Positions 1 through 64,000 of a DNA stretch of 64,000 nucleotides are shown in pieces. Origin of the DNA: Bacteroidetes bacterium 37-13 (GTDB lineage: Bacteria; Bacteroidota; Bacteroidia; Chitinophagales; LD1); the NCBI GenBank assembly GCA_001897535.1, contig MKTC01000016.1, forward strand, positions 124,958 to 188,957, given 5' to 3'. A program made the position numbers and the translations under genes. The notes beneath the pieces are model-generated. The model worked only from the letters and a program-made list of their open reading frames with translations, was not told the DNA's origin and did no database searches. Positions within the stretch are counted from its first letter, which is position 1; the number at the start of each line of letters is the position of its first letter.

Positions 1-1536
1 GTAATTTCAACTTTTATATTTGGCTTAGGTGATGATTTCAGCATCTTTATTTCCGATGGTTTAATTGGAAAATACAAAGATGGAAAAGCCCACATGCAAA
101 CACATCGCTTATCAATTTTGCTTTGCGCCATTGCCACTTTGCTCGGTTTGGGCACCTTATATTTTGGTAAACATCCTGCACTAAAATCCATCGCTATTGT
201 TTCAATTATCGGCATTGTAAGTGTTTACATCATTGGGCAAATTGTGCAGCCAATTTTGTTCAATTACTTTGTACAAAACAGAAAGGAAAAAAAACTTGCT
301 CCATGGACTCTGCCAACTTTGGTATTAGCTGTTTGTGCGTTCTGTTACTTTGTGTTCACAGCATTTTTACTTACCGCTTTAGGCTATATTTTACTATATG
401 CGTTGCCATTTATTCCAAAGCAAAAAAGGAAATATTGGTATCATATTTTACTCTGCAACTTTGTAAAATCTTTAGTTTACTTAATGGCAAACGTAAAGAA
501 AGTTCATATTAACAAACAAAATATGGATTTTGGTAAACCAGCGATTATTGTTGCCAATCACACTTCCTTCTTAGATATTTTGGTAGTTGCCATGCAAAAT
601 CCAAAACTAATTTTGCTCACTAATAAATGGGTTTATTATTCTCCATTTTTTGGCAAAGTAGTGCAACTGGCAGATTACTATCCGGTGATGGAAGGTGTAG
701 ATCCTGCTATTGAAAAGTTTGAAAAAATTGTTGCCGAAGGTTACTCCATTGCAATATTTCCAGAAGGCACCCGTTCGGTAGATGGCAAACTGAAACGCTT
801 CCACAAAGGCGCTTTCTTTTTAGCTGAAAAACTAAATTTAGACATTGCGCCATTGGTGCTACATGGGATAAACAACACCATGCAAAAAGGCGATTTTATG
901 CTCTACAACGGCACAATGACCATGAAATTTCTCCCAAGAATTTCACCTAACAATAATGAATTTGGTAATGGTTATGCTGAACGCACAAAAGGGATTTCAA
1001 AACTATTTAAAACAGAATTAAACAAGCTGAATAATAAAATTGAAACACCTGAATATTTTGCACAAAAATTACTTTCAAATTATTGGTACAAAGGATTTAC
1101 CTTAGAACTTTCCGCAAAGAAATTCACAAAAAGAACAGCACTTATTCAAGTTATTAACGAGCAAATTCCTAAACAAGGAAACATTCTTGAACTTGGCTCC
1201 GGATATGGGTTTTACACTTACATGCTATTTCTTTTAAGTAGTGAAAGAACAATTACTGCCATTGAAACAGATGAAGAGAAAACTGCCATTGCAGCAAACT
1301 GCTATATGGCAAATAATCAGCTAAAATTCATTTCAAGCTTTTCAGCTATTGAACAGCAAAATTTCGATACCATTCTTGTGCATCAAGAAACGTATTTAGA
1401 ACAACTTAAACAGTTTAAATCGAGCAATATTCTATTTATCAAAAACACGAAAAACGAAACCAGTTCTCACACTAATTTTAACTGGCAAAGCATAGGAATT
1501 TTCGATGGCTTTGAAGCACAAAAACTCATTGAATGA
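1..1536 (+). CDS. MMPL-type lipid exporter / lysophospholipid acyltransferase / SAM methyltransferase fusion (5' truncated)
   Basis: The reading frame is open from the first base of the window, so the N-terminus lies upstream; 511 residues are visible. Residues 1-125 are the last membrane helices of an RND/MMPL exporter, including the loop FGLGDDFSIFI. Residues about 150-340 are a PlsC-type acyltransferase with the HX4D box H187-D192 (NHTSFLD) and the FPEGTR box at 253-258. Residues about 370-511 are a class I methyltransferase with motif I ELGSG at 397-401. An exporter-acyltransferase-methyltransferase chain of this type is known in Bacteroidota and often lies in aryl-polyene or flexirubin-type clusters; that role is inferred here because the upstream genes are not visible. 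The internal ATG at 94 is not a real start. The stop overlaps the next gene by four bases (ATGA), which indicates translational coupling. Confidence 0.85.
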   Translation, partial: VISTFIFGLGDDFSIFISDGLIGKYKDGKAHMQTHRLSILLCAIATLLGLGTLYFGKHPALKSIAIVSIIGIVSVYIIGQIVQPILFNYFVQNRKEKKLAPWTLPTLVLAVCAFCYFVFTAFLLTALGYILLYALPFIPKQKRKYWYHILLCNFVKSLVYLMANVKKVHINKQNMDFGKPAIIVANHTSFLDILVVAMQNPKLILLTNKWVYYSPFFGKVVQLADYYPVMEGVDPAIEKFEKIVAEGYSIAIFPEGTRSVDGKLKRFHKGAFFLAEKLNLDIAPLVLHGINNTMQKGDFMLYNGTMTMKFLPRISPNNNEFGNGYAERTKGISKLFKTELNKLNNKIETPEYFAQKLLSNYWYKGFTLELSAKKFTKRTALIQVINEQIPKQGNILELGSGYGFYTYMLFLLSSERTITAIETDEEKTAIAANCYMANNQLKFISSFSAIEQQNFDTILVHQETYLEQLKQFKSSNILFIKNTKNETSSHTNFNWQSIGIFDGFEAQKLIE

Positions 1537-2576
1537 AAACTCCTTCGTTGCTAAAATGGTTTTCAACCCAAGTACTTTTTATTGTTGCAATACTTTTAAC
1601 TGCAGAAGTTGCTTTGCGATACACGGGAACAGAACCCGGCAATATTCAACCGACTTGGAGTAACTTCAAAACCGTTGATACACTTATAGAAATTCCATAT
1701 TTTATTTCAAATAGCAATGGCATTTTAGTAGCGAATAGCAAGTTCAACAGCAATATAAACAACTGGGGTTTTAGATTTGACAAAACAAAACTAAATGAAC
1801 CAAACAAGAAAAAAATTATGCTAATTGGCGATAGTTTCACATGGGGCCTTAGTGCTACTCCTTTAGATAGTTGCTTTGCAGATTTGCTGAATAAAAATGA
1901 GGCATTAAATGTTTTAAATTTTGGCATTCCGGTAGCCGACCCTGTACAATACGCTGCTATTGCAAAAACATATTTAGATAGTGTGAAACCAGAAAATGTG
2001 GTTGTGGTATTTTATACCGGAAATGATGTGATGCTTTGCGATAGAAACATTGAGCAAAAACCATTTTACTACTACACCAATGCGGGTGCTTTGCTCGCTG
2101 CTGATGGCAATAAATTTTTGCCATCTGCAAAAGCGGCATACAATTACTACGCTATCGAAAAATTCAGGATAAAAAAACCAAAAAACAACATTGAAAGTAT
2201 AGCAATTAAAAGCGCATTGGCAACTCGTTTGCTTTCTATTTGGCAACAGTACAAAAGCAAAATTGAGAAAGAAAATGCCATTAAAACACTCGGCATTTCA
2301 AAGAAATATTTAAAAGAAATTAAGCAGCTATGCCAAGAAAAAAATATCAAATTTACTATTGCTGTAATTCCCGAATACAAAGAATTAGCTTTTTATAGAA
2401 AACCGTTCAAAACAAAGTACCATGGGCTTTTTCAAGATAATGAATTAGGAAAATTCTGCTTTGTGCCAAACAACTTAAATTCAAAAATGTATAATCCATA
2501 TCCCGATGCACATTTTAATAATGCAGGGCATCGCGCTTATGCAGATTTTTTGCAAAAAATTCTTTTGCAACAATAA
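1533..2576 (+). CDS. SGNH/GDSL-family hydrolase, membrane-anchored
   Basis: A 347-residue protein with one N-terminal hydrophobic segment (about residues 10-25), so it is probably anchored in the inner membrane facing the periplasm. It has the three SGNH blocks: GDS at 99-101 (nucleophile S101), the G163-N-D block III, and the C-terminal block DAHFNNAGH with D325 and H327 completing the triad. The family hydrolyses or transfers O-acyl groups on lipids or polysaccharides; the substrate cannot be read from sequence. Its start overlaps the stop of the upstream exporter/acyltransferase gene, so the two are probably made together and may act on the same acylated product. Other functions, such as a sugar O-acetylesterase, remain possible. 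Confidence 0.8.
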   Translation: MKTPSLLKWFSTQVLFIVAILLTAEVALRYTGTEPGNIQPTWSNFKTVDTLIEIPYFISNSNGILVANSKFNSNINNWGFRFDKTKLNEPNKKKIMLIGDSFTWGLSATPLDSCFADLLNKNEALNVLNFGIPVADPVQYAAIAKTYLDSVKPENVVVVFYTGNDVMLCDRNIEQKPFYYYTNAGALLAADGNKFLPSAKAAYNYYAIEKFRIKKPKNNIESIAIKSALATRLLSIWQQYKSKIEKENAIKTLGISKKYLKEIKQLCQEKNIKFTIAVIPEYKELAFYRKPFKTKYHGLFQDNELGKFCFVPNNLNSKMYNPYPDAHFNNAGHRAYADFLQKILLQQ

Positions 2577-2605
2577 ATTCTGTGGGTATTATTGTTCTAA
2601 ATATT

Positions 2606-3649
2606 ATGGCAAAAAACAAGAAGTCTTTCTTTTTACTCCGCACACTTATTTTTTTATTTTTTATCACAGTTGTAATAGGCGTTTACATTGGCTACACCAT
2701 ATTTTCAAAACCAAATGTAGCAGTTGAAAAACGAACGCACATCTATATTCCAACAGATTCTACTTATACCTTTTTGCTCAACCAACTTCAAGAGAAACAA
2801 GTATTAAAAGAAGTTTGGAGTTTTGAAATTGTAGCACAACTAAAAGAACTTCCATACAAAATAAAATCGGGGCATTATGTAATTGCACCCGGTATGAACA
2901 ATCGTCAAGTTGTGAATATGTTTCGTGCAGGGCTTCAAGAACCTGTAAAATTGGTTATTTACAACATTCGCACAAAAGAAGAGTTTAGCAGCTTAATAGG
3001 AAGAACCATTGAAGCTGATTCCGCAAGTGCAATAGAGGTTTTAAACTCCGATACATTTTGCAAACAATTTAAGTTAGACACTGCAAATATTTTAGCTCAT
3101 TTTATTGTTGACAATTACGAACTGTGGTGGAACACTCCGCTCTCAGGACTTTGGGAAAAACTAAACCAAGCACACGATGCATTTTGGAATGAAGAGCGAT
3201 TACAAAAAGCAGCAGCTTTAAAAATGAACGAGAATGAAATTGTAACGCTTGCTTCCATAGTTGAAAAAGAAGCGATTTTTGATAAGGAAATGCCAACCAT
3301 TGCCGGTGTTTATTTAAACAGATTAAAAATAAAAATGCCGCTACAAGCAGACCCAACTTTAGTTTTTGCATTGCGCGACTTTAATGCAAGACGTGTTTTG
3401 AATTACCATAAAGATTACAGCAGCCCATACAACACCTACCAAAATGCAGGACTTCCACCGGGGCCAATTTGCATGCCACGTAAAAAGAGCATTGATGCCG
3501 TACTTAATGCCGAACAACATCAATATTTATATTTCTGTGCTAATCCCGACATGAGTGGCTATTCTATCTTCAGCAAAACTTACGAAGAGCAAATGAAAGT
3601 TGCCGCCAAATACCGCAAAAAGTTAGATGCTATGAATATTAGTAAATAG
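2606..3649 (+). CDS. mltG: Endolytic murein transglycosylase MltG
   Basis: A 347-residue YceG/MltG-family protein that cuts nascent peptidoglycan and thereby ends glycan strands. One membrane helix (about residues 12-32) anchors it, followed by a LysM-like region and the catalytic domain. The family signature ASIVEKE carries the catalytic glutamate at E220, and the conserved C-terminal YNT...AGLPPGPI segment is present. A GTG at 2582 would extend the protein by eight residues, but the ATG at 2606 gives the usual short basic N-terminus (MAKNKK) before the helix, so I prefer it. It follows the SGNH gene closely and may share its transcript. Confidence 0.92.
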   Translation: MAKNKKSFFLLRTLIFLFFITVVIGVYIGYTIFSKPNVAVEKRTHIYIPTDSTYTFLLNQLQEKQVLKEVWSFEIVAQLKELPYKIKSGHYVIAPGMNNRQVVNMFRAGLQEPVKLVIYNIRTKEEFSSLIGRTIEADSASAIEVLNSDTFCKQFKLDTANILAHFIVDNYELWWNTPLSGLWEKLNQAHDAFWNEERLQKAAALKMNENEIVTLASIVEKEAIFDKEMPTIAGVYLNRLKIKMPLQADPTLVFALRDFNARRVLNYHKDYSSPYNTYQNAGLPPGPICMPRKKSIDAVLNAEQHQYLYFCANPDMSGYSIFSKTYEEQMKVAAKYRKKLDAMNISK

Positions 3650-3692
3650 TTAAGTTAAAGGAGCAAATTGAATATAAAACCCTATTAGCTGA

Positions 3693-4562
3693 ATGACTAT
3701 AAAACCAATCAACAATTTAAAACTATTTTCTATTGCAAGTTTAAATGGCGTGAGCCAAATTATGCTGCAAGAAAATAGTGTTACGGGAATTTTCTTTTTA
3801 GTTGGAATTGCTATTAGTTCATTAAATATGGCACTTGCCGCATTACTCGCTACAATAGTTGGAACCGCAACCGCCTACTTATTCAAATACAATTTTGAAG
3901 AGATACAAAAAGGGCTTTATGGTTTTAGCGCTGCGTTGGTTGGTGTTGCCATTGTGTTATTTTTTAAGCTCACTGTTGCAACATGGCTTTTAGTAATTGT
4001 GGGTGCAGCAATTGCAACCATTATACAGCACTTTTTTATTAAGCGAAACATAACTGCTTTTACACTTCCGTTTGTACTTGTAACTTGGCTTTTTTATTAT
4101 GCTGCAAGTTTTTTACACCCAACTTTACTTGCTTCTCAATTTCCTTTAATACCTTCAGAAAATGATATTTACTTTTTCTATATTAAAGGCTACGGACAAG
4201 TAATATTTCAAGCCAATATTTGGTCGGGAGTTTTGTTTTTACTAGGTGTTTTCTTTCACTCTCGTATAGCTGCAATATATGGTTTGGCAGGTGGTGCAAT
4301 TGCAGGTTTAGCAGCATTGCCATTGGCTTCAAGCGATGCCGTAGCAAATGGTTTATTAAGCTACAATGCTGTTCTTTGCGCTATAGTATTTGCAGGTGTA
4401 AAATTTAAAAATTGTCTTTGGGCTTTCATCTCAGTTGTACTCTCATTGGTAATAATATTGCTTCTGCAAAACTTAAATATTTTAGCACTCACATTTCCAT
4501 TTGTTGCAGCTTCATTTCTCACTTTAAAAATCAAGAATAGAAACCAAGCCTCCCCTCTTTAA
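3693..4562 (+). CDS. Urea transporter (UT family)
   Basis: A 289-residue, almost entirely hydrophobic protein with about ten membrane segments. It has the urea transporter family pattern: an N-terminal GVSQIMLQ segment, then the KGLYGFSAALVGVA motif around residues 73-87, and a related second half (GLLSYNAVLCAIVF, about 216-229), as expected of the internally duplicated UT fold. Members are passive channels for urea across the inner membrane. No urease or urea carboxylase genes are visible here, so the use of the urea cannot be inferred. It converges on the methyltransferase gene on the other strand, with 71 bases between them and no clear hairpin. Confidence 0.85.
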   Translation: MTIKPINNLKLFSIASLNGVSQIMLQENSVTGIFFLVGIAISSLNMALAALLATIVGTATAYLFKYNFEEIQKGLYGFSAALVGVAIVLFFKLTVATWLLVIVGAAIATIIQHFFIKRNITAFTLPFVLVTWLFYYAASFLHPTLLASQFPLIPSENDIYFFYIKGYGQVIFQANIWSGVLFLLGVFFHSRIAAIYGLAGGAIAGLAALPLASSDAVANGLLSYNAVLCAIVFAGVKFKNCLWAFISVVLSLVIILLLQNLNILALTFPFVAASFLTLKIKNRNQASPL

Positions 4563-4633
4563 TTATTGGTTTTAAACTACATGTCTTGAGCCTTATATCT
4601 TGGCGAAATATTTAAAAGGATACTTCAATTAAC

Positions 4634-5590
4634 TCACTTATTTCTATAAACTCCAAAGTGATAATCATCTTGATGGTTCTTTAGAAATTCATCTTCTTGC
4701 TGAAAGAAATAAGTTAGATATTTTATGTTCTCTTCGTTGGACTCAATAAAGTGATGACTGATACCTTTTAGCAATGGCACTAAAATATTTCCGCCATAAC
4801 CTTTTAATTCAACATTGGTGAAATGTTGCTTCAAAATATTCACAATGTTTTCAGCTTCCACTGCTTCTGAAGGATCAGAAATTATCATACGAAGATTGCC
4901 AGGAGCAGTCTGTTTTTCCTTTACATTTCCGCTCAAGTAAGTTCGCTTATTATCGGGTAATTGTGCTAACAATTTATTTGAAAAATTTAGCTGTGGCACT
5001 TGCCATGCAATTCGATTTGGACCTGTATATTCATGAATAATTAAAAGGCTATTTGGCGAAAGCAATTGTTTAATTCGCTTTACCACGCCTTCCAAATTCT
5101 TTAAATGATGAAGCGAAGAATAGAACAGTATAACATCATACTTTTCGCTTGTTTCAAATCTTTCAAAACTGCTGTGAATAAATTTCAATATTGGATTTGA
5201 GGTGCGCTTTTTAGCTTCCACAATATTTCCTTCAGCAATATCAATTGCTTCAATAAGTTTAAACTTTCCTGTATTCAAAAATTCAAGTTCTTGAGTGCCG
5301 GTGCCGCAACCAATCGAAAGCATTTTTAAACCATCTTCAACATGTGTAAAATATTGCTCAGCACAATAAGTAATGTACGACTTTGAACTATCTCCTGTAA
5401 TTTTTTCATTCCACCGTTTTCGCACCATGGGAATATTCCACCAATTTGTAGGTGGCAGTTCGTGCGCATTCCAATTAGAAGCCACTCGCTTTTTATTATC
5501 AAACGAAAATTTCCCCAAGAAAAAGGAGAGCTTAGATGTTCGTAATTTTTCGCGTAATTCAATAAAGTCAGAATAAGTTACCCAAGCCAT
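4634..5590 (-). CDS. Class I SAM-dependent methyltransferase, substrate unknown
   Basis: A 318-residue soluble protein with a Rossmann methyltransferase core. Motif I is LSIGCGTGT at residues 92-100, followed by the acidic end of beta-2 (IDIAEGN, about 117-123) and the motif-IV-like stretch FYSSLHHL near 160. The 90-residue N-terminal and 80-residue C-terminal parts are not a domain I recognise. The protein resembles the broad group of small-molecule methyltransferases. It is a single-gene minus-strand unit between the convergent urea transporter and the divergent mini-MscS gene, so context gives no substrate. Confidence 0.7.
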   Translation of the reverse strand: MAWVTYSDFIELREKLRTSKLSFFLGKFSFDNKKRVASNWNAHELPPTNWWNIPMVRKRWNEKITGDSSKSYITYCAEQYFTHVEDGLKMLSIGCGTGTQELEFLNTGKFKLIEAIDIAEGNIVEAKKRTSNPILKFIHSSFERFETSEKYDVILFYSSLHHLKNLEGVVKRIKQLLSPNSLLIIHEYTGPNRIAWQVPQLNFSNKLLAQLPDNKRTYLSGNVKEKQTAPGNLRMIISDPSEAVEAENIVNILKQHFTNVELKGYGGNILVPLLKGISHHFIESNEENIKYLTYFFQQEDEFLKNHQDDYHFGVYRNK

Positions 5591-5736
5591 TTTCTCATAT
5601 TTTAGCCTACAAGTTTAAGAGGATTGGTCAATAATTTGTAATTATAGAAGCAGTGCTTAAAGCTTGTAGAAACAATTGAATAAAACGCTATTTTCAGTTC
5701 TTGATTTAAGTCTTTTTTTGCCCAAAATCAATTCTT

Positions 5737-6267
5737 ATGAAATTGCCAAGAACCTCTTCTTTATTTAGTGACACCGAAAGTCTCCTAATTTTTGGAGTTA
5801 TTTCTTTTTCAACTTTTGTTGTTGCCACTTTAGTAAGAAAATATTTAAAGAGAAAACTTAAACAAAGGTTGTTGCAAGACAATGTAGATATTACAAGCTA
5901 TGCTTTTATTGTTGATGTTGTTAGCTTTACCATTTACCTTTTGGGCTTTGGCTGGGCGTTTCTTTCGTTGCCTATTTCATCTTCGTATGCGCATTCGCTT
6001 TTTGCAAGTGCAGGCGCTTCAACCATTGTTTTGGAAATAGCAGCACAGCAAGTTTTAGGAAATATTATTGCCGGAGTTTTTATCCTTTTTAATCGCCCTT
6101 TTAAAGTGCGAGATATTATTGAAGTTTCGGGCAACAAAGGCAGCGTGAAAGCGATAAACATTTACAAAACCATACTTGAAACTGATGATGGTATTTTTAT
6201 TAGGATTCCAAATTCTTTAATTTCTAATGCGGTAATCATCAATTACACAAAAAAGGAAATGCAATAA
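5737..6267 (+). CDS. Small MscS-family mechanosensitive channel
   Basis: A 176-residue protein containing the core of MscS: about three hydrophobic segments (near residues 16-35, 55-78 and 85-110), the pore-lining type helix (EIAAQQVLGNIIAGVFILFN), and the beta domain motif RPFKVRDIIEV with its following GSVKAINIYKT. E. coli MscS has 286 residues; the C-terminal alpha/beta vestibule domain is missing here because the frame stops just after INYTKKE. Short MscS proteins are known, so this can be a working mini-channel, but a late truncation is possible (see findings). It would act in the inner membrane to release solutes on osmotic downshock. It is upstream of and separate from the heme-uptake pair. 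Confidence 0.75.
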   Translation: MKLPRTSSLFSDTESLLIFGVISFSTFVVATLVRKYLKRKLKQRLLQDNVDITSYAFIVDVVSFTIYLLGFGWAFLSLPISSSYAHSLFASAGASTIVLEIAAQQVLGNIIAGVFILFNRPFKVRDIIEVSGNKGSVKAINIYKTILETDDGIFIRIPNSLISNAVIINYTKKEMQ

Positions 6268-6353
6268 GCGAAATTTAAAAATTCGATCATTTCGATTCAG
6301 AAATTAAGATTTACGTCAGATTATATCATTTCGTATTTCCAGTCTTCCCTTTT

Positions 6354-6408
6354 TGACAATTCTATGACAATGTAAAAGCGTGTAAAACATTGCAAGAAAC
6401 TACCTTTG
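6354..6408 (+). promoter_or_regulatory. Promoter region of the TonB receptor/HmuY pair
   Basis: The Bacteroidota -7 element TACCTTTG lies at 6401-6408, ten bases before the chosen ATG, which would give a transcript with a very short leader. No TTG lies at the usual 17-21 base spacing upstream, which suggests a promoter needing an activator. Two copies of TGACAAT at 6354-6360 and 6365-6371 are spaced 11 bases apart, one helical turn, and are a candidate regulator site. The promoter call is moderate; the operator call is a guess. Confidence 0.4.
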
Positions 6409-6417
6409 CGCAGCAAA

Positions 6418-8670
6418 ATGAAAAAGTGTTGCCGCTTAGTTTGGGCTTTGTTTTTTATTGTTTCTTCTACAAGTATTTTTGCGCAAAACGACCTTAGTAT
6501 TTTAGTAATTGATGAGGTTACAGGTGCGCCAATGCCTGGTGCTTTCGTATGTTTTTACAGTATGCAAGATGCAAAAAATCCAATCGCCAGCAGCATTACA
6601 CACAAAAATGGGTTGGCAAATATTCAGCATAATATGCCGCTAATTGTAAAAGTTGCGCATTTGGGATACGAAACCGTTTTAGACACTTTTAAAACCGAAA
6701 ATAAAAAGAAAATTACTTTGTCATTAGTAGAAAGCGGCAACTTGAACGATGTAGTTATCACAGGGCAATATGCGCCTTCGAGCACTGCAAATTCAGTTTA
6801 TGATGTAAAAGTTTTAAACTCCGAAACAATAAAAAGCAAAGGAGCGGTGAATTTGCGCGATGCACTTTCAAACGAACTGAATATAAGCCAAAGCACAGAT
6901 CCTGTTTTTGGCAGTGGGATTAGCATCAATGGCATTTCGGGTGAAGGTGTAAAAATAATGGTTGATGGCGTGCCGCTAACGGGGCGTTTAGAAGGCAAAA
7001 TTGATTTAAGCCAAATAAATCTCAACAATATTGAACGGGTAGAAGTGGTTGAAGGTCCACTGAGCGTGATGTACGGAACCGATGCAATGGGTGGCGTAAT
7101 CAACCTAATCACAAAATCTTTTCAGAAAGAAAAAATACATGTTTTCACTAAAGGCTATTACGAAACTGTTGGGCAATATAATATTGATGCAGGTGCTACT
7201 TTTAGAAAAGGAAACCACCAGCTAAGCGGCAATTTCGGACGATATTTTTTTGATGGTTATTCCAATGTAAAAACTTACGAGCGCTACAGCGAATGGCGAC
7301 CGAAAGAGCAATATATGGGCGACCTCAAATACACCTTTTCTAATAGCAAAATGCGCTTTTCTATTGCCGGTTCCATATTTAGAGAGCTAATGATGAACCG
7401 TGGCGAGCCTAAGTATGTAGCAGATAGAGTGAGCGCAAAAGATGAGCATTTCTTAACCTATCGCCCGATGGTGAATGCCACTTTTCTTTACAACTTTAAA
7501 AACAAAAGCAACTTAGATATCGTAGCAGGTTATTCAGGATTTTTCCGCTTTTGGAATACGGTAATGAAAGACCTTACCTCCATGAGTGAAACCATCATTC
7601 CTTCTGAAATGCAGGATACTTCTACGTATCACCAATTCACGCTCCGCCCAATTTATTCTATGTACACCAAAAGTTTAAAAGTTGGTTTTCAATTTGGGTT
7701 AGATATAAACCACGAGCGCACCACACAGTTGCGACTTGCCAACAGAACTCAGCAAATTACAGATGCTGCTGCTTTTGTAAGTATGAAATGGTATATTACC
7801 AAAGACTTAGTTCTTCAACCAGCATTGCGTTATGCATACAACACACGCTTCCTTTCGCCTGTTGTGCCATCATTAAATATTAAATACAACTACAGAGATA
7901 TTTTTACGCTCCGTACCTCGTATGGTTTGGGTTATAGAGCACCTTCGCTTAAAGAATTGTATTTGAATTTCAAAGATAGCAATCACGATATTTCAGGAAA
8001 CGAATCGCTAAAACCTGAAACGGGACACAATGTGCAGCTTTCAGCCAATGTAGTTTTGCGCAAAGATGAACACAGAATCGAGTTGAAGCCTTCAGCATTT
8101 TTCAACTACATCAATAACAAAATTGATTTAAAAGTGATGCCGCCTTCGCCAGATGCTGCGCCAGGAGTGGTTTCTTATCGCTACGATAATTTTAAAAGAG
8201 TGGTTACTTATGGTGGCGATTTCACCATAAGCTATAATTGGAAAAGGCTAAACGCAAGCGTTGGTGCGCTACTCACAGAGTTTGAAACTTTTGATAATTC
8301 TTTAAAAGAGCAAACAATAAAAAACCTAAGTCCAGATGCGAATGCCAAAATCGGCTACCTAATTCCTAAGGCTGAAATTTCGCTAAATGTATTTTACAAA
8401 TACACCGGACGCAGAGCAGTTTTTTCTATGAACAGTAGCCTAAGCACTGGTTATGTTGAAGGTTTTCACACCATTGATGTTACTGCTTCGCGAAGCTTTT
8501 GGAAAGACAGAATACAACTTACTTTGGGTGGTAAAAATTTAGCAGGAGTTACCAATGTAAATGCCCAAAACGTATCAGGAGCCATACACAATTCGGGCGG
8601 CAGCGGTGGCTTTATGATAAACAGAGGAAGAACGTTTTTTGTGAGTTTAGTTTTACAATATGCTAAATAA
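6418..8670 (+). CDS. TonB-dependent receptor, probably heme/iron uptake
   Basis: A 750-residue outer-membrane receptor. It has a signal peptide (about residues 1-22, ending FAQ), a carboxypeptidase-regulatory-like domain (about 24-108), a TonB plug (about 130-225, with VEVVEGPLSVMYGTDAMGGVINL) and a beta barrel to the C-terminus, ending in the typical alternating strand FFVSLVLQY. The ATG at 6418 is preferred over the TTG at 6406 because it starts a normal signal peptide. The next gene, 27 bases downstream, encodes a HmuY-type lipoprotein, and receptor-HmuY pairs import heme in Bacteroidota, so heme is the best guess for the ligand. No conserved heme histidine motif was verified, and another iron complex is possible. 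Confidence 0.85.
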   Translation: MKKCCRLVWALFFIVSSTSIFAQNDLSILVIDEVTGAPMPGAFVCFYSMQDAKNPIASSITHKNGLANIQHNMPLIVKVAHLGYETVLDTFKTENKKKITLSLVESGNLNDVVITGQYAPSSTANSVYDVKVLNSETIKSKGAVNLRDALSNELNISQSTDPVFGSGISINGISGEGVKIMVDGVPLTGRLEGKIDLSQINLNNIERVEVVEGPLSVMYGTDAMGGVINLITKSFQKEKIHVFTKGYYETVGQYNIDAGATFRKGNHQLSGNFGRYFFDGYSNVKTYERYSEWRPKEQYMGDLKYTFSNSKMRFSIAGSIFRELMMNRGEPKYVADRVSAKDEHFLTYRPMVNATFLYNFKNKSNLDIVAGYSGFFRFWNTVMKDLTSMSETIIPSEMQDTSTYHQFTLRPIYSMYTKSLKVGFQFGLDINHERTTQLRLANRTQQITDAAAFVSMKWYITKDLVLQPALRYAYNTRFLSPVVPSLNIKYNYRDIFTLRTSYGLGYRAPSLKELYLNFKDSNHDISGNESLKPETGHNVQLSANVVLRKDEHRIELKPSAFFNYINNKIDLKVMPPSPDAAPGVVSYRYDNFKRVVTYGGDFTISYNWKRLNASVGALLTEFETFDNSLKEQTIKNLSPDANAKIGYLIPKAEISLNVFYKYTGRRAVFSMNSSLSTGYVEGFHTIDVTASRSFWKDRIQLTLGGKNLAGVTNVNAQNVSGAIHNSGGSGGFMINRGRTFFVSLVLQYAK

Positions 8671-8697
8671 ACAGCAAAGTTTTTTTTTGATAGAAAC

Positions 8698-9756
8698 ATG
8701 AAGAAAATAAAATTTAATTGGGGGCAAAAAAAGTACGAATACTACTCAATGTCATCATTGATTACTGCTGTTTTTATTGCCTTATTTTTTTCTATTTCAC
8801 TTAGTTCATGCTTTAAAGAAAAAACATTAAAACCCAAACAAGATGGGCAGCACGATAAACGCATCGTGATACCGATGACTCCCACTTACAAAAACATGTA
8901 CTTTTTTAGTTTGCAAAGTGGCGCAGTGGTGAAAGAAAGCGACCCTGCACTTTACGACTTAATGTTCGATAATATTTCCGGCAAGTTTTCTATTTGGCTG
9001 AATGGAAGCAAACTGATGATGATAAAACGCAGCGGCAAAACTGAGTTTGAAAAAGTTACTTACAGCGATACGCTTGCTACCGAAGGTTGGTTATTAGACA
9101 AACCAAACTACGATATAGATTCAAATGCAATTGGAAAGTGGTGGAGCGATAACAATGGCAGCATCGTTTCGCAAAGAGAAGTTTACCTCATTAACTTGGG
9201 AAAAGATTTACTTGGAAACCATTTAGGCTATAGGAAATTGCAGGTTGAAAGTTTTGCAGGAAATGTCTTTAATATAAAGTTTGCCTTCCCTGATGGCAGC
9301 GATGAACACACTTTTTCTATTACACAAAATAACTTTACATGCTATCGTTATTTTTCATTTCAAAATGGTGGAGAGCTTGTAGAAATTGAGCCGGCAAAAG
9401 AAACTTGGGATATTGTTTTTTCAAGATACAGTTATGTATTTTACGATCCATACTATTTACCATATATTGTGGTTGGTGGGTTAAGTAATCCACAGCGAAT
9501 TGAAAGCTATGTAGATTCTACTGTGAGTTATACTGATTTTAAACTTACAGATTTAAACAACAATTATTTTTCAGCAAGCAGAGATGTAATTGGCTACGAT
9601 TGGAAGAAATATGACTTCACAGAATACAAAACTTCACCTTACAGAATTTACTTCTTTAAAACTGCTGAAAACCAATTTTACAAATTACACTTTTTAGATT
9701 TTTACAATGAAAAATTTGAAAGAGGTTACCCTACTTTTGAATACGAAGAATTGTAA
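8698..9756 (+). CDS. HmuY-family lipoprotein with two HmuY-like halves
   Basis: A 352-residue exported lipoprotein. The N-terminus has basic residues, then a hydrophobic stretch and a lipobox LSSC with C38 as the lipidated cysteine. Starting at the internal ATG (8749) would remove all positive charges of the signal peptide, so the upstream ATG is kept. The C-terminal half (about 205-352) has HmuY features: YFSFQNGG, then WDIVFSRY, and the closing RIYFFKTAENQFYKLHFLDFY. The N-terminal half repeats the same order (YFFSLQSG, YDLMFDN, VYLINLG), so the protein looks like two HmuY-like units in tandem. HmuY proteins bind heme at the cell surface and hand it to the receptor encoded just upstream. 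HmuY proteins I know of usually have one unit. Confidence 0.8.
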   Translation: MKKIKFNWGQKKYEYYSMSSLITAVFIALFFSISLSSCFKEKTLKPKQDGQHDKRIVIPMTPTYKNMYFFSLQSGAVVKESDPALYDLMFDNISGKFSIWLNGSKLMMIKRSGKTEFEKVTYSDTLATEGWLLDKPNYDIDSNAIGKWWSDNNGSIVSQREVYLINLGKDLLGNHLGYRKLQVESFAGNVFNIKFAFPDGSDEHTFSITQNNFTCYRYFSFQNGGELVEIEPAKETWDIVFSRYSYVFYDPYYLPYIVVGGLSNPQRIESYVDSTVSYTDFKLTDLNNNYFSASRDVIGYDWKKYDFTEYKTSPYRIYFFKTAENQFYKLHFLDFYNEKFERGYPTFEYEEL

Positions 9757-9768
9757 ATAATACAGCAA

Positions 9769-10548
9769 TTATTTTCCTTTAAATGCAGCTTTACGTTTTT
9801 CTATAAAAGCAGCAACACCTTCGCGGTAGTCTTCGCTTCTACCTGCAATTTCTTGATTCCACGCTTCTTGTTGAAGCATATCTGCAAGCGTAGCAGAGTT
9901 GGCATTATTCAGCATTTTTTTAATTAAACCAATGGCTTTTGTTGCACCAGATGCATAGCGATTGGCAATCTCTTGCGTTGCGTGTTGTAGATTTTCATCA
10001 TCAACTAATTTATTTACTAACCCCCAATGGTGCGCTTGTTCAGCTGTAAATTTTTCGCCTAAAGTTGCCAACTCAAATGCTTTATTGTAGCCCAAAACTG
10101 TTGGTAAAAAATAAGAACCACCCGAATCTAACACCAAGCCGATATTTACAAAAGCTTCAACAAATACCGCACTTTTGGCTGCCACAATATAATCGCAAGC
10201 AAACACCAACGAAGCGCCTGCGCCTGCTGCAACACCATTCACTTTTGCAATTACAGGTTTAGGCATTTCGCGCAAGCCTAAAATCATTGGATTATATCTT
10301 CTAATTACTGAATCGCTCAAACTTCTTCCTTTTGCAGCTTCGGCATCTTTCAAATCTTGTCCGCTGCAAAATGCTTTTCCTTCACCAGAAATTACCAGCA
10401 CGCGTGCAGAATCGTCTTTAGCAGTTTTTTTAATTGCGTCAATCACTTCGCGGCTCATTTCTTCGTTAAACGCATTGAAACGGTCTGGACGATTGAGCGT
10501 GAGCGATGCGATACCATCTTTAATTTCAAACAAAATTGTATTATACAT
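9769..10548 (-). CDS. paaG: PaaG-like enoyl-CoA hydratase/isomerase
   Basis: A 259-residue crotonase-fold enzyme. The oxyanion-hole segments are CSGQDL at 61-66 and GVAAGAG at 105-111. The motif GLVLDSGGSYFLP places the catalytic aspartate at D141, the arrangement of PaaG (1,2-epoxyphenylacetyl-CoA isomerase), and the C-terminal DYREGVAAFIEKR also matches that group. PaaG converts ring-1,2-epoxyphenylacetyl-CoA to an oxepin and can act as a delta-3,delta-2-enoyl-CoA isomerase. No other phenylacetate genes are in the window, so a general fatty-acid isomerase role is equally plausible. It is the last gene of a minus-strand run after gldB and a membrane protein, with 14 bases between it and the latter. 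Confidence 0.82.
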   Translation of the reverse strand: MYNTILFEIKDGIASLTLNRPDRFNAFNEEMSREVIDAIKKTAKDDSARVLVISGEGKAFCSGQDLKDAEAAKGRSLSDSVIRRYNPMILGLREMPKPVIAKVNGVAAGAGASLVFACDYIVAAKSAVFVEAFVNIGLVLDSGGSYFLPTVLGYNKAFELATLGEKFTAEQAHHWGLVNKLVDDENLQHATQEIANRYASGATKAIGLIKKMLNNANSATLADMLQQEAWNQEIAGRSEDYREGVAAFIEKRKAAFKGK

Positions 10549-10562
10549 TGAACTTATTTTTT

Positions 10563-11432
10563 CTATTCCCCAAACTTAATTCCTCCATCTAACTTCCACA
10601 AAACCAATGCAATTACTACACAAAAGAATATTGCGATAAACAAATTAAACTTTTGCAACTTAAAGTTCTTAAATACTCCTTCTCTATCCACATCTCTAAA
10701 GAACAATAAATACCAACTAATTACAATTGATATTGCACCGTAGAGTACGTAAAATATATTTACATAGGTAAAATGTTCAGGGAAAATTGCTGCGGTTACG
10801 AAAAGTGCACTAATAACAAATGGGATGCCTGCAATTTCGAAAAAGTACTTTCTTCTACGCACAAGTTTATTCACTTTGCCATAAGAATATGCCATAGAAA
10901 TAAATGGGCGTATTGAATAATAACAGCTTAGTGTAAGTAAGGCAATTGATGCCGGCACTAAAATATATGCCAATAGTTGAGGCACTCTTAACCAAGCTAA
11001 TACTATAACAAGGTTATTATAGTAAGGCGATTCATACTTTTCTAATCCCAATAATGCTAAAGCTCCTTGTGCACACAGAATTACTGATGCCCAAAAGTAT
11101 AACCATAAAAAGAATAGTGCAAAGGGAAAATCAAAGCGCTTTAGTGTATGAAATAATGACAGACCTAAAAGTCCTAAAATAACAACTGCAATTATTCCTG
11201 ATGAATAAACAATTACAACATTCTTTAAATACCAAGTTGCCACATTATCGGAGAAGGGAACAGAGTCAAAAAAATAAAGAGTGGATTTGATATCGTAAAA
11301 AGTACCTGTATATGTTTTAGCAGCACCACAAACAAATAACACAAGTAAATAAGCGATAATAGAACACAAAGCAGAGTTTAATACTCTAAAAAACTTACTA
11401 TCCCATTGCTCTTGCTTTGACAGATACTCCAT
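10563..11432 (-). CDS. Unknown multi-pass membrane protein
   Basis: I do not recognise a family for this 289-residue protein. It has about seven hydrophobic segments (near residues 22-42, 68-92, 98-122, 140-170, 200-215, 222-240 and 268-282) separated by short loops, and a basic loop KVNKLVRRRKYF near 185-196. There is no signal peptide cleavage site or catalytic motif that I can see. It lies between gldB (23 bases upstream) and the paaG-like gene (14 bases downstream) on the same strand, so it is probably co-transcribed with them. It is expected in the inner membrane. Confidence 0.6.
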   Translation of the reverse strand: MEYLSKQEQWDSKFFRVLNSALCSIIAYLLVLFVCGAAKTYTGTFYDIKSTLYFFDSVPFSDNVATWYLKNVVIVYSSGIIAVVILGLLGLSLFHTLKRFDFPFALFFLWLYFWASVILCAQGALALLGLEKYESPYYNNLVIVLAWLRVPQLLAYILVPASIALLTLSCYYSIRPFISMAYSYGKVNKLVRRRKYFFEIAGIPFVISALFVTAAIFPEHFTYVNIFYVLYGAISIVISWYLLFFRDVDREGVFKNFKLQKFNLFIAIFFCVVIALVLWKLDGGIKFGE

Positions 11433-11455
11433 AACGTAAAATTTGTGCGAATTAA

Positions 11456-12502
11456 TTAGTCGGCTTTTGGCTTGTATCGCGCCTTTGCAATTATAGCTTT
11501 TGCATCGTATTTTGTCAATAAATCATTCAAACTAATTTTTCCATTAGATTCTTTCATAAATTTACGTACAATTTGCCAACCTACCCAACTTCCAATGTTT
11601 CCAGGGCTTTCAGGCGGCATTCCGCTTGTGGTTGGCCCGTCAGACAAATATCTTTTATGCTCCATAAAATTTTGAGTGTAGAGCAAATCGCGCTGGTTCA
11701 TATACTGCCAAATGGCATATTCACTACTTCTGCACCAAGCATCTTGTTCTTTTGTATAGCCCATCAACATGCTATCGGGCAGTTGAGGCAACATCATTTC
11801 CATAAAATACAGCTTCTTACCCTTGTTAATCATTGCATCAAGTAAAGGAGTTCCGGGTTGGTAGCTGTCGTCTCCAAAATATAAATTATAGAGTACCTCT
11901 GCGCTATTCACAACCATAAAATCCGGTCGCAATTTCCGTTGAACATAACGAGGAATTTCTAAGTAGGAGTAAAACGAATATTGCGCACCTAAATACATAT
12001 CTAAACTTATAGCTAAAACTGTGGTATCGAATGTAAAAGCGGCATAGCTATATTCTGAAATGATAGCAGTAGGTTTGGGCAATGGGAAGTTAGGAAAATA
12101 ATACTTCACATGCTTATATAAACCTTCTAAATCGCGCTGTACTCCACTTAAATCTTTATAGTGAACATTCACCGTATCGAATAAGGCTTTAACGCCTGTA
12201 TCGGAAAGAAAGTTAATGATATTTTCTTTCTCCGATTGTTGTTTACCGACAACTTTAAAACCACCCATCACATCGTTTACATAAAAGGGATAAAAATCCT
12301 TATACTTTGTGTTTAACTCTACTTCCTTTGCCTCAAAGTTTGAAGCATTTAGTGCAGCAAAATCGCTATAAAAAGGTTGAATATTTACATCAACTTTTAT
12401 ATTTGAAACATCTACATTTTTTGTACTTTTTCCTCCGCACGAAGAAAGTAAAAACAAAACTGCACAATAGGCAACAATAGAAAGTGAAATAGACTTTTTC
12501 AT
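11456..12502 (-). CDS. gldB: GldB-type gliding motility lipoprotein
   Basis: A 348-residue lipoprotein with a signal peptide ending in the lipobox LLSSC (C22). The body follows GldB: the opening VSNIKVDVNIQPF near residue 32, the central region with aromatic and proline-rich segments, and the strongly conserved C-terminal part with WCRSSEYAIW, the DGPTTSG loop, ESPGNIGSWVGWQIV and the closing KARYKPK. GldB is required for gliding in Flavobacterium and is linked to the type IX secretion/gliding apparatus, but homologs are widespread in non-gliding Bacteroidota, so gliding cannot be claimed. gldC, often its neighbour, is absent; instead a membrane protein and a paaG-like gene follow. Confidence 0.85.
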   Translation of the reverse strand: MKKSISLSIVAYCAVLFLLSSCGGKSTKNVDVSNIKVDVNIQPFYSDFAALNASNFEAKEVELNTKYKDFYPFYVNDVMGGFKVVGKQQSEKENIINFLSDTGVKALFDTVNVHYKDLSGVQRDLEGLYKHVKYYFPNFPLPKPTAIISEYSYAAFTFDTTVLAISLDMYLGAQYSFYSYLEIPRYVQRKLRPDFMVVNSAEVLYNLYFGDDSYQPGTPLLDAMINKGKKLYFMEMMLPQLPDSMLMGYTKEQDAWCRSSEYAIWQYMNQRDLLYTQNFMEHKRYLSDGPTTSGMPPESPGNIGSWVGWQIVRKFMKESNGKISLNDLLTKYDAKAIIAKARYKPKAD

Positions 12503-12576
12503 TTATGCTGTAAGGTTGCTAATTTAATTTCAAAAATTGCAGTAACGCCTTTTGGTTTAACTTGAATTTACTAAAT

Positions 12577-12615
12577 AAAAAAGGCTGCTTGCAATTTGTG
12601 CGAAACAGCCTTTTT
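12577..12615 (-). terminator. Intrinsic terminator of the TonB receptor/PorV-OmpA unit
   Basis: A 10-bp perfect stem (AAAAAGGCTG at 12578-12587 with CAGCCTTTTT at 12606-12615) and an 18-base loop lie 20 bases past the stop of the PorV-OmpA gene. Read on the minus strand, the stem ends in a run of T. It would also stop readthrough into gldB. Confidence 0.8.
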
Positions 12616-12634
12616 GTTTTTCTCTTTTTTAATT

Positions 12635-14350
12635 CTAATACTCTAAGAATATTTCAACTCTTCTATTTGTTTGTCTATTAGCAGGAGTTGTGTTTGGCAC
12701 TTTTGGTTTATCAGGCCCAAAAGCTTCAGTTTTAATTCTGTAGTCTTCTACTCCTTTTGAAATAAAATATTGCTTAACGGCAAGTACTCTATCCATAGAA
12801 AGTTTAACGTTCTTTTCGCGTGGTCCAACATTATCTGTGTGTCCGCTCAACTTCATTATTGCATCAGGATTTTTTCTAAGTTTTGCAATTAAGTAATCTA
12901 AGTATTGGTAAGAAGAAGGCAATACATCTGCTTTGCCTGTAGCAAATTGAAGATTGTCGTAATCTTCAAATACTTCTATCTTTTTGCCATCTTGTTCAAT
13001 AATGTGTGATTTAGCACCAAAGAATAAAGTATCAATTTTAATTACTTCAACTTCCTTCACTTTCACCACAGTATCAGCAGGTTTATTTTTAGCTTCTTCT
13101 AATTCTATCAATAAATTTGCATTTACCTTATTTATAGAATCTATTCTAGCCTCTGCTTCTGCCTCAATTTCTGCTTTAGATTTCTTTGAAGATGATTTAG
13201 CTCTTTTCTCACTCTTAGAAGGTTTTTCATCGTCATAAGCTGCTTTTGCTGTTGGTTCAGTTTTTTCAGCTTTATCTGCACCACCTAAGTTAAAATGCAA
13301 ACCTAAACTGTGTGTTCCCATGTAAGGATCAGTAGAGCGAAACGAATAATCAATTCCTAATTTGGGACCTGTACCATCTTTTTTAAATGGCGCTTCTACT
13401 GTTAAACCCGCAGCAAAACCTGTGTAAGCAGTTTGGCGTGTAGCAGCTTTAGTAATTCCCACTTCGCCACGGTATCCTCCGCGAAGCATAAAAATATCTC
13501 TAAACGAAAATTCTATACCACCTCCATAGTTATCGTTTCCAAAAGCATTTGAAGTAAAGTTTGCAGCAAAAGTAATTCTGTAATCCTGCGTTTCTTCACC
13601 CGGTGCAGTTATTACTTTATTTCCTAACAATAAATCGTAAGCGGCACCAATATTTAATTGTACCGGCAAATCAAATTTTTGCGATTTTCTATCAAAAGCT
13701 AATTGGTAATTTCCGCTTTCAGCAGTTCCTTGAAAAGAGAAAGCATCACCACGGAATGTCATTGGTGTTCCTACATTTCTTAATGCTACACCAAAGTGAA
13801 TATTTTTCTTTTTACCGGTTACATATTGCAAGCCTGCATCTATTGAAAATCCAAATGCGTTTACATTATCAATTCCTTCATTAAGCATACGCACAGTAAC
13901 CGCACCATAAATGTTTTTTGAAAAAACTCTCGCATAAGTAAGACCAATATTGATAAACGTAGGTGTATAAGTTCCAATACCGCCTTGAGGGTTATTGTAC
14001 GTTGTTCTAATTATTTTACCAAAATTCAGCGCCTGAATATTTAAGGCAAATACATTGCGCTTTACTTGCTGAGCAATACCTGCATGTATCACACCTAAGC
14101 CTGAACCTTGCATCCAAAGTGAATAGGCGATTTGAATATCAGTTTTGCGCACAAAAGCTAATCCTGCTGGGTTTATCCTTTCAGCCTCTATACCGCGCAC
14201 CCGCGCACTATTCATTCCCCACATTCCGGTTGAACGTGCCCAGCCATTCATTACCAGCTCATTCGCGCCACTTTCACCACGTCTATCAGGATTTCCCGCA
14301 AACGCATTTGCTGCCAGGCCAATCAACATTAAGAACAAAATTTTCCTCAT
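12635..14350 (-). CDS. PorV/PorQ-type outer-membrane barrel fused to an OmpA peptidoglycan-binding domain
   Basis: A 571-residue protein with a signal peptide (about 1-18, ending AFA). Residues about 20-355 form a UPF0164/PorV-PorQ-like barrel, recognisable from the N-terminal ARSTGMWGMNSARV...NPAGLAF pattern and repeated glycine/aromatic strands. A charged linker (about 360-460, rich in K, E and S, partly coiled-coil-like) leads to an OmpA C-terminal domain (about 461-571) with LSGHTDNVG at 501-509 and NRRVEIFLEY at the end. PorV proteins carry type IX cargo at the outer membrane; the OmpA domain would tie this one to peptidoglycan. It is the third gene of the unit with the 1436-residue protein and the large TonB receptor; 96 bases separate it from the former. 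Confidence 0.82.
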   Translation of the reverse strand: MRKILFLMLIGLAANAFAGNPDRRGESGANELVMNGWARSTGMWGMNSARVRGIEAERINPAGLAFVRKTDIQIAYSLWMQGSGLGVIHAGIAQQVKRNVFALNIQALNFGKIIRTTYNNPQGGIGTYTPTFINIGLTYARVFSKNIYGAVTVRMLNEGIDNVNAFGFSIDAGLQYVTGKKKNIHFGVALRNVGTPMTFRGDAFSFQGTAESGNYQLAFDRKSQKFDLPVQLNIGAAYDLLLGNKVITAPGEETQDYRITFAANFTSNAFGNDNYGGGIEFSFRDIFMLRGGYRGEVGITKAATRQTAYTGFAAGLTVEAPFKKDGTGPKLGIDYSFRSTDPYMGTHSLGLHFNLGGADKAEKTEPTAKAAYDDEKPSKSEKRAKSSSKKSKAEIEAEAEARIDSINKVNANLLIELEEAKNKPADTVVKVKEVEVIKIDTLFFGAKSHIIEQDGKKIEVFEDYDNLQFATGKADVLPSSYQYLDYLIAKLRKNPDAIMKLSGHTDNVGPREKNVKLSMDRVLAVKQYFISKGVEDYRIKTEAFGPDKPKVPNTTPANRQTNRRVEIFLEY

Positions 14351-14391
14351 TGTCTTTTCTTTTTGCTTTGTCTTGTTTCTGAAAAAGTACC

Positions 14392-14411
14392 GATATTATT
14401 TCACTAATATC
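14392..14411. promoter_or_regulatory. Small inverted repeat upstream of the PorV-OmpA gene
   Basis: GATATTA (14392-14398) and TAATATC (14405-14411) form a perfect 7-bp inverted repeat with a 6-base loop, 42 bases before the PorV-OmpA start. It has no T-run, so it is not a good terminator. It could be an mRNA hairpin that adjusts expression within the unit or a protein site. Chance occurrence in AT-rich DNA is possible. Confidence 0.3.
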
Positions 14412-14446
14412 CGTGTGCTATTACATATTTATTAAACAAATTATAT

Positions 14447-17400
14447 TTAGAAGTTTGAAATATCCGGTGGACGCATTCCTACAAATACTTTTTGAGTACG
14501 CTCGCCCAAACCATCGGCTTTAATATGAACAAGATATACACCGCTACTTACAGGCACACCTTTATCGTTTTTCAAATCCCAATCGATAGAGCTATCTAAG
14601 TTCAAATCGCCATCAGTTAAAGCTGCACCATCACTAATATCAACTTTAGCTTGTGTTGCAGGATTCAAATCTATCGCTCTTGTAAATTTGCGCATAAATG
14701 TTCCGTCAATGCTAAATATGGTGATGGTACATTTATTTGGCAGGTTAATAATCTTAACTTTAGTATCAAATTGATTTGTTTCGTATTCAGAATATGCGAT
14801 ATACGGATTTGGTACAATTCTTATCAAATCTAAAGCATTTTTAGCTACTTGAGTTTGATTGCGTTTTACACCTAAACCTTTTGTGCTAAACTGATAACGT
14901 GGCAAACCGTTGGTAGAATTTGCTTGATTAGTTGCATAAGTTTGGAATGTTTCCAAAGGATGCTCCACTCTTATTTTCACTTTCACTTCATCTTTTGGCA
15001 CGTTGTACACAGAGCCTGTTTGCCCAAATGATACACCAGGAGAAAGGTATGGGATACTTGTGTAGATAATATTGGTATGCAAGTCTTGAACAGCTTGGTT
15101 TATTGTAGCTGTGGTAGAAGGAACATTATAGTAAGTTAATAAAATATCCTGTGCATACTTACCTTCATCATAGCGACTATTCATCACATAGATAAAGTGC
15201 TTTCCGCCAAAGAATGGAATTTGAGGTATTGCACCACCTAAATTGATAGGTGACAATACTGTTGAAGTTGGATTCCAAATCATATCAGATCCATTTTGTT
15301 CAGGATTATCTGATGCTTCTCCAAACGAAATATTCAAGCGTTCTCCTGTTTCTACATTTACAGCATAACCGGGAAACCAAGAGCGTCCGGTATCTTCAAC
15401 AAAATCTCCATTGTTATTGTAATCAAAAGCGATAGAGCCGTCTTTATTTTTAGAAAATGCTCTTCTAATTTGTCCTTTGCGAGGAGCTTTACCATTTGGA
15501 GCAATATCTGCACCTGCATTTGTTCCGGTTTGCTCACCTGTTTCAAACACCACACAGCGCGACCATAATGAAGTGTCAGGCGTAATCACAATATCCACAC
15601 TCACTAAATTTTCCAAATTGTTTTGTGGAACAGGATTTCCTACGTTACCGTTTTTACAATCTGTACTTCCGGTTGGTTGGCTATAAGCTACTGTATTCAC
15701 ATAGTTTCTCCATTTAAAACCTGGTCCATAAGTAAATTGTGGTCCTTTATCTGTGCCGCTTGCATAAGTTAAGCAAGACACTTGGTTTTCTTGAGAAAAA
15801 TTAGAAGTTAAGCAGTATGGTGCCCAAGTTGAGTTCACCATTTTATCGAAATTTCCATTTCTATCGGTGTAAGCAGTATCGGTAATGCCAGAGCGGTATC
15901 TATTTGGCTCCCAAGCATAAGATACATCTACTGGTAAATATCCTGAACGTATCCAGTTTAATACCGATTTATCGCCCTCATCAGCCACAAAATTTAGCCA
16001 AGGATTAACCGGATCAACATGTTTAATACTACTGGTTAAGTAGTCATAAATTTCACGACCGTTATTTAAATTTCTATTGATAGCAACAGGATTTCCCATT
16101 GTTACAGAAAACCCGTATTCAACGCGTTCATTATTAATATTACCCGCAATAAACTGCTCGTAAGGTTTTGAAAAGCGCTCATCAAAAGAAGTACTTGGAG
16201 TGTTAGAAGAATAGTCAACTTTCTTACGTTTTGAATATGGTACATTTTCTGATGGAATTACTTCTGCCACACTACCATTATCAGCATATCTTACTAAATC
16301 CCAAGTAATAAGCGTATCAACCAAAGTTGCAGAGTCAATATCTACCACATTGCCATTTATATCATAAATATTATTATATGTATTGGTAGAATCTGTTGTC
16401 ATTTTAAAGCGCATTTCCCAATTTGCTTCAAAAATTTTCACAGGATCTGTAACTTTAAACTTAATTGGGTCAGCTCCTTTTTCATATACCAAAGTATCGG
16501 CAAAGTAAGCAGCAGATTTTACTATACTTTTAACTGTTTCATCTGTTAAGTTAATCACATTTCCTCCGTTTCCAGAGCCTTCAATTCTGCGTACTTCAAC
16601 GCCTTGTCCATAAGTAGAATTAAGCACCGTTCCTCCCATACCAACTTCCGGTTTATGAGGAATCCCTGAATATATTTTAAAGTTTTTTCTACCTACTTTG
16701 TATGGTTCTGCCTGCGTGGAATCTGTTCGATAATAATCGAAAGGTGCGTAGTTGTTATACGCATAAGCAATAGCAGTATAATAATAGGTTTGGTGATTTA
16801 CCAATTTATTTTCATCAACCGATTTTGCAAATCTGTTTGTTTTCAAGTTAAATGAAGACACTATTCCTTTATCTGTTCCATCGCCTTGAGCTACCATTTC
16901 GGTAGGAATGTATAAGTTAAGCGATTGGTCGTACAAGAAATTTATTATTCTTCCAACACCATCTTTCACATCTACTTGTGCAATTAGCTGTGCCTTATCA
17001 GGATCAGCTAAATCTGTTGCAGAAACTCTTGAGTTCAACACTTGATACAACTTATACCCTTGGAAAACATATTTAATTCTATCCGAAGTATCACCGGGAT
17101 ACAATACACTTGCTGAAGGGATAATTTCTTTGTAACTCTGACCATAGTTATTGCTACTCGGCAAGTTCACTAAGTTAATAATTAGCTCTTGATCTAGTTC
17201 TCTAATATCAATTGTTGGCGCATCAGGACCGTTTGTAATTCTAAATTTCTGGTTAAACAAACCTTGCGCTTTATCAGCTGCAGGGCGAATAAAACTTAGT
17301 GATGGACAAGTACCAACTCCTGTTCCCGGAGGGCGAACAAAAATTACTCCAATAGTAACATCTTGAGTTGCGCCTGAATTTAACAAAAACGGACCCGAAG

Positions 17401-18757
17401 TCTGCACCATTCTTCTGTCGCCTTTAGCATTAGCACCACTACACTCACTCCATTTAGAAGGGTCTGATGGGTCGCCAGGGAAACAATATCTCGTGATAGT
17501 TGTACCACCGTATCCAGTTCCTCCTTCTGTAAAAGGCGTACCATCTAACCAGCGTGCAGTCATATAGTTTCTATATTCAACCGCTGTACTTGGGTCTCTT
17601 CTGGCACCTGAAATTTCATTATTAAAATATACGAAACTGGTTAATCCAAGTTCATTTCCATTTAGATCTTTCGGACCTTCAAAAAACACAATACCTCCCA
17701 TTGGTAATTGCGCTCCATAACCGCCAACACCATTGGCTGCCTCATCAATGTTATCGCCATTGTAAACAAATGCCAAACGTCTCGAAACATCGCAACCAAC
17801 ATAGTCATCAGCAGCATTTCCCAAATCCGGGTCGCTCCACTGCGAAATATATGCTTCACGAACTGATAATGACGATTTGTTCGTAATATTATAGCGATAA
17901 AATGTCATGTTATTCACTTCGTCTGTTGTCTTAAATGCAAAAGCCAAAGTATTTACTTGTACGCCTATTGCTGTTCCATTTGACTCTGAGTGAATATTCC
18001 CGGCATCATTCATAACCCAAAAAACCATTTGGTCTGCATAAGCACCTAAAGTATCAGGAGCAGGATAAGCACTTGAGTATATAGTTGGATAATCCCCTTT
18101 AGTCGGGTCATAAACACCATCTCCATCTGCATCTCTAAAAGGAGCTAAAACACCGCTCATGTCATAGCCTTCAGATGCTAAAACTGGGTTTCCTTTTGCT
18201 GGCCAACGTAAAACATCATTGGGAATAGAAGATTGCGGCAATTGATTGCCATTCGCTAATTCATAGGCTTGAATTACTTGCTCAATGTCAGTTCCGTAAA
18301 CATTAAAGTGTTTATCCCATTTAATACAGGTGCTTTTAGAGGTTTCTCCATTTGCATTTAATGGGCCAGCCCAATAGTCATCACCGCTTGCTCTATAGCG
18401 CTGTGCAGCTACTTTTAAGTTATTTCCCGCATCAACACCCGATAGCCAAATTGCACCTGCAAAAAGCATGTTTAATGAAGTTGCGAATACCGGAGGGCTT
18501 GCTTTTGGCACTTCATATCTTGCAGATTGAGCACCTCTGTCCCACCACATATCGCCACCATTCATTAACCTACATCTTACGTTGTTGATGTCTAATTCAA
18601 ATTCCGCTACCGGAGTGGCACAATCGTTTGCATCAGTTTTGTAAAAAGCTTCTGCCTTTTTTTGTGCTTTTTGATTCTTGAAATTAACATCCACATTTGC
18701 TGATAGCATGGCAGGGAGCAGTGTTGCCATAAATGCTATAAAAATTGTGTTTTTCAT
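14447..18757 (-). CDS. Giant secreted protein with a C-terminal FlgD/type-IX-like tail
   Basis: A 1436-residue protein with a signal peptide (about 1-20). I cannot name one overall family. Visible parts are: a long beta-rich region; a calcium-binding-type loop DADGDGVYDPTKGDYP near residues 208-223, common in type IX-secreted proteins; multiple aromatic and glycine/aspartate-rich stretches; and a C-terminal domain (about 1320-1436) that starts with RIVPNPY and ends with SSGVYLVHIKADG, the pattern of FlgD-like and type IX sorting domains. A surface or secreted role is inferred. The gene is 33 bases downstream of the large TonB receptor and 96 bases upstream of the PorV-OmpA gene, so all three are probably one transcript. 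Such large proteins next to a TonB receptor and a PorV protein recur in Bacteroidota, but I know of no proven function. Confidence 0.65.
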   Translation of the reverse strand: MKNTIFIAFMATLLPAMLSANVDVNFKNQKAQKKAEAFYKTDANDCATPVAEFELDINNVRCRLMNGGDMWWDRGAQSARYEVPKASPPVFATSLNMLFAGAIWLSGVDAGNNLKVAAQRYRASGDDYWAGPLNANGETSKSTCIKWDKHFNVYGTDIEQVIQAYELANGNQLPQSSIPNDVLRWPAKGNPVLASEGYDMSGVLAPFRDADGDGVYDPTKGDYPTIYSSAYPAPDTLGAYADQMVFWVMNDAGNIHSESNGTAIGVQVNTLAFAFKTTDEVNNMTFYRYNITNKSSLSVREAYISQWSDPDLGNAADDYVGCDVSRRLAFVYNGDNIDEAANGVGGYGAQLPMGGIVFFEGPKDLNGNELGLTSFVYFNNEISGARRDPSTAVEYRNYMTARWLDGTPFTEGGTGYGGTTITRYCFPGDPSDPSKWSECSGANAKGDRRMVQTSGPFLLNSGATQDVTIGVIFVRPPGTGVGTCPSLSFIRPAADKAQGLFNQKFRITNGPDAPTIDIRELDQELIINLVNLPSSNNYGQSYKEIIPSASVLYPGDTSDRIKYVFQGYKLYQVLNSRVSATDLADPDKAQLIAQVDVKDGVGRIINFLYDQSLNLYIPTEMVAQGDGTDKGIVSSFNLKTNRFAKSVDENKLVNHQTYYYTAIAYAYNNYAPFDYYRTDSTQAEPYKVGRKNFKIYSGIPHKPEVGMGGTVLNSTYGQGVEVRRIEGSGNGGNVINLTDETVKSIVKSAAYFADTLVYEKGADPIKFKVTDPVKIFEANWEMRFKMTTDSTNTYNNIYDINGNVVDIDSATLVDTLITWDLVRYADNGSVAEVIPSENVPYSKRKKVDYSSNTPSTSFDERFSKPYEQFIAGNINNERVEYGFSVTMGNPVAINRNLNNGREIYDYLTSSIKHVDPVNPWLNFVADEGDKSVLNWIRSGYLPVDVSYAWEPNRYRSGITDTAYTDRNGNFDKMVNSTWAPYCLTSNFSQENQVSCLTYASGTDKGPQFTYGPGFKWRNYVNTVAYSQPTGSTDCKNGNVGNPVPQNNLENLVSVDIVITPDTSLWSRCVVFETGEQTGTNAGADIAPNGKAPRKGQIRRAFSKNKDGSIAFDYNNNGDFVEDTGRSWFPGYAVNVETGERLNISFGEASDNPEQNGSDMIWNPTSTVLSPINLGGAIPQIPFFGGKHFIYVMNSRYDEGKYAQDILLTYYNVPSTTATINQAVQDLHTNIIYTSIPYLSPGVSFGQTGSVYNVPKDEVKVKIRVEHPLETFQTYATNQANSTNGLPRYQFSTKGLGVKRNQTQVAKNALDLIRIVPNPYIAYSEYETNQFDTKVKIINLPNKCTITIFSIDGTFMRKFTRAIDLNPATQAKVDISDGAALTDGDLNLDSSIDWDLKNDKGVPVSSGVYLVHIKADGLGERTQKVFVGMRPPDISNF

Positions 18758-18790
18758 ACTTCTCTTCTTTTAAATGATTAGCTATTAGTA

Positions 18791-21700
18791 TTAAAATCCA
18801 AATTGAAGTCCTAAGAAAATTCTGCGTGGTAAACTATAATTATCGGGTTGATTGATAAATGCTCTATACATATCATTGTATGACTGTGGGTTATAGGCTG
18901 CATTCTTTGCTCCATCACTGGTTGCTGAACTTAAATAACCATCGTCATTTGCATTTCCTGTATAGCGGTAAACATTCACCACGTTAGCAGTATTCAACAA
19001 GTTTTGAATCTGTAAATAGATTTGAAAATTCAATGTGCGTTGCATATCCTTATCTTTATTCTTATTTACAATCACATCAAATCCTTTGAAAATTTTAAAG
19101 TCCACTCTAAATGTCCAAGGCAAACGAGAACCGTTTATTGAACCTTGAGATAATCTTTTTTGACCTGCCAATAAGCCTTCTGCAGTAACGTTAGATTGAG
19201 AAGTGTATGGTGTTCCCGAACGAGCGCGAATATTAAAGTTTACACCAGTATTTGCCAATATTTGGTAGCCACTCTTGCTTACCGGTCCATCATATTCTCT
19301 GCCAGAAGCAAAGCTATAATCTAAAATTACATTTATCATGTGTCTTGCATCGTAGCTTAGCGGGCTGATGGTACGCATATTATCGTAGCCACCGGTAGCT
19401 AAACTTGATTGAGCAGCATCACTTGATCCTGTACCATCTGCAAATTGCAAAGTGTAATTTGCAGTAGCTTTAAAGTTCTTAATTCTTCTCAAATCTAAAT
19501 CCAATTTAAAGCCTTTTACTGTACCAAAGTCAATATTATCAAAAGTCATATAACTTTGAGGGAAAGCATTGCTAAAGTATTTTATCTGAACTTGGTCTCT
19601 AAATTCTCTGTAATAAGCTGAGATACCCAATGCCGCAAAACTTGTAAGCTTTTGTTTAAATCCTAATTCAAAATCAATAGTTCTTTCTGGTTTCAAATTC
19701 GGATTGTTGAGTGCTGCACCTGTGTTATCGCTAAAATATAAGTAATCAGTTGGTTGAAGTATATTTCTTGTACCGCCCGGTCTTTGGCTCAACACATCAT
19801 AGTGCGCAAAGAACAATGCGTTTTCAGCAATATTGAACGAAAACTGTAAACGCGGCATAAATATATACTGTGCTTTATACTTTGTGAATGTACCGTTCGG
19901 ATCGAAGCGCTTAGGATCTTTAATAATTGTTTTTAACCCGTTAATATCAATTACATTTCCGGCATCATCTTTCAATTTTCCTAACTGCTCTAAATATGGA
20001 GTGATTGTTCCTGATGAAGAACTTGTGGCAACTGATGAGCCTGAGGCTAATTCATTTCCATAAGCATCGTACCATTTTCTACCTATACGATAACCGGCAA
20101 TACCATCTGATGGTTTATCAGAGTTTTTTAAATAAACGTAAGCATCATTTGAAATGTTTGAAGGATGCGAAAACTCAGACTTGGTTTCGCCTACAGTTTT
20201 AATTTCATAAAGTGAATACTCATCTTTCAACACATATTGGTTTGCATCATATCTATCCACACGTAAACCAACGTTAAATGTAAGGTCGCGGAAATAGAAT
20301 TTATCAGAGATATAAGCTGCTGCATAGAAAGGTCTGAATGCATCAATTGAGCGCATCGGATTGCCTTTTGCATCAGTTTTGGTAAAGAAATCAAAAAATT
20401 TCGGGCGCTCTTTTAGTACATTTCCATACGGGTCAAAACCTCTATAGAAAACATACATATTATTATCGTTCAGCAATTCTTCTGCGCTAAACATATTTAC
20501 ATTTAATAGGCTTGGATCTACAGCGTCAATATTCAAATATTGATCTTCGCTCACACCTAATTTAGCACGAACATTTTTATCGAAATTTGTTTGAAGGCTG
20601 TCTTTAAAACTTTGCTTAAAAATTACAGTATCTAAATTACCCGGAGTAATACCCAAATCTTTCATTTGTTGATAAGTAAAAGTTTGACCAGGATGTCCGT
20701 TTAATATAAAATACGGAGTTGAAAAGTCTAAGCCCGAAATTTGTTTATTCATTAGCTGGCGGGCTAGAAACCAAATTTCTAATGGAGAAAATTGGTATCT
20801 TCTTTGAACTCTTTGCTCTACTTCCACACCAAACTCAAGTGAGTGTTTATTTCTATCGCTTGAACCAGGCTTTAATAAATCCATATTAAACTCTGCTCTG
20901 CCTCTGTATTGCTCATCATAATTATCATAACCATAGCCATTGTATTGGCGGCCGGTATTATACCAAACATTGTAAGCAAGGTCGGCACGTTGTCCGTTAA
21001 TTAAGGCTTTGCTCGATTGGATTTGCGTTAATGAAGTAGCTTCACCTCCAAGTTCAAAAAATTGTTGTGTATATCTTGTTCCGTAAGGGTTAAGTGTACC
21101 GGGAGTAAATATTAAAGCCGTATCTTGAAAATCTTGTTGCACAATTAAATTGCTAAATGCAACTAAGTTGTTTCCATCTCTCACTAATAAAGAGTCTGCA
21201 GTTGGTCTAAAAACAGGACCTCTTTCCATATCGAACTTACCAATGTAACCATAATTAAAAGGGTTTGATCCGTGCGATTCATCTTCAAAATATCTAATAT
21301 TTTTTTCGTAGTCAAATTGTAAACTATAGCCTACGTTTTGAACTATCTTAGATTTCTTTTTACCTTCTGCTTGGCTTTCGGCAGTTTGTTCAGTATTAAA
21401 CTGTTGAGAAATTCTACCGTAAACTCTCCAGTTGTTATCGGTTCTTCTTGGGTTATTTTCATAGTTTAATAAAGTATATCTATCAACCCATTCGTGGTAG
21501 CGTTTATAGTTTATAGTACCACCCACCGAAAGGTTAAGATTTTTGTATGGTCTAATATCTAATCTACCAACTCCACGATAGTTTACTTCATCATTATTTG
21601 GCTTTGCTGCAACCTTATACATGTCTTTCATGGTAAGGTTTTCACCAGATAATGCAAAACCTGTGTTGCCCGGTTTTTTAATAAGTGGAAACTGGCGAAG

Positions 21701-22600
21701 TGAGTCTAATTTTGCAGGATCAGCTTTCCAAACACCAATAGCCGAAGGGTCGCGGTCTTTTTGGCTCAAATATTCAAATGCCAATGAGAAACCAAGTATT
21801 GATCTTTTTGTTTTTTTAGATTTCACAATTGGACCGCTCACGGTTACGTTAGCCAAGTTGTATCCAAACTTATCTAAGTATTGCGAAGTCATAAATTCCA
21901 CTCCGCCTGAAATATTATCGGCAGGTCCGTTTGTTGTAATATTGATTACACCACCCGTTGCATCACCAAATCTTGCAGGAATACCACCAGCTAACACGCT
22001 CAACTCTTGCACTGCGTTTTGAGGAATAACCGGAGTACCAATTACTTTTACTCCATCAATATAATAAACCGTTCCGTCTTCACGCGCACCACCAATGTTT
22101 AAGCCTTTACCCGCATCTGACTGATAAACGCCAGAAGCCGTAGCCGCAACGTCAGTAATATTACGCGTACCTAATTTTGCGATATCATCTTTAGTAACTG
22201 TTGCACCTCCTGTTGTTTTAGCAGGGTCAATCAATGGCACTTTATATGCTTCAACTACTACTTCGTTCAACATTTGATCCGAAGGTTTCATTTTTACATC
22301 TAAAAAAGTTGCCTTACCAGTATATACAACCACATCTTCTTTAATGATAGTTGCATAACCCATCAATTGAAATTTCAAATTATACTTTCCGGCATCTAAT
22401 GGTTTAATGGTGTAATTACCATCAAAATCCACCTGTGCTCCTTGTCCTTTTATATTGCCATTTTTATCAACTAAAGCAACAACAGCGCCAATAGCACCTT
22501 CGCCTGTTTCATCTCGAACTTTACCGCTAATTTCACCTGCTTGTGAAAATGCTGCGATAGTTATCACCAATGCGCTGAATAAGGAATAAAATTTCTTCAT
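18791..22600 (-). CDS. Large TonB-dependent receptor with regulatory-like N-terminal domain
   Basis: A 1269-residue outer-membrane protein. It has a signal peptide (about 1-21), a carboxypeptidase-regulatory-like beta-sandwich (about 22-115, GEISGKVRDETGEGAIGAVV), a TonB plug (about 125-235, with ITDVAATASGVYQ and DGVKVIGTPVIP), and a very long barrel ending in RRIFLGLQFGF. The plug segment LAGGIPARFGDATGGVINI is typical. At almost 1270 residues it is longer than ordinary siderophore receptors (about 700-800), with large extracellular loops. It is the first gene of the unit that also holds the 1436-residue protein and the PorV-OmpA fusion, so it may serve transport or assembly of that secreted protein rather than simple nutrient uptake; this is inference. 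Confidence 0.85.
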   Translation of the reverse strand: MKKFYSLFSALVITIAAFSQAGEISGKVRDETGEGAIGAVVALVDKNGNIKGQGAQVDFDGNYTIKPLDAGKYNLKFQLMGYATIIKEDVVVYTGKATFLDVKMKPSDQMLNEVVVEAYKVPLIDPAKTTGGATVTKDDIAKLGTRNITDVAATASGVYQSDAGKGLNIGGAREDGTVYYIDGVKVIGTPVIPQNAVQELSVLAGGIPARFGDATGGVINITTNGPADNISGGVEFMTSQYLDKFGYNLANVTVSGPIVKSKKTKRSILGFSLAFEYLSQKDRDPSAIGVWKADPAKLDSLRQFPLIKKPGNTGFALSGENLTMKDMYKVAAKPNNDEVNYRGVGRLDIRPYKNLNLSVGGTINYKRYHEWVDRYTLLNYENNPRRTDNNWRVYGRISQQFNTEQTAESQAEGKKKSKIVQNVGYSLQFDYEKNIRYFEDESHGSNPFNYGYIGKFDMERGPVFRPTADSLLVRDGNNLVAFSNLIVQQDFQDTALIFTPGTLNPYGTRYTQQFFELGGEATSLTQIQSSKALINGQRADLAYNVWYNTGRQYNGYGYDNYDEQYRGRAEFNMDLLKPGSSDRNKHSLEFGVEVEQRVQRRYQFSPLEIWFLARQLMNKQISGLDFSTPYFILNGHPGQTFTYQQMKDLGITPGNLDTVIFKQSFKDSLQTNFDKNVRAKLGVSEDQYLNIDAVDPSLLNVNMFSAEELLNDNNMYVFYRGFDPYGNVLKERPKFFDFFTKTDAKGNPMRSIDAFRPFYAAAYISDKFYFRDLTFNVGLRVDRYDANQYVLKDEYSLYEIKTVGETKSEFSHPSNISNDAYVYLKNSDKPSDGIAGYRIGRKWYDAYGNELASGSSVATSSSSGTITPYLEQLGKLKDDAGNVIDINGLKTIIKDPKRFDPNGTFTKYKAQYIFMPRLQFSFNIAENALFFAHYDVLSQRPGGTRNILQPTDYLYFSDNTGAALNNPNLKPERTIDFELGFKQKLTSFAALGISAYYREFRDQVQIKYFSNAFPQSYMTFDNIDFGTVKGFKLDLDLRRIKNFKATANYTLQFADGTGSSDAAQSSLATGGYDNMRTISPLSYDARHMINVILDYSFASGREYDGPVSKSGYQILANTGVNFNIRARSGTPYTSQSNVTAEGLLAGQKRLSQGSINGSRLPWTFRVDFKIFKGFDVIVNKNKDKDMQRTLNFQIYLQIQNLLNTANVVNVYRYTGNANDDGYLSSATSDGAKNAAYNPQSYNDMYRAFINQPDNYSLPRRIFLGLQFGF

Positions 22601-22632
22601 CTCGTTTTTAATGATGCGTTTACAAAAGCGGT

Positions 22633-22663
22633 CAAAAATAAGAAACTAATGGTAGAATGCCAA
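22633..22663 (-). promoter_or_regulatory. Bacteroidota-type promoter of the TonB receptor unit
   Basis: On the minus strand TTG (complement of CAA at 22661-22663) is followed after 20 bases by TATTTTTG (complement of 22633-22640). This matches TTG-N19-21-TAnnTTTG exactly and would give a leader of about 25 bases to the ATG at 22600. Confidence 0.6.
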
Positions 22664-22778
22664 TGGTTGTTAATGCAGCCCAAATAAGGTGCGTTAATTT
22701 TTTGACAAACATTCGGCAGCGTGTAGCTTCTACCAACATTCTTAACTGAATTTGAATAAAATAATTTTTAAAAATAAC

Positions 22779-24911
22779 TTAAAAGAAATCAAAACGGAAG
22801 TCTTCAACTTTAGCTAATTTTCTTTGTGTTTCTGCAATTCTATTGGCTTTGTTTTGAATTTGTGCTTTCAAAACTTGAGTATAGCTGGTAAAGTCCGATG
22901 CTTTAGGAGGTTCAATTTTATTCGTAACTTGAATAGCATAAACTCCTGTGTTGCCTTTAATTGGAAGTACAACTTTGTTTACTGTAGCACCTATCGCTGC
23001 AGCAACCACATTTGGTTCAAAAAGCGAGCCATTCAGGCTTGGATTACCCAAAACTGCACCGCTTACAGGCACTGCTGTAGTTTGCAACTTAGATGCTATT
23101 TCATCTATAGTAGCAGCTTTGGCAGCTTCTAATTTTTTATCTAAAATTTCAGCTTTTTTATCGCGAGCAAAATCAAATTCTACTCTTTCTTTCACAGCAG
23201 CTAATTCCGGTATGCCTTTAGCTGAAACCGAATTTAAACAAGCTATTACATACTTCTTATCAACATTCATGGTAGTAGAAATTTCGCCTTTTTTAGCATT
23301 GAAAGCCCAACGCACCACATCGCGCGCTGAACCTAAACCATAAACTGTAAAGTCGTTTTTGTGAACATTATCGGCAGTTTGCACATTTAGTTTTTGAGCC
23401 GCAGCTTTAAACTTGTCTTCAGTTTGATTTTCGGCAGCAAATTTGCTTGCAGCAGCATAAATATTTCTTTCAGTTTCCGGGCTTGGCATTATTGTTTTAG
23501 CAAAATAAGCTGCTTGAACTCCTATAGCGCTCGGCTTATCTTCAGTAACGGCAAATATTATCAACTCATTTTGGGTAGCAGCTTTGTAAACTTTTCCTTT
23601 TTGAGCTTTAAAGAAAATAAGGTCATTGTATTGAGCAGGTTTTGCGTTGCGTTTTACCCAACCGATATTTCCGCCATTTACTTTTGCTTGAGCATCATCA
23701 GAATAATTAAATGCTAACTGAGCAAAATTGCCATGTAAAGAATCTAACAACGTAAATACACTATCAAATAATTTTTGCTTGGCATCTGCCTCGGCTTGTG
23801 TTTTTACATCGGCAAAAGAGAAAACAATTTCGCTCACTTTTGCCGAATCGCTAAGTAACTTGCGGTCGGTAATTTTAGCATACATCAATTTATCGCCTTC
23901 AATATAAGGACCAACTACACTTTTTACCGGAGCGCTAAATAAAGTATCGGCAACAGGTGAACCAGTTAAGTCTTTCTTCTCTTTATATACTATATTAAAA
24001 GGTGTTTCGCTATATAATTTTACAAAAATAGAATCTGCCGAAGTTGTTTTAGCAGCTACAAAATCCGGTAACTTTTCATTCAAATATTCAAGTACCGCAG
24101 CAGTATCTTGTTTAGAAGGTATGATATCAAAACTCACATATTCAAACCGTCTCGTTTCTTCTTCTTGAGCATAGCGTTTTGCATTCGCCTTTAAATAGGC
24201 TTTTAGCTCGTCATCAGTAGGTTTAATGTCTGAATCTTTTACATCGCTGTAAGGCAATTGCACATATTTAAAATCTACTGTTGCAAGTTGGCTCTGGTAA
24301 GCATTTTCAGCCATCCAAGTAGGAATAGTTAATCCTTTAGTTACCAATGTAGCATACTTTTGGCGCAACTGATCTTTCTTCAATTCCTTCTCAAAGTTAT
24401 TCCACATTTTTCTTTTTGAACCCGGCTCTGCGCCTGGCTCATCGTTGTCTAAACTTTGCAAAAATAAGCGCACCTGCGAAGCATCGAACTGCCCTGTTTC
24501 TCTATTGCTGAAACTTTGTACAATATAAGGATGCGGATTTGCTCCAATCGTAATATCGGCCAACTCTTCAGGAGTAACCGCTAAGCCAAGTTTAGCATCG
24601 TTTTCCTCAGAAATTTTCTCTGAAACCATATCGTTCCAAACTTGATTGCGAAGCATGCTTCTTTGTTCATCAGAAATGCTTTGACCTTGCATTTGGTTCT
24701 GCATATTTGTAGCAGCATCATCAACTTTTTTGGTAAAATCATTATACATAATTTTTTCACCATTCACTTCCCCTACAGAATCTTTTCTACCTCCGCGTAA
24801 AACGCTTGTATTGCTGTTTAAAGCATCCATGAGCAAGAAGCCAACGATGCTTAAACCAATAATAAATACCAAAAATCCTGAACGCTTACGTATTGAGCCA
24901 ATAGCAGCCAT
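22779..24911 (-). CDS. PpiD-like peptidylprolyl isomerase (SurA N-terminal domain)
   Basis: A 710-residue periplasmic folding factor anchored by one helix (about residues 13-31) after a short basic N-terminus (IRKRSG). The chaperone-type N-terminal part (about 45-240) contains GEVNGEKIMYNDF and the phrase QVWNDMVSEKI that mark SurA/PpiD proteins. A rotamase (parvulin) domain lies at about 340-460, including GGNIGWVKRN and the downstream AQYNDLIFF. The C-terminal 230 residues probably form a second, degenerate PPIase-like region. It would help newly exported outer-membrane proteins fold, fitting the many barrel proteins nearby. It stands alone on the minus strand, divergent from grpE-dnaJ. Confidence 0.82.
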   Translation of the reverse strand: MAAIGSIRKRSGFLVFIIGLSIVGFLLMDALNSNTSVLRGGRKDSVGEVNGEKIMYNDFTKKVDDAATNMQNQMQGQSISDEQRSMLRNQVWNDMVSEKISEENDAKLGLAVTPEELADITIGANPHPYIVQSFSNRETGQFDASQVRLFLQSLDNDEPGAEPGSKRKMWNNFEKELKKDQLRQKYATLVTKGLTIPTWMAENAYQSQLATVDFKYVQLPYSDVKDSDIKPTDDELKAYLKANAKRYAQEEETRRFEYVSFDIIPSKQDTAAVLEYLNEKLPDFVAAKTTSADSIFVKLYSETPFNIVYKEKKDLTGSPVADTLFSAPVKSVVGPYIEGDKLMYAKITDRKLLSDSAKVSEIVFSFADVKTQAEADAKQKLFDSVFTLLDSLHGNFAQLAFNYSDDAQAKVNGGNIGWVKRNAKPAQYNDLIFFKAQKGKVYKAATQNELIIFAVTEDKPSAIGVQAAYFAKTIMPSPETERNIYAAASKFAAENQTEDKFKAAAQKLNVQTADNVHKNDFTVYGLGSARDVVRWAFNAKKGEISTTMNVDKKYVIACLNSVSAKGIPELAAVKERVEFDFARDKKAEILDKKLEAAKAATIDEIASKLQTTAVPVSGAVLGNPSLNGSLFEPNVVAAAIGATVNKVVLPIKGNTGVYAIQVTNKIEPPKASDFTSYTQVLKAQIQNKANRIAETQRKLAKVEDFRFDFF

Positions 24912-25294
24912 GTTAAATCAATATGTTTTTTAGTTTTCTAAAAAGAGGGCGCAAAGAAATAAAAACGTGTGAAATTAAAAGAAAAAAAGCGCTAAGGCAT
25001 TTCAGTTGTGGAAACAATGGTGTATAAAGTTTGTTTTAACCGCCTTAGTTATTCAAAATATTAAAGGCATAAAAAGAGCTGAAAGCATTATCAACAAAGC
25101 ATTTACAACTGATGCTTGAAAATATAAAACCCTATTTTACATTAAACTTCTGATTGATGTTAAAAGTTTTCCCTATTATCTTTTAAAAAAGATTTCTGCC
25201 GTAAATGCTCTTGAAAACTATATAAACTGACAAATTGTCGAAAATAAAAATTGGCAGAGTTTTTGAAGTACTATTGCAAACTTAAATTGAAAAC
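24912..25294. other. 383-base divergent intergenic region between the PpiD-like gene and grpE
   Basis: No open frame longer than a few codons with coding character is visible. It holds the control region of grpE-dnaJ at its right end (separate entry). At the left end, a weak minus-strand -7-like element TTTCTTTG (complement of 24952-24959, one mismatch) could serve the PpiD-like gene, but it lacks a TTG partner. The middle, 24970-25200, is AT-rich with no structure I can support. Confidence 0.5.
25229..25276 (+). promoter_or_regulatory. Candidate heat-shock control region of grpE-dnaJ
   Basis: A perfect palindrome GACAAATTGTC lies at 25229-25239. It is followed by TTGGCAGAGTTTTTGAA (25251-25267), close to the sigma-54 pattern TTGGCAC-N5-TTGCW with one change in the -12 element (GA instead of GC). 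A further TACTATTG at 25269-25276 is one base off the Bacteroidota -7 box, but its spacing from TTGGCA is short (15). Either sigma factor could start transcription near 25278-25283. The palindrome is placed as an operator for a stress regulator would be; it is not the CIRCE sequence. Confidence 0.4.
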
Positions 25295-25840
25295 ATGATG
25301 CAAGAGCAGGAAAACAATGAAGATTTAAAAGTTACTCAAATGGAAGAGAATACTGAAAATACTACCATTTCACAAGCAGAAGAAAACAATGCAGAAGTGA
25401 TTTTACTAAAACAACAAGTAGAAGAACTTAAAGACAAATATATTCGCTTATTTGCCGATTTTGATAACGCCAAAAAGCGCCACGCACGTGAACAATTAGA
25501 ATTGGTGCAAACTGCAAGTAAAGATGTTATCCAATCACTATTGCCTGTAATTGACGATTTTGAGCGCGCCATGAAAACGCTTGATACCGCTACAGAAGTA
25601 AATGCTGTGAAAGAAGGAATGCAACTAATTCTACAAAAATTCTCAAGTGCTTTATCGAGCAAAGGTTTGCAGCCAATGGAAGCGCTGCACAAAGAATTTA
25701 ATGTAGAAGAACACGATGCTATAACAGAAATTCCTGCGCCCAATACAGAACTTGTAGGCAAAGTAGTAGATGAAATACAAAAAGGATATTTTTTGAATGG
25801 CAAAATTATTCGCCACGCAAAAGTTGTAGTAGGAAAATAA
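25295..25840 (+). CDS. grpE: Nucleotide exchange factor GrpE
   Basis: A 181-residue protein that releases ADP from DnaK in the cytoplasm. An acidic, poorly ordered N-terminus (about 1-35) precedes the long dimerising coiled coil (about 36-90, LKQQVEELKDKYIRLFADFDNAKKR), followed by the C-terminal beta domain with the family signature in GYFLNGKIIRHAKVVV at the end. Two ATG codons stand in tandem at 25295 and 25298; either could start. dnaJ follows 41 bases downstream on the same strand, so the two co-chaperones form an operon; dnaK is not in the window. Confidence 0.95.
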   Translation: MMQEQENNEDLKVTQMEENTENTTISQAEENNAEVILLKQQVEELKDKYIRLFADFDNAKKRHAREQLELVQTASKDVIQSLLPVIDDFERAMKTLDTATEVNAVKEGMQLILQKFSSALSSKGLQPMEALHKEFNVEEHDAITEIPAPNTELVGKVVDEIQKGYFLNGKIIRHAKVVVGK

Positions 25841-25881
25841 GTTTTATACCAAAACTGCCACAAGGCAAGCTTTAACTAAAA

Positions 25882-27054
25882 ATGAAAAAAGATTATTACG
25901 AAATTTTAGAGGTAAGTAAAACTGCTACTGCTGACGAAATAAAGAAAGCATACAGAAAAATCGCTTTAAAATATCACCCAGATAGAAACCAAGGCAACAA
26001 AGATGCAGAAGAAAAATTTAAAGAAGCCGCAGTAGCCTACGAAGTACTCAGCGATGCTGAAAAGCGCAAAAAATATGACCAATTCGGCCATGCCGGAGTT
26101 GATGGACAAGCCGGAGGGCATTACCAAAATACTGAAGATATTTTTAGAAACTTCGGAGATATTTTTGGTGGTGGCGGTGGAAACTTCGACCCTTTTGAAG
26201 CATTTTTTGGCGGAGCAAGCCGCAGTGGTGGGCAAGCGCGCCAAAAAGGCAGAAAAGGTGTAAATCTGCGCATTAAAGTAAAACTCAGCTTACACGATAT
26301 TGCCTTTGGCATTCAAAAAAACATAAAAGTAAAAAAGCACGTAGTTTGCCACACTTGCAGCGGAAGCGGTGCCAAAGATGCTTCATCTATTGGCAAATGT
26401 TCGCACTGCAACGGAAGCGGAGTAGTGCGCAAAGTTTCAAATACCATTTTGGGGCAAATGCAAACCACCACTACTTGCCCGGTTTGTAACGGACGAGGCG
26501 AAAGCATTACTAAAAAATGTGCCACCTGCCACGGACTTGGAACTGAATATGGCGAAGAATCTATTCAATTAGATATTCCTGCGGGCTTACAAGATGGCAT
26601 GCAGCTTTCAGTTGCAGGCAAAGGCAACGCGGGCGAAAATGGCGGACCTGCGGGCGATTTAATTGTGCAAATAGAAGTTGAAAACAATACAGAACTTGAA
26701 ATTGAAGGTCAAAATTTAATTTACAGCTTAACAGTGAATTTTGCCGATGCCGTTTTAGGTACGCAAGTGGAAGTACCAACTATTGAAGGTAAAGCAAAAT
26801 TTAAGGTTCCTGCCGGTACTCCTTCGGGTAAAATTTTTAGATTAAACGGTAAGGGATTACCTTCTGTAAACAGCTACGGACGTGGCGACCAGCTTATTGT
26901 TTTAAATATTTATTCACCCAAGCACATTTCGGCAGAAGAAAAAAAACTACTTGAAAAGCTAAAGGATTCTCCAAATTTCTCACCAAAACCTGGCGAACAA
27001 ACTGAGCAAGGTTTTTTTGAAAGAATGAAAGGCTTTTTCGGTAGCGAAGGTTAG
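25882..27054 (+). CDS. dnaJ: Chaperone DnaJ
   Basis: A 390-residue type I Hsp40. The J domain (1-70) has the HPD motif at 32-34, which stimulates DnaK ATPase. A Gly/Phe-rich stretch follows (about 75-110). The zinc-binding region holds four CxxCxGxG repeats ([24 protein letters not shown] and CATCHGLG, about 150-220). The two C-terminal substrate-binding beta domains extend to about 365, with the usual dimerising tail. Length and order match standard DnaJ. It is the second gene after grpE. Confidence 0.96.
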
Positions 27055-27070
27055 TACTTCAAAAAACAAT

Positions 27071-27097
27071 TTGCTTTACTTTTTTTAAGCATCTTTG
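27071..27097 (+). promoter_or_regulatory. Possible promoter of the YciO-like gene
   Basis: TTG at 27071-27073 is followed after 16 bases by CATCTTTG (27090-27097), one base off TAnnTTTG. The spacing is a little short. It would give a leader of about 25 bases to the ATG at 27127. Confidence 0.35.
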
Positions 27098-27126
27098 CAA
27101 TAGTTTCAACCAAACTTTTATTGCTT

Positions 27127-27744
27127 ATGCTTATCGAAATAAATCCTGACAATATTGATAATCGCTTAATTGAGCAAGTATGCAAATGCTTGCGCAATGG
27201 CGGTGTAATTATTTATCCCACAGATACCGTTTATACTTTAGGTTGTGATATTCGCCAAACAAAAGCTTACGAGAAAATTTGTAAGCTAAAAGATATAAAG
27301 CCCAACAAGGCAAACTTTTCTATTGTGTGCTACGATCTAAGCCATTTGAGCGAATTTACCAATGGCTTACCTACGCCTGTTTACAAATTTATGAAACACA
27401 CGCTGCCCGGCCCATACACCTTTATTTTAAAAGGGAACAATAATCTTTCAAAGATTTTTGGTTACGCAAAAAAGACTGTTGGCATAAGAGTTCCAAACAA
27501 TAATATTGTGCGTGCTATTGTTCAAGAGTTAGGAGCACCAATACTTTCGGCTTCTATAAAAAATCAAGATACTATTTTGGAATACGTAACTGAACCAAAT
27601 GAAATTTTTGAAGTTTATGAGCATTTGGTAGATATTGTAATTGATGGCGGCATTGGTGGAAACGTACCTTCTACAATAATAGATTACACAAGTAGTGAGC
27701 CTACTTTAGTGCGAATGGGAGCAGGCGAAGTTGATATTAAATAG
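27127..27744 (+). CDS. YciO/YrdC-family protein (threonylcarbamoyladenylate synthase-like)
   Basis: A 205-residue single-domain protein of the Sua5/YrdC/YciO superfamily. The opening GGVIIYPTDTVYTLGCD and the central LPGPYTFILKG and VGIRVPNN segments are clear. The segment KPNKANFSIVCYDLSHLSEF resembles the YciO branch more than TsaC, in which KRxxxKP residues bind the substrate. TsaC makes threonylcarbamoyl-AMP for the t6A37 tRNA modification; the YciO role is less certain. A TTG at 27121 is possible, but the ATG at 27127 is a better start. The 3' end overlaps holB on the opposite strand by eight bases. Confidence 0.82.
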   Translation: MLIEINPDNIDNRLIEQVCKCLRNGGVIIYPTDTVYTLGCDIRQTKAYEKICKLKDIKPNKANFSIVCYDLSHLSEFTNGLPTPVYKFMKHTLPGPYTFILKGNNNLSKIFGYAKKTVGIRVPNNNIVRAIVQELGAPILSASIKNQDTILEYVTEPNEIFEVYEHLVDIVIDGGIGGNVPSTIIDYTSSEPTLVRMGAGEVDIK

Positions 27745-28861
27745 CCATTGCTTCATTTACCTTAATTGAAGTGCTGTGCAACGAAATTTTTGCATTGGCA
27801 TTTCGTTCAATTTGATAGTGTAGCTTATTAAGTAGATTTGTTACTTTTTCAAATGCTTCTACACTATAGCGCGCAGCAATTTTCTTTGAAGCCTCTAATG
27901 CTTGATGCTGAAGAAAGTTTTCACCGTTTAATTTTTGCAGCAAACAATTTTCTATAAAGAATAATCCATAGCGCACAAACAGCTTTTGTTTCTCACGTTT
28001 CAAGCCATGAAATTCATCAATAATTTGCAAAACTCCCGATGCTGTTTGCACACTAAAATTGCCTGCGCTATACCTAAACCAATTCAAAAAAATATCTTCC
28101 ACTTCTGAATCTTCTTCGTTCATCAACTCTAATGCCGTAGCCCAACTTCCACCACTAAGGTTCGCTAAGCGCTTCGCTTCATCTTTTCTTTCAAAATCTA
28201 TTTTTGCAGCTATTGCTTGTTCAATTGCTTCGTGCTCAATAGGTGGCAAACACAGCATTTGCGTGCGCGACAAAATTGTATTTAAAATAAGTTCCGGCTG
28301 CTCTGTAACTAAAATAAAAACTGTGTTTGCAGGTGGCTCTTCAATGCTTTTGAGCAAAGCGTTTCCTGCTTCGCGCAGCAGCTCCGCCATCCATATTATT
28401 TGTACTTTAAACTTGCCTTCGTAGTTTTTTAAACTTATGCGTTTAATAATTTCATGGCATTCATTTACTGTAATATTTCCTTGCTTGTTATCATCAGTAA
28501 TTTGAGTAAGCCATTGGTTGTAAGTAAGGTACGGATTTTCACTAAATGCTTTTCGCCATTGCTTAATAAAATCTGTACTCACAGGTTTATCTCCGCTCTT
28601 TTGCGACACAGTTGGGTAAGTAAAAAAAACATCGGGGTGAATAAGTTTTTTAATTTTATTACACGCTTCGCAAACACCACAAGAATCTTGCACAGTCGGG
28701 TTCTCGCAATTGATGTATTGAGCCAACGCAACTGCCAACGGCAAACCACCAAAACCTTCGGCAGCACTAATTAAAAGAGCATGTGGCATTCTACCCGAAG
28801 CCATCATATTTTGTAATTTATGCTTTGCAGAAAACTGTCCGATTACATTTTGAAATTGCAT
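27737..28861 (-). CDS. holB: DNA polymerase III delta' subunit
   Basis: A 374-residue AAA+-fold clamp-loader subunit. The N-terminus MQFQNVIGQ is the usual start of delta'; I use the ATG at 28861 rather than the one at 28930, which would add 23 atypical residues. The zinc module is present as C52, C61, C64 and C67. The P-loop position (AAEGFGGLPLA, about 33-43) lacks a normal Walker A lysine, as expected for a subunit that does not hydrolyse ATP. ISLKNYEGKFKVQIIWMAE and the SRTQ arginine-finger sensor region follow. It converges with the YciO-like gene with an 8-base overlap of the coding ends and diverges from the phosphohexomutase gene. Confidence 0.9.
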   Translation of the reverse strand: MQFQNVIGQFSAKHKLQNMMASGRMPHALLISAAEGFGGLPLAVALAQYINCENPTVQDSCGVCEACNKIKKLIHPDVFFTYPTVSQKSGDKPVSTDFIKQWRKAFSENPYLTYNQWLTQITDDNKQGNITVNECHEIIKRISLKNYEGKFKVQIIWMAELLREAGNALLKSIEEPPANTVFILVTEQPELILNTILSRTQMLCLPPIEHEAIEQAIAAKIDFERKDEAKRLANLSGGSWATALELMNEEDSEVEDIFLNWFRYSAGNFSVQTASGVLQIIDEFHGLKREKQKLFVRYGLFFIENCLLQKLNGENFLQHQALEASKKIAARYSVEAFEKVTNLLNKLHYQIERNANAKISLHSTSIKVNEAMAI

Positions 28862-28924
28862 AGCACAATGATAACCGTTAAAGCTAAAATCACTGCAAAA
28901 AAACTTCCAATTTGCACCAACATT

Positions 28925-28954
28925 TTGCAAAACTTGTTTAGCCTTCTATTTTCG
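28925..28954 (+). promoter_or_regulatory. Promoter of the phosphohexomutase gene
   Basis: TTG at 28925-28927 and TATTTTCG at 28947-28954 are separated by 19 bases, the canonical spacing, with one mismatch in the -7 box. The ATG follows 20 bases later. Confidence 0.5.
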
Positions 28955-28974
28955 GCAAATAATTAAAGATAAAA

Positions 28975-30378
28975 ATGACTCAAGAAATTAAATTTGGAAC
29001 AGATGGTTGGCGCGCAATAATTGCAAAAGATTTTACGGTAGAAAATGTGATGCGTGTAGCAAAAGCTACTGCTGATTGGGTATTGAAACAAAATTCAAAT
29101 CCTTCAATTGTGGTTGGTTTCGATTGCCGCTTTGGCGGAAGTTTGTTTGCACAAACAGCTATAAATGTTTTTTGTGCCAACAACATAAAAGTGTATTACG
29201 ACACTAATTTTGTAAGTACACCAATGATTTCGCTTGCCGCAAAAAACTTAGGCTGCGAACTCGGTGTTATTTTCACTGCGAGCCACAATCCGCCTTCGTA
29301 TAACGGCTATAAACTAAAAAGCAAACATGGCGGTCCGCTAATTCAAAAGTATATTACTGAAATTGAACAGTTAATTCCTACAGCTTACGAAGTGCCTGAA
29401 AAAAGTTTGGAACATTGGAGCGAACTTCAACTTTTGGAATTTGTAGATTTAGAAACCATGTACTTTGAACACGCTTCAAACTACTTCGATTTAGATACTA
29501 TAAGCGAATCGGAATTGGTAGTTGCTTATGATGCTATGTACGGTGCAGGACAAAGCATTTTCCCTCGCTTGCTGCCGCATACAGATTTGCTGCATTGCGA
29601 ATACAATCCTTCGTTCTACGGACAAGCACCGGAACCAATTCACAAAAACCTTACCGAACTTTCAGAATATATTAAGCAGAGTAAACATGTTGATATTGCT
29701 ATTGCAACTGATGGCGATGCTGACCGCATTGGACTTTACAACCGCAAAGGCGAATTTGTAGATGCACATCACATCATTTTATTGCTCATTCATGTACTTC
29801 ATAAATACAAAGGTTTAAATGGAAAAGTGGTGATTGCATTTTCAGTATCAAACAAAGTAAAAACGCTCTGCCAGCACTATGGTTTACCTTTTGAAGTTAC
29901 CAAAATCGGATTCAAACATATTTGCGAAATTATGCAGAACGAAGATGTGCTGGTTGGTGGCGAAGAAAGTGGTGGAATTGCAGTAAAAGGACACATTCCT
30001 GAACGCGATGGAATTTGGGACGGATTGGTGCTTGTGGAGCATCTTGCCAAAAACAATATTTCATTAGAAACTTTGATTGAAGAAGTTTATGAAATTGTAG
30101 GAAAATTTGCTTACAACCGTTTAGATTTACATTTAGAAGAAAGCAAAAAGCAAGAAATTATTGCACGTTGCAAAGCAGATGGATTTAAATCCTTCAGCGG
30201 TATTCCGGTAACTAAAGTAGAAGATATTGACGGTTGGAAATATTATTTGGAAGATGAAGAAACACTTATGATTCGCGCCAGTGGCACCGAGCCTTTACTT
30301 CGCGTTTATGCCGAAGCAATTTCAGCAGAAAGAGTGGAAGAAATTTTAATAAAAGCAAAGCAAGAATTGTTAGGTTAA
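28975..30378 (+). CDS. Phosphoglucomutase/phosphomannomutase family protein
   Basis: A 467-residue alpha-D-phosphohexomutase that moves a phosphate between C1 and C6 of a hexose. All four family loops are present: the phosphoserine loop TASHNP with S103, the metal loop DGDADR at 246-251, the sugar-binding loop GGEESGG, and the phosphate-binding RASGTEP near the C-terminus. The length is typical. Sequence motifs do not separate glucose, mannose and glucosamine specificity with confidence. The thiolase gene follows after 27 bases, but a functional link is not obvious. Confidence 0.9.
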   Translation: MTQEIKFGTDGWRAIIAKDFTVENVMRVAKATADWVLKQNSNPSIVVGFDCRFGGSLFAQTAINVFCANNIKVYYDTNFVSTPMISLAAKNLGCELGVIFTASHNPPSYNGYKLKSKHGGPLIQKYITEIEQLIPTAYEVPEKSLEHWSELQLLEFVDLETMYFEHASNYFDLDTISESELVVAYDAMYGAGQSIFPRLLPHTDLLHCEYNPSFYGQAPEPIHKNLTELSEYIKQSKHVDIAIATDGDADRIGLYNRKGEFVDAHHIILLLIHVLHKYKGLNGKVVIAFSVSNKVKTLCQHYGLPFEVTKIGFKHICEIMQNEDVLVGGEESGGIAVKGHIPERDGIWDGLVLVEHLAKNNISLETLIEEVYEIVGKFAYNRLDLHLEESKKQEIIARCKADGFKSFSGIPVTKVEDIDGWKYYLEDEETLMIRASGTEPLLRVYAEAISAERVEEILIKAKQELLG

Positions 30379-30405
30379 TTCCTCTTTCTTTAAAAACAAA
30401 AAATT

Positions 30406-31692
30406 ATGAGTAAAAGAATAGTAGTGATTGATGGTTGCCGCACACCATTTTTACGTTCCGGAACCGATTATATGGATTTAATGAGCTACCAACTTGGGCA
30501 GTTTGCCATAAAAGGTTTATTGCACAAAACAGGCATTGCTCCTGAACTTATTGACTACGTGGTGATGGGAACAACCATTCAAAACGTAAAAACAGGAAAC
30601 GTAGCCCGCGAATCGGCAGTTACGGCAGGCATTCCGCAAACTACACCATGCCACACCGTAACAATGGCGTGCATTAGTGCCAACCAAGCCATCGTAACAG
30701 GCGCAAATATTATCCAAAGCGGGCAAGCAGATTTTGTAATTGCAGGCGGCACAGACAGTTGCAGCGATGCGCCAATTCTATTCAGCCGCCCGATGCGCAA
30801 AAAATTATTTAAAGCACAAAAGCTAAAAACATTAGGCGAAAAGTTAAGCTTTTTCTTTTCGCTTCGTCCGAAAGATTTTGCACCTGAAGCGCCTGCCATT
30901 GCTGAGTTTTTAACCAATAAAACAATGGGATTAGATTGCGATATTTTAGCCGCTCGCTACGGTGTGAAACGCGAAGAACAAGATGAATTTGCTGCTCGCT
31001 CGCATCAACTTACAGCCAATGCATTTGAAAATGGCACATTAAGCAATGAGGTAATACCTGTTGAACTTCCACCAAACTTTAAAAAGATAACCAAAGACAA
31101 TGGTTACCGTGGCGATACCACAGTAGATAAAATTGCAAAATTAAAACCTGCTTTTGTAAAAAATGGAGGAACAATTACGGCTGCAAACGCCTCTTTTTTA
31201 ACTGATGGAGCAGCTTGTGTATTGCTTACCACCGAAGAAAAAGCAAAAGAACTTGGCTTAATTCCTAAATCGAGTATTTACGCTTACAATTTTGTAGCTC
31301 AAGATATGGATAAGGAACTTTTACTCGGTCCAACTTACGCCACCTCAAAAATTTTAAAACAAACGGGACTCTCACTTAGTGACATTGATGTGTTTGAATT
31401 TCACGAAGCTTTTGCCGGACAAATTTTAACCAACCTAAAATGTATGGCAAGCGATTCTTTTGCCAAAGAAAAATTAGGAAGAGAAAAAGCAATAGGCGAA
31501 ATTCCGATGGAGAAATTTAATTTGTGGGGCGGCTCACTTTCTATCGGCCACCCATTTGGCGCTACCGGAGCGCGATTGGTAACCACCGCTTCTAACCGAT
31601 TACACAAAGAAAATGGTAAATTTGCGCTCATCACAGCTTGCGCTGCGGGAGGACACGGACACGCCATGATATTAGAAAAATACACCAACTAA
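30406..31692 (+). CDS. fadI: Acetyl-CoA C-acyltransferase (FadI-type thiolase)
   Basis: A 428-residue thiolase that cleaves 3-ketoacyl-CoA in beta-oxidation. The nucleophilic cysteine is C89 (TMACISANQA). The catalytic histidine is in FEFHEAFAGQ and the second cysteine is C412 (ITACAAGGHGH); GHPFGATGARL is intact. The long form, with an insert after the first half (FFFSLRPKDFAPE), matches the FadI subfamily rather than short acetoacetyl-CoA thiolases. No FadJ partner is near. It may be co-transcribed with the upstream phosphohexomutase gene; a strong separate promoter for rplU begins just after it. Confidence 0.88.
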   Translation: MSKRIVVIDGCRTPFLRSGTDYMDLMSYQLGQFAIKGLLHKTGIAPELIDYVVMGTTIQNVKTGNVARESAVTAGIPQTTPCHTVTMACISANQAIVTGANIIQSGQADFVIAGGTDSCSDAPILFSRPMRKKLFKAQKLKTLGEKLSFFFSLRPKDFAPEAPAIAEFLTNKTMGLDCDILAARYGVKREEQDEFAARSHQLTANAFENGTLSNEVIPVELPPNFKKITKDNGYRGDTTVDKIAKLKPAFVKNGGTITAANASFLTDGAACVLLTTEEKAKELGLIPKSSIYAYNFVAQDMDKELLLGPTYATSKILKQTGLSLSDIDVFEFHEAFAGQILTNLKCMASDSFAKEKLGREKAIGEIPMEKFNLWGGSLSIGHPFGATGARLVTTASNRLHKENGKFALITACAAGGHGHAMILEKYTN

Positions 31693-31734
31693 TCGCCTAT
31701 TTGGATTTATTTGTAACGATTTCCGGAATATTAT

Positions 31735-31764
31735 TTGGAAAACAAAAACAAAAAGATACCTTTG
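31735..31764 (+). promoter_or_regulatory. Promoter of rplU-rpmA
   Basis: TTG at 31735-31737, 19 bases, then TACCTTTG at 31757-31764: an exact match to the Bacteroidota housekeeping promoter. The rplU ATG is 22 bases further on. Confidence 0.8.
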
Positions 31765-31785
31765 CGACCCCAAAATTTTTGGAAT

Positions 31786-32094
31786 ATGTATGCAATAGTT
31801 GAAATTCAGGGACAACAATTTAAAGTAGAAGCAGGTAAAAAGGTTTACGTGCACCGCTTAGCAGGAAACGAAGGCGATGCAGTTACTTTTGACAAAGTAT
31901 TGCTTACTCAAAATGGCAACAGTGTTTCTGTTGGCAGCCCGACCGTAAATGGCGTTAAAGTAAATGCTAAAATTCTAAGCCATCTTAAAGATGACAAAGT
32001 GAAAATATTTAAGAAAAAGCGCAGAAAAGGTTACAAAGTAACTAACGGACACCGCCAAGCACTTACCCAAATTGCTATTGAAAGCATCGGATAA
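31786..32094 (+). CDS. rplU: 50S ribosomal protein L21
   Basis: A 102-residue L21 of normal size, starting MYAIVEIQGQQFKVEAGKK and containing KKRRKGYKVTNGHRQ in the C-terminal part, which contacts 23S rRNA. The upstream in-frame codons to 31735 lie inside the promoter and are not used. rpmA follows 29 bases downstream, the standard L21-L27 pairing. Confidence 0.97.
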   Translation: MYAIVEIQGQQFKVEAGKKVYVHRLAGNEGDAVTFDKVLLTQNGNSVSVGSPTVNGVKVNAKILSHLKDDKVKIFKKKRRKGYKVTNGHRQALTQIAIESIG

Positions 32095-32123
32095 TAAATT
32101 TTTAACCATAAAAAGAAACAGAA

Positions 32124-32390
32124 ATGGCTCATAAGAAAGGCGAAGGTAAGGTTAAGAACGGAAGAGAATCGCACAGTAAGAGATTAGGAATTAAAATCTT
32201 TGGTGGCGATGTAGCTATTCCGGGAAATATAATTGTTAGACAAAGAGGAACTGCTTACCATCCTGGTAAAGGCGTTGGCATAGGCAAAGACCACACTATT
32301 TTTGCGATGACAGAAGGTGTAGTTACTTTCTCTAAAGGTAAAAACGACCGCAGATTTGTACACGTACTTCCGGTAGTTGCTGAAGCATAA
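32124..32390 (+). CDS. rpmA: 50S ribosomal protein L27
   Basis: An 88-residue L27, starting [20 protein letters not shown]. The N-terminal tail reaches the peptidyl-transferase centre. There is no Firmicutes-type N-terminal prepeptide. [10 protein letters not shown] and [16 protein letters not shown] are typical. It is the last gene of the rplU-rpmA pair and is followed by a strong terminator. Confidence 0.97.
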
Positions 32391-32413
32391 GTTACAAAAA
32401 TCAAATAACATTT

Positions 32414-32450
32414 AAAAGCCTTCTGAAAATTCAGAAGGCTTTTCTTTTTT
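32414..32450 (+). terminator. Intrinsic terminator after rpmA (bidirectional)
   Basis: A 14-bp perfect stem (AAAAGCCTTCTGAA at 32414-32427 with its complement at 32430-32443) is followed by a T-run to 32450. The A-run on the other side lets it also stop the minus-strand transcript from the YciH gene. Confidence 0.9.
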
Positions 32451-32464
32451 GAGGAATTTCATCA

Positions 32465-32800
32465 TCAACCACCTTTCTTTTTGGCTTGCAATCCTTTTGT
32501 AGTTAATAATTGAATTATTTTATCACGATGGTCGCCTTGTAGAATTATTTCGCCATCTTTAGCACTTCCGCCAACTCCGCATTTAGATTTTAATTCCTTC
32601 CCCAATGCTTGAAAATCTTCTTCTGTGGCTATATAATTCTCAATTACCGTAGCCAGCTTCCCTCCTTTTAGTCTATCTAAACGCACATACAGTTTTTGCT
32701 GTGCATTTGGCAATGTTTCTAAAGCATTTTGTTCTTGTTCAAACACAAAGTTGGGGTCGGTGCTATAAACTATTCCTCTTCTATCATTTTTGTTTTTCAT
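32465..32800 (-). CDS. YciH/SUI1-family translation initiation factor
   Basis: A 111-residue homolog of eukaryotic eIF1 (SUI1), known in bacteria as YciH. The SUI1 fold is seen in KLYVRLDRLKGGKLATVIEN, the loop KSKCGVGGSAKDGEI and the closing helix DKIIQLLTTKGLQAKK. In E. coli YciH can promote start-codon discrimination in vitro and is a stress-time translation inhibitor; a role here is by analogy. It is the third gene of a tight minus-strand run (patatin, RlmB, YciH) with 7-8 bases between genes. Confidence 0.85.
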   Translation of the reverse strand: MKNKNDRRGIVYSTDPNFVFEQEQNALETLPNAQQKLYVRLDRLKGGKLATVIENYIATEEDFQALGKELKSKCGVGGSAKDGEIILQGDHRDKIIQLLTTKGLQAKKKGG

Positions 32801-32808
32801 GTTACTAT

Positions 32809-33573
32809 TTATTGCTTCGCAGCACGCTGCTGCATGGCTTCATAAAGTGCAATTCCGGTACTTACACTCACATTTAGCGAGTCAAATTTATCAGTAATAG
32901 GAATAGCAAATGTTACTTCGCATTGCTTTGCAACAATAGCGCTTAATCCTTTTCCTTCATCGCCAAGCACAATGGCACTTGGCGCAGTAAAATCACATTC
33001 TTGAATTGGCAATTCTGTATGCTGTGCTGCGGCAAAAATTTTTATACCATGCGCCTTTAGCATTTTAATTGCTACAGAAATATTATCAACCTTACAAACC
33101 GGAATTTGCTCTAAAGCACCAGCACTCCGCTTAATAGCTTCAGGGTTTACCGGAGCACTTCCTGAAACAGGCATTACTAACGCATGAGCGCCAAAACATA
33201 ATGCTGAACGCGCAATTGCGCCTAAATTTCCCACATCGGTTACGCCATCAAAAACAACCAAAAGCGGAACAACTTCTTCTTGTTCTAATTGCTGCAATAA
33301 ATCTTCTAAAGTTACAGCTTTGCCCATTGCAGACAAGGCTACCACACCTTGATGATTTACAAACTTTTGCTTAGAAAATTTTTTTGCCGAAAAATCTAAT
33401 TTTTCTTGTGGCACATATTGCACTTGCACGCCTGCTTTGCGTGCTTCCGCAGCTATCACTTCTAATTCCTCGCTCTTTAAACCACTTTGCAACATTATTT
33501 TTGCAAATGCTTTTCCGGTTCGCAATAGTTCTAAAACCGGCTTTCTGCCTACGATACAGTATGATTCTTCCAT
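32809..33573 (-). CDS. rlmB: 23S rRNA (guanosine-2'-O)-methyltransferase RlmB
   Basis: A 254-residue SPOUT methyltransferase. The N-terminal substrate-binding domain (about 1-80) holds the NHQG motif, and the knotted catalytic domain has the three SPOUT motifs: DVGNLGAIARSA, AIVLGDEGKGL and the final SLNVSVSTGIALYE. RlmB methylates the 2'-OH of G2251 in the peptidyl-transferase loop. It follows the patatin gene by seven bases and precedes yciH by eight, so two translation-related genes sit behind a membrane lipase gene in one transcript. A second, related but distinct SPOUT gene is at 40426-41220. Confidence 0.9.
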   Translation of the reverse strand: MEESYCIVGRKPVLELLRTGKAFAKIMLQSGLKSEELEVIAAEARKAGVQVQYVPQEKLDFSAKKFSKQKFVNHQGVVALSAMGKAVTLEDLLQQLEQEEVVPLLVVFDGVTDVGNLGAIARSALCFGAHALVMPVSGSAPVNPEAIKRSAGALEQIPVCKVDNISVAIKMLKAHGIKIFAAAQHTELPIQECDFTAPSAIVLGDEGKGLSAIVAKQCEVTFAIPITDKFDSLNVSVSTGIALYEAMQQRAAKQ

Positions 33574-33580
33574 TGATATT

Positions 33581-35827
33581 TTAATTGGCTAATGCCCTTT
33601 TTAAGACTTCAAAGGAACGAGAATTATTTCCTAATTCTAATGCTTTTAGTATTTCCTTTTTTTCGCGCGCTATTAAACGCAAACTCATGCTCGCTTTTTC
33701 GGTCTTTTTTTCAGGAATGTATTCAAACAAAATAAACTGCAATTTCCCTTTTAGCGATTCATTTATAAGTGCTAAATCCCTATCGGTATTAAAGTCTTGA
33801 ATATTCTCAAGATTTGCATAAAGCGCTTCTAACGGCTGAAAAGTTTGCTGAATAAATGTTTTTTGCTTCACTTCTCCAGGCTCCTCATCTTTTTGTGCAT
33901 CGCGTGTTTGAATTATCACCACGCCATCGGTATTTTGATTTATCCAATCCCTAAAAGTGATTAAAAACTTAGTAACCGACATTACTCCGAAGTTATCTAA
34001 AGCACCACCATCAACCAAATAAGTAGGAGGCTCGCAAGGTAAAATCGTAGCCGGCAAAATATAAGGAAAAGTTGCGCCCATTCGCATGGCAGAAAGCACA
34101 TCTAAATTTGCTCCATTTTGTTCTTTAAAAAGGCTGCCAAAATCAACTGCATCAATGCTAAGGTCTAGTCCGGCACTGCGTTTGTTGTAAGGTCGCATTA
34201 AAAACCGAACAGGATGTGCGCTCATATAAAACATGCGCGAATCAGAAGTTGATGATGCATGAAAAAGTAGTACCGGAACTTTTGCACTTAACTCATCTTT
34301 TCTATAATCTGCTAATGTTTTTGAAAATCGCATTCCGGTATTTTTTGCAAAATATCGCTCAAACATATAACCTCTGTCGCGAAAATATGTTTGTCCATTC
34401 AGCTTAAATTTATGAACCGGAAGAAACAAATCGTTGCTCAAAATGTTTATTCCCATTGGGTTTAGCAAGTCGAGCGAAAGTTGTTCAAGGTATTTTTTGT
34501 TAGTTAAATCAATTGCTTCGCCATTCATTTTTCGAGAATACAGCTCGCGATAAAAAGTAAGCGCCAACGAGCCTCCACTTGCGCCATCCATCATAAAAGT
34601 TTTTTGCATTAAAGTACCGTCTAAAATACTATCTGCTTTTTGCAAAAATGCCATGGTGAAAGCTGCTGAGCGAAGTCCACCACCACTTGCAGTGATGAAT
34701 ACCAACTTAGGCTTCTTCTCGCTTCCTTGCTTTGTATTCTTTTCTTTCCAGTTATTTAAAATAGGAATAAAGCCTTTTATATCGCTTTTAATATTTTCAA
34801 TTGAAGCAAGAGAACGCAATGAGTCTAAAGTATAAGAAGCTGGTTTTACAGTATAATTTAAACCATAAGCTCGGCTTTGATAGCCGAAAATTTCGTACTT
34901 AGTTAATTCGTTTATGGTAATTACAGCAACAATCATCATGAATGTACCCCAGCCGCCAGCCCAGTAAATAAACATTCCTAATATTGAAACAATAACAGAT
35001 GCGAGTAAAAAAGTGCTTGCCGCAGTTGGAATTTGCACAAAAGGATTTTCAACCCAAAAACCTATGGTAATTAAAAAAGCAATGGTTGCGGCTTGAACAA
35101 TAAAGGCATTAATATGATGCTGCCTAAAAACTAAGTTGTTTAAATCATCTTCGTAATGCTCAACCGAGCGCGTGTAGCGAAAGCGTAAAGAGCGCGATAT
35201 AAAAGCATCTACGCGCCACTTTGAATTAATATCCAACTCTTCGTTTTGCTCTAGTTTTCGCAGTAATTTTTTTCTCCGCAATTCTCTTTTGTAGGAATAT
35301 GCAATACCTGCTGCAGACTTATTGGTATATTGAAAATAAATTGAAATAATGATTAAAATAAAAGTAAAGCCGGCTATAAATCCAAGTATATCAATACCTA
35401 CATGCTGCCACGATTGAAACTCAAAATACTTTTGAAACTTAATAGTGTTTAGCAAATAGCCAACTATAAACAAAATTGGTATTGCAGAATTGTTTATAAA
35501 AAATACCGAAAGCGGATTTTCTAAACTTGCTAAAAACTGAAAGCGGTGAGAGTTTACAATGTAGCTCACCAAATTCCATGTAACATAAAACACACCAAAA
35601 CCCATGCCCACAATTGCAAAACTTACATATCCAACTTCGCCAATATATTCCGGAGCCAAATAGAGATAAGGTACGCCAAAACTTGCCCCAAACTTGCCTA
35701 TTGCAATTGAAAAAAACACTACCCAAGGCAATAGTAAAATAATATGTTTCCGCAACGATAATGCAAGCAACTGCACCGGAAAAAAGTGCACAAAACTGTA
35801 CCAATATTTTTTTATCGTGCTAAACAT
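33581..35827 (-). CDS. Membrane-anchored patatin-like phospholipase
   Basis: A 748-residue protein with an N-terminal membrane part (about residues 1-320, roughly six hydrophobic segments) and a C-terminal patatin lipase domain (about 365-680). The oxyanion hole is ASGGGLRSAAF, the nucleophile serine (near residue 415) lies in the GASGG elbow, and the second catalytic residue is the Asp in YLVDGGALDN near residue 605. Together these make the Ser-Asp dyad complete. Patatins remove acyl chains from phospholipids; this one would face the cytoplasm or membrane surface. Two translation genes follow it in the same transcript. The six-segment membrane part is not one I can name. Confidence 0.82.
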   Translation of the reverse strand: MFSTIKKYWYSFVHFFPVQLLALSLRKHIILLLPWVVFFSIAIGKFGASFGVPYLYLAPEYIGEVGYVSFAIVGMGFGVFYVTWNLVSYIVNSHRFQFLASLENPLSVFFINNSAIPILFIVGYLLNTIKFQKYFEFQSWQHVGIDILGFIAGFTFILIIISIYFQYTNKSAAGIAYSYKRELRRKKLLRKLEQNEELDINSKWRVDAFISRSLRFRYTRSVEHYEDDLNNLVFRQHHINAFIVQAATIAFLITIGFWVENPFVQIPTAASTFLLASVIVSILGMFIYWAGGWGTFMMIVAVITINELTKYEIFGYQSRAYGLNYTVKPASYTLDSLRSLASIENIKSDIKGFIPILNNWKEKNTKQGSEKKPKLVFITASGGGLRSAAFTMAFLQKADSILDGTLMQKTFMMDGASGGSLALTFYRELYSRKMNGEAIDLTNKKYLEQLSLDLLNPMGINILSNDLFLPVHKFKLNGQTYFRDRGYMFERYFAKNTGMRFSKTLADYRKDELSAKVPVLLFHASSTSDSRMFYMSAHPVRFLMRPYNKRSAGLDLSIDAVDFGSLFKEQNGANLDVLSAMRMGATFPYILPATILPCEPPTYLVDGGALDNFGVMSVTKFLITFRDWINQNTDGVVIIQTRDAQKDEEPGEVKQKTFIQQTFQPLEALYANLENIQDFNTDRDLALINESLKGKLQFILFEYIPEKKTEKASMSLRLIAREKKEILKALELGNNSRSFEVLKRALAN

Positions 35828-35871
35828 CTACGCTTCCAAATTATACTTTTCTGCTCATCTTGAAAATTTAC

Positions 35872-37284
35872 TCACTTTAAAATTATTTCAACTCTTCTAT
35901 TCAAAATCAATTTCTGCTCGGGGCAGTCTTTGGTTAAATGACATTCATTTGCCGGAATCTCTGCTGCAAAAGATTTAGTTGAAATTTTATTTACATCTAC
36001 ACCACTTTGAACTAAATATTGCGTAATGGCTTTAAGCCTTGTTTGGCAAAGTAATTCTACATTTTGTTCATCTTTTCCTGCATGAGCGTTTAGTAAAATA
36101 GTTCGTAAAGGAGTTGCCTTTATTTCTTCAATTGCAGCTTTCAACTTTGCTTTAGAATATTCAGTTACAAATGTGGCATTCTTTACAAAATATATTGTGG
36201 CAATAGGCGTGCTTTTTACTTCGCTTTTAATTTCTTCTGTAACCACTTTCTTCTGAACTTTTTGCATAGTATCTACTGCTTGCTTTGGTACATCTACTAC
36301 CATCTCTTTTTCCTTCTTTGAACCTGTTTCTTTCTTGGGTTTAGCTATTTTTTGCTTCTTACTTTTTGCTTCTGATTTGGCTGGCTTTTGTGCTTTTTCC
36401 TTTGGAGATTTGTTAGCTTTTTCTGTCTTTACATTCTTCACTTTCTTTGGCTTAATCTCATTTTTAGAGTCACTTACTTTTTCTTCTTTTTTTACTTTAC
36501 TTTTTTGCTCTTTCTTCTCATTCTTTTTGTGTTCTACTGTTTTCTTTTCTTCTTCATCTCTACCTTTTAAAGGGGTTCCGTCTGGGTTCAAATTTGGCTG
36601 AACTTCAACAACAGGTTTTGTTGCTGGCTTATCTTCTATCGGAATATATTCTGTGCGATTGGTAAGTTGCTGCACTGGACGCAGCGCAATATTTAAAGCA
36701 TAATCTAATGGTTGATTAAAGCCAATTGTTGAAACAAAAAACACGGTATCTTCATAGCGATTTACAATTCCGGGTGAGCGCTTATCAATACTCACTCTAT
36801 AATTTGTTTCGTAATGAAGTTTCAAATTATACGCTCCATCGCTCTTGGTTGTGAACCTTGTTTCTTCGCGGGTTTGAATATCTTTTAAAACCAAAACAGC
36901 ATCGCCAATCGGTAAATTTGTTTTTTCGCTAAGCACTTTGCCAACTAAGCGTAATCCATCTCTTTTCATCACAAATAGTGCAGAGCTAACACTTGGTTTT
37001 CCCTTTTTATCTGTTTGAAATTCATAGGAAACATCTTTAGTTCCGGGATATGAAACTTTAATGGAATAGAAAGTGTTCTTTACAGTTTTAATTGCAAAAC
37101 TTCCATCGAAATCAGAACTTAACTTAAGCACTTGTGTGCCATTTGCCAATACAAATATTTCTGCCTGAAAAATTGCCGTTTTACTTATGCTATCTTCGCA
37201 TACAATTCCTTTAAAAATATTTTGTGCAAAAGCAATTTGCGTTATCCAAAAACTACACAGCACTAAAAAGAAATTCTTCATCAT
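35872..37284 (-). CDS. OmpA-family protein with carboxypeptidase-regulatory-like domains and a lysine-rich linker
   Basis: A 470-residue exported protein: signal peptide (about 1-20, ending AFA), a first beta-sandwich (about 22-110), a second (about 112-205), a highly basic low-complexity linker (about 245-345, mostly K, E, S, P and A), and an OmpA-type C-terminal domain (about 365-470). The domain ends NRRVEIILK and has NAHAGKDEQN where the peptidoglycan contact HTD usually lies, so the usual aspartate is shifted or missing. It would connect outer-membrane or surface structures to the wall. Two tandem ATG codons at 37284 and 37281 are equally possible starts. The patatin gene is 44 bases downstream on the same strand. 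Confidence 0.75.
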   Translation of the reverse strand: MMKNFFLVLCSFWITQIAFAQNIFKGIVCEDSISKTAIFQAEIFVLANGTQVLKLSSDFDGSFAIKTVKNTFYSIKVSYPGTKDVSYEFQTDKKGKPSVSSALFVMKRDGLRLVGKVLSEKTNLPIGDAVLVLKDIQTREETRFTTKSDGAYNLKLHYETNYRVSIDKRSPGIVNRYEDTVFFVSTIGFNQPLDYALNIALRPVQQLTNRTEYIPIEDKPATKPVVEVQPNLNPDGTPLKGRDEEEKKTVEHKKNEKKEQKSKVKKEEKVSDSKNEIKPKKVKNVKTEKANKSPKEKAQKPAKSEAKSKKQKIAKPKKETGSKKEKEMVVDVPKQAVDTMQKVQKKVVTEEIKSEVKSTPIATIYFVKNATFVTEYSKAKLKAAIEEIKATPLRTILLNAHAGKDEQNVELLCQTRLKAITQYLVQSGVDVNKISTKSFAAEIPANECHLTKDCPEQKLILNRRVEIILK

Positions 37285-37438
37285 CTTACATTTAAAAAAG
37301 TTCGACTAATAAAGCAATTGTTTAGAATTTACGAAGACTCAATTTTGAATAAAATGTGGATTAGCATAAAAACAAAATTTGCAGCGTTCAGAAATTGCTT
37401 TAGTTTTCAGTTAAATTCGGCTAAACCAAACACCTTGC

Positions 37439-39898
37439 ATGAAACAATTCTATGCGTTAATACTTCTACTTTCTGGCGTTATACTTCAAGCTCAGATTAC
37501 ACAAACCATTCGCGGAACTATTATTGATAAAGATGATAGGCAGCCACTTTCTGGCGTGAGCGTTGCGGTGTATAAAAACAATACACTTTTAAAGGGAACA
37601 CTCACAGATAACAGTGGAAATTTTCGGCTTGAAGCAATTCCGGTTGGGAGAGTTTCAATTACAGTCGGCTACCTTGGATACAAAAAAATATCGCTACCAA
37701 ACACTATTGTGAATGCAGGTAAAGAAGTAGTGCTAAATATTGAAATGGAAAGTAGCGTAGAAGCATTGAAAGCAGTGGAAGTAACAGCTGTTCGCAAAGG
37801 TGAAACTATAAATGAAATGGCAATGATTTCGGCACGTGGTTTTAATGTGGAAGAAACTGAACGCTATGCCGGTAGCAGAGGCGACCCTGCCCGAATGGCA
37901 AGTAATTTTGCAGGTGTTTCGGGCAGTGATGATTCGCGCAATGATATTGTGGTGCGGGGCAATTCTCCTTTTGGCGTTCAGTACAAAGTTGAGAATGTAC
38001 ACATTCCAAACCCAAATCACTTTAACATACCGGGAAGTGCCGGTGGTAGTGTTGCCATTTTAAATAACCGAATGCTAAGTAATTCCGATTTTTATACTGG
38101 TGCTTTTCCTGCTGAATTTGGCAATGCCTTAGCCGGAATTTTTGATATAAGAATGAAAAAAGGAAACAACGAACGCAATGAATTTACAGGTGAATTTGGC
38201 TTGCTCGGGGCGAATGTTTTTAGTGAAGGCCCTTTTAGTAAAAAGAGTAAATCAAGTTATATTTTCAACTATCGCTATGCCACTTTAGAACTACTCAATT
38301 TAATGGGCATAGATATTGGCACCGAAGCAATTCCACGCTATACAGATTTACAATTTAAAATAAATGCTCCAACAAAAAATGGTGGTAATATAAGCGTGTT
38401 TGGCATTGGCGGTTATAGCAATATCAACTTGCTCACTTCATCACAAAAAGAATTGAAACAAGGTCGCGATATTTATGCAAGCGGTGGCAGAGATGAATAT
38501 TTCCAATCGGGAATGGGAGTAATTGGGGTGAACTATACGCGCCCTGTTGCTAAAAATGCTTATGCAACCATCACCTTTGCGGCATCTACCGAATGGAATG
38601 AGGTAAGACACAATCGCGTAATTCGCCATGTTGATAGCAGTGGCGCAAAGCCAATTTGGGTAGTTGATTCTATTTACGGAAAACTATTTTACCGCTTTGT
38701 AACTTCAAAACTTAGTGGAAGTTTTTTGCGGCAATATAAGCTAAGCGCTCGCCACACCATTCGCTTTGGTTTACAAACAGAAGCATGGCGTTTTAATTTA
38801 ATTGATAGTAACTTTAGTGAATTCACACATCAGTGGTATTGGCGTGTAAATACTCAACGCTGGGATTTTATGTTTCAACCATACATACAATGGAAATGGA
38901 ACATTAGCGACAAACTTACATTTAATGCAGGCTTGCACGGGCAATATTTTACGCTCAACAAAAACAGTTGGAGCATTGACCCACGAATGGCTTTTAAATA
39001 CCAATTTAAAAGGAATCAAAGCTTTAGCGTGGGCGTTGGACTACACTCACAAATGCTGCCTACTTACAGCTATTTTGTAACCAGAAATGAATTTAGAAAT
39101 ACAGGAAGCTACAATCAAAACTTAGGCTTTATGCGCAGCTTCCACTCTGTGATTGGCTACGATTTATTTATTGGAAACGATATGAGAATAAAAATTGAAG
39201 CTTACTATCAACATCTTTTTAATATTCCTATTGATACTTTCCCTTCTTCTTACAATGTGCTGAATGAAGGTGCCGGATTTGAGCGATTTTTTCCGCTTAA
39301 ATTAACTTCAAAAGGTATTGGAAGAAACTTTGGTTTGGAGTTTACATTTGAAAAATTTTTTACTAAAAATTGGTTCATCATGTTTACCGGAAGTGTGTAT
39401 GATGCACGCTATCGCGGTAGCAATGGAAAATGGTACAATAGTGATTTTAATGGTTTATACAATACCAACTTATTAGGCACAAAAGAGTTTGTGTGGCAGG
39501 GTAAAAACAAACACAAAGATGTGAAGCGAATAAACACTTTTGGTATTGGCGGCAAAATTACGTTTGCAGGAGGAAAGCACTACACACCTTACGATACTGT
39601 CCTAAGCCCAATTAGTGAAGATCCTGTGTTGCAAGATAGTGAACGAAACAAATTTAGTTTTAAACCTTACTTTAGATTTGATATTCGTATTAACTACAAA
39701 TGCAACACGCGAAATATTACACACGAAGTTGGTATAGATTTGGTGAATGTAACTTTTCAAAAAAACATACTCCGTATAGATTATGTTCCTTCAACAAAAG
39801 GTATGCAGGAAGTTTACCAATTAGGTTTCTTGCCTTTGTTCTATTACCGAATAGATTTTAGCATTAGAGGAAAAAAGGCAAATGAGATGCAAAATTAA
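37439..39898 (+). CDS. TonB-dependent receptor with regulatory-like domain
   Basis: An 819-residue outer-membrane receptor. Signal peptide about 1-18 (ending LQAQ), a carboxypeptidase-regulatory-like domain (about 20-105, QTIRGTIIDKDDRQPLSGV), a plug (about 125-235, including DIVVRGNSPFGVQYKVENVHIPNPNHF) and a barrel to the end. The plug phrase PNHFNIPGSAGGSVAILN is one I have seen in a family of Bacteroidota receptors of unknown ligand. There is no HmuY or SusD-type partner beside it; the neighbours are an OmpA gene on the other strand and guanine deaminase. Its substrate is unknown. Confidence 0.83.
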   Translation: MKQFYALILLLSGVILQAQITQTIRGTIIDKDDRQPLSGVSVAVYKNNTLLKGTLTDNSGNFRLEAIPVGRVSITVGYLGYKKISLPNTIVNAGKEVVLNIEMESSVEALKAVEVTAVRKGETINEMAMISARGFNVEETERYAGSRGDPARMASNFAGVSGSDDSRNDIVVRGNSPFGVQYKVENVHIPNPNHFNIPGSAGGSVAILNNRMLSNSDFYTGAFPAEFGNALAGIFDIRMKKGNNERNEFTGEFGLLGANVFSEGPFSKKSKSSYIFNYRYATLELLNLMGIDIGTEAIPRYTDLQFKINAPTKNGGNISVFGIGGYSNINLLTSSQKELKQGRDIYASGGRDEYFQSGMGVIGVNYTRPVAKNAYATITFAASTEWNEVRHNRVIRHVDSSGAKPIWVVDSIYGKLFYRFVTSKLSGSFLRQYKLSARHTIRFGLQTEAWRFNLIDSNFSEFTHQWYWRVNTQRWDFMFQPYIQWKWNISDKLTFNAGLHGQYFTLNKNSWSIDPRMAFKYQFKRNQSFSVGVGLHSQMLPTYSYFVTRNEFRNTGSYNQNLGFMRSFHSVIGYDLFIGNDMRIKIEAYYQHLFNIPIDTFPSSYNVLNEGAGFERFFPLKLTSKGIGRNFGLEFTFEKFFTKNWFIMFTGSVYDARYRGSNGKWYNSDFNGLYNTNLLGTKEFVWQGKNKHKDVKRINTFGIGGKITFAGGKHYTPYDTVLSPISEDPVLQDSERNKFSFKPYFRFDIRINYKCNTRNITHEVGIDLVNVTFQKNILRIDYVPSTKGMQEVYQLGFLPLFYYRIDFSIRGKKANEMQN

Positions 39899-39926
39899 GT
39901 GTGCGTTAGCTAAATTTTTAAAGCAA

Positions 39927-40403
39927 TCAATACCTTGTCTTTTCGTTATCTGCGTGCCAATCGTCAAATACTTTTTTGGCTTCGGGTTCCTCTATTTTAA
40001 TTGAAGGAATACTTCTATTTTCCGGTTTCTTTTCAAACTCTTTGTAAATAAAAGCATCATCAAAACCAATAGAAGCCGCATCGTGCTTAGTGTTTGCAAA
40101 ATATATTTTATCAATTCTCGCCCAATAAATTGCACTTAAACACATCGGGCAAGGTTCGCAACTGCAATAAATTTGGCAGCCTTCTAACGAAAAAGTTCCA
40201 AGCGCTTTGCAAGCATTGCGAATGGCAACCACTTCGGCATGTGCCGTTGGGTCATTGGTAGAAGTAACTTCATTTAAACCTTCGCTCACCACTTTTCCAT
40301 CTTTCACAACAACTGCTCCAAAAGGGCCGCCTTTTTTGCCCTGCATTCCTTCTCTGCTGAGTGCAACCGCCAATTTCATCATTTTTTCAATTTCCATTTT
40401 CAT
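39927..40403 (-). CDS. guaD: Guanine deaminase (GuaD-type)
   Basis: A 158-residue zinc deaminase of the CDA superfamily. The zinc ligands and catalytic glutamate are H55-A-E57 and PCPMC with C85 and C88. The segments PFGAVVVKDGKV, DPTAHAEVVAIRNAC, AIYWARIDKIYFANTKHDAA and DDAFIYKEF follow Bacillus subtilis GuaD closely, including its C-terminal extension, and differ from the tRNA adenosine deaminase TadA. It converts guanine to xanthine, recovering purine nitrogen. It is co-oriented with the TrmH-type gene 22 bases upstream, so likely in one transcript. Confidence 0.88.
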   Translation of the reverse strand: MKMEIEKMMKLAVALSREGMQGKKGGPFGAVVVKDGKVVSEGLNEVTSTNDPTAHAEVVAIRNACKALGTFSLEGCQIYCSCEPCPMCLSAIYWARIDKIYFANTKHDAASIGFDDAFIYKEFEKKPENRSIPSIKIEEPEAKKVFDDWHADNEKTRY

Positions 40404-40425
40404 TTCATTTTATCTTAAATAAAAT

Positions 40426-41220
40426 TTATTTCTGCGCAATTCTTTGCCGAACAGCTTCATAAAGCAATACTGCAGCACTCACACTCACATTCAGTGAATC
40501 AATTTGTCCGAGCATCGGAATAATCAATTTGTCGGTGCAATCCGAAGAAATATTTTCGCTCAAACCATCAGCCTCGCTGCCTACCACGATTGCCGTTCCG
40601 GCTTTAAAATCACATTCAAAACAGCTTTTTGTTGCTTTTAAGTGAGCCGCAAAACTTCTAATTCCCTTTTGGATAAAATAATTATTGGCTTCTTCCCAAC
40701 TGCAAACAATTAACTTATTTGTAAAGATAGTTCCCAAGCTACTGCGAATTACATTCGGATTAAAAATATCTGCTTTTTCATCGCAAACAATCACCGCATC
40801 AATACCTGCCGCATCGGCTGTACGTAGCATTGCGCCTAAATTCCCAGGCTTTTCTACTGCTGCAATTACCAGCATCAAAGGATTTTTTCCAATTTCTACA
40901 TCTTGAAAGGTTGTAGCTTTTTGCACCGCAAGTGCCAGCACTCCTTCACTCTTTCCGCGATAGGCAATTGCCTCATAAACTTGAGATGAAACATATTTTA
41001 GATTACCTGAAAACGAAATTGGATACGCTTTACTTTGTTTGAAAATTTCTTCGCAAACAATAAGTGTATCAACAGCAAAACCGCGCTGCTGCATAAGAGA
41101 ACACTCGCGTATTCCTTCTACTACAAACAGGTTTTCTTCCTTTCGTTCAGCAGCTTTTTCGCTCAATCGCTTCACCTTTTTTACCAAAGGATTTTGTACA
41201 CTCGTAATTAGCTCCTTCAT
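40426..41220 (-). CDS. TrmH-family RNA 2'-O-methyltransferase
   Basis: A 264-residue SPOUT enzyme. The N-terminal substrate domain starts SVQNPLVKKVKRLSEKAAERK, typical of the group with a helical basic start. The knot motifs are PGNLGAMLRTADAAG, AIVVGSEADGLS and SLNVSVSAAVLLYEA. It differs from RlmB at 32809-33573 in the N-terminal domain and motif spacing, so it modifies another rRNA or tRNA site that I cannot name. It precedes guaD and is divergent from corA with only 26 bases between the start codons, so their promoters overlap the coding ends or each other. Confidence 0.85.
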   Translation of the reverse strand: MKELITSVQNPLVKKVKRLSEKAAERKEENLFVVEGIRECSLMQQRGFAVDTLIVCEEIFKQSKAYPISFSGNLKYVSSQVYEAIAYRGKSEGVLALAVQKATTFQDVEIGKNPLMLVIAAVEKPGNLGAMLRTADAAGIDAVIVCDEKADIFNPNVIRSSLGTIFTNKLIVCSWEEANNYFIQKGIRSFAAHLKATKSCFECDFKAGTAIVVGSEADGLSENISSDCTDKLIIPMLGQIDSLNVSVSAAVLLYEAVRQRIAQK

Positions 41221-41246
41221 TAGCGGCTAAAATGCAATTTATTTGA

Positions 41247-42227
41247 ATGAACATGGAAAATGTTTCTCTCATAACTTTTAGTACCAATTCTTTTGTAGAA
41301 AGGAAAATTTTGAATGCTTCAGATTTCATCAATATTAACTTAGAGTTACATGTAAATTGGTTGCAAATAGTTGGTGTTGGACAAAAAGATTTGTTTGCGC
41401 AAATTGCGAAAGCCTACCAAATTCACCCATTGGTGATTGAAGATTTGCTACACACGCGACAGCGCCCGAAAGTGGAATCGTATGGAGAATATTTGTTTAT
41501 CACACTGCGCTTGTTTAAAGGATTTAAAGAGAAACTTATTTCGCAGCAGGTGAGTTTTATTTTAAAAAACAATCTGCTTATTTCTGTTACCGAAACCAAA
41601 AGTTCATTTATTGACGATGTAAAAGCTCGCATTGAAAAACAACAAGGTGTGATACGCCAAAAAGGAGAAGATTTTTTGTTGTATTCCTTGTTAGATGCAG
41701 TAATTGACAGCTATTTTGAAACGCTTGAAATATTAAGCAAAGAGATTGAAGGCTTGGAAGAAAAAATTATTCTTCACCCCGTGAAAGCGCATTTAATTCA
41801 ACTTCAAAGTTTAAAACGACAACTCATTCAGCTAAAAAAATACACTACGCCTGTTCGCGAATTGCTTAGCAATTTAGATAGAAACACAACTGCATTTTTT
41901 GAAGAAGAAAACCGTTTGTATTTGCGTGATTTACTCGACCACAGTTTTAGAGTAAACGATAGTGTAGAATCGTATCGAGATATTCTAACCAGTTTGATGG
42001 ACTTGTATCACAGCATGATGAGTAACAAAATGAATGAAGTGATGAAAACGCTCACTTTGCTTTCTTCATTTTTTATTCCGCTCACTTTTATAGTTGGTGT
42101 TTATGGAATGAATTTCGATATCATGCCGGAGTTGCGTTGGAAATACGGCTACTACACCGTTTGGATTGTAATGCTTGTGCTGTGTATAGGTTTATATATT
42201 TTCTTCAAAAAGAGGAAATGGTTTTAA
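41247..42227 (+). CDS. corA: CorA-type magnesium/cobalt transporter
   Basis: A 326-residue CorA-family channel. The soluble cytoplasmic part (about 1-265) has the family phrases QIHPLVIEDLLHTRQRPKVE and RDLLDHSFRVNDSVESYRD. Two C-terminal helices (about 266-288 and 300-320) are joined by the selectivity motif GMN at 287-289 (YGMNF). Members form pentamers in the inner membrane and admit Mg2+ down its gradient. A short basic tail (KKRKWF) follows. There are two possible starts (41247 and 41253); no leader with room for a Mg2+ riboswitch is present. Confidence 0.92.
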   Translation: MNMENVSLITFSTNSFVERKILNASDFININLELHVNWLQIVGVGQKDLFAQIAKAYQIHPLVIEDLLHTRQRPKVESYGEYLFITLRLFKGFKEKLISQQVSFILKNNLLISVTETKSSFIDDVKARIEKQQGVIRQKGEDFLLYSLLDAVIDSYFETLEILSKEIEGLEEKIILHPVKAHLIQLQSLKRQLIQLKKYTTPVRELLSNLDRNTTAFFEEENRLYLRDLLDHSFRVNDSVESYRDILTSLMDLYHSMMSNKMNEVMKTLTLLSSFFIPLTFIVGVYGMNFDIMPELRWKYGYYTVWIVMLVLCIGLYIFFKKRKWF

Positions 42228-42305
42228 TATAATCTTTCCAATTTTTCAGAAAGGAACAGCAGATTAAACAATCAATTTTTACATTCGTAGCGAAATTATT
42301 TTCCT

Positions 42306-43355
42306 ATGAATGAAACTGCGAGAAAATGGGTTTCGCTTTGGCTCTTTTTAGGCTGCGCCATGGTGTTTTTTCAAGTAATTGTTGGAGGCGTAACGCGTCT
42401 TACAGATTCAGGGCTTTCTATTACCGAATGGAAACCGATAAAAGGAATTGTGCCACCGCTAAACGAAAATGAGTGGCAGCAGGAATTTGAACTTTATAAA
42501 AACATCACACAGTTTAAAACCATCAACCAAGATATGACGGTTGGCGAGTTTAAGTGGATTTACTTTTGGGAATATTCGCATCGCTTTTGGGGTAGATTTA
42601 TGGGAATTGTTTTCATAATTCCATTCTCCATTTTCCTATGGCTTAAATGGTTTGATAGTGCTTTTTTCAAACGAATTGGCATCTTGTTTCTGTGGGGTGG
42701 AGGCATTGGCGTTTACGGTTGGATTATGGTACGCAGCGGGCTCACTGGTGTTTATGTTCCGCCAATACATTTAAGCATTCACCTGCTGCTGGCGCTTAGC
42801 TTATATGCTTATTTGATATGGCTTGCCATTTACGTGCGCAATCAAAATAGACTTTCAGAATTTAAGGCAAGCAGCACTTCTGTTTCACTAATTTGGCTGC
42901 TCACGGTTTTAGTTTTTATACAAATATTTTTAGGTGGAATTTTAAGCGGTATGCGAGCCGGATTATCGTATCCAACTTGGCCGCTTATGCTTGGCGAATT
43001 TTTCCCTTCGGCATTAGTTACCGAAAAAGTATCTTGGAGTGGCTTTTTCCATTACAGCGCTACCGATTTTTGGGGAAGAACTTTTATACAATTCACACAT
43101 AGGATTACAGCCTACACACTTTGGGCATTAGCACTTTACATAGTTTTTGAAGAAGCGAGAAAAACACAATGGAACAAATTACAATTAGGCTTTAAACTGT
43201 TGCCATTTACGGTAACGCTGCAAGCCACCATCGGAATAATTACCGTGATGCACTGCAATGGCAAAATTCCGGTGTTTTGGGGTGTGATGCACCAAGCCGG
43301 AGCCATGATTTTACTTGCTAACATGGCTTTGCTTTGGCATTACAGAAAAAAATAA
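42306..43355 (+). CDS. ctaA: Heme A synthase (CtaA/Cox15)
   Basis: A 349-residue membrane protein with eight predicted helices in two four-helix halves. The conserved histidines are seen in WEYSHRFWGR, VPPIHLSIH, FTHRITAYTL and GVMHQAGAM, which bind the heme groups during oxidation of heme O to heme A. The N-terminal GGVTRLTDSGLSITEWKPI is the family signature. It implies an aa3-type cytochrome oxidase, so aerobic respiration. No ctaB or cytochrome oxidase subunit genes are in the window. The next gene (A2M) starts 76 bases downstream. Confidence 0.94.
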   Translation: MNETARKWVSLWLFLGCAMVFFQVIVGGVTRLTDSGLSITEWKPIKGIVPPLNENEWQQEFELYKNITQFKTINQDMTVGEFKWIYFWEYSHRFWGRFMGIVFIIPFSIFLWLKWFDSAFFKRIGILFLWGGGIGVYGWIMVRSGLTGVYVPPIHLSIHLLLALSLYAYLIWLAIYVRNQNRLSEFKASSTSVSLIWLLTVLVFIQIFLGGILSGMRAGLSYPTWPLMLGEFFPSALVTEKVSWSGFFHYSATDFWGRTFIQFTHRITAYTLWALALYIVFEEARKTQWNKLQLGFKLLPFTVTLQATIGIITVMHCNGKIPVFWGVMHQAGAMILLANMALLWHYRKK

Positions 43356-43431
43356 CGTTTTATGCTTTCTGTACGCAATAAAATTGTGTACATTCCGCTT
43401 TGTATTCTTCTTTTTCCTCTAAATATTTTTT

Positions 43432-46400
43432 ATGCGCTTCTCTGTTCTATCATACACAGCTATGCTATTGATATGGTGTTTGGTTTCATGTAATTTACAA
43501 AACCACACTAAACTTATTGCAACCAATTGCACTGATGAAGTTCCTACGCAAACCAATCTTTCATTTACTTTTAGCAAAGATTTAGTGAGCGATAGTCTGC
43601 TGCAAGCTGGTGGCTGGCAAGATGAAAAATACATAAAATTTACACCTGAAATTGAAGGCAGTTACCGTTGGGAAAATGGCAGCACTTTAATTTTTTCTCC
43701 TGCACAAGCACTACTTCCTGCCACTTCTTTTACTGCCGAAATTACAGATGCTGTTTGCAAGTTTTCAAAATATAAACTTGCCAATACTGAGATATTGCGC
43801 TTTCATACACCCAATCAAAGCATTGTAAATTTTTCAGCGCAATGGGTAATTACAAATGCTACCACGCGCGAAATTGGTATTCAGTCAGACGTATTTTTTG
43901 CGTATGAGCCAAATCTGAAAGATGTAAAGAACATGCTTACACTAAAAATAAATGGCAATGAAACGCCTTTCACATTTGTGCCAACAGAAGAGGAAACTAA
44001 ATCTTCGTTACTTGTCAAAATTCCGCAACCGGAAGACAAAGAATACAGTGTAAGCATTAGCATAAAAAAAGGACTGGTTCCGTACTTTGGGAAAAATGCT
44101 ACGCAAGAGGAGCTAAAAGCAAACTTCGCACTTGTTTCTCCTTTCACTTTAAGTATTGGAAACACCCAAGCTCTTCATGATGGATTAAGTGGAAGTATCA
44201 GCGTTTCTACTTCACAAAAGATTGTGAGCAGCAATCTAAAATCGTTTATAAAAATTTCGCCTGCGGTGAATTTTGAAATACATACTACTGATGAAGGTTT
44301 TCTAATTACATCAGAAAATTTTGATGCCAACAAAATGTATGAACTCACAATTCAAAAAGGGCTGAAAGGTATTCTGGGCGCAGAACTCAAGCAAGACAAC
44401 TTTAATATAATTGGCTTTGGAGAATTGGAACCTAACATTGCATTCGTTGATAAAACAGCAAATTATTTAAGCGCTAAAGGCAACAAAAATATTTTGGTAA
44501 ACATTGTAAATGTTCCAAAAGTAAAACTCATTGTTAAGAAAGTATATGAAAGCAACCTGCTCGCAGCTTTGCGATATGGAACAAGCGACAGCTACTATGA
44601 TTACGATAACGAAGACCCAACATACGTTGTTTCCGATGTTGTTTACGAAGAAGAAATTTCTACTGCAAAACTTCAAAAGAAAGGCGAAGCGCGAATTTTA
44701 AATTTCAACTTTAAAGATAAGCTGCCAGAATTTAATGGCATATACAGCATTTCTCTCCGCTCTACGGGTGATTACTGGGTGAGTGATATGCGTTTAATTT
44801 CATCAAGCGATATTGGAATTATAGCACGCAAAACCGCAAACAGCATAGTGTTGTTTACAAACTCTTTGAATACCGCAAATGCACTTGGCAATGTTGAATT
44901 AAAAATATATGGCATCAACAATCAAATAATTGGCAATGCAAAAACAGACAACTTTGGCAATGCCGTTATTCCCCTTAAAAAGTATGAAGCTGTTGGCTTT
45001 AATCCGGCTTTGATAACTGCTAAATTGGGCAAAGATTTCAACTACTTGAGTTTGTCAAATTCCAGAGTGGAAACCTCGCGTTTTGATGTGGGCGGAAAAT
45101 CTATTTCCTCAACCGGATTAGATGCTTTTATATATGGCGAACGCGACATGTATCGTCCAGGTGAAACCATCAATATTTCAGCAATTATTCGCACTACAAA
45201 TTGGAAACCAGCAGGCATAATTCCTGTGAAAATTCAGCTTAAATCACCAACAGGACAACTCTTTAAATCATTCAAAAAAACATTAAATACCCAAGGCTCT
45301 TTTGAAGCGGCATTTGAGCTTCCAAGCAATGCAATTACAGGTAGTTATCTAGTTGAGTTATACACTCCAAACGATGTGCTATTAGCAAGCAAAAGTATTT
45401 TGGTTGAAGAATTTATGCCCGATAGAATTAAGGTAACAACCCACTTGACAAAAGAAAAATTAGGAATTAAAGACACTTTAATTTTAAACGGTAATGCACA
45501 AAATCTTTTCGGAACACCTGCCACAGAAAGAAAATATGAAATAGAAGTTCAATATAGTTTCAAAAACTTTTCATCAAAGAAATTTCCGAACTTCAATTTC
45601 TCTCTTTCGCGTTTAGATAATTATTTTGAAAACACAGTAAAAGAAGGCAACACAGATGCCAATGGGAATTTTAAAGAGGCTTTTGAATTACCTTCAGAAA
45701 TTGAAAATAGAGGCATCATCAATACAAGTCTATTTACTACTGTTTTTGATGAAACCGGTCGTCCTGTAAACAGATATAACAATGCTTCAATTTTTACCCA
45801 AAAAGTGTTTTTAGGTTTGCAGCAAAGTGAATATGATTATTTTCCTCTAAACAACAACATTCGCTTTGGCATAGTTGCACTCAACGAAAATGAAAATGTA
45901 ATTTCTACACAAGCAAGAATTCAGATAATAAAGCATGAGTACAAAACTGTACTAACTAAAGGTTGGGAATCTTACAGATACGAAAGTCAACAAGTTGATA
46001 AAGTTTTATCGGAGCAAACTATAAATATTAGTGGGCAAAATACTGCATTCAATTTTATTCCCAGAATACCTGGCGATTACGAAATACGAGTGTTATTACC
46101 AAATGCTACAAGCTATGTTGTACAACAATTTTACAGCTATGGAAATTGGGGCAGCAATCCTTCAAACTTTGAAGTGAACAAAGAAGGAAATATTGATATT
46201 GCATTAGATAAAGAAAGCTATAAAGCAGGTGAGCAAGCCAAGCTGCTTTTTAAAGCGCCATTTAACGGTAAAATGCTTGTAACTGTGGAGCGAGATGATG
46301 TGTTAGAAGAATTCTATCTAAATATTGAAAATAGAACAGCAACAGCTTCGATAAAATTAAACAACAATCATCTTCCAAATGTTTACGTAACTGCAACTTT

Positions 46401-48807
46401 ATTTAAAGCACATAAAGAATCTGATATTCCGCTCACGGTGGCTCATGGTTTTAAAAATATTACAGTAAGCGAGCCTTCCAGAAAAATTGATGTAAAAATT
46501 CAAGCAGCAGAAAAAGTGCGAAGCAACACACACCAAAAAGTGAGTGTGAATGGAGCTCCAAACTCGCTAATTACTTTGGCTGTGGTAGATGAAGGTGTTT
46601 TACAAATTACAGATTACAAAACTCCCAATCCATATAATTTCTTTTATGAAAAACAAGCGTTAAGCGTAACCGGATATGACTTTTATGCAAATCTTTTTCC
46701 TGAAATAAAAGGTAAGATAAGCAGTGTGGGTGGAGATGGTTTTGATTTGAGTAAACGCACTAATCCTATTGCAAGCAAGCGCGTGAAACTTGTTCGCTAT
46801 TGGAGCGGCATACAAAAAACAAACAGCAGCGGAACAGCTTCTTTTGAATTTGATATTCCACAATTTAGCGGACAGCTTAGGTTAATGGCAGTAAACTACG
46901 TAAACGAAAAATTTGGTTCAGCAGAAGCAAGTATGAAAGTATCAGACCCAATTATTTTAAGCAGCGGTTTGCCGCGTTTTTTAAGCCCTGGAGATGAGGC
47001 AGTGGCATCGCTTACACTTAGCAACACCACTTCAAAATCAATGAGCGTAAACATTTCGGTTGAAGCGAACGGAGCAGTTTCTTTAAAAAATATTGAAAAG
47101 AGCAGCTTAACTATTCCTGCAAATGCTGAAAGTAGAATTACTTATTCAATTGCGGCAAAAGAAGCTATTGGCGAAGCAAAAGTAATAGTGAAAGCAAGAG
47201 CCGGAAATGAAACTTTTACAGAGCTAACTGAACTTCCTGTTAGACCAAGTGCTTCACTTCAAAAAGCAACCGGAAACGGTGAAATTGCAGCGGGCAAAAC
47301 ACAAGCAATTGCAATGGGTTCATCTGATTTCATAAAAGGAACAGAAGCATATTCTTTGGTAGTGAGCAATTCGCCTTTGGCAGCTTTTGGTAAAAACTTA
47401 AGCGACTTAATTCAATACCCGTTTGGCTGCACCGAACAAATAACTGCTGCCGCTTTTCCACAAATTTATTTTCCGGAACTTAGCGAAGCAATTGGTACCA
47501 ATCAAAAGGATAGCAAATCGGCATCGTACAATGTAACTGAGGCAATTAAGAAAATAAAAATGCGTCAACTTTATAGCGGAGGTGTGGTACTTTGGGAAAA
47601 CGAAGCTATAGAACATTGGTGGGCAAGTGTGTTTGCTGCACACTTTTTAATAGAAGCCAAGCAAGCGGGATACGAAGTTGATGATGATTTACTCAATCCG
47701 CTTCTTAGGTTTTTAGAAGAGAAATTGCGCAACAAAAAAATGTATAAATACTACTTCAACAGAGGCAATTCCAAAATGATTGCAGCTCCTGAAATTCCGT
47801 ATAGCTTATATGTGCTATCACTTTCGGGTAAAACACCAAAAAGTACTATGAATTATTACAGATCAAACATTAATTTACTGAACAATGAAGGCAGGTTTTT
47901 ATTAGCCGCAGCTTATGCTTTAGGTGGCGACCAATCAAAACTAAGTGAACTTTTACTGGGAAATTTTTCAAGCGAAATTGCCGATAAAGATTTGAGCAAT
48001 AACTTTACAAGCGGCTTGCGGAACGAGGCTTTGGCGCTCACTGTTCTTCTTAAAGTACAACCTGAAAACAAACAAATTTCAATGATGGCAAAACACATTG
48101 CCGAAGCGCTAAAAACGCAGAAATATTTAAGTACACAAGAGTTAGCTTTCAGCATTACTGCATTAGGCAAATTGGCAAAACAAAATACGGGAAACAACAT
48201 TTCTGCAACAGTGAAAATACAAGGTAAAACCTTGGGCGAAATGAATAACAGTTCAATAAAAATTCCGGCTTCAAAATTAACTTCAAACCAAATAGAGATA
48301 ACCACAAAAGGCAGCGGAAAACTTTATTACTTCTGGGAGGCAGAAGGAATTTCGGCAAGTGGCAATGTGAAAGAAGGTGATAATTATTTAAAAGTGCGCA
48401 GAACATTTTATGACCGATATGGCAAGCCAAAAACTAATTTAGATTTCAAACAAAATGAATTGATAGTAGTAGCAATTTCGCTCGAAAATACTTTTGGAAG
48501 AGATATTGATAACGTAGTAATTACCGATATGCTTCCGGCAGGTTTTGAAATTGAAAATGCCCGCATAAACGAAATTCAAGGCATGAATTGGATAAAAAAT
48601 GAGTCATATCCAACCTATACAGATGTTCGAGACGACAGAATAAACCTATTTGTGAACTCCGGAAACAAGAGGCAAACTTATTACTACGCAGTGAGGGCTG
48701 TAAGCACAGGAACGTTTAAATTAGGCACTTTGAGCGCTGATGCCATGTATGCCGGAGAGTATCATTCCTATAGCGGAAGCGGTACAATAAAAATTATGCA
48801 GAAATAA
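43432..48807 (+). CDS. Bacterial alpha-2-macroglobulin lipoprotein with thioester
   Basis: A 1791-residue exported protein, the largest in the window. The signal peptide ends in the lipobox LVSC with C20. Repeated beta-sandwich (MG) domains fill about 20-1000, followed by the bait/MG region and the thioester helical domain (about 1270-1600). The thioester box is GCTEQ with C1333 and Q1336, so the reactive bond can form. The C-terminal 150 residues (from about 1640) are the receptor-binding-like beta domain. Bacterial A2Ms trap proteases by covalent capture in the periplasm or at the surface. They usually pair with the penicillin-binding protein PBP1C gene; none is here, and ctaA and an RRM gene flank it. 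Confidence 0.88.
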   Translation: MRFSVLSYTAMLLIWCLVSCNLQNHTKLIATNCTDEVPTQTNLSFTFSKDLVSDSLLQAGGWQDEKYIKFTPEIEGSYRWENGSTLIFSPAQALLPATSFTAEITDAVCKFSKYKLANTEILRFHTPNQSIVNFSAQWVITNATTREIGIQSDVFFAYEPNLKDVKNMLTLKINGNETPFTFVPTEEETKSSLLVKIPQPEDKEYSVSISIKKGLVPYFGKNATQEELKANFALVSPFTLSIGNTQALHDGLSGSISVSTSQKIVSSNLKSFIKISPAVNFEIHTTDEGFLITSENFDANKMYELTIQKGLKGILGAELKQDNFNIIGFGELEPNIAFVDKTANYLSAKGNKNILVNIVNVPKVKLIVKKVYESNLLAALRYGTSDSYYDYDNEDPTYVVSDVVYEEEISTAKLQKKGEARILNFNFKDKLPEFNGIYSISLRSTGDYWVSDMRLISSSDIGIIARKTANSIVLFTNSLNTANALGNVELKIYGINNQIIGNAKTDNFGNAVIPLKKYEAVGFNPALITAKLGKDFNYLSLSNSRVETSRFDVGGKSISSTGLDAFIYGERDMYRPGETINISAIIRTTNWKPAGIIPVKIQLKSPTGQLFKSFKKTLNTQGSFEAAFELPSNAITGSYLVELYTPNDVLLASKSILVEEFMPDRIKVTTHLTKEKLGIKDTLILNGNAQNLFGTPATERKYEIEVQYSFKNFSSKKFPNFNFSLSRLDNYFENTVKEGNTDANGNFKEAFELPSEIENRGIINTSLFTTVFDETGRPVNRYNNASIFTQKVFLGLQQSEYDYFPLNNNIRFGIVALNENENVISTQARIQIIKHEYKTVLTKGWESYRYESQQVDKVLSEQTINISGQNTAFNFIPRIPGDYEIRVLLPNATSYVVQQFYSYGNWGSNPSNFEVNKEGNIDIALDKESYKAGEQAKLLFKAPFNGKMLVTVERDDVLEEFYLNIENRTATASIKLNNNHLPNVYVTATLFKAHKESDIPLTVAHGFKNITVSEPSRKIDVKIQAAEKVRSNTHQKVSVNGAPNSLITLAVVDEGVLQITDYKTPNPYNFFYEKQALSVTGYDFYANLFPEIKGKISSVGGDGFDLSKRTNPIASKRVKLVRYWSGIQKTNSSGTASFEFDIPQFSGQLRLMAVNYVNEKFGSAEASMKVSDPIILSSGLPRFLSPGDEAVASLTLSNTTSKSMSVNISVEANGAVSLKNIEKSSLTIPANAESRITYSIAAKEAIGEAKVIVKARAGNETFTELTELPVRPSASLQKATGNGEIAAGKTQAIAMGSSDFIKGTEAYSLVVSNSPLAAFGKNLSDLIQYPFGCTEQITAAAFPQIYFPELSEAIGTNQKDSKSASYNVTEAIKKIKMRQLYSGGVVLWENEAIEHWWASVFAAHFLIEAKQAGYEVDDDLLNPLLRFLEEKLRNKKMYKYYFNRGNSKMIAAPEIPYSLYVLSLSGKTPKSTMNYYRSNINLLNNEGRFLLAAAYALGGDQSKLSELLLGNFSSEIADKDLSNNFTSGLRNEALALTVLLKVQPENKQISMMAKHIAEALKTQKYLSTQELAFSITALGKLAKQNTGNNISATVKIQGKTLGEMNNSSIKIPASKLTSNQIEITTKGSGKLYYFWEAEGISASGNVKEGDNYLKVRRTFYDRYGKPKTNLDFKQNELIVVAISLENTFGRDIDNVVITDMLPAGFEIENARINEIQGMNWIKNESYPTYTDVRDDRINLFVNSGNKRQTYYYAVRAVSTGTFKLGTLSADAMYAGEYHSYSGSGTIKIMQK

Positions 48808-48824
48808 TTTTGGCAGAAATAATT
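48798..48824 (+). repeat. Direct repeat GCAGAAATAATT across the A2M stop codon
   Basis: Two perfect copies of a 12-base unit at 48798-48809 and 48813-48824, with a period of 15 bases. The first copy contains the A2M stop codon TAA and the second overlaps the upstream TTG of the RRM gene promoter. Confidence 0.7.
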
Positions 48825-48851
48825 GTAGTTTTCAAATAAGAATTACTTTTG
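48823..48851 (+). promoter_or_regulatory. Promoter of the RRM gene
   Basis: TTG at 48823-48825, 18 bases, then TACTTTTG at 48844-48851. Transcription would start near 48858, leaving a leader of about 75 bases, which is longer than elsewhere in the window. Confidence 0.6.
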
Positions 48852-48933
48852 CAGGGAATTTGTCTTTATGTCTTTTTCGGTATTCGTATTTGAATGGACT
48901 AAACACAGTATTCAATTTTTAAATTTTTAGTTC

Positions 48934-49269
48934 ATGAACATTTACGTAAGTAACATCAATTTCCGCGCTACCGAAGATGGTTTGCGCGAGGCTTTCGAGC
49001 GCTTTGGCGCTGTTAGCAGTGTAAAAATTATTACCGACAAGCACACAGGAAGAAGCAGAGGTTTCGGCTTTGTGGAAATGCCTAACGATGACGAAGGAAG
49101 TCAGGCAATTTCTCAACTGAACGGCTACGACTTCTTAGAAAGACAGCTTTCTGTGAAACAAGCAGAAGCTAGACCTGAAGGTGGCAATGGCGGCAATCGT
49201 GGCGGTGGTTTCAACCGTGGCGGTGGCGGAGGCTACAACAAAGGTCGTGGCAACGACAGAAGCTGGTAA
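48934..49269 (+). CDS. RNA recognition motif protein with glycine-rich tail
   Basis: A 111-residue RNA-binding protein. One RRM (about 1-80) has RNP2 IYVSNI at 3-8 and RNP1 RGFGFVEM at 42-49. The tail (about 85-111) is rich in Gly, Arg and Asn in RGGGFNRGG-type repeats, which helps RNA binding. Such short RRM-Gly-rich proteins are common in Bacteroidota and cyanobacteria, where some are cold-induced, and may act as RNA chaperones. The gene has its own promoter with a long leader and its own terminator, so it is a single-gene unit. Confidence 0.9.
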   Translation: MNIYVSNINFRATEDGLREAFERFGAVSSVKIITDKHTGRSRGFGFVEMPNDDEGSQAISQLNGYDFLERQLSVKQAEARPEGGNGGNRGGGFNRGGGGGYNKGRGNDRSW

Positions 49270-49324
49270 TTGTAAAAGGCTTTTGCCTTAGCAAATAACA
49301 GAGCATACTTTAGAAAATTATACA

Positions 49325-49358
49325 AAGTTTGATGGAGCAATTCATCAAACTTTTTTTT
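49325..49358 (+). terminator. Intrinsic terminator of the RRM gene
   Basis: AAGTTTGATG (49325-49334) and CATCAAACTT (49343-49352) form a 10-bp perfect stem with an 8-base loop, followed by six T's. A smaller hairpin AAGGC/GCCTT at 49276-49289 precedes it. Confidence 0.85.
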
Positions 49359-49394
49359 ATGCCTCTACTTTCGTAACAAGGATAAAATAGAATC

Positions 49395-49437
49395 AAAAAA
49401 AAAGAGCCCAAACTCTGTTTAGAAATTTGGGCTCTTT
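49395..49437 (-). terminator. Intrinsic terminator of the LUD-domain gene
   Basis: AAAGAGCCCAAA (49401-49412) and TTTGGGCTCTTT (49426-49437) make a 12-bp stem with a 13-base loop. On the minus strand it ends in a T-run (complement of 49395-49402). Confidence 0.85.
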
Positions 49438-49461
49438 CAATTTATATAAATTGAAAAATAT

Positions 49462-50238
49462 TTATGGTCTAATGCTTGGCGGAATAACTTCATCTACAAA
49501 AATCACGAAAATATTTTTGGTTCCTTCTGAGCGCAAAACCAATCGTGCAGAATCATAAAAGTGCCCTGTGGTTTCATCATCAATTTTTAATACCGAAGGC
49601 AATTCGGGTTTGTGCAGTTGATTAAAACGCTCTACTCCAGAAACTAATGAAGTAGTTAAGCGCGTAGCATCTGCCAACACGATATGAATATCAGGAAAGC
49701 AAGAAAGAGACCTGCGAGAAGCTTGCTTAGGATTAAAAATGATACTACCGTCTTCGGCAACCAAACTTTCGCAAAGAGAAATTACAGCATCAGAATTTTT
49801 AATTGTAAAACCAATAGCTCCGCGTTGAAAATTTTGTTCTGTAAAAATATCGCAAATTTCATTCTCCCAAGCAAACACATATTTCCACTGGTTTTGCTCT
49901 TTCATATCGCGCAAAATATTCATAGCATCTGCAACAGTTTCACAGTAAATAAAACTACCACCTTGTGCACAAAAATTTTCAGCAAATTGAATATCTAAAT
50001 CTGTTTCTTTTGGCTTTGAATAATTGATTGCAGTTGGCTCCACTGTGCGAACTGTAACTGGTGGCGCAGCAGAATATGGTTCATTGATAATATCCGCAAA
50101 AGAAGTTGGGCGCGGCACTTCATTTTCATCAAAACCAACTACGGTTCTGGTTCCCATCACTTCTGTAACTTTTTCTGCATGACCATTGCCAAACAGATTT
50201 TTTATTCTACCAAAAATTCCATGCTCTTCTGTAAACAT
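49462..50238 (-). CDS. LUD-domain (LutC-like) protein
   Basis: A 258-residue protein. The N-terminal 70 residues are charged and look disordered; the LUD domain covers about 80-258. It has the LutC features FCAQGGSFIYCETVADAM, IGFTIKNSDAVISLCESLVAEDGSI and PDIHIVLADATRL. LutC takes part in L-lactate oxidation with LutA and LutB, which are not in the window. Bacteroidota often carry an LUD gene alone. A role in lactate use is thus uncertain. It is convergent with the RRM gene, with two terminators between, and divergent from the aminotransferase gene. Confidence 0.72.
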   Translation of the reverse strand: MFTEEHGIFGRIKNLFGNGHAEKVTEVMGTRTVVGFDENEVPRPTSFADIINEPYSAAPPVTVRTVEPTAINYSKPKETDLDIQFAENFCAQGGSFIYCETVADAMNILRDMKEQNQWKYVFAWENEICDIFTEQNFQRGAIGFTIKNSDAVISLCESLVAEDGSIIFNPKQASRRSLSCFPDIHIVLADATRLTTSLVSGVERFNQLHKPELPSVLKIDDETTGHFYDSARLVLRSEGTKNIFVIFVDEVIPPSIRP

Positions 50239-50491
50239 AATTGTCGAGATTACGTGAATAATTCTTTATGCCTCAAAAGAACATTAAACATTAGCTACAT
50301 AGCCAATTTTTCGCTATTCTTTCTCAACAAACTAACTTAGTTGTGTTCACATTTTTAGATACCAGCACACTCTTCAACAAATTGATTTTCAACACAAGTC
50401 AAATCAAACTCAAAATTAGTTGTAAAAGATTTCGCAACTTTCGCACTTCTCACAACCTTTGCGAGCCTTTGTAAATTACATTTTAAATATC

Positions 50492-51682
50492 ATGCACATT
50501 AGCAATCGCCAATTCTTTTTACAACATATAGCACAAACAAGCAAAGAGCCTTTATTACTTGAAATTGAAAAAGCAAGCGGCTCTCTTCTCTTCACTCCAG
50601 AAGGAAAAGAATTGATTGATTTGATTGGAGGCATTAGCGTTTCCAATGTTGGGCACAGCCACCCAAAAATAGTGAAAGCAGTGCAGCAACAAGCTGAAAA
50701 GCACATGCACATTATGGTTTATGGCGAAGTAGTTCAATCGCCTCAAGTGAATTATGCCAAGCAACTCTGTAAATTTTTACCACCAAGTTTAAATAGTATT
50801 TACTTCACCAATTCCGGTGCAGAAGCTACCGAAGGCGCACTAAAATTGGCAAAGCGATTTACAGGAAGAACAAAAATTGTATATTGTAAAAACGCTTATC
50901 ACGGTAGCACACACGGAGCTTTGAGCGTGATGGGTGATGAATATTTCAAGAGAAATTTTCGTCCATTATTGCCCGATGTGTGCATGATAAATTATGGTGA
51001 TTTTAATGACTTAAAAAATATTGATTCGCGCACTGCTGCCATAATAATTGAAACTATACAAGGTGAAAGCGGCATTACTGTTCCAAGCATAGAGTATATG
51101 CAGCAACTGCGCCAACAATGCACTGAAACTGGCGCGCTGCTTATATTAGACGAAGTGCAAGCTGGTATGGGAAGAACCGGAAAAATGTTTGCGTTTGAAC
51201 ATTTCGATATTCAACCCGATATTCTCACCTTAGCAAAAGCCTTTGGTGGAGGAATGCCATTAGGCGCATTTATTGCAAACAAATCTGTAACCGATACACT
51301 TACTGAAAATCCAATATTGGGGCACATCACCACCTTTGGTGGGCACCCTGTTTCATGCGCAGCAGGCGATGCAGCTTTAAATATTTTAGTTGAAGAAAAT
51401 TTACTCAAAACAGTAGAACAAAAGAGTTTACTTTTTGAAAAGCTACTTCAACATAAAAAGATAAAATCTGTTCGCAGAAAAGGGCTGATGATGGCTGTTC
51501 AATTCAATTCGTTTGAAGAGAACAAAAAGATAATTGATTTAGCAATTGCAAATGGAGTATTCACCGATTGGTTTCTATTTGCGCCTGAGTGCTTACGCAT
51601 TGTGCCGCCACTAAATATTCCTGATAATTTAATTGAAAAAGCATGTAGTATTTTATTGGATTGCATTGATAAAAGCGCTTAA
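50492..51682 (+). CDS. Class III aminotransferase (acetylornithine/GABA aminotransferase-like)
   Basis: A 396-residue PLP enzyme. The PLP lysine is K249 (LAKAFGGGMP), with D220 (LLILDEVQAGMGRTG) contacting the pyridine nitrogen, and the cofactor phosphate site NSGAEATEGALKLA. The class III group moves an omega-amino group to 2-oxoglutarate or pyruvate; members include ArgD and GabT, which sequence motifs alone do not separate. I chose the ATG at 50492; the TTG at 50459 would add an 11-residue stretch from inside the promoter region, where AACCTTTG at 50454-50461 resembles a -7 element. No arginine or lysine pathway genes are near. The thioesterase gene follows after 39 bases. Confidence 0.85.
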   Translation: MHISNRQFFLQHIAQTSKEPLLLEIEKASGSLLFTPEGKELIDLIGGISVSNVGHSHPKIVKAVQQQAEKHMHIMVYGEVVQSPQVNYAKQLCKFLPPSLNSIYFTNSGAEATEGALKLAKRFTGRTKIVYCKNAYHGSTHGALSVMGDEYFKRNFRPLLPDVCMINYGDFNDLKNIDSRTAAIIIETIQGESGITVPSIEYMQQLRQQCTETGALLILDEVQAGMGRTGKMFAFEHFDIQPDILTLAKAFGGGMPLGAFIANKSVTDTLTENPILGHITTFGGHPVSCAAGDAALNILVEENLLKTVEQKSLLFEKLLQHKKIKSVRRKGLMMAVQFNSFEENKKIIDLAIANGVFTDWFLFAPECLRIVPPLNIPDNLIEKACSILLDCIDKSA

Positions 51683-51721
51683 TGCAGCCGATATTCATTA
51701 AATAAATATCTTCAAAAAAAA

Positions 51722-52135
51722 ATGTTTCAGCACGAAGTACAAATTAGAGTTCGCTATGGCGACACAGACAAAATGGGATATGTGTATTACGGAAACTATC
51801 CGTACTACTACGAAATGGCACGTGCAGAAGCAATTCGAGCACTTGGAATTTCGTATAAACAAATTGAAGATAGCGGAATACTAATGCCGGTAACGCGCTT
51901 AAATATCAAGTATGTGCAACCTGCTTTTTATGATGATTTGCTGAATGTGCGAGTTACAATTCCCGAAATGCCCAATAGAGGAATTCTATTTCTCTACGAA
52001 ATTTTTAACACTGAAAAAGTGAAGACCAATGAAGGAGAAACCTCGCTTGTTTTCTTAGAAACTAAAAGCAATAAATTGGTGCGAGCGCCACAAATTTTAA
52101 TTGAAAAACTAAGCCTTTTTTTTCAAAGAAAATAA
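51722..52135 (+). CDS. YbgC-type acyl-CoA thioesterase
   Basis: A 137-residue hotdog-fold (4HBT) thioesterase. The motif RYGDTDKMGYVYYGNYPYYYE has the catalytic aspartate (DTDKMG) at residues 15-20. The following helix EMARAEAIRALG is family typical. YbgC-type enzymes hydrolyse short-chain acyl-CoA, often 4-hydroxybenzoyl- or acetyl/propionyl-CoA-like substrates. It lies between the aminotransferase and a LON-domain gene, closely spaced on the same strand, so probably one operon. Confidence 0.87.
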   Translation: MFQHEVQIRVRYGDTDKMGYVYYGNYPYYYEMARAEAIRALGISYKQIEDSGILMPVTRLNIKYVQPAFYDDLLNVRVTIPEMPNRGILFLYEIFNTEKVKTNEGETSLVFLETKSNKLVRAPQILIEKLSLFFQRK

Positions 52136-52167
52136 ATTCTTGAAACACGAAAATGTAATAGAAAATT

Positions 52168-52818
52168 ATGCCGAAATTTATTCCGATTTTTCCATTAAAA
52201 CTTGCAGTGTTCCCATTGCAAACGTTGAACTTACACGTGTTTGAGCCACGTTACAGACAACTAATGAACGAATGCTTCGAAACAGGAAAAACATTTGCCA
52301 TTCCTCCAGTTTTGGGCGATAGACTAAATGGTTATGCAACAGAAATGCGCTTAACTGAAATTTCTAAAACGTATGAATCCGGAGAAATGGATGTGCGCAC
52401 AAAAGGCTTTAAGGTTTTAAAAGTGCTAGAAGTAATTCAAGAAGTACCGGACAAACTTTATAGCGCAGCCATAGTAGAAGAAGAATCATTTATGCCGCTT
52501 GATGCCATTGAACTTAACCCACAACTTTATGAACTCATCATGAAGTTGCATAAGTTTTTAGGTACAGATTTTGACCCCTACAAAAAGTTTGAAAACCCAT
52601 TATCGTATGATTTAATTACTTACTGCGCTTTATCGCTTACAGACCAATGCCATCTTTTAGAAATACTATCTGAAAGACAAAGACAATTAACACTAATCCA
52701 ACACCTAATAAAAATTATTCCAACCATTGAAGACAGTATGCAACTACGAGAAAAGATAAAGATGAATGGCCATTTTAGAAATGAAATTCCACCCGATAAA
52801 TTCAATTTCAACAGATAA
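52168..52818 (+). CDS. LON peptidase substrate-binding-domain protein
   Basis: A 216-residue stand-alone LON N-terminal domain. It starts FIPIFPLKLAVFPLQTLNLHVFEPRYRQ, the hallmark of this domain, and keeps GDRLNGYATEMRL and the helix-rich second half (about 115-216). The AAA+ and protease domains of Lon are absent, so it does not degrade proteins itself. Stand-alone forms are widespread and poorly characterised; it may bind substrates. It follows the thioesterase gene by 32 bases. Confidence 0.82.
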   Translation: MPKFIPIFPLKLAVFPLQTLNLHVFEPRYRQLMNECFETGKTFAIPPVLGDRLNGYATEMRLTEISKTYESGEMDVRTKGFKVLKVLEVIQEVPDKLYSAAIVEEESFMPLDAIELNPQLYELIMKLHKFLGTDFDPYKKFENPLSYDLITYCALSLTDQCHLLEILSERQRQLTLIQHLIKIIPTIEDSMQLREKIKMNGHFRNEIPPDKFNFNR

Positions 52819-52832
52819 AACGCTTCTTAACA

Positions 52833-52860
52833 TTGGCTTAACTTCTGAGAAATATTTTTG
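52833..52860 (+). promoter_or_regulatory. Promoter of the response regulator gene
   Basis: TTG at 52833-52835, 17 bases, then TATTTTTG at 52853-52860. The ATG at 52876 lies 15 bases after the -7 box. The same TTG at 52858, an alternative start, is part of the box and is therefore not used. Confidence 0.55.
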
Positions 52861-52875
52861 CATAAACTTCAAAGA

Positions 52876-53556
52876 ATGGAAAAGAGAGATATTAAAATTT
52901 TATTGGCAGACGATGAAGCTGATGTATTAGACTTTATGAAGTACAATTTAGAGCGCGATGGCTTTGAAGTTTATACTGTAAACAATGGAATTGAAGCAAT
53001 AGAAAGCGCCAAAAAACATCAGCCGCACATTATTATTTTAGATTTGATGATGCCCAAGTTAGATGGCATTTTAACCTGTCGAGAGCTTAGAAATTTGCCA
53101 CAATTTAAAAATACACTTATTACATTTCTCACCGCTCGCGATGAAGATTATTCTCAAATTGCAGGCTTTGAATCTGGTGCTGACGACTATATTACCAAGC
53201 CAATAAAACCTCGCGTTTTTATTAGTAGAATTCATGCTTTACTACGCAGATTAGAAAATAAAGAACACAATAAAAACATTAGCGTTGGCGAAATTGAAAT
53301 CAATACCGAACAATATTCTGTGTTGAAAAAAGGTGAGGAGATTTCACTTGCAAGAAAAGAATTTGAATTGCTGCATTTGCTCATGAACAAGCCTGGAAAA
53401 GTTTTTAAACGAGAAGAAATTTTACGAAAAGTTTGGGGCACTGAAACAATAGTTGGCGACCGCACCATTGATGTTCACATACGGAAACTGCGAGAAAAAA
53501 TTGGCGATAACTACTTCAAAACATTAAAAGGAATTGGCTACAAATTTGAAGCGTGA
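52876..53556 (+). CDS. OmpR/PhoB-family response regulator
   Basis: A 226-residue two-domain regulator. The receiver domain (about 5-125) has the acidic pocket D12, D13 and the phospho-acceptor D56 (IIILDLMMPKLDG), with T/K switch residues in FLTAR and ITKPIK. The C-terminal winged-helix domain (about 135-226) binds DNA and ends in the wing NYFKTLKGIGYKFE. No histidine kinase gene is adjacent, so its partner is elsewhere. I use the ATG at 52876 because the upstream TTG overlaps the promoter. It precedes the broken GH5 gene but is separated by 167 bases. Confidence 0.92.
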   Translation: MEKRDIKILLADDEADVLDFMKYNLERDGFEVYTVNNGIEAIESAKKHQPHIIILDLMMPKLDGILTCRELRNLPQFKNTLITFLTARDEDYSQIAGFESGADDYITKPIKPRVFISRIHALLRRLENKEHNKNISVGEIEINTEQYSVLKKGEEISLARKEFELLHLLMNKPGKVFKREEILRKVWGTETIVGDRTIDVHIRKLREKIGDNYFKTLKGIGYKFEA

Positions 53557-53723
53557 ACGAGTTAATTGATTTACGATTCAATTTACTTATTAGAAAACAA
53601 AACACTCAATTACTTCACAAAATAGCTTTTAATATTTTTAGTAATTCCTAAAACTGAACAATATAGTAATGGCAATAAATAGCTTGATATTGTAGTAAAT
53701 ATACACCTCCAGCAAAACAAGAA

Positions 53724-55132
53724 ATGAAATATAAATTCTTACTTACAGTAATACTTTTTAGTTTAAGTAATCACAGAGATTTATTTGCTAGTACAAATGC
53801 AGAAAAACCTAAAGAACAAACCACCATTACCCAACATTTACCAAGTATAAAAGACCAATTTGGGCGCACCCTTATTTTACACGGTTTGAATACTGCAAGC
53901 AATGCAAAACACTCTAAAGATAACCACCCTTGGATACAGGAAAAAGATGTAATACGAGAAGACACTGAATTTTGTTTTAACACCGTTCGCTATTTGGTGT
54001 TTTGGGGCGCTATTGAACCACAGCAAGGAGTTTACAACTACAACTACTTAAATGAAGTAAAGAAGCGTGTGGAATGGTACACCCAAAATAAAATACATGT
54101 AATTATTGATATGCACCAAGATGTTTATGGCTATGGTGTTGGCGGCAATGGTGCTCTGGATTGGGCAAGCACACAAACAAAAATTCAAAACTTAATATCG
54201 GATAAGCAACTCCGTGGGGGCTACAAAATTTAGAGCCAAAAGTAAAGCGCTCTTACGTGCAATTTTGGAAGTATAAAAAGAAACAATACTTACAGCAACA
54301 TTACATTGCCTCATTTTTAAAAATAGTTGAACTGTTTAAAGATAATCCATACGTAATCGGTTATGATTTAATGAATGAGCCACATGGCGGAAACCTTGCT
54401 AAAACCATGTGTGGAGGTTTTGAAAAAAAATGGCTGATGGCATTTTATGGAAGACTAATTCCGGCAATTCGCGAAGTTGAAAAAGAGAAATATTTATTTT
54501 TTGAGCCTCGTTCTTTCGGAGTAAACTTTGGTATGAAATCCTATTTAAAAAAAGTGGAAGATGCAATTCCTAATGCCAAATTAGTGTATGCTCCACATTG
54601 TTATCCAATGTTTGTAGATATAGGAAAAAGCTATAACAGAAAAGCTAAAGGCGATCTTTCTAAATGGTATAAGCATAGATTAAAAGAACGCAAAATGCAA
54701 AACACACCAATGCTTTTGGGAGAGTTTGGTCTATCTCCTTCCAGAAAAGGCTACGTTTTATTTTTATATGATTTACTGCATAGAGCAGATTCTGTACAAA
54801 TGTCGTGGACATATTGGTCGAGCGATTTAGGTGGCTGGGGACCACTAAATGGAGATTTAACACCCTCTCCTATTTTAGACAAATTGGTGCGTGTATATCC
54901 AAAAGCAACTGCCGGTGAATTAACCAGTTTTAAGTACGAACTTTCCTCTAAAATTTTCAGTATGAAATTTAACAGCAACACTTCTATTTTAGCCCCAACT
55001 GAAATTGCTGTACCAAAAAGTATTTCCCCTAATGGCTATCATGTTTCTATTTCTGGTACTACAAAATACCGTTTAGAAACAGACAGCACAAAAAATAATT
55101 TACTATTATTTATTGAGGAAAACAATCGCTAA
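53724..55132 (+). pseudogene. Endoglycoceramidase-like GH5 glycosidase, disrupted by a -1 frameshift
   Basis: Two adjacent frames form one GH5 protein. Frame one (53724-54233, 169 residues) has a signal peptide (about 1-23), then GLNTASNAKH, FNTVRYLVFWGAIEP and DMHQDVYGYGVGGNG. The second (frame open from 54206 to 55132) continues with PWGLQNLEPKVKRSYVQFW, the acid/base Glu in MNEPHGG (54377-54379) and the nucleophile Glu in LLGEFGLS (54722-54724). Together they give about 475 residues, normal for endoglycoceramidases, which cleave the sugar-ceramide bond of glycosphingolipids. The shift falls between 54204 and 54231. A sequencing error (a run of five G at 54216-54220 is in the interval) or a real recent inactivation are both possible. 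The GTG at 54257 is not a true start. Confidence 0.8.
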
Positions 55133-55170
55133 ATTGAAGTTGTAATACAACCCAAGTAATTAGGATAGAA

Positions 55171-55770
55171 TTACTTCTTGCGTTTGTTCATTTCATCTCT
55201 AATGCGAGCAGCTTTTTCGTAATCTTCTCCATCTATTGCTGCTGAAAGCTGGCGGTCTAATTCATCATCTGTCATGCCACTAAAATTTGAACTTTCCACA
55301 AGATGCTCAGACGGAGTAATGAGCTCTGAAATTTCATCGCTTTCCAATTTTACCTCAGCACTATCAGCCACCGTTCCGGCTTCAGTTAAAATACTTTCTT
55401 CTACAAAAATTGGGCAACTAAAACGCACGGCAAGCGCTATTGCATCAGATGTGCGCGAATCTACTTCATAAGTTTCTCCGTGTTGCTTGCAAACCAAATT
55501 ACTGTAGAAAACGCCCTCTTGTAATTTACTGATATAAATATGCTCTAAACTAATATCAAAAGTATCGCAAATCATTTTCATTAAGTCGTGCGTTAGCGGC
55601 CGCGATGGATGCATATTATCTAAAGCCACTGCAATAGCTTGTGCTTCAAATCCTCCAATTACGATGGGCAATCTGCGAATGCCGCCTACTTCGCCTAAAA
55701 CAACGGCAAAAGAATGCGATTGTGTAACACTATGCGAAAGCGTTATTATTTCCAATTCAATTTTCTTCAT
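55171..55770 (-). CDS. Bifunctional nuclease (BFN) family protein with UVR motif
   Basis: A 199-residue protein. The BFN/DUF151 domain (about 1-130) is recognised from IGGFEAQAIAVALDN, RPLTHDLM and VDSRTSDAIALAVRFSCPIFV. A C-terminal UVR motif (about 165-199, ELDRQLSAAIDGEDYEKAARIRDEM) is the short helical element of UvrB/UvrC that mediates protein contacts. The founding plant BFN protein is a nuclease; the bacterial role is not established. It follows the etfBA genes on the same strand, but a strong terminator stands between, so it is separately expressed. Confidence 0.83.
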   Translation of the reverse strand: MKKIELEIITLSHSVTQSHSFAVVLGEVGGIRRLPIVIGGFEAQAIAVALDNMHPSRPLTHDLMKMICDTFDISLEHIYISKLQEGVFYSNLVCKQHGETYEVDSRTSDAIALAVRFSCPIFVEESILTEAGTVADSAEVKLESDEISELITPSEHLVESSNFSGMTDDELDRQLSAAIDGEDYEKAARIRDEMNKRKK

Positions 55771-55850
55771 CTCAATTTCGTGTATTCAACAATTGCAAAG
55801 TGTTTTGCTTAGCAAGCGCAAACTAATTGAGTTTTACGAACTTGCCAAAT

Positions 55851-55892
55851 AAAAAAACCACACAGTTTTTTTATTTACAGTGTGGTTTTTTT
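55851..55892 (-). terminator. Intrinsic terminator after etfA
   Basis: A 13-bp stem with A-run and T-run ends (AAAAAAACCACAC at 55851-55863 with GTGTGGTTTTTTT at 55880-55892) and a 16-base loop. On the minus strand it lies 22 bases past the etfA stop. Confidence 0.85.
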
Positions 55893-55913
55893 TTAAAAAT
55901 TTCAAACTACATT

Positions 55914-56891
55914 TTAGTGTGCAGCTTTAAACTTTTTATATTCTTCAATTAGTTTCGGCATCACTTCAAAAGCATCGCCTACAATACCATAATCCGCAGC
56001 TTTAAAGAAAGGTGCTTCTGGATCGTTGTTGATTACCACAATCACTTTACTTTGGTTTACACCAGCTAAGTGTTGAATAGCTCCTGAAATACCAACTGCA
56101 ATATATAAGTTCGGGCGAACAGTGATACCTGTTTGACCAACGTGCTCGTGGTGAGGTCTCCAATCTACATCGGCAACCGGACGAGAACATGCAGTAGCAG
56201 CTCCCATTTCTTTTGCCAAATCTTCAATCATCCACCAGTTTTCAGGGCCTTTTAAGCCACGTCCACCGCTCACTACAACTTCAGCTTCAGTTAATGGAAT
56301 TGTTCCTGTTACTTTATCTACGCTTTTTACTTTCACACCAAAATCAGCATCGCTCACGCTTGGCGAAAATGCTTCAACTGTTGCAGTACCTTCACCTTTT
56401 ACAATTGGGAAAGAATTAGGTGTAAGTGCTACTACTTTTTTCGCAGTTACAATTTGGTAAGTAGCAGATGCTTTTCCTGAAAACACGTTCTTTTTTGCAC
56501 TTAATTTTCCTCCTTCTAAAACTGGTAATTCACTCGCACCCGGAATATAACCCGCACTTAAACGAACTGCAATTCTTGGCCCTAAAAATTTACCGTTTTG
56601 GTTGAATGAAAGCACTACTAATTCTGCGCTTGCTTTGTCTGCGGCTTCTGCTATTGCTTTTGAATATACTTTTGAATTGAAAGTATTGAAACGCGCATCG
56701 GCTGCATGGTAAACTACTTTTACGCCTACTTTTCCAAGTGATGAAACTTCATCTGCACTTGCTTCGCCTAAAACTACTGCAACTGATTCTGCACCTGATG
56801 TTTCTGCAATTTTTGATGAATATGCTGCTGCCTCCAAAGATGCTTTTTTGATTTTGCCTTCTGATACTTCTACGAATGTTAAGATTGCCAT
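55914..56891 (-). CDS. etfA: Electron transfer flavoprotein alpha subunit
   Basis: A 325-residue ETF alpha chain. The FAD-binding C-terminal domain (about 200-325) has HHEHVGQTG, then the signature PNLYIAVGISGAIQHLAG and KVIVVINNDPEAPFFKAADYGIVGD. The N-terminal half (about 1-185) has the usual AMP-domain fold. With EtfB it takes electrons from acyl-CoA dehydrogenases and passes them to the quinone pool through ETF-quinone oxidoreductase. That fits the thiolase and enoyl-CoA isomerase-type genes elsewhere in the window. It is the second gene of the etfBA operon (63 bases after etfB). Confidence 0.95.
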   Translation of the reverse strand: MAILTFVEVSEGKIKKASLEAAAYSSKIAETSGAESVAVVLGEASADEVSSLGKVGVKVVYHAADARFNTFNSKVYSKAIAEAADKASAELVVLSFNQNGKFLGPRIAVRLSAGYIPGASELPVLEGGKLSAKKNVFSGKASATYQIVTAKKVVALTPNSFPIVKGEGTATVEAFSPSVSDADFGVKVKSVDKVTGTIPLTEAEVVVSGGRGLKGPENWWMIEDLAKEMGAATACSRPVADVDWRPHHEHVGQTGITVRPNLYIAVGISGAIQHLAGVNQSKVIVVINNDPEAPFFKAADYGIVGDAFEVMPKLIEEYKKFKAAH

Positions 56892-56953
56892 CTTCTTTTA
56901 TTTAAAATTTTTGTTTTAATAATTATTTCTTGTGTATAAACCTGAAAAGTTGA

Positions 56954-57697
56954 TTAGATAACTTTTGCTTCTTCGTGAAGTAAACGCACTAATTCACCTA
57001 CATTATCAGGGCTTACTAATTTCACTTGCTTAGCTTTTTCAGGAAGCGTGAAAGATGTAATTTCAGTTCTGCTTTCAACCGCAGTAACAGGAACAACTTG
57101 TATTGCTTTTGTTCTTGCGCCCATAATTCCTTTCATGTTTGGAATACGTGCTTGAGCTAAATCTTTAGTAGCGCCAACTACAAGCGGAAGGCTTGTTTCT
57201 ACAGTTTCTGTGCCGCCTTCGATTTCGCGTGTAAGCGTGGCAGTAGTGCCAGCAACTTCCAATTTATTTACAAGACCTACGGCTTGCCAATCCAATAATT
57301 CGGCAACCATTCCACCTACTTGGAAGCTATTGAAATCAATAGTTTCTTTTCCGGTAATTACTAAATCGAAATTTTCTGTTTGAGCGTAAGCAGCAATTTG
57401 TGAAGCCACAAAAAATGCATCAGTTGGGTTGGCATCAACACGCACAGCGCGGTCTGCACCAATTGCTAATGCTTTGCGGATAATCTGTTCATTATCTGCT
57501 GCGCCAACATTTATCACCACTACTTCACTTCCTGCATTTGCTTCTTTCAGTTCAACAGCGCGAGTAAGTGCATACCACTCATCAGTTGGGTTCATAATAA
57601 AAGTAACACCATCGCTATTAAACTTAGTGTTGTTGTCTGCAAAAGCAATTTTAGATGTAGTATCCGGTACTTTTGTAATAGGAACGAGTATCTTCAT
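56954..57697 (-). CDS. etfB: Electron transfer flavoprotein beta subunit
   Basis: A 247-residue ETF beta chain, starting MKILVPITKVPDTTSKIAF. The AMP-binding segment has VVVINVGAADNEQIIRKALAIGADRAVRV, followed by the family phrase VITGKETIDFNSFQVGGMVAELL and the C-terminal helix LVRLLHEEAKVI. It forms the ETF heterodimer with the downstream etfA. The gene has an upstream Bacteroidota-type promoter. Confidence 0.95.
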   Translation of the reverse strand: MKILVPITKVPDTTSKIAFADNNTKFNSDGVTFIMNPTDEWYALTRAVELKEANAGSEVVVINVGAADNEQIIRKALAIGADRAVRVDANPTDAFFVASQIAAYAQTENFDLVITGKETIDFNSFQVGGMVAELLDWQAVGLVNKLEVAGTTATLTREIEGGTETVETSLPLVVGATKDLAQARIPNMKGIMGARTKAIQVVPVTAVESRTEITSFTLPEKAKQVKLVSPDNVGELVRLLHEEAKVI

Positions 57698-57735
57698 TTG
57701 TATTTAAAATTGGTTATTTAATTTTTTAAGCAACG

Positions 57736-57764
57736 CGAAAATAAACCAAACTATGTAGTATCAA
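57736..57764 (-). promoter_or_regulatory. Promoter of etfBA
   Basis: On the minus strand TTG (complement of 57762-57764), 18 bases, then TATTTTCG (complement of 57736-57743), one mismatch from TAnnTTTG. The etfB ATG is 38 bases further. Confidence 0.45.
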
Positions 57765-57924
57765 AATATTTATTTATTATACATGTTTTATGTTGATTAT
57801 CTGTTAATTCTAAAATAGAATTTACCAAACGAATGTTAAAACTACTAAAGAGTAATTTTGTTGAAAGTATAAAAAATATCAGGAAATTTTGGAATGAAAA
57901 TTTAGAATTTCTATTGATAGAAAA

Positions 57925-59613
57925 CTAAAATTCATACTGTTTATAGGCAATATTCATTCGCGCGCCAATACCAAAATAGAATGTTTCTTGATCACGAGAA
58001 TTTATCTTGCTGTTCTTGTTTCTATAAAGAAATTCTGCATCAACATACACATTGTGCCAAGGTTGGTAAGAGATTAAAAGATTCACATAGTTTTGCATTA
58101 CTCTTGCACCCTGCCCTATTTTATTTCCATAAACACCTTGCACTGTTTCAGCAGTTGTGCTGCGCAGAATATTTCCTCCAAAATGGGTGAGTGTTTTTGT
58201 TTTGGCATCGGTGCTATCTTCTCCATAAATACTATTGAAATATTTAAAAGTAACATTTAAGTTTTTCAAAATTCTATAGTTTGAAATAAAGATAAACTCA
58301 TAAAAATTTGCGCCCAGCGGGTGTGCTAATGGCTGATTATATGTGGTATAATTTGCAGTTACATTTGAACCTGTATTGTGGGTGTATAAATACGGGCGCG
58401 CCATATTAAATTCTGCCTGCAAATCTAAATTCGGTACCACATCAATATATTTTGCACCTATTTGCCAGCCAAATTTATTTGCCCACCAGCCTTTGTTTTT
58501 AATCAACTCACCAAAATTAAACTCATCTAAAATAAACTGTGTATAAAGTTGCAAGTGGTTAAACATATTGGCTTTTGCATCAAAACCAATAAGTGAATTA
58601 TCGGGAGAGCCTAAAGATTGCTCAATGGCACGATAGAAAATAATTGGATTTAAATAGTGAAACTCAAATTGATTTTTACGATTAAAAATTACGCCTTCAA
58701 AAAAACCAATGTCTAAAAAGTGCGCTACATTAAAATTCAAATGGTGAAATGCGCCATACTTTTTAGGCAGTTGTTGGTCGCCACCGCGCGTGTATTGGTT
58801 TATCAATTCAGCCCAAATAGTTTGGTAATTTATTCGCCATACATTCACATTCATTTTCAAGAAAAAATAGGGCGAGCTATAATCGCTTAAATAAAATGAA
58901 CGATAGCCATTGCCAATAAAATTTCTATCGTAGCCAAACTGTAGCGAAATGTGTTTTAATACATTCACATCAACATATCCGCGTGGTTCAAAGTAATCTA
59001 TTCCGGTAGTTTTGTATTCTTTCCAATAACCATTGCCGGGAATATATCTATTTGAGCCGGTTAAAAATTTATCTTGAACATATTTCGGTGTGCGTGTTTG
59101 ATTTTCGGTAATGGAGAAATAAAAACTCACTCTTTGCTTAATGGTAAAGCGCACTTCCGCACCTCTGGTGTTTACAAAAAGAATGTCTTTATTGCCTAAT
59201 TCTCCGCCAACTCTAAACGCTAAAATCGGGTTAATTTTTAAGCTGAAATTCTTCTTTACATCAACGTGTCCTAAACTTGCAGGTTCTCGATAAAACTTCC
59301 ACAACGGTTTATCGGTTTTGCTCTTTAAAGAATCAAGCCATTCACTGTTATCATCTATCAAATATTGGAGTTCAAATTTTTGTCTTGAATTTAACGGCAG
59401 GTTTGAAAACCAAAGCGCTTCTGCAATCTCCGCAGCCGACTTTCTGCTATATGGTTTCACCGAAGTATGCTGAATCGGTAAAATTCTTCCATAGCGAATA
59501 TCGAGTCGATCAATGATATGATAAGCCTCATTTCCTAAAGGAATGTAAGTTCCTTGTGCAAAAATTTGCGCGGTGAACAGCAGTAAAAAAGCTGCAACAA
59601 TGTGCTTAATCAT
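57925..59613 (-). CDS. Outer-membrane beta-barrel, Wzi/capsule-assembly-like
   Basis: A 562-residue exported protein. A signal peptide (about 1-19, ending IFAQ) is followed by a small helical N-terminal domain (about 30-90) and then a long run of alternating-residue beta strands to the C-terminus, which ends in an aromatic-rich strand (RMNIAYKQYEF). The layout and phrases such as FQFGYDRNFIGNGYRSFYLSDY are reminiscent of the Wzi family and of the Bacteroidota gliding protein RemB, which is also Wzi-like. Wzi binds capsule polysaccharide to the outer membrane. No polysaccharide genes are nearby, so the role is unproven. Confidence 0.6.
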   Translation of the reverse strand: MIKHIVAAFLLLFTAQIFAQGTYIPLGNEAYHIIDRLDIRYGRILPIQHTSVKPYSRKSAAEIAEALWFSNLPLNSRQKFELQYLIDDNSEWLDSLKSKTDKPLWKFYREPASLGHVDVKKNFSLKINPILAFRVGGELGNKDILFVNTRGAEVRFTIKQRVSFYFSITENQTRTPKYVQDKFLTGSNRYIPGNGYWKEYKTTGIDYFEPRGYVDVNVLKHISLQFGYDRNFIGNGYRSFYLSDYSSPYFFLKMNVNVWRINYQTIWAELINQYTRGGDQQLPKKYGAFHHLNFNVAHFLDIGFFEGVIFNRKNQFEFHYLNPIIFYRAIEQSLGSPDNSLIGFDAKANMFNHLQLYTQFILDEFNFGELIKNKGWWANKFGWQIGAKYIDVVPNLDLQAEFNMARPYLYTHNTGSNVTANYTTYNQPLAHPLGANFYEFIFISNYRILKNLNVTFKYFNSIYGEDSTDAKTKTLTHFGGNILRSTTAETVQGVYGNKIGQGARVMQNYVNLLISYQPWHNVYVDAEFLYRNKNSKINSRDQETFYFGIGARMNIAYKQYEF

Positions 59614-59758
59614 GCGGCTAAAAAAACAATTTCTATGGAGTACGGCTAAAAATATTTAAGTGGTGAAATAAATAATGTCCGCTTTTTGAGTTTCAACCCA
59701 AATTGGTTTTAGATTTAGCAGTAAATATTTCATCAACATTTATTACAAAAACATATTT

Positions 59759-59788
59759 TTGAATTAAAGAAAACTCGTTTTATTTTTG
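59759..59788 (+). promoter_or_regulatory. Promoter of the PspC-like gene
   Basis: TTG at 59759-59761, 19 bases, then TATTTTTG at 59781-59788: an exact consensus match. The ATG at 59807 lies 18 bases further, so the leader is about 10 bases. Confidence 0.7.
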
Positions 59789-59806
59789 TGAAGATATTCA
59801 TAGCAA

Positions 59807-60031
59807 ATGCGTATAACTGACTTCAAGTTTTTAATTGAACAGAATTTATTTGGCGTGTGTACGCGCATAGGAAAACGCTTAGGTATTCCAATTAAAAACA
59901 TTCGCTTGTTTTTTATTTATGCAAGTTGTTTGGCAATTGGTTCACCAATTATTATCTATTTTGTTTTAGCATTTTGGATGAACATGCGCGATTATATCCG
60001 CAGTAGTAGAAGTTCCGTTTGGGATTACTAA
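59807..60031 (+). CDS. Small PspC-domain membrane protein
   Basis: A 74-residue protein consisting of one PspC domain: a short N-terminal segment with FGVCTRIGKRLGIPIKNIRLFFIYASC, then a hydrophobic helix (about residues 34-58) and a short basic tail. PspC-type proteins sit in the inner membrane and in some bacteria sense or answer membrane stress with PspA. No psp genes are around it. The length is normal for the single-domain type, and a good promoter precedes it. Confidence 0.82.
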   Translation: MRITDFKFLIEQNLFGVCTRIGKRLGIPIKNIRLFFIYASCLAIGSPIIIYFVLAFWMNMRDYIRSSRSSVWDY

Positions 60032-60041
60032 TTTTCCCTAT

Positions 60042-60072
60042 TTGTTTCTATAAAAAACATTTTGTATATTTG
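60042..60072 (+). promoter_or_regulatory. Promoter of a short transcript
   Basis: TTG at 60042-60044, 20 bases, then TATATTTG at 60065-60072: an exact consensus match. It lies just after the PspC-like gene stop, and the predicted start is near 60079. Confidence 0.65.
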
Positions 60073-60123
60073 ATTTCGTTGTATAGTTTCTTACAACTAA
60101 TTTTCAAAGTATTTTACTGTATA

Positions 60124-60252
60124 ATGATACCGAAAAGCAATACTTACTATTTAGCTTATAGCTACAGCTACAAAACAGTTGCAAGCATAGCTAATGTATT
60201 GTTTGCGCAGTTCAAGTCGTTATCAATTCAACAAAAGGTCTTTGTAATTTAA
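60124..60252 (+). CDS. Possible 42-residue small protein, or a small RNA
   Basis: A 42-codon frame starting MIPKSNTYYLAYSYSYK lies wholly inside the predicted transcript (about 60079-60292) and stops immediately before its terminator. Codon use looks like its neighbours (AAA, GCA, CAA, TTA). I recognise no homolog, and it is equally possible that the transcript is non-coding. A longer frame begins at 60019 but overlaps the end of the PspC-like gene in another frame, so I do not support that start. Confidence 0.25.
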   Translation: MIPKSNTYYLAYSYSYKTVASIANVLFAQFKSLSIQQKVFVI

Positions 60253-60253
60253 G

Positions 60254-60290
60254 CCTCCGTTTTATTCATTTTTTTCTAAACGGAGGATAG
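60254..60290 (+). terminator. Intrinsic terminator of the short transcript
   Basis: CCTCCGTTT (60254-60262) and AAACGGAGG (60278-60286) form a perfect 9-bp stem with a 15-base loop. The T-run after it is weak (ATAGTTTT), so it is a moderate terminator. Confidence 0.65.
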
Positions 60291-60352
60291 TTTTCCGTAA
60301 CTACATTCCATACGCATGACAGCATGCGGCAATCACACTTTTTAAAACAATG

Positions 60353-60380
60353 CTTTTACCAATTTTAATTGTTGTAAAAG
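60353..60380 (+). repeat. Hairpin upstream of the Rnk-like gene
   Basis: CTTTTAC-CAATT (60353-60364) pairs with AATTG-GTAAAAG, giving a stem of 12 pairs with a two-base bulge (60367-60380 as the second arm). The distance to the Rnk-like ATG is 53 bases. It lacks a T-run and could be a leader structure. Confidence 0.4.
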
Positions 60381-60433
60381 TTCCACATAAAATTTATTCA
60401 AAAAACAATTATTAAACATTAAAACAATAGAAC

Positions 60434-60805
60434 ATGAAACCAATAATAACAAGAACAGATTACGACACTTTGAGAAACACTATTATGTTTTTGCCACCGA
60501 TGCAAAAAACAAAAGAAGTACAACTGTTGTTTGAAGAATTGCAGTCGGGCGATTTAATTAGCGATAGCGAAATAAAGCCTGATGTAATTCGCTTAAACTC
60601 TTACTTTGAAGTGGAAGATGAAAAAACAAAAAAAGTTTTGGGTTATACCATCACTTTGCCTAATGATGCCAATTTACAAGAGAAAAAGATTTCTGTGCTT
60701 TCACCTTTAGGAATTGCACTTATAGGCTTTTCGGAAGGCATGTTAGTTGATTGTGCGCTACCTGCCGGCAACAAAAAATTAAAAATATTGAAAGTAGAAA
60801 ACTAA
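60434..60805 (+). CDS. Rnk-like GreA/GreB C-terminal-domain protein
   Basis: A 123-residue protein of the Rnk/GreA-GreB family. The N-terminal helical part (about 1-50) is short; the C-terminal FKBP-like domain (about 55-123) contains VLGYTITLPNDAN, KISVLSPLGIALIGFSEG and the closing KLKILKVEN, the pattern of Rnk and of GreA's RNA polymerase-binding domain. Rnk, a nucleoside diphosphate kinase regulator, binds RNA polymerase. The GreA coiled-coil that cleaves stalled RNA is too short here, so I do not expect transcript cleavage. It is a single-gene unit with its own terminator. Confidence 0.8.
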   Translation: MKPIITRTDYDTLRNTIMFLPPMQKTKEVQLLFEELQSGDLISDSEIKPDVIRLNSYFEVEDEKTKKVLGYTITLPNDANLQEKKISVLSPLGIALIGFSEGMLVDCALPAGNKKLKILKVEN

Positions 60806-60827
60806 GACTGTCCTCTCTAAAATAGAA

Positions 60828-60870
60828 AAGCCGAAATTCCATCTATGAATGAAATTTCGGCTTCCCTTTT
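60828..60870 (+). terminator. Bidirectional terminator between the Rnk-like gene and pgk
   Basis: AAGCCGAAATT (60828-60838) and AATTTCGGCTT (60853-60863) form an 11-bp stem with a 14-base loop, followed by CCCTTTTT. The genes on either side are convergent. Confidence 0.85.
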
Positions 60871-60883
60871 TGTAAAAGGAATA

Positions 60884-62098
60884 TTACAGCAGCGCCTTTA
60901 CACCCGGCAATTCTTTTCCTTCAAAATATTCCAATAATGCGCCACCGCCAGTAGAAACATAACTCACTTTATCGGTCAATCCAAATTGATTTACTGCGGC
61001 TACGCTATCGCCACCGCCAACTAAACTAAATGCGCCATTTGATGTGGCTTCTGCAACCGCTTTAGCAATAGCAACAGTTCCATTCTGGAAAGGTTGCATT
61101 TCAAAAACGCCCATTGGCCCATTCCACAAAATTGTTTTAGAAGAAAGTATCACTTCTTTAAATGCTGCAATAGCTTGTTCGCTAATGTCTAAGCCCATCC
61201 AACCTTCCGGAATTTCATTGCTTGGTGCTGTATTAATGTTTGCATCAACAGCAAATTTATCAGCCACAACAGAATCTATTGGCAGCAATATCTTTACACC
61301 TTTTTCAGCAGCTTTTGCAAGCAAAGATTGCGCATGTTCCAATCTATCATTTTCACAAAGTGAGCTTCCAATATTTCCACCTTGTGCTTTAAAAAAAGTA
61401 TATGCCATTCCTCCGCCAATCACAATATTATCGGCAATGTTGAGGAGGTTTTCAATTATCAAAATTTTATCGCTCACTTTGGCTCCTCCAATAATTGCGG
61501 TGAAAGGTTTGCCTGCATTTTTCATCACACGTTCGGCATTGGCAACTTCACTTGCCATTAAATAACCAAACACTTTGCTAGCATTATCAAAATAGTTTGC
61601 TACTACTGTGGTAGATGCATGTGCACGGTGCGCACTGCCAAAAGCATCGTTTACATACACATCTCCATGCTTAACAAGTTTTTCTGCAAATGTGGCATCA
61701 CCTTTCTCTTCTTCTTTATAAAATCTAAGATTTTCAAGCAATAAAACTTCACCCGCTTGCAAGGCTGATGAAAGCACAAATGCTTCATCATTGATGCAAT
61801 CGTTTGCAAACCTTACTTGCTTTCCTAATAAACTTTCAAGCGTTGCTAAAGTGTGTTTTAGTGAATGTTTTTCATAATCAACAGTACCATCTTCTTTTAA
61901 TTTTTTCAAAGGTCTTCCCAAGTGGCTCATCAATACCACAGAACCGCCATCGGCAAGAATTTTATTTATAGTTGGCAATGCTGCTTTTATTCGTGTATCA
62001 TCAGTTACCACAAAAGTTTTTTTATCCAATGGCACATTGAAATCTACTCTCACAAGTGCTCTTTTTCCTTTGAAATTTAAGTTATCTACAGTTTGCAT
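60884..62098 (-). CDS. pgk: Phosphoglycerate kinase
   Basis: A 404-residue glycolytic enzyme that makes ATP from 1,3-bisphosphoglycerate. It has the N-terminal RVDFNVPLD, the substrate loop SHLGRP, the GGAKVSDK motif for the hinge, and the nucleotide-binding [13 protein letters not shown] followed by [14 protein letters not shown] at the C-terminus. Its length is normal. The ATG at 62098 is used; the TTG just before it (62101) is also in frame. A TATTTTTG -7 element sits 20 bases upstream. Confidence 0.97.
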
Positions 62099-62118
62099 CA
62101 AAAATTTATTTGAGGCGC

Positions 62119-62126
62119 AAAAATAT
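62119..62126 (-). promoter_or_regulatory. -7 element of the pgk promoter
   Basis: The minus-strand sequence is TATTTTTG, an exact -7 box, 20 bases upstream of the pgk ATG. No TTG at the usual distance is visible on that strand, so only this half is supported. Confidence 0.45.
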
Positions 62127-62189
62127 CTTTATTGCCGATATAGAAAACGTGAGAAATAAACATGCGTAAGCACAAACAAAAATTGAAAT

Positions 62190-63272
62190 CTATTTCAATT
62201 TCACTTGCATTCTCACAGGATTGTGGTCGCTGGAGCGAAAACCTAAATCTACAGTTTCTACATTTAGTGCTTCGATATTGGGAGAAACCAAGAAATAATC
62301 AATAATGGTTGTGAATGTTTTCCCTGCAATGTATGCAGTCTTATTTTTTCTATTAGATCCACGGCTTGAATCATAAACATATTTCCAGCCCGGTATATAA
62401 TTAGAATCTGCATTTATATGTAAATAATCTGTTTCCTGTTCTATTGCAAACTTAAATGCATCAACACCCGGAGGCGCAATATTCCAATCACCACCAAGCA
62501 CCACGTAATTGTCTTTTGCATATTCTTGTTCTAATATTTTTTTGGTGAATTCCATTTGCTTTTTCTTTACCTCACCATTATCATAAGCCTCAAAATGTGT
62601 GTTGATTACAACCAATTCTTTAGTAGAAGAAGCAATAGGAAATCGTTGCAAAAGTAGGCAGCGTTCTAAGTAAAAAAGTTGATCAGGAAACTTATCTTTA
62701 TTCGGTAACTGTATGCGTTCGCTAAATGTTGGTTTTACTTTAGAAAGTGAAAGCAACCCACCCAAAACTCTACCCATCGGGTTGGTGTATGGCACAGGCA
62801 CAAATCGCACATCATAATTTATGGCAAACGAATAATTGTAATTCGGAAGTGCGTTTGCAATTTCTTCTTTCTGATTGATATCCCAGCTTCTTCTTCCGGC
62901 AGTATCTGCTTCTTGCAGCATGATAAAATCAGCTTGATTATTTTTTAAAAAATCCACAATTCCTACATTATATTTTTCAACCCAATCCTTTGGACTCACA
63001 ACCATTTTACCACCATCGTAGAAAAAATTAGCTTCGGCACCTAGTCCGCCATAGCCAATATTCCAAATTAAAAATTGCAAGCTCGAAGTTGAATCTAACT
63101 GAACATTTTGCGGACTTTGCTCTGTACTTTTTTTATTGTTTGAAAGTGCTTCTAAAGGCTCAGGGCTAAACTTTGTAGCGGTTGCAAACACAATATTCCC
63201 TACTACATAAAGTGCGAAAAGCAAAACCGGCACCAATAAAACAAGCAGCATTATTTTCATTATCTTTTTCAT
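62190..63272 (-). CDS. Endonuclease/exonuclease/phosphatase-family hydrolase, membrane-anchored
   Basis: A 360-residue protein with one N-terminal helix (about residues 5-25), so the catalytic domain is likely periplasmic. The EEP fold motifs are complete: LIWNIG, the metal-binding glutamate in MLQEAD, VVINTHFEAYD, GGDWN and the final SSDHNPV. This family includes DNase I-like nucleases, phosphatases and sphingomyelinase-type enzymes; substrate cannot be read from these motifs. Its neighbours are pgk and an AarF/UbiB-type gene, on the same strand. Confidence 0.82.
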   Translation of the reverse strand: MKKIMKIMLLVLLVPVLLFALYVVGNIVFATATKFSPEPLEALSNNKKSTEQSPQNVQLDSTSSLQFLIWNIGYGGLGAEANFFYDGGKMVVSPKDWVEKYNVGIVDFLKNNQADFIMLQEADTAGRRSWDINQKEEIANALPNYNYSFAINYDVRFVPVPYTNPMGRVLGGLLSLSKVKPTFSERIQLPNKDKFPDQLFYLERCLLLQRFPIASSTKELVVINTHFEAYDNGEVKKKQMEFTKKILEQEYAKDNYVVLGGDWNIAPPGVDAFKFAIEQETDYLHINADSNYIPGWKYVYDSSRGSNRKNKTAYIAGKTFTTIIDYFLVSPNIEALNVETVDLGFRSSDHNPVRMQVKLK

Positions 63273-63289
63273 CTTAATCTTTTAAATTA

Positions 63290-64000
63290 CTATTTGTAAA
63301 CTCGTTTTCTCAATATGGTGTAGAGTAAAATTAAGAATAAGCCTCCCGCAATGCAATAACCAATAAAGCTCCATTTGTTTATACCGTAGATAAATTTCAT
63401 TTCTTCCGGGAACTTAGCCAATAACGCAATAGATGAACCTAAAATAAGCGCACAAATAATGTATGTAATTACAATTCTATTCGTAACACTATCCCATTTT
63501 TTTAGCGCGTAACCGTAGCCTTGCAGTTCTATTTCAAAATGAAGTTTTCCACGTTGTGTTTTTTGTAAAATATTTCTGAGCTCAACCGGAAAAGAATTTA
63601 AAAACGCACTAAAATTTGAAATGCGCGACTGCGCTTCAGCAGCTAAATTTTCGGGTTTAAGTTGTTCGGCAATTAAGCGCTGTCCATAAGGTTTTATGAA
63701 GTCGTAAGTTTTAAAATTCGGGTGCATTTTTTTACCTATCCCTTCTAAAATTGCAAAGGCTCTAAAGATAATAAACACTCCACCGGGCACCGTAATTTTG
63801 TAATCAAACATTATTTTTTGCAAGCGAACAATCACATCTTGAATGCTACTTTCACTCACATCTAAATAGGCATAATCTTCAATTAAATCGTTTAGGTCGT
63901 AAACAAACTGGCGCATATCAGTAATATTGTCTTCTACCGCCAACTTGCGGAATTGCACCGCCATTTCACGCGCATCGCTACGGCTCATGGCAATAAAAAT
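63290..64000 (-). CDS. AarF/ABC1/UbiB-family protein, C-terminal part (cut by the window)
   Basis: The frame is open to the right edge of the window, so the N-terminus (with the kinase-like domain) is missing; 236 residues are visible. The segment FRKLAVEDNITDMRQFVYDLNDLIEDY is typical of the helical region after the UbiB kinase fold. Two hydrophobic helices (about 20 residues each, in the last 70) form the C-terminal membrane anchor of this group. UbiB proteins support quinone synthesis, fitting ctaA and etfAB elsewhere. The in-frame ATG at 63988 is not the true start. Confidence 0.75.
   Translation of the reverse strand: MFIAMSRSDAREMAVQFRKLAVEDNITDMRQFVYDLNDLIEDYAYLDVSESSIQDVIVRLQKIMFDYKITVPGGVFIIFRAFAILEGIGKKMHPNFKTYDFIKPYGQRLIAEQLKPENLAAEAQSRISNFSAFLNSFPVELRNILQKTQRGKLHFEIELQGYGYALKKWDSVTNRIVITYIICALILGSSIALLAKFPEEMKFIYGINKWSFIGYCIAGGLFLILLYTILRKRVYK

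Follow-up and report, generated by a model that had tools for sequence, protein, structure and literature searches.

The window, by which we mean the whole analysed stretch of 64,000 nucleotides from contig MKTC01000016.1 of Bacteroidetes bacterium 37-13, contains a gene for a secreted GH5 endoglycoceramidase, closest to the structurally known GH5_28 type, that is very probably a pseudogene of recent origin. In the assembled sequence, it bears two lesions, namely a frame-changing indel at approximately 54204-54212, which precedes the two catalytic glutamates, and a nonsense codon located eight codons before the inherited end. Translation starting at 53724 would then stop after 169 residues and yield a product without any catalytic glutamate, and a product of the second frame would carry both glutamates without the signal peptide or the start of the barrel. 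Since each of these putative products would be devoid of essential parts, neither is expected to cut glycosphingolipids. The features of the locus are listed in Table 1.

Table 1. Features of the disrupted endoglycoceramidase-like gene (window coordinates)
Feature	Position	Strand	Remarks
First ORF	53724..54233	+	169 aa; begins like a signal peptide, followed by the first part of the GH5 barrel (HGLN, DMHQD)
Second frame	54206..55132	+	Remainder of the GH5 barrel with MNEP and LGEFG; Glyco_hydro_5_C
Frame-change stretch	54204..54212	+	From junction scores and homologue alignments
Premature in-frame stop TAA	55130..55132	+	
Stranded eight codons and stop	55133..55159	+	Homology to the last strand of the family persists

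Layout and family assignment of the gene

The first ORF is terminated at 54233 by a TAG in the shifted frame. The second frame is open from 54206 to the TAA, has its first GTG at 54257 and is listed as an ORF of 54257-55132, so that the two frames, which are on the same strand, overlap at 54206-54233. The Pfam family Cellulase (272 positions) is matched by the first ORF at positions 16-93 and by the second ORF at positions 98-267, and the PF00150 scores of 41.9 and 63.1 bits for the two halves, compared to a curated cut-off of 23.5, place the gene in GH5. The barrel is followed in the second ORF by a match to positions 1-67 of the 87 positions of Glyco_hydro_5_C, i.e., the C-terminal domain of the GH5_28 type is present, the early stop truncating its last strand. 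Similarly, the first ORF matches residues 35-135 and the second ORF residues 185-448 of the endoglycoceramidase II of Rhodococcus (E 8.8e-25 and 2.9e-39, respectively). A split homology of this kind, in which two ORFs cover consecutive portions of a single enzyme, is far beyond chance, and the frame break that had been noted is thereby confirmed. The initial annotation, which had proposed that a frameshift breaks an endoglycoceramidase gene, is therefore borne out by the Pfam and endoglycoceramidase II matches. However, it had also assigned the two catalytic glutamates and the FW segment to different frames, but the acid/base glutamate (MNEP), the nucleophile glutamate (LGEFG) and the QFWKY segment are all located in the second ORF, after the break.

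The nearest solved structure for both halves is endoglycoceramidase II (PDB 2osw/2osx/2osy), which points to the GH5_28 type by structural neighbourhood rather than by a CAZy subfamily model. The domain order as well as the NEP, GEFG and DMHQD segments are common to this enzyme and the window copy, whereas the latter is split over two frames, contains a premature stop and originates from Bacteroidota. In the alignments, the alanine at NEP in 2osy and the serine at GEFG in 2osx coincide with the glutamates of MNEP and LGEFG; both residues are presumably those of active-site mutants. The passages of the 2012 GH5 classification that deal with this subfamily list 2OSX under GH5_28 (PMC3526467). 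Both halves also match the structures 5ccu, 5j14 and 6jyz, which are designated ‘putative secreted endoglycosylceramidase’, but these matches are clearly weaker (44.5 and 49.8 bits for 5ccu) than those to 2osw (90.7 and 138.4 bits). What the window copy does not have is one continuous ORF, because of the frame change and the in-frame stop. Judged by its sequence, the gene is a broken relative of the endoglycoceramidase family and would not count as a working member.

It could be argued that the halves are made separately and then join to a two-gene split enzyme, since the second frame offers a GTG and both halves together cover the barrel. However, a signal peptide is absent from the second ORF, which begins within the barrel, and no split was found among the homologues examined, which renders such an enzyme highly unlikely. 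A whole-genome search revealed the endoglycoceramidase-like gene as single copy, and no paralogue replacing it was found in its own genome. Furthermore, a scan for promoters and terminators gave no excess over shuffled sequences.

The frame change and the premature stop

Every possible junction between the two frames was scored against seven same-family homologues. The best scores, 108.3 and 108.0, were obtained for a switch between 54206 and 54212, compared to 103.4 at 54203-54206, 101.1 at 54212-54215 and at most 87.1 for junctions inside or past the five-G run (54216-54220). Moreover, the P-W codons leading into the G-run match the family already in the new frame. As the best junction lies upstream of the five Gs, where the break had originally been suspected, the junction scores speak against a homopolymer miscount at this run as the best explanation of the frame change. 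The junction stretch comprises 77 nt in the window and 75 nt in the seven relatives, which gives a net gain of two nucleotides or, equivalently, the loss of one nucleotide together with one more codon.

The second defect is located at the 3′ end. Downstream of the TAA, eight codons followed by a stop at 55157-55159 correspond in the alignment to the C-terminal strand seen in the relatives. Among 20,000 random 24-mers drawn from the window, none equalled the profile score of this tail, and among 12,549 open 24-mers with a stop directly after them, only three did. Since the homology extends past the TAA, the gene was once longer and the TAA is derived; read from this alignment, the TAA is a second, independent lesion eight codons before the inherited end. 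Of the gene span 53724-55132 that had been given at first, the start thus stands, but the right end does not, as the homology continues to 55159 past the lesion. A stop eight codons early alone need not kill an enzyme.

A sequencing or assembly error would turn the indel into an error of the consensus and leave the gene whole in the organism, with the early stop as a slightly shortened C-terminus. Such an error would go along with the constrained appearance of most of the gene with its little decay, with the normal codon use, with the draft state of the genome (43 contigs) and with the indel being the sole severe lesion. On the other hand, the junction maps upstream of the G-run and outside of a homopolymer, the same gene carries a second defect of another kind, namely the nonsense codon with its homologous tail, and no break was seen in any of the other window genes examined. 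Regarding the latter, a Pfam scan of 30 of the 46 other window ORFs assigned a family to 28 and revealed no frame-split domain, and in a comparison of the window with 160 kb of G002, one of the two other genomes of the genus, all seven genes with at least 45% identity were matched over nearly their whole length. As the in-frame stop is a second lesion in the same gene, a true pseudogene is likelier than a read error, which we regard as improbable.

Alternatively, a ribosomal frame shift programmed at the break might lead to the full-length enzyme, and indeed the two frames overlap at the break and the G-run is located just downstream of the switch point. The marks of a programmed frameshift, that is a shift in the relatives together with a slippery site or a stimulator, are not found here, however: none of the 16 full-length homologues requires a shift, no classical slippery heptamer is seen at the junction, and the 89 nt downstream fold like shuffled sequences (z -0.34; 73 of 200 shuffles were as good). 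Moreover, even a shifted product would be truncated at the premature TAA. Programmed recoding is thus very improbable, and it is extremely improbable that lineage-specific recoding at the break, combined with readthrough of the TAA, still yields the full-length endoglycoceramidase from this gene.

Homologues in other genomes and constraint

The comparison with relatives that had been suggested for this gene favours its inactivation. The second half finds matches with E <= 0.001 in 19 of 98 other genomes (20 of 99 if the own genome is included), which are strong (E < 1e-30) in 15. Each of the 16 loci obtained in full length from relatives consists of one closed frame (451-483 aa). G016 also has a strong match, which is a fragment at a contig edge. 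The edge fragment L016 was not used, and one locus (L006) has an unread base near its end. Within the family f1, a strong match is present in 10 of 29 other genomes, including G016, and the gene is thus patchy and optional in this family, although in some genomes it may be missing due to incomplete assemblies. In the genus itself, the copy of G002 is intact, whereas G001 has a weak match only (33%, E 4.6e-9). Since the gene is optional in the family, its loss is unremarkable, and since it is whole in the relatives, an ordinary, recent gene loss is the apparent reading. The locus would therefore be a further case in which a secreted, optional glycosidase was recently lost, which leaves the general view unchanged.

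A second collection, which partly overlaps with the first and shares several loci with it, comprises 52 loci from MAGs of Chitinophagales and other Bacteroidota, from Bacteriovoracales and from Actinobacteria. Among these, 50 are closed frames, the exceptions being L098, which begins at a contig end, and L130, which is a distant relative. The 50 closed-frame loci carry the family segments, except that the nucleophile segment is GEIG in L097 and L099 and that the HGLN pattern is missing in four loci of Streptomyces and Streptacidiphilus. The intact homologues of Chitinophagales (L004 of G002; L079-L096 of the MAGs) have the same architecture as the window copy, but unlike this broken copy they are single open frames. 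Numerous Chitinophagales MAGs as well as the predatory Bacteriovoracales carry endoglycoceramidase-like genes (L079-L096, L103, L129; L097-L099, L120), with two copies each in UBA7317 and AH-558-A13. Intact genes of this kind are thereby documented in many members of the former group and also in the latter, whereas the 2012 classification knew the bacterial enzymes almost only from Actinobacteria, the source of all but one of its GH5_28 enzymes (PMC3526467).

Regarding decay, the window copy departs from the invariant columns of its own family at 17 of 152 positions, compared to 1-9 of 136-144 in nine homologues, and the departures include G84C, P145L and W166G. It also has the most departures in a set of 22 Chitinophagales sequences (7 of 86, compared to 0-6 in the 21 others), and in the 52-sequence set with a threshold of 95% it ranks fourth (4 of 73). 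For the latter two sets, L098 and L130 were left out, near-identical copies were counted once, and NEP and DxHQD were required, so that the invariance of these two segments is partly due to the selection of sequences, whereas that of the nucleophile glutamate is independent of it. L022 (34% identity) was excluded from the same-family departure counts, the trees and the relative-rate counts. Relative-rate counts against G002 gave no clear acceleration, with 36-71 sites changed only in the window copy and 34-52 only in G002, and one of 14 tests, that with L002, exceeded a chi2 of 3.84. An elevated rate in the window copy is thus unsupported by these counts. As the remaining gene still looks constrained, its inactivation appears to be recent, and we infer that constraint acted over most of its history.

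Neighbourhood and origin of the gene

With a GC3 of 0.30 and 0.28 for the two parts, compared to a mean of 0.30 in 40 window genes, and with a host-like codon use, the composition gives no sign of a foreign origin. The window copy shares 59.5% identity over 449 residues with that of G002 (L004), whereas three control genes reach 77.9, 79.2 and 85.7% between the same two genomes. Between G002 and G007, the endoglycoceramidase-like gene has 67.4% identity and the controls have 59.4, 77.9 and 57.1%. Furthermore, a clade of the window and G002 copies is weakly rejected (AU p 0.034), but two tree runs placed the window copy differently. The two copies may be other than simple vertical orthologues. 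The low identity to the copy of the same genus is a hint of hidden paralogy or of transfer within the family.

In the stretches of five relatives, the endoglycoceramidase-like copies are located in other gene neighbourhoods. TIGR01825, considered as a marker of sphingolipid synthesis, turned out to be unspecific, as it matches 13 of 14 control genomes, and the two matches in the own genome are both below the cut-off; it thus offers no support for the suggested connection of the gene with sphingolipids made by the host itself. The longest gap in the gene list of the window (821 bp) is at 59613-60434 and contains short ORFs only, with a maximum of 77 aa. An operon encoding an aminotransferase, a thioesterase, a LON domain protein and a response regulator is collinear with C1:196807-199850 of G002. 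In G002, this operon is followed by a homologue of the window gene 37439-39898, which makes 53556-53724 of the window, behind the response regulator gene, a rearrangement point.
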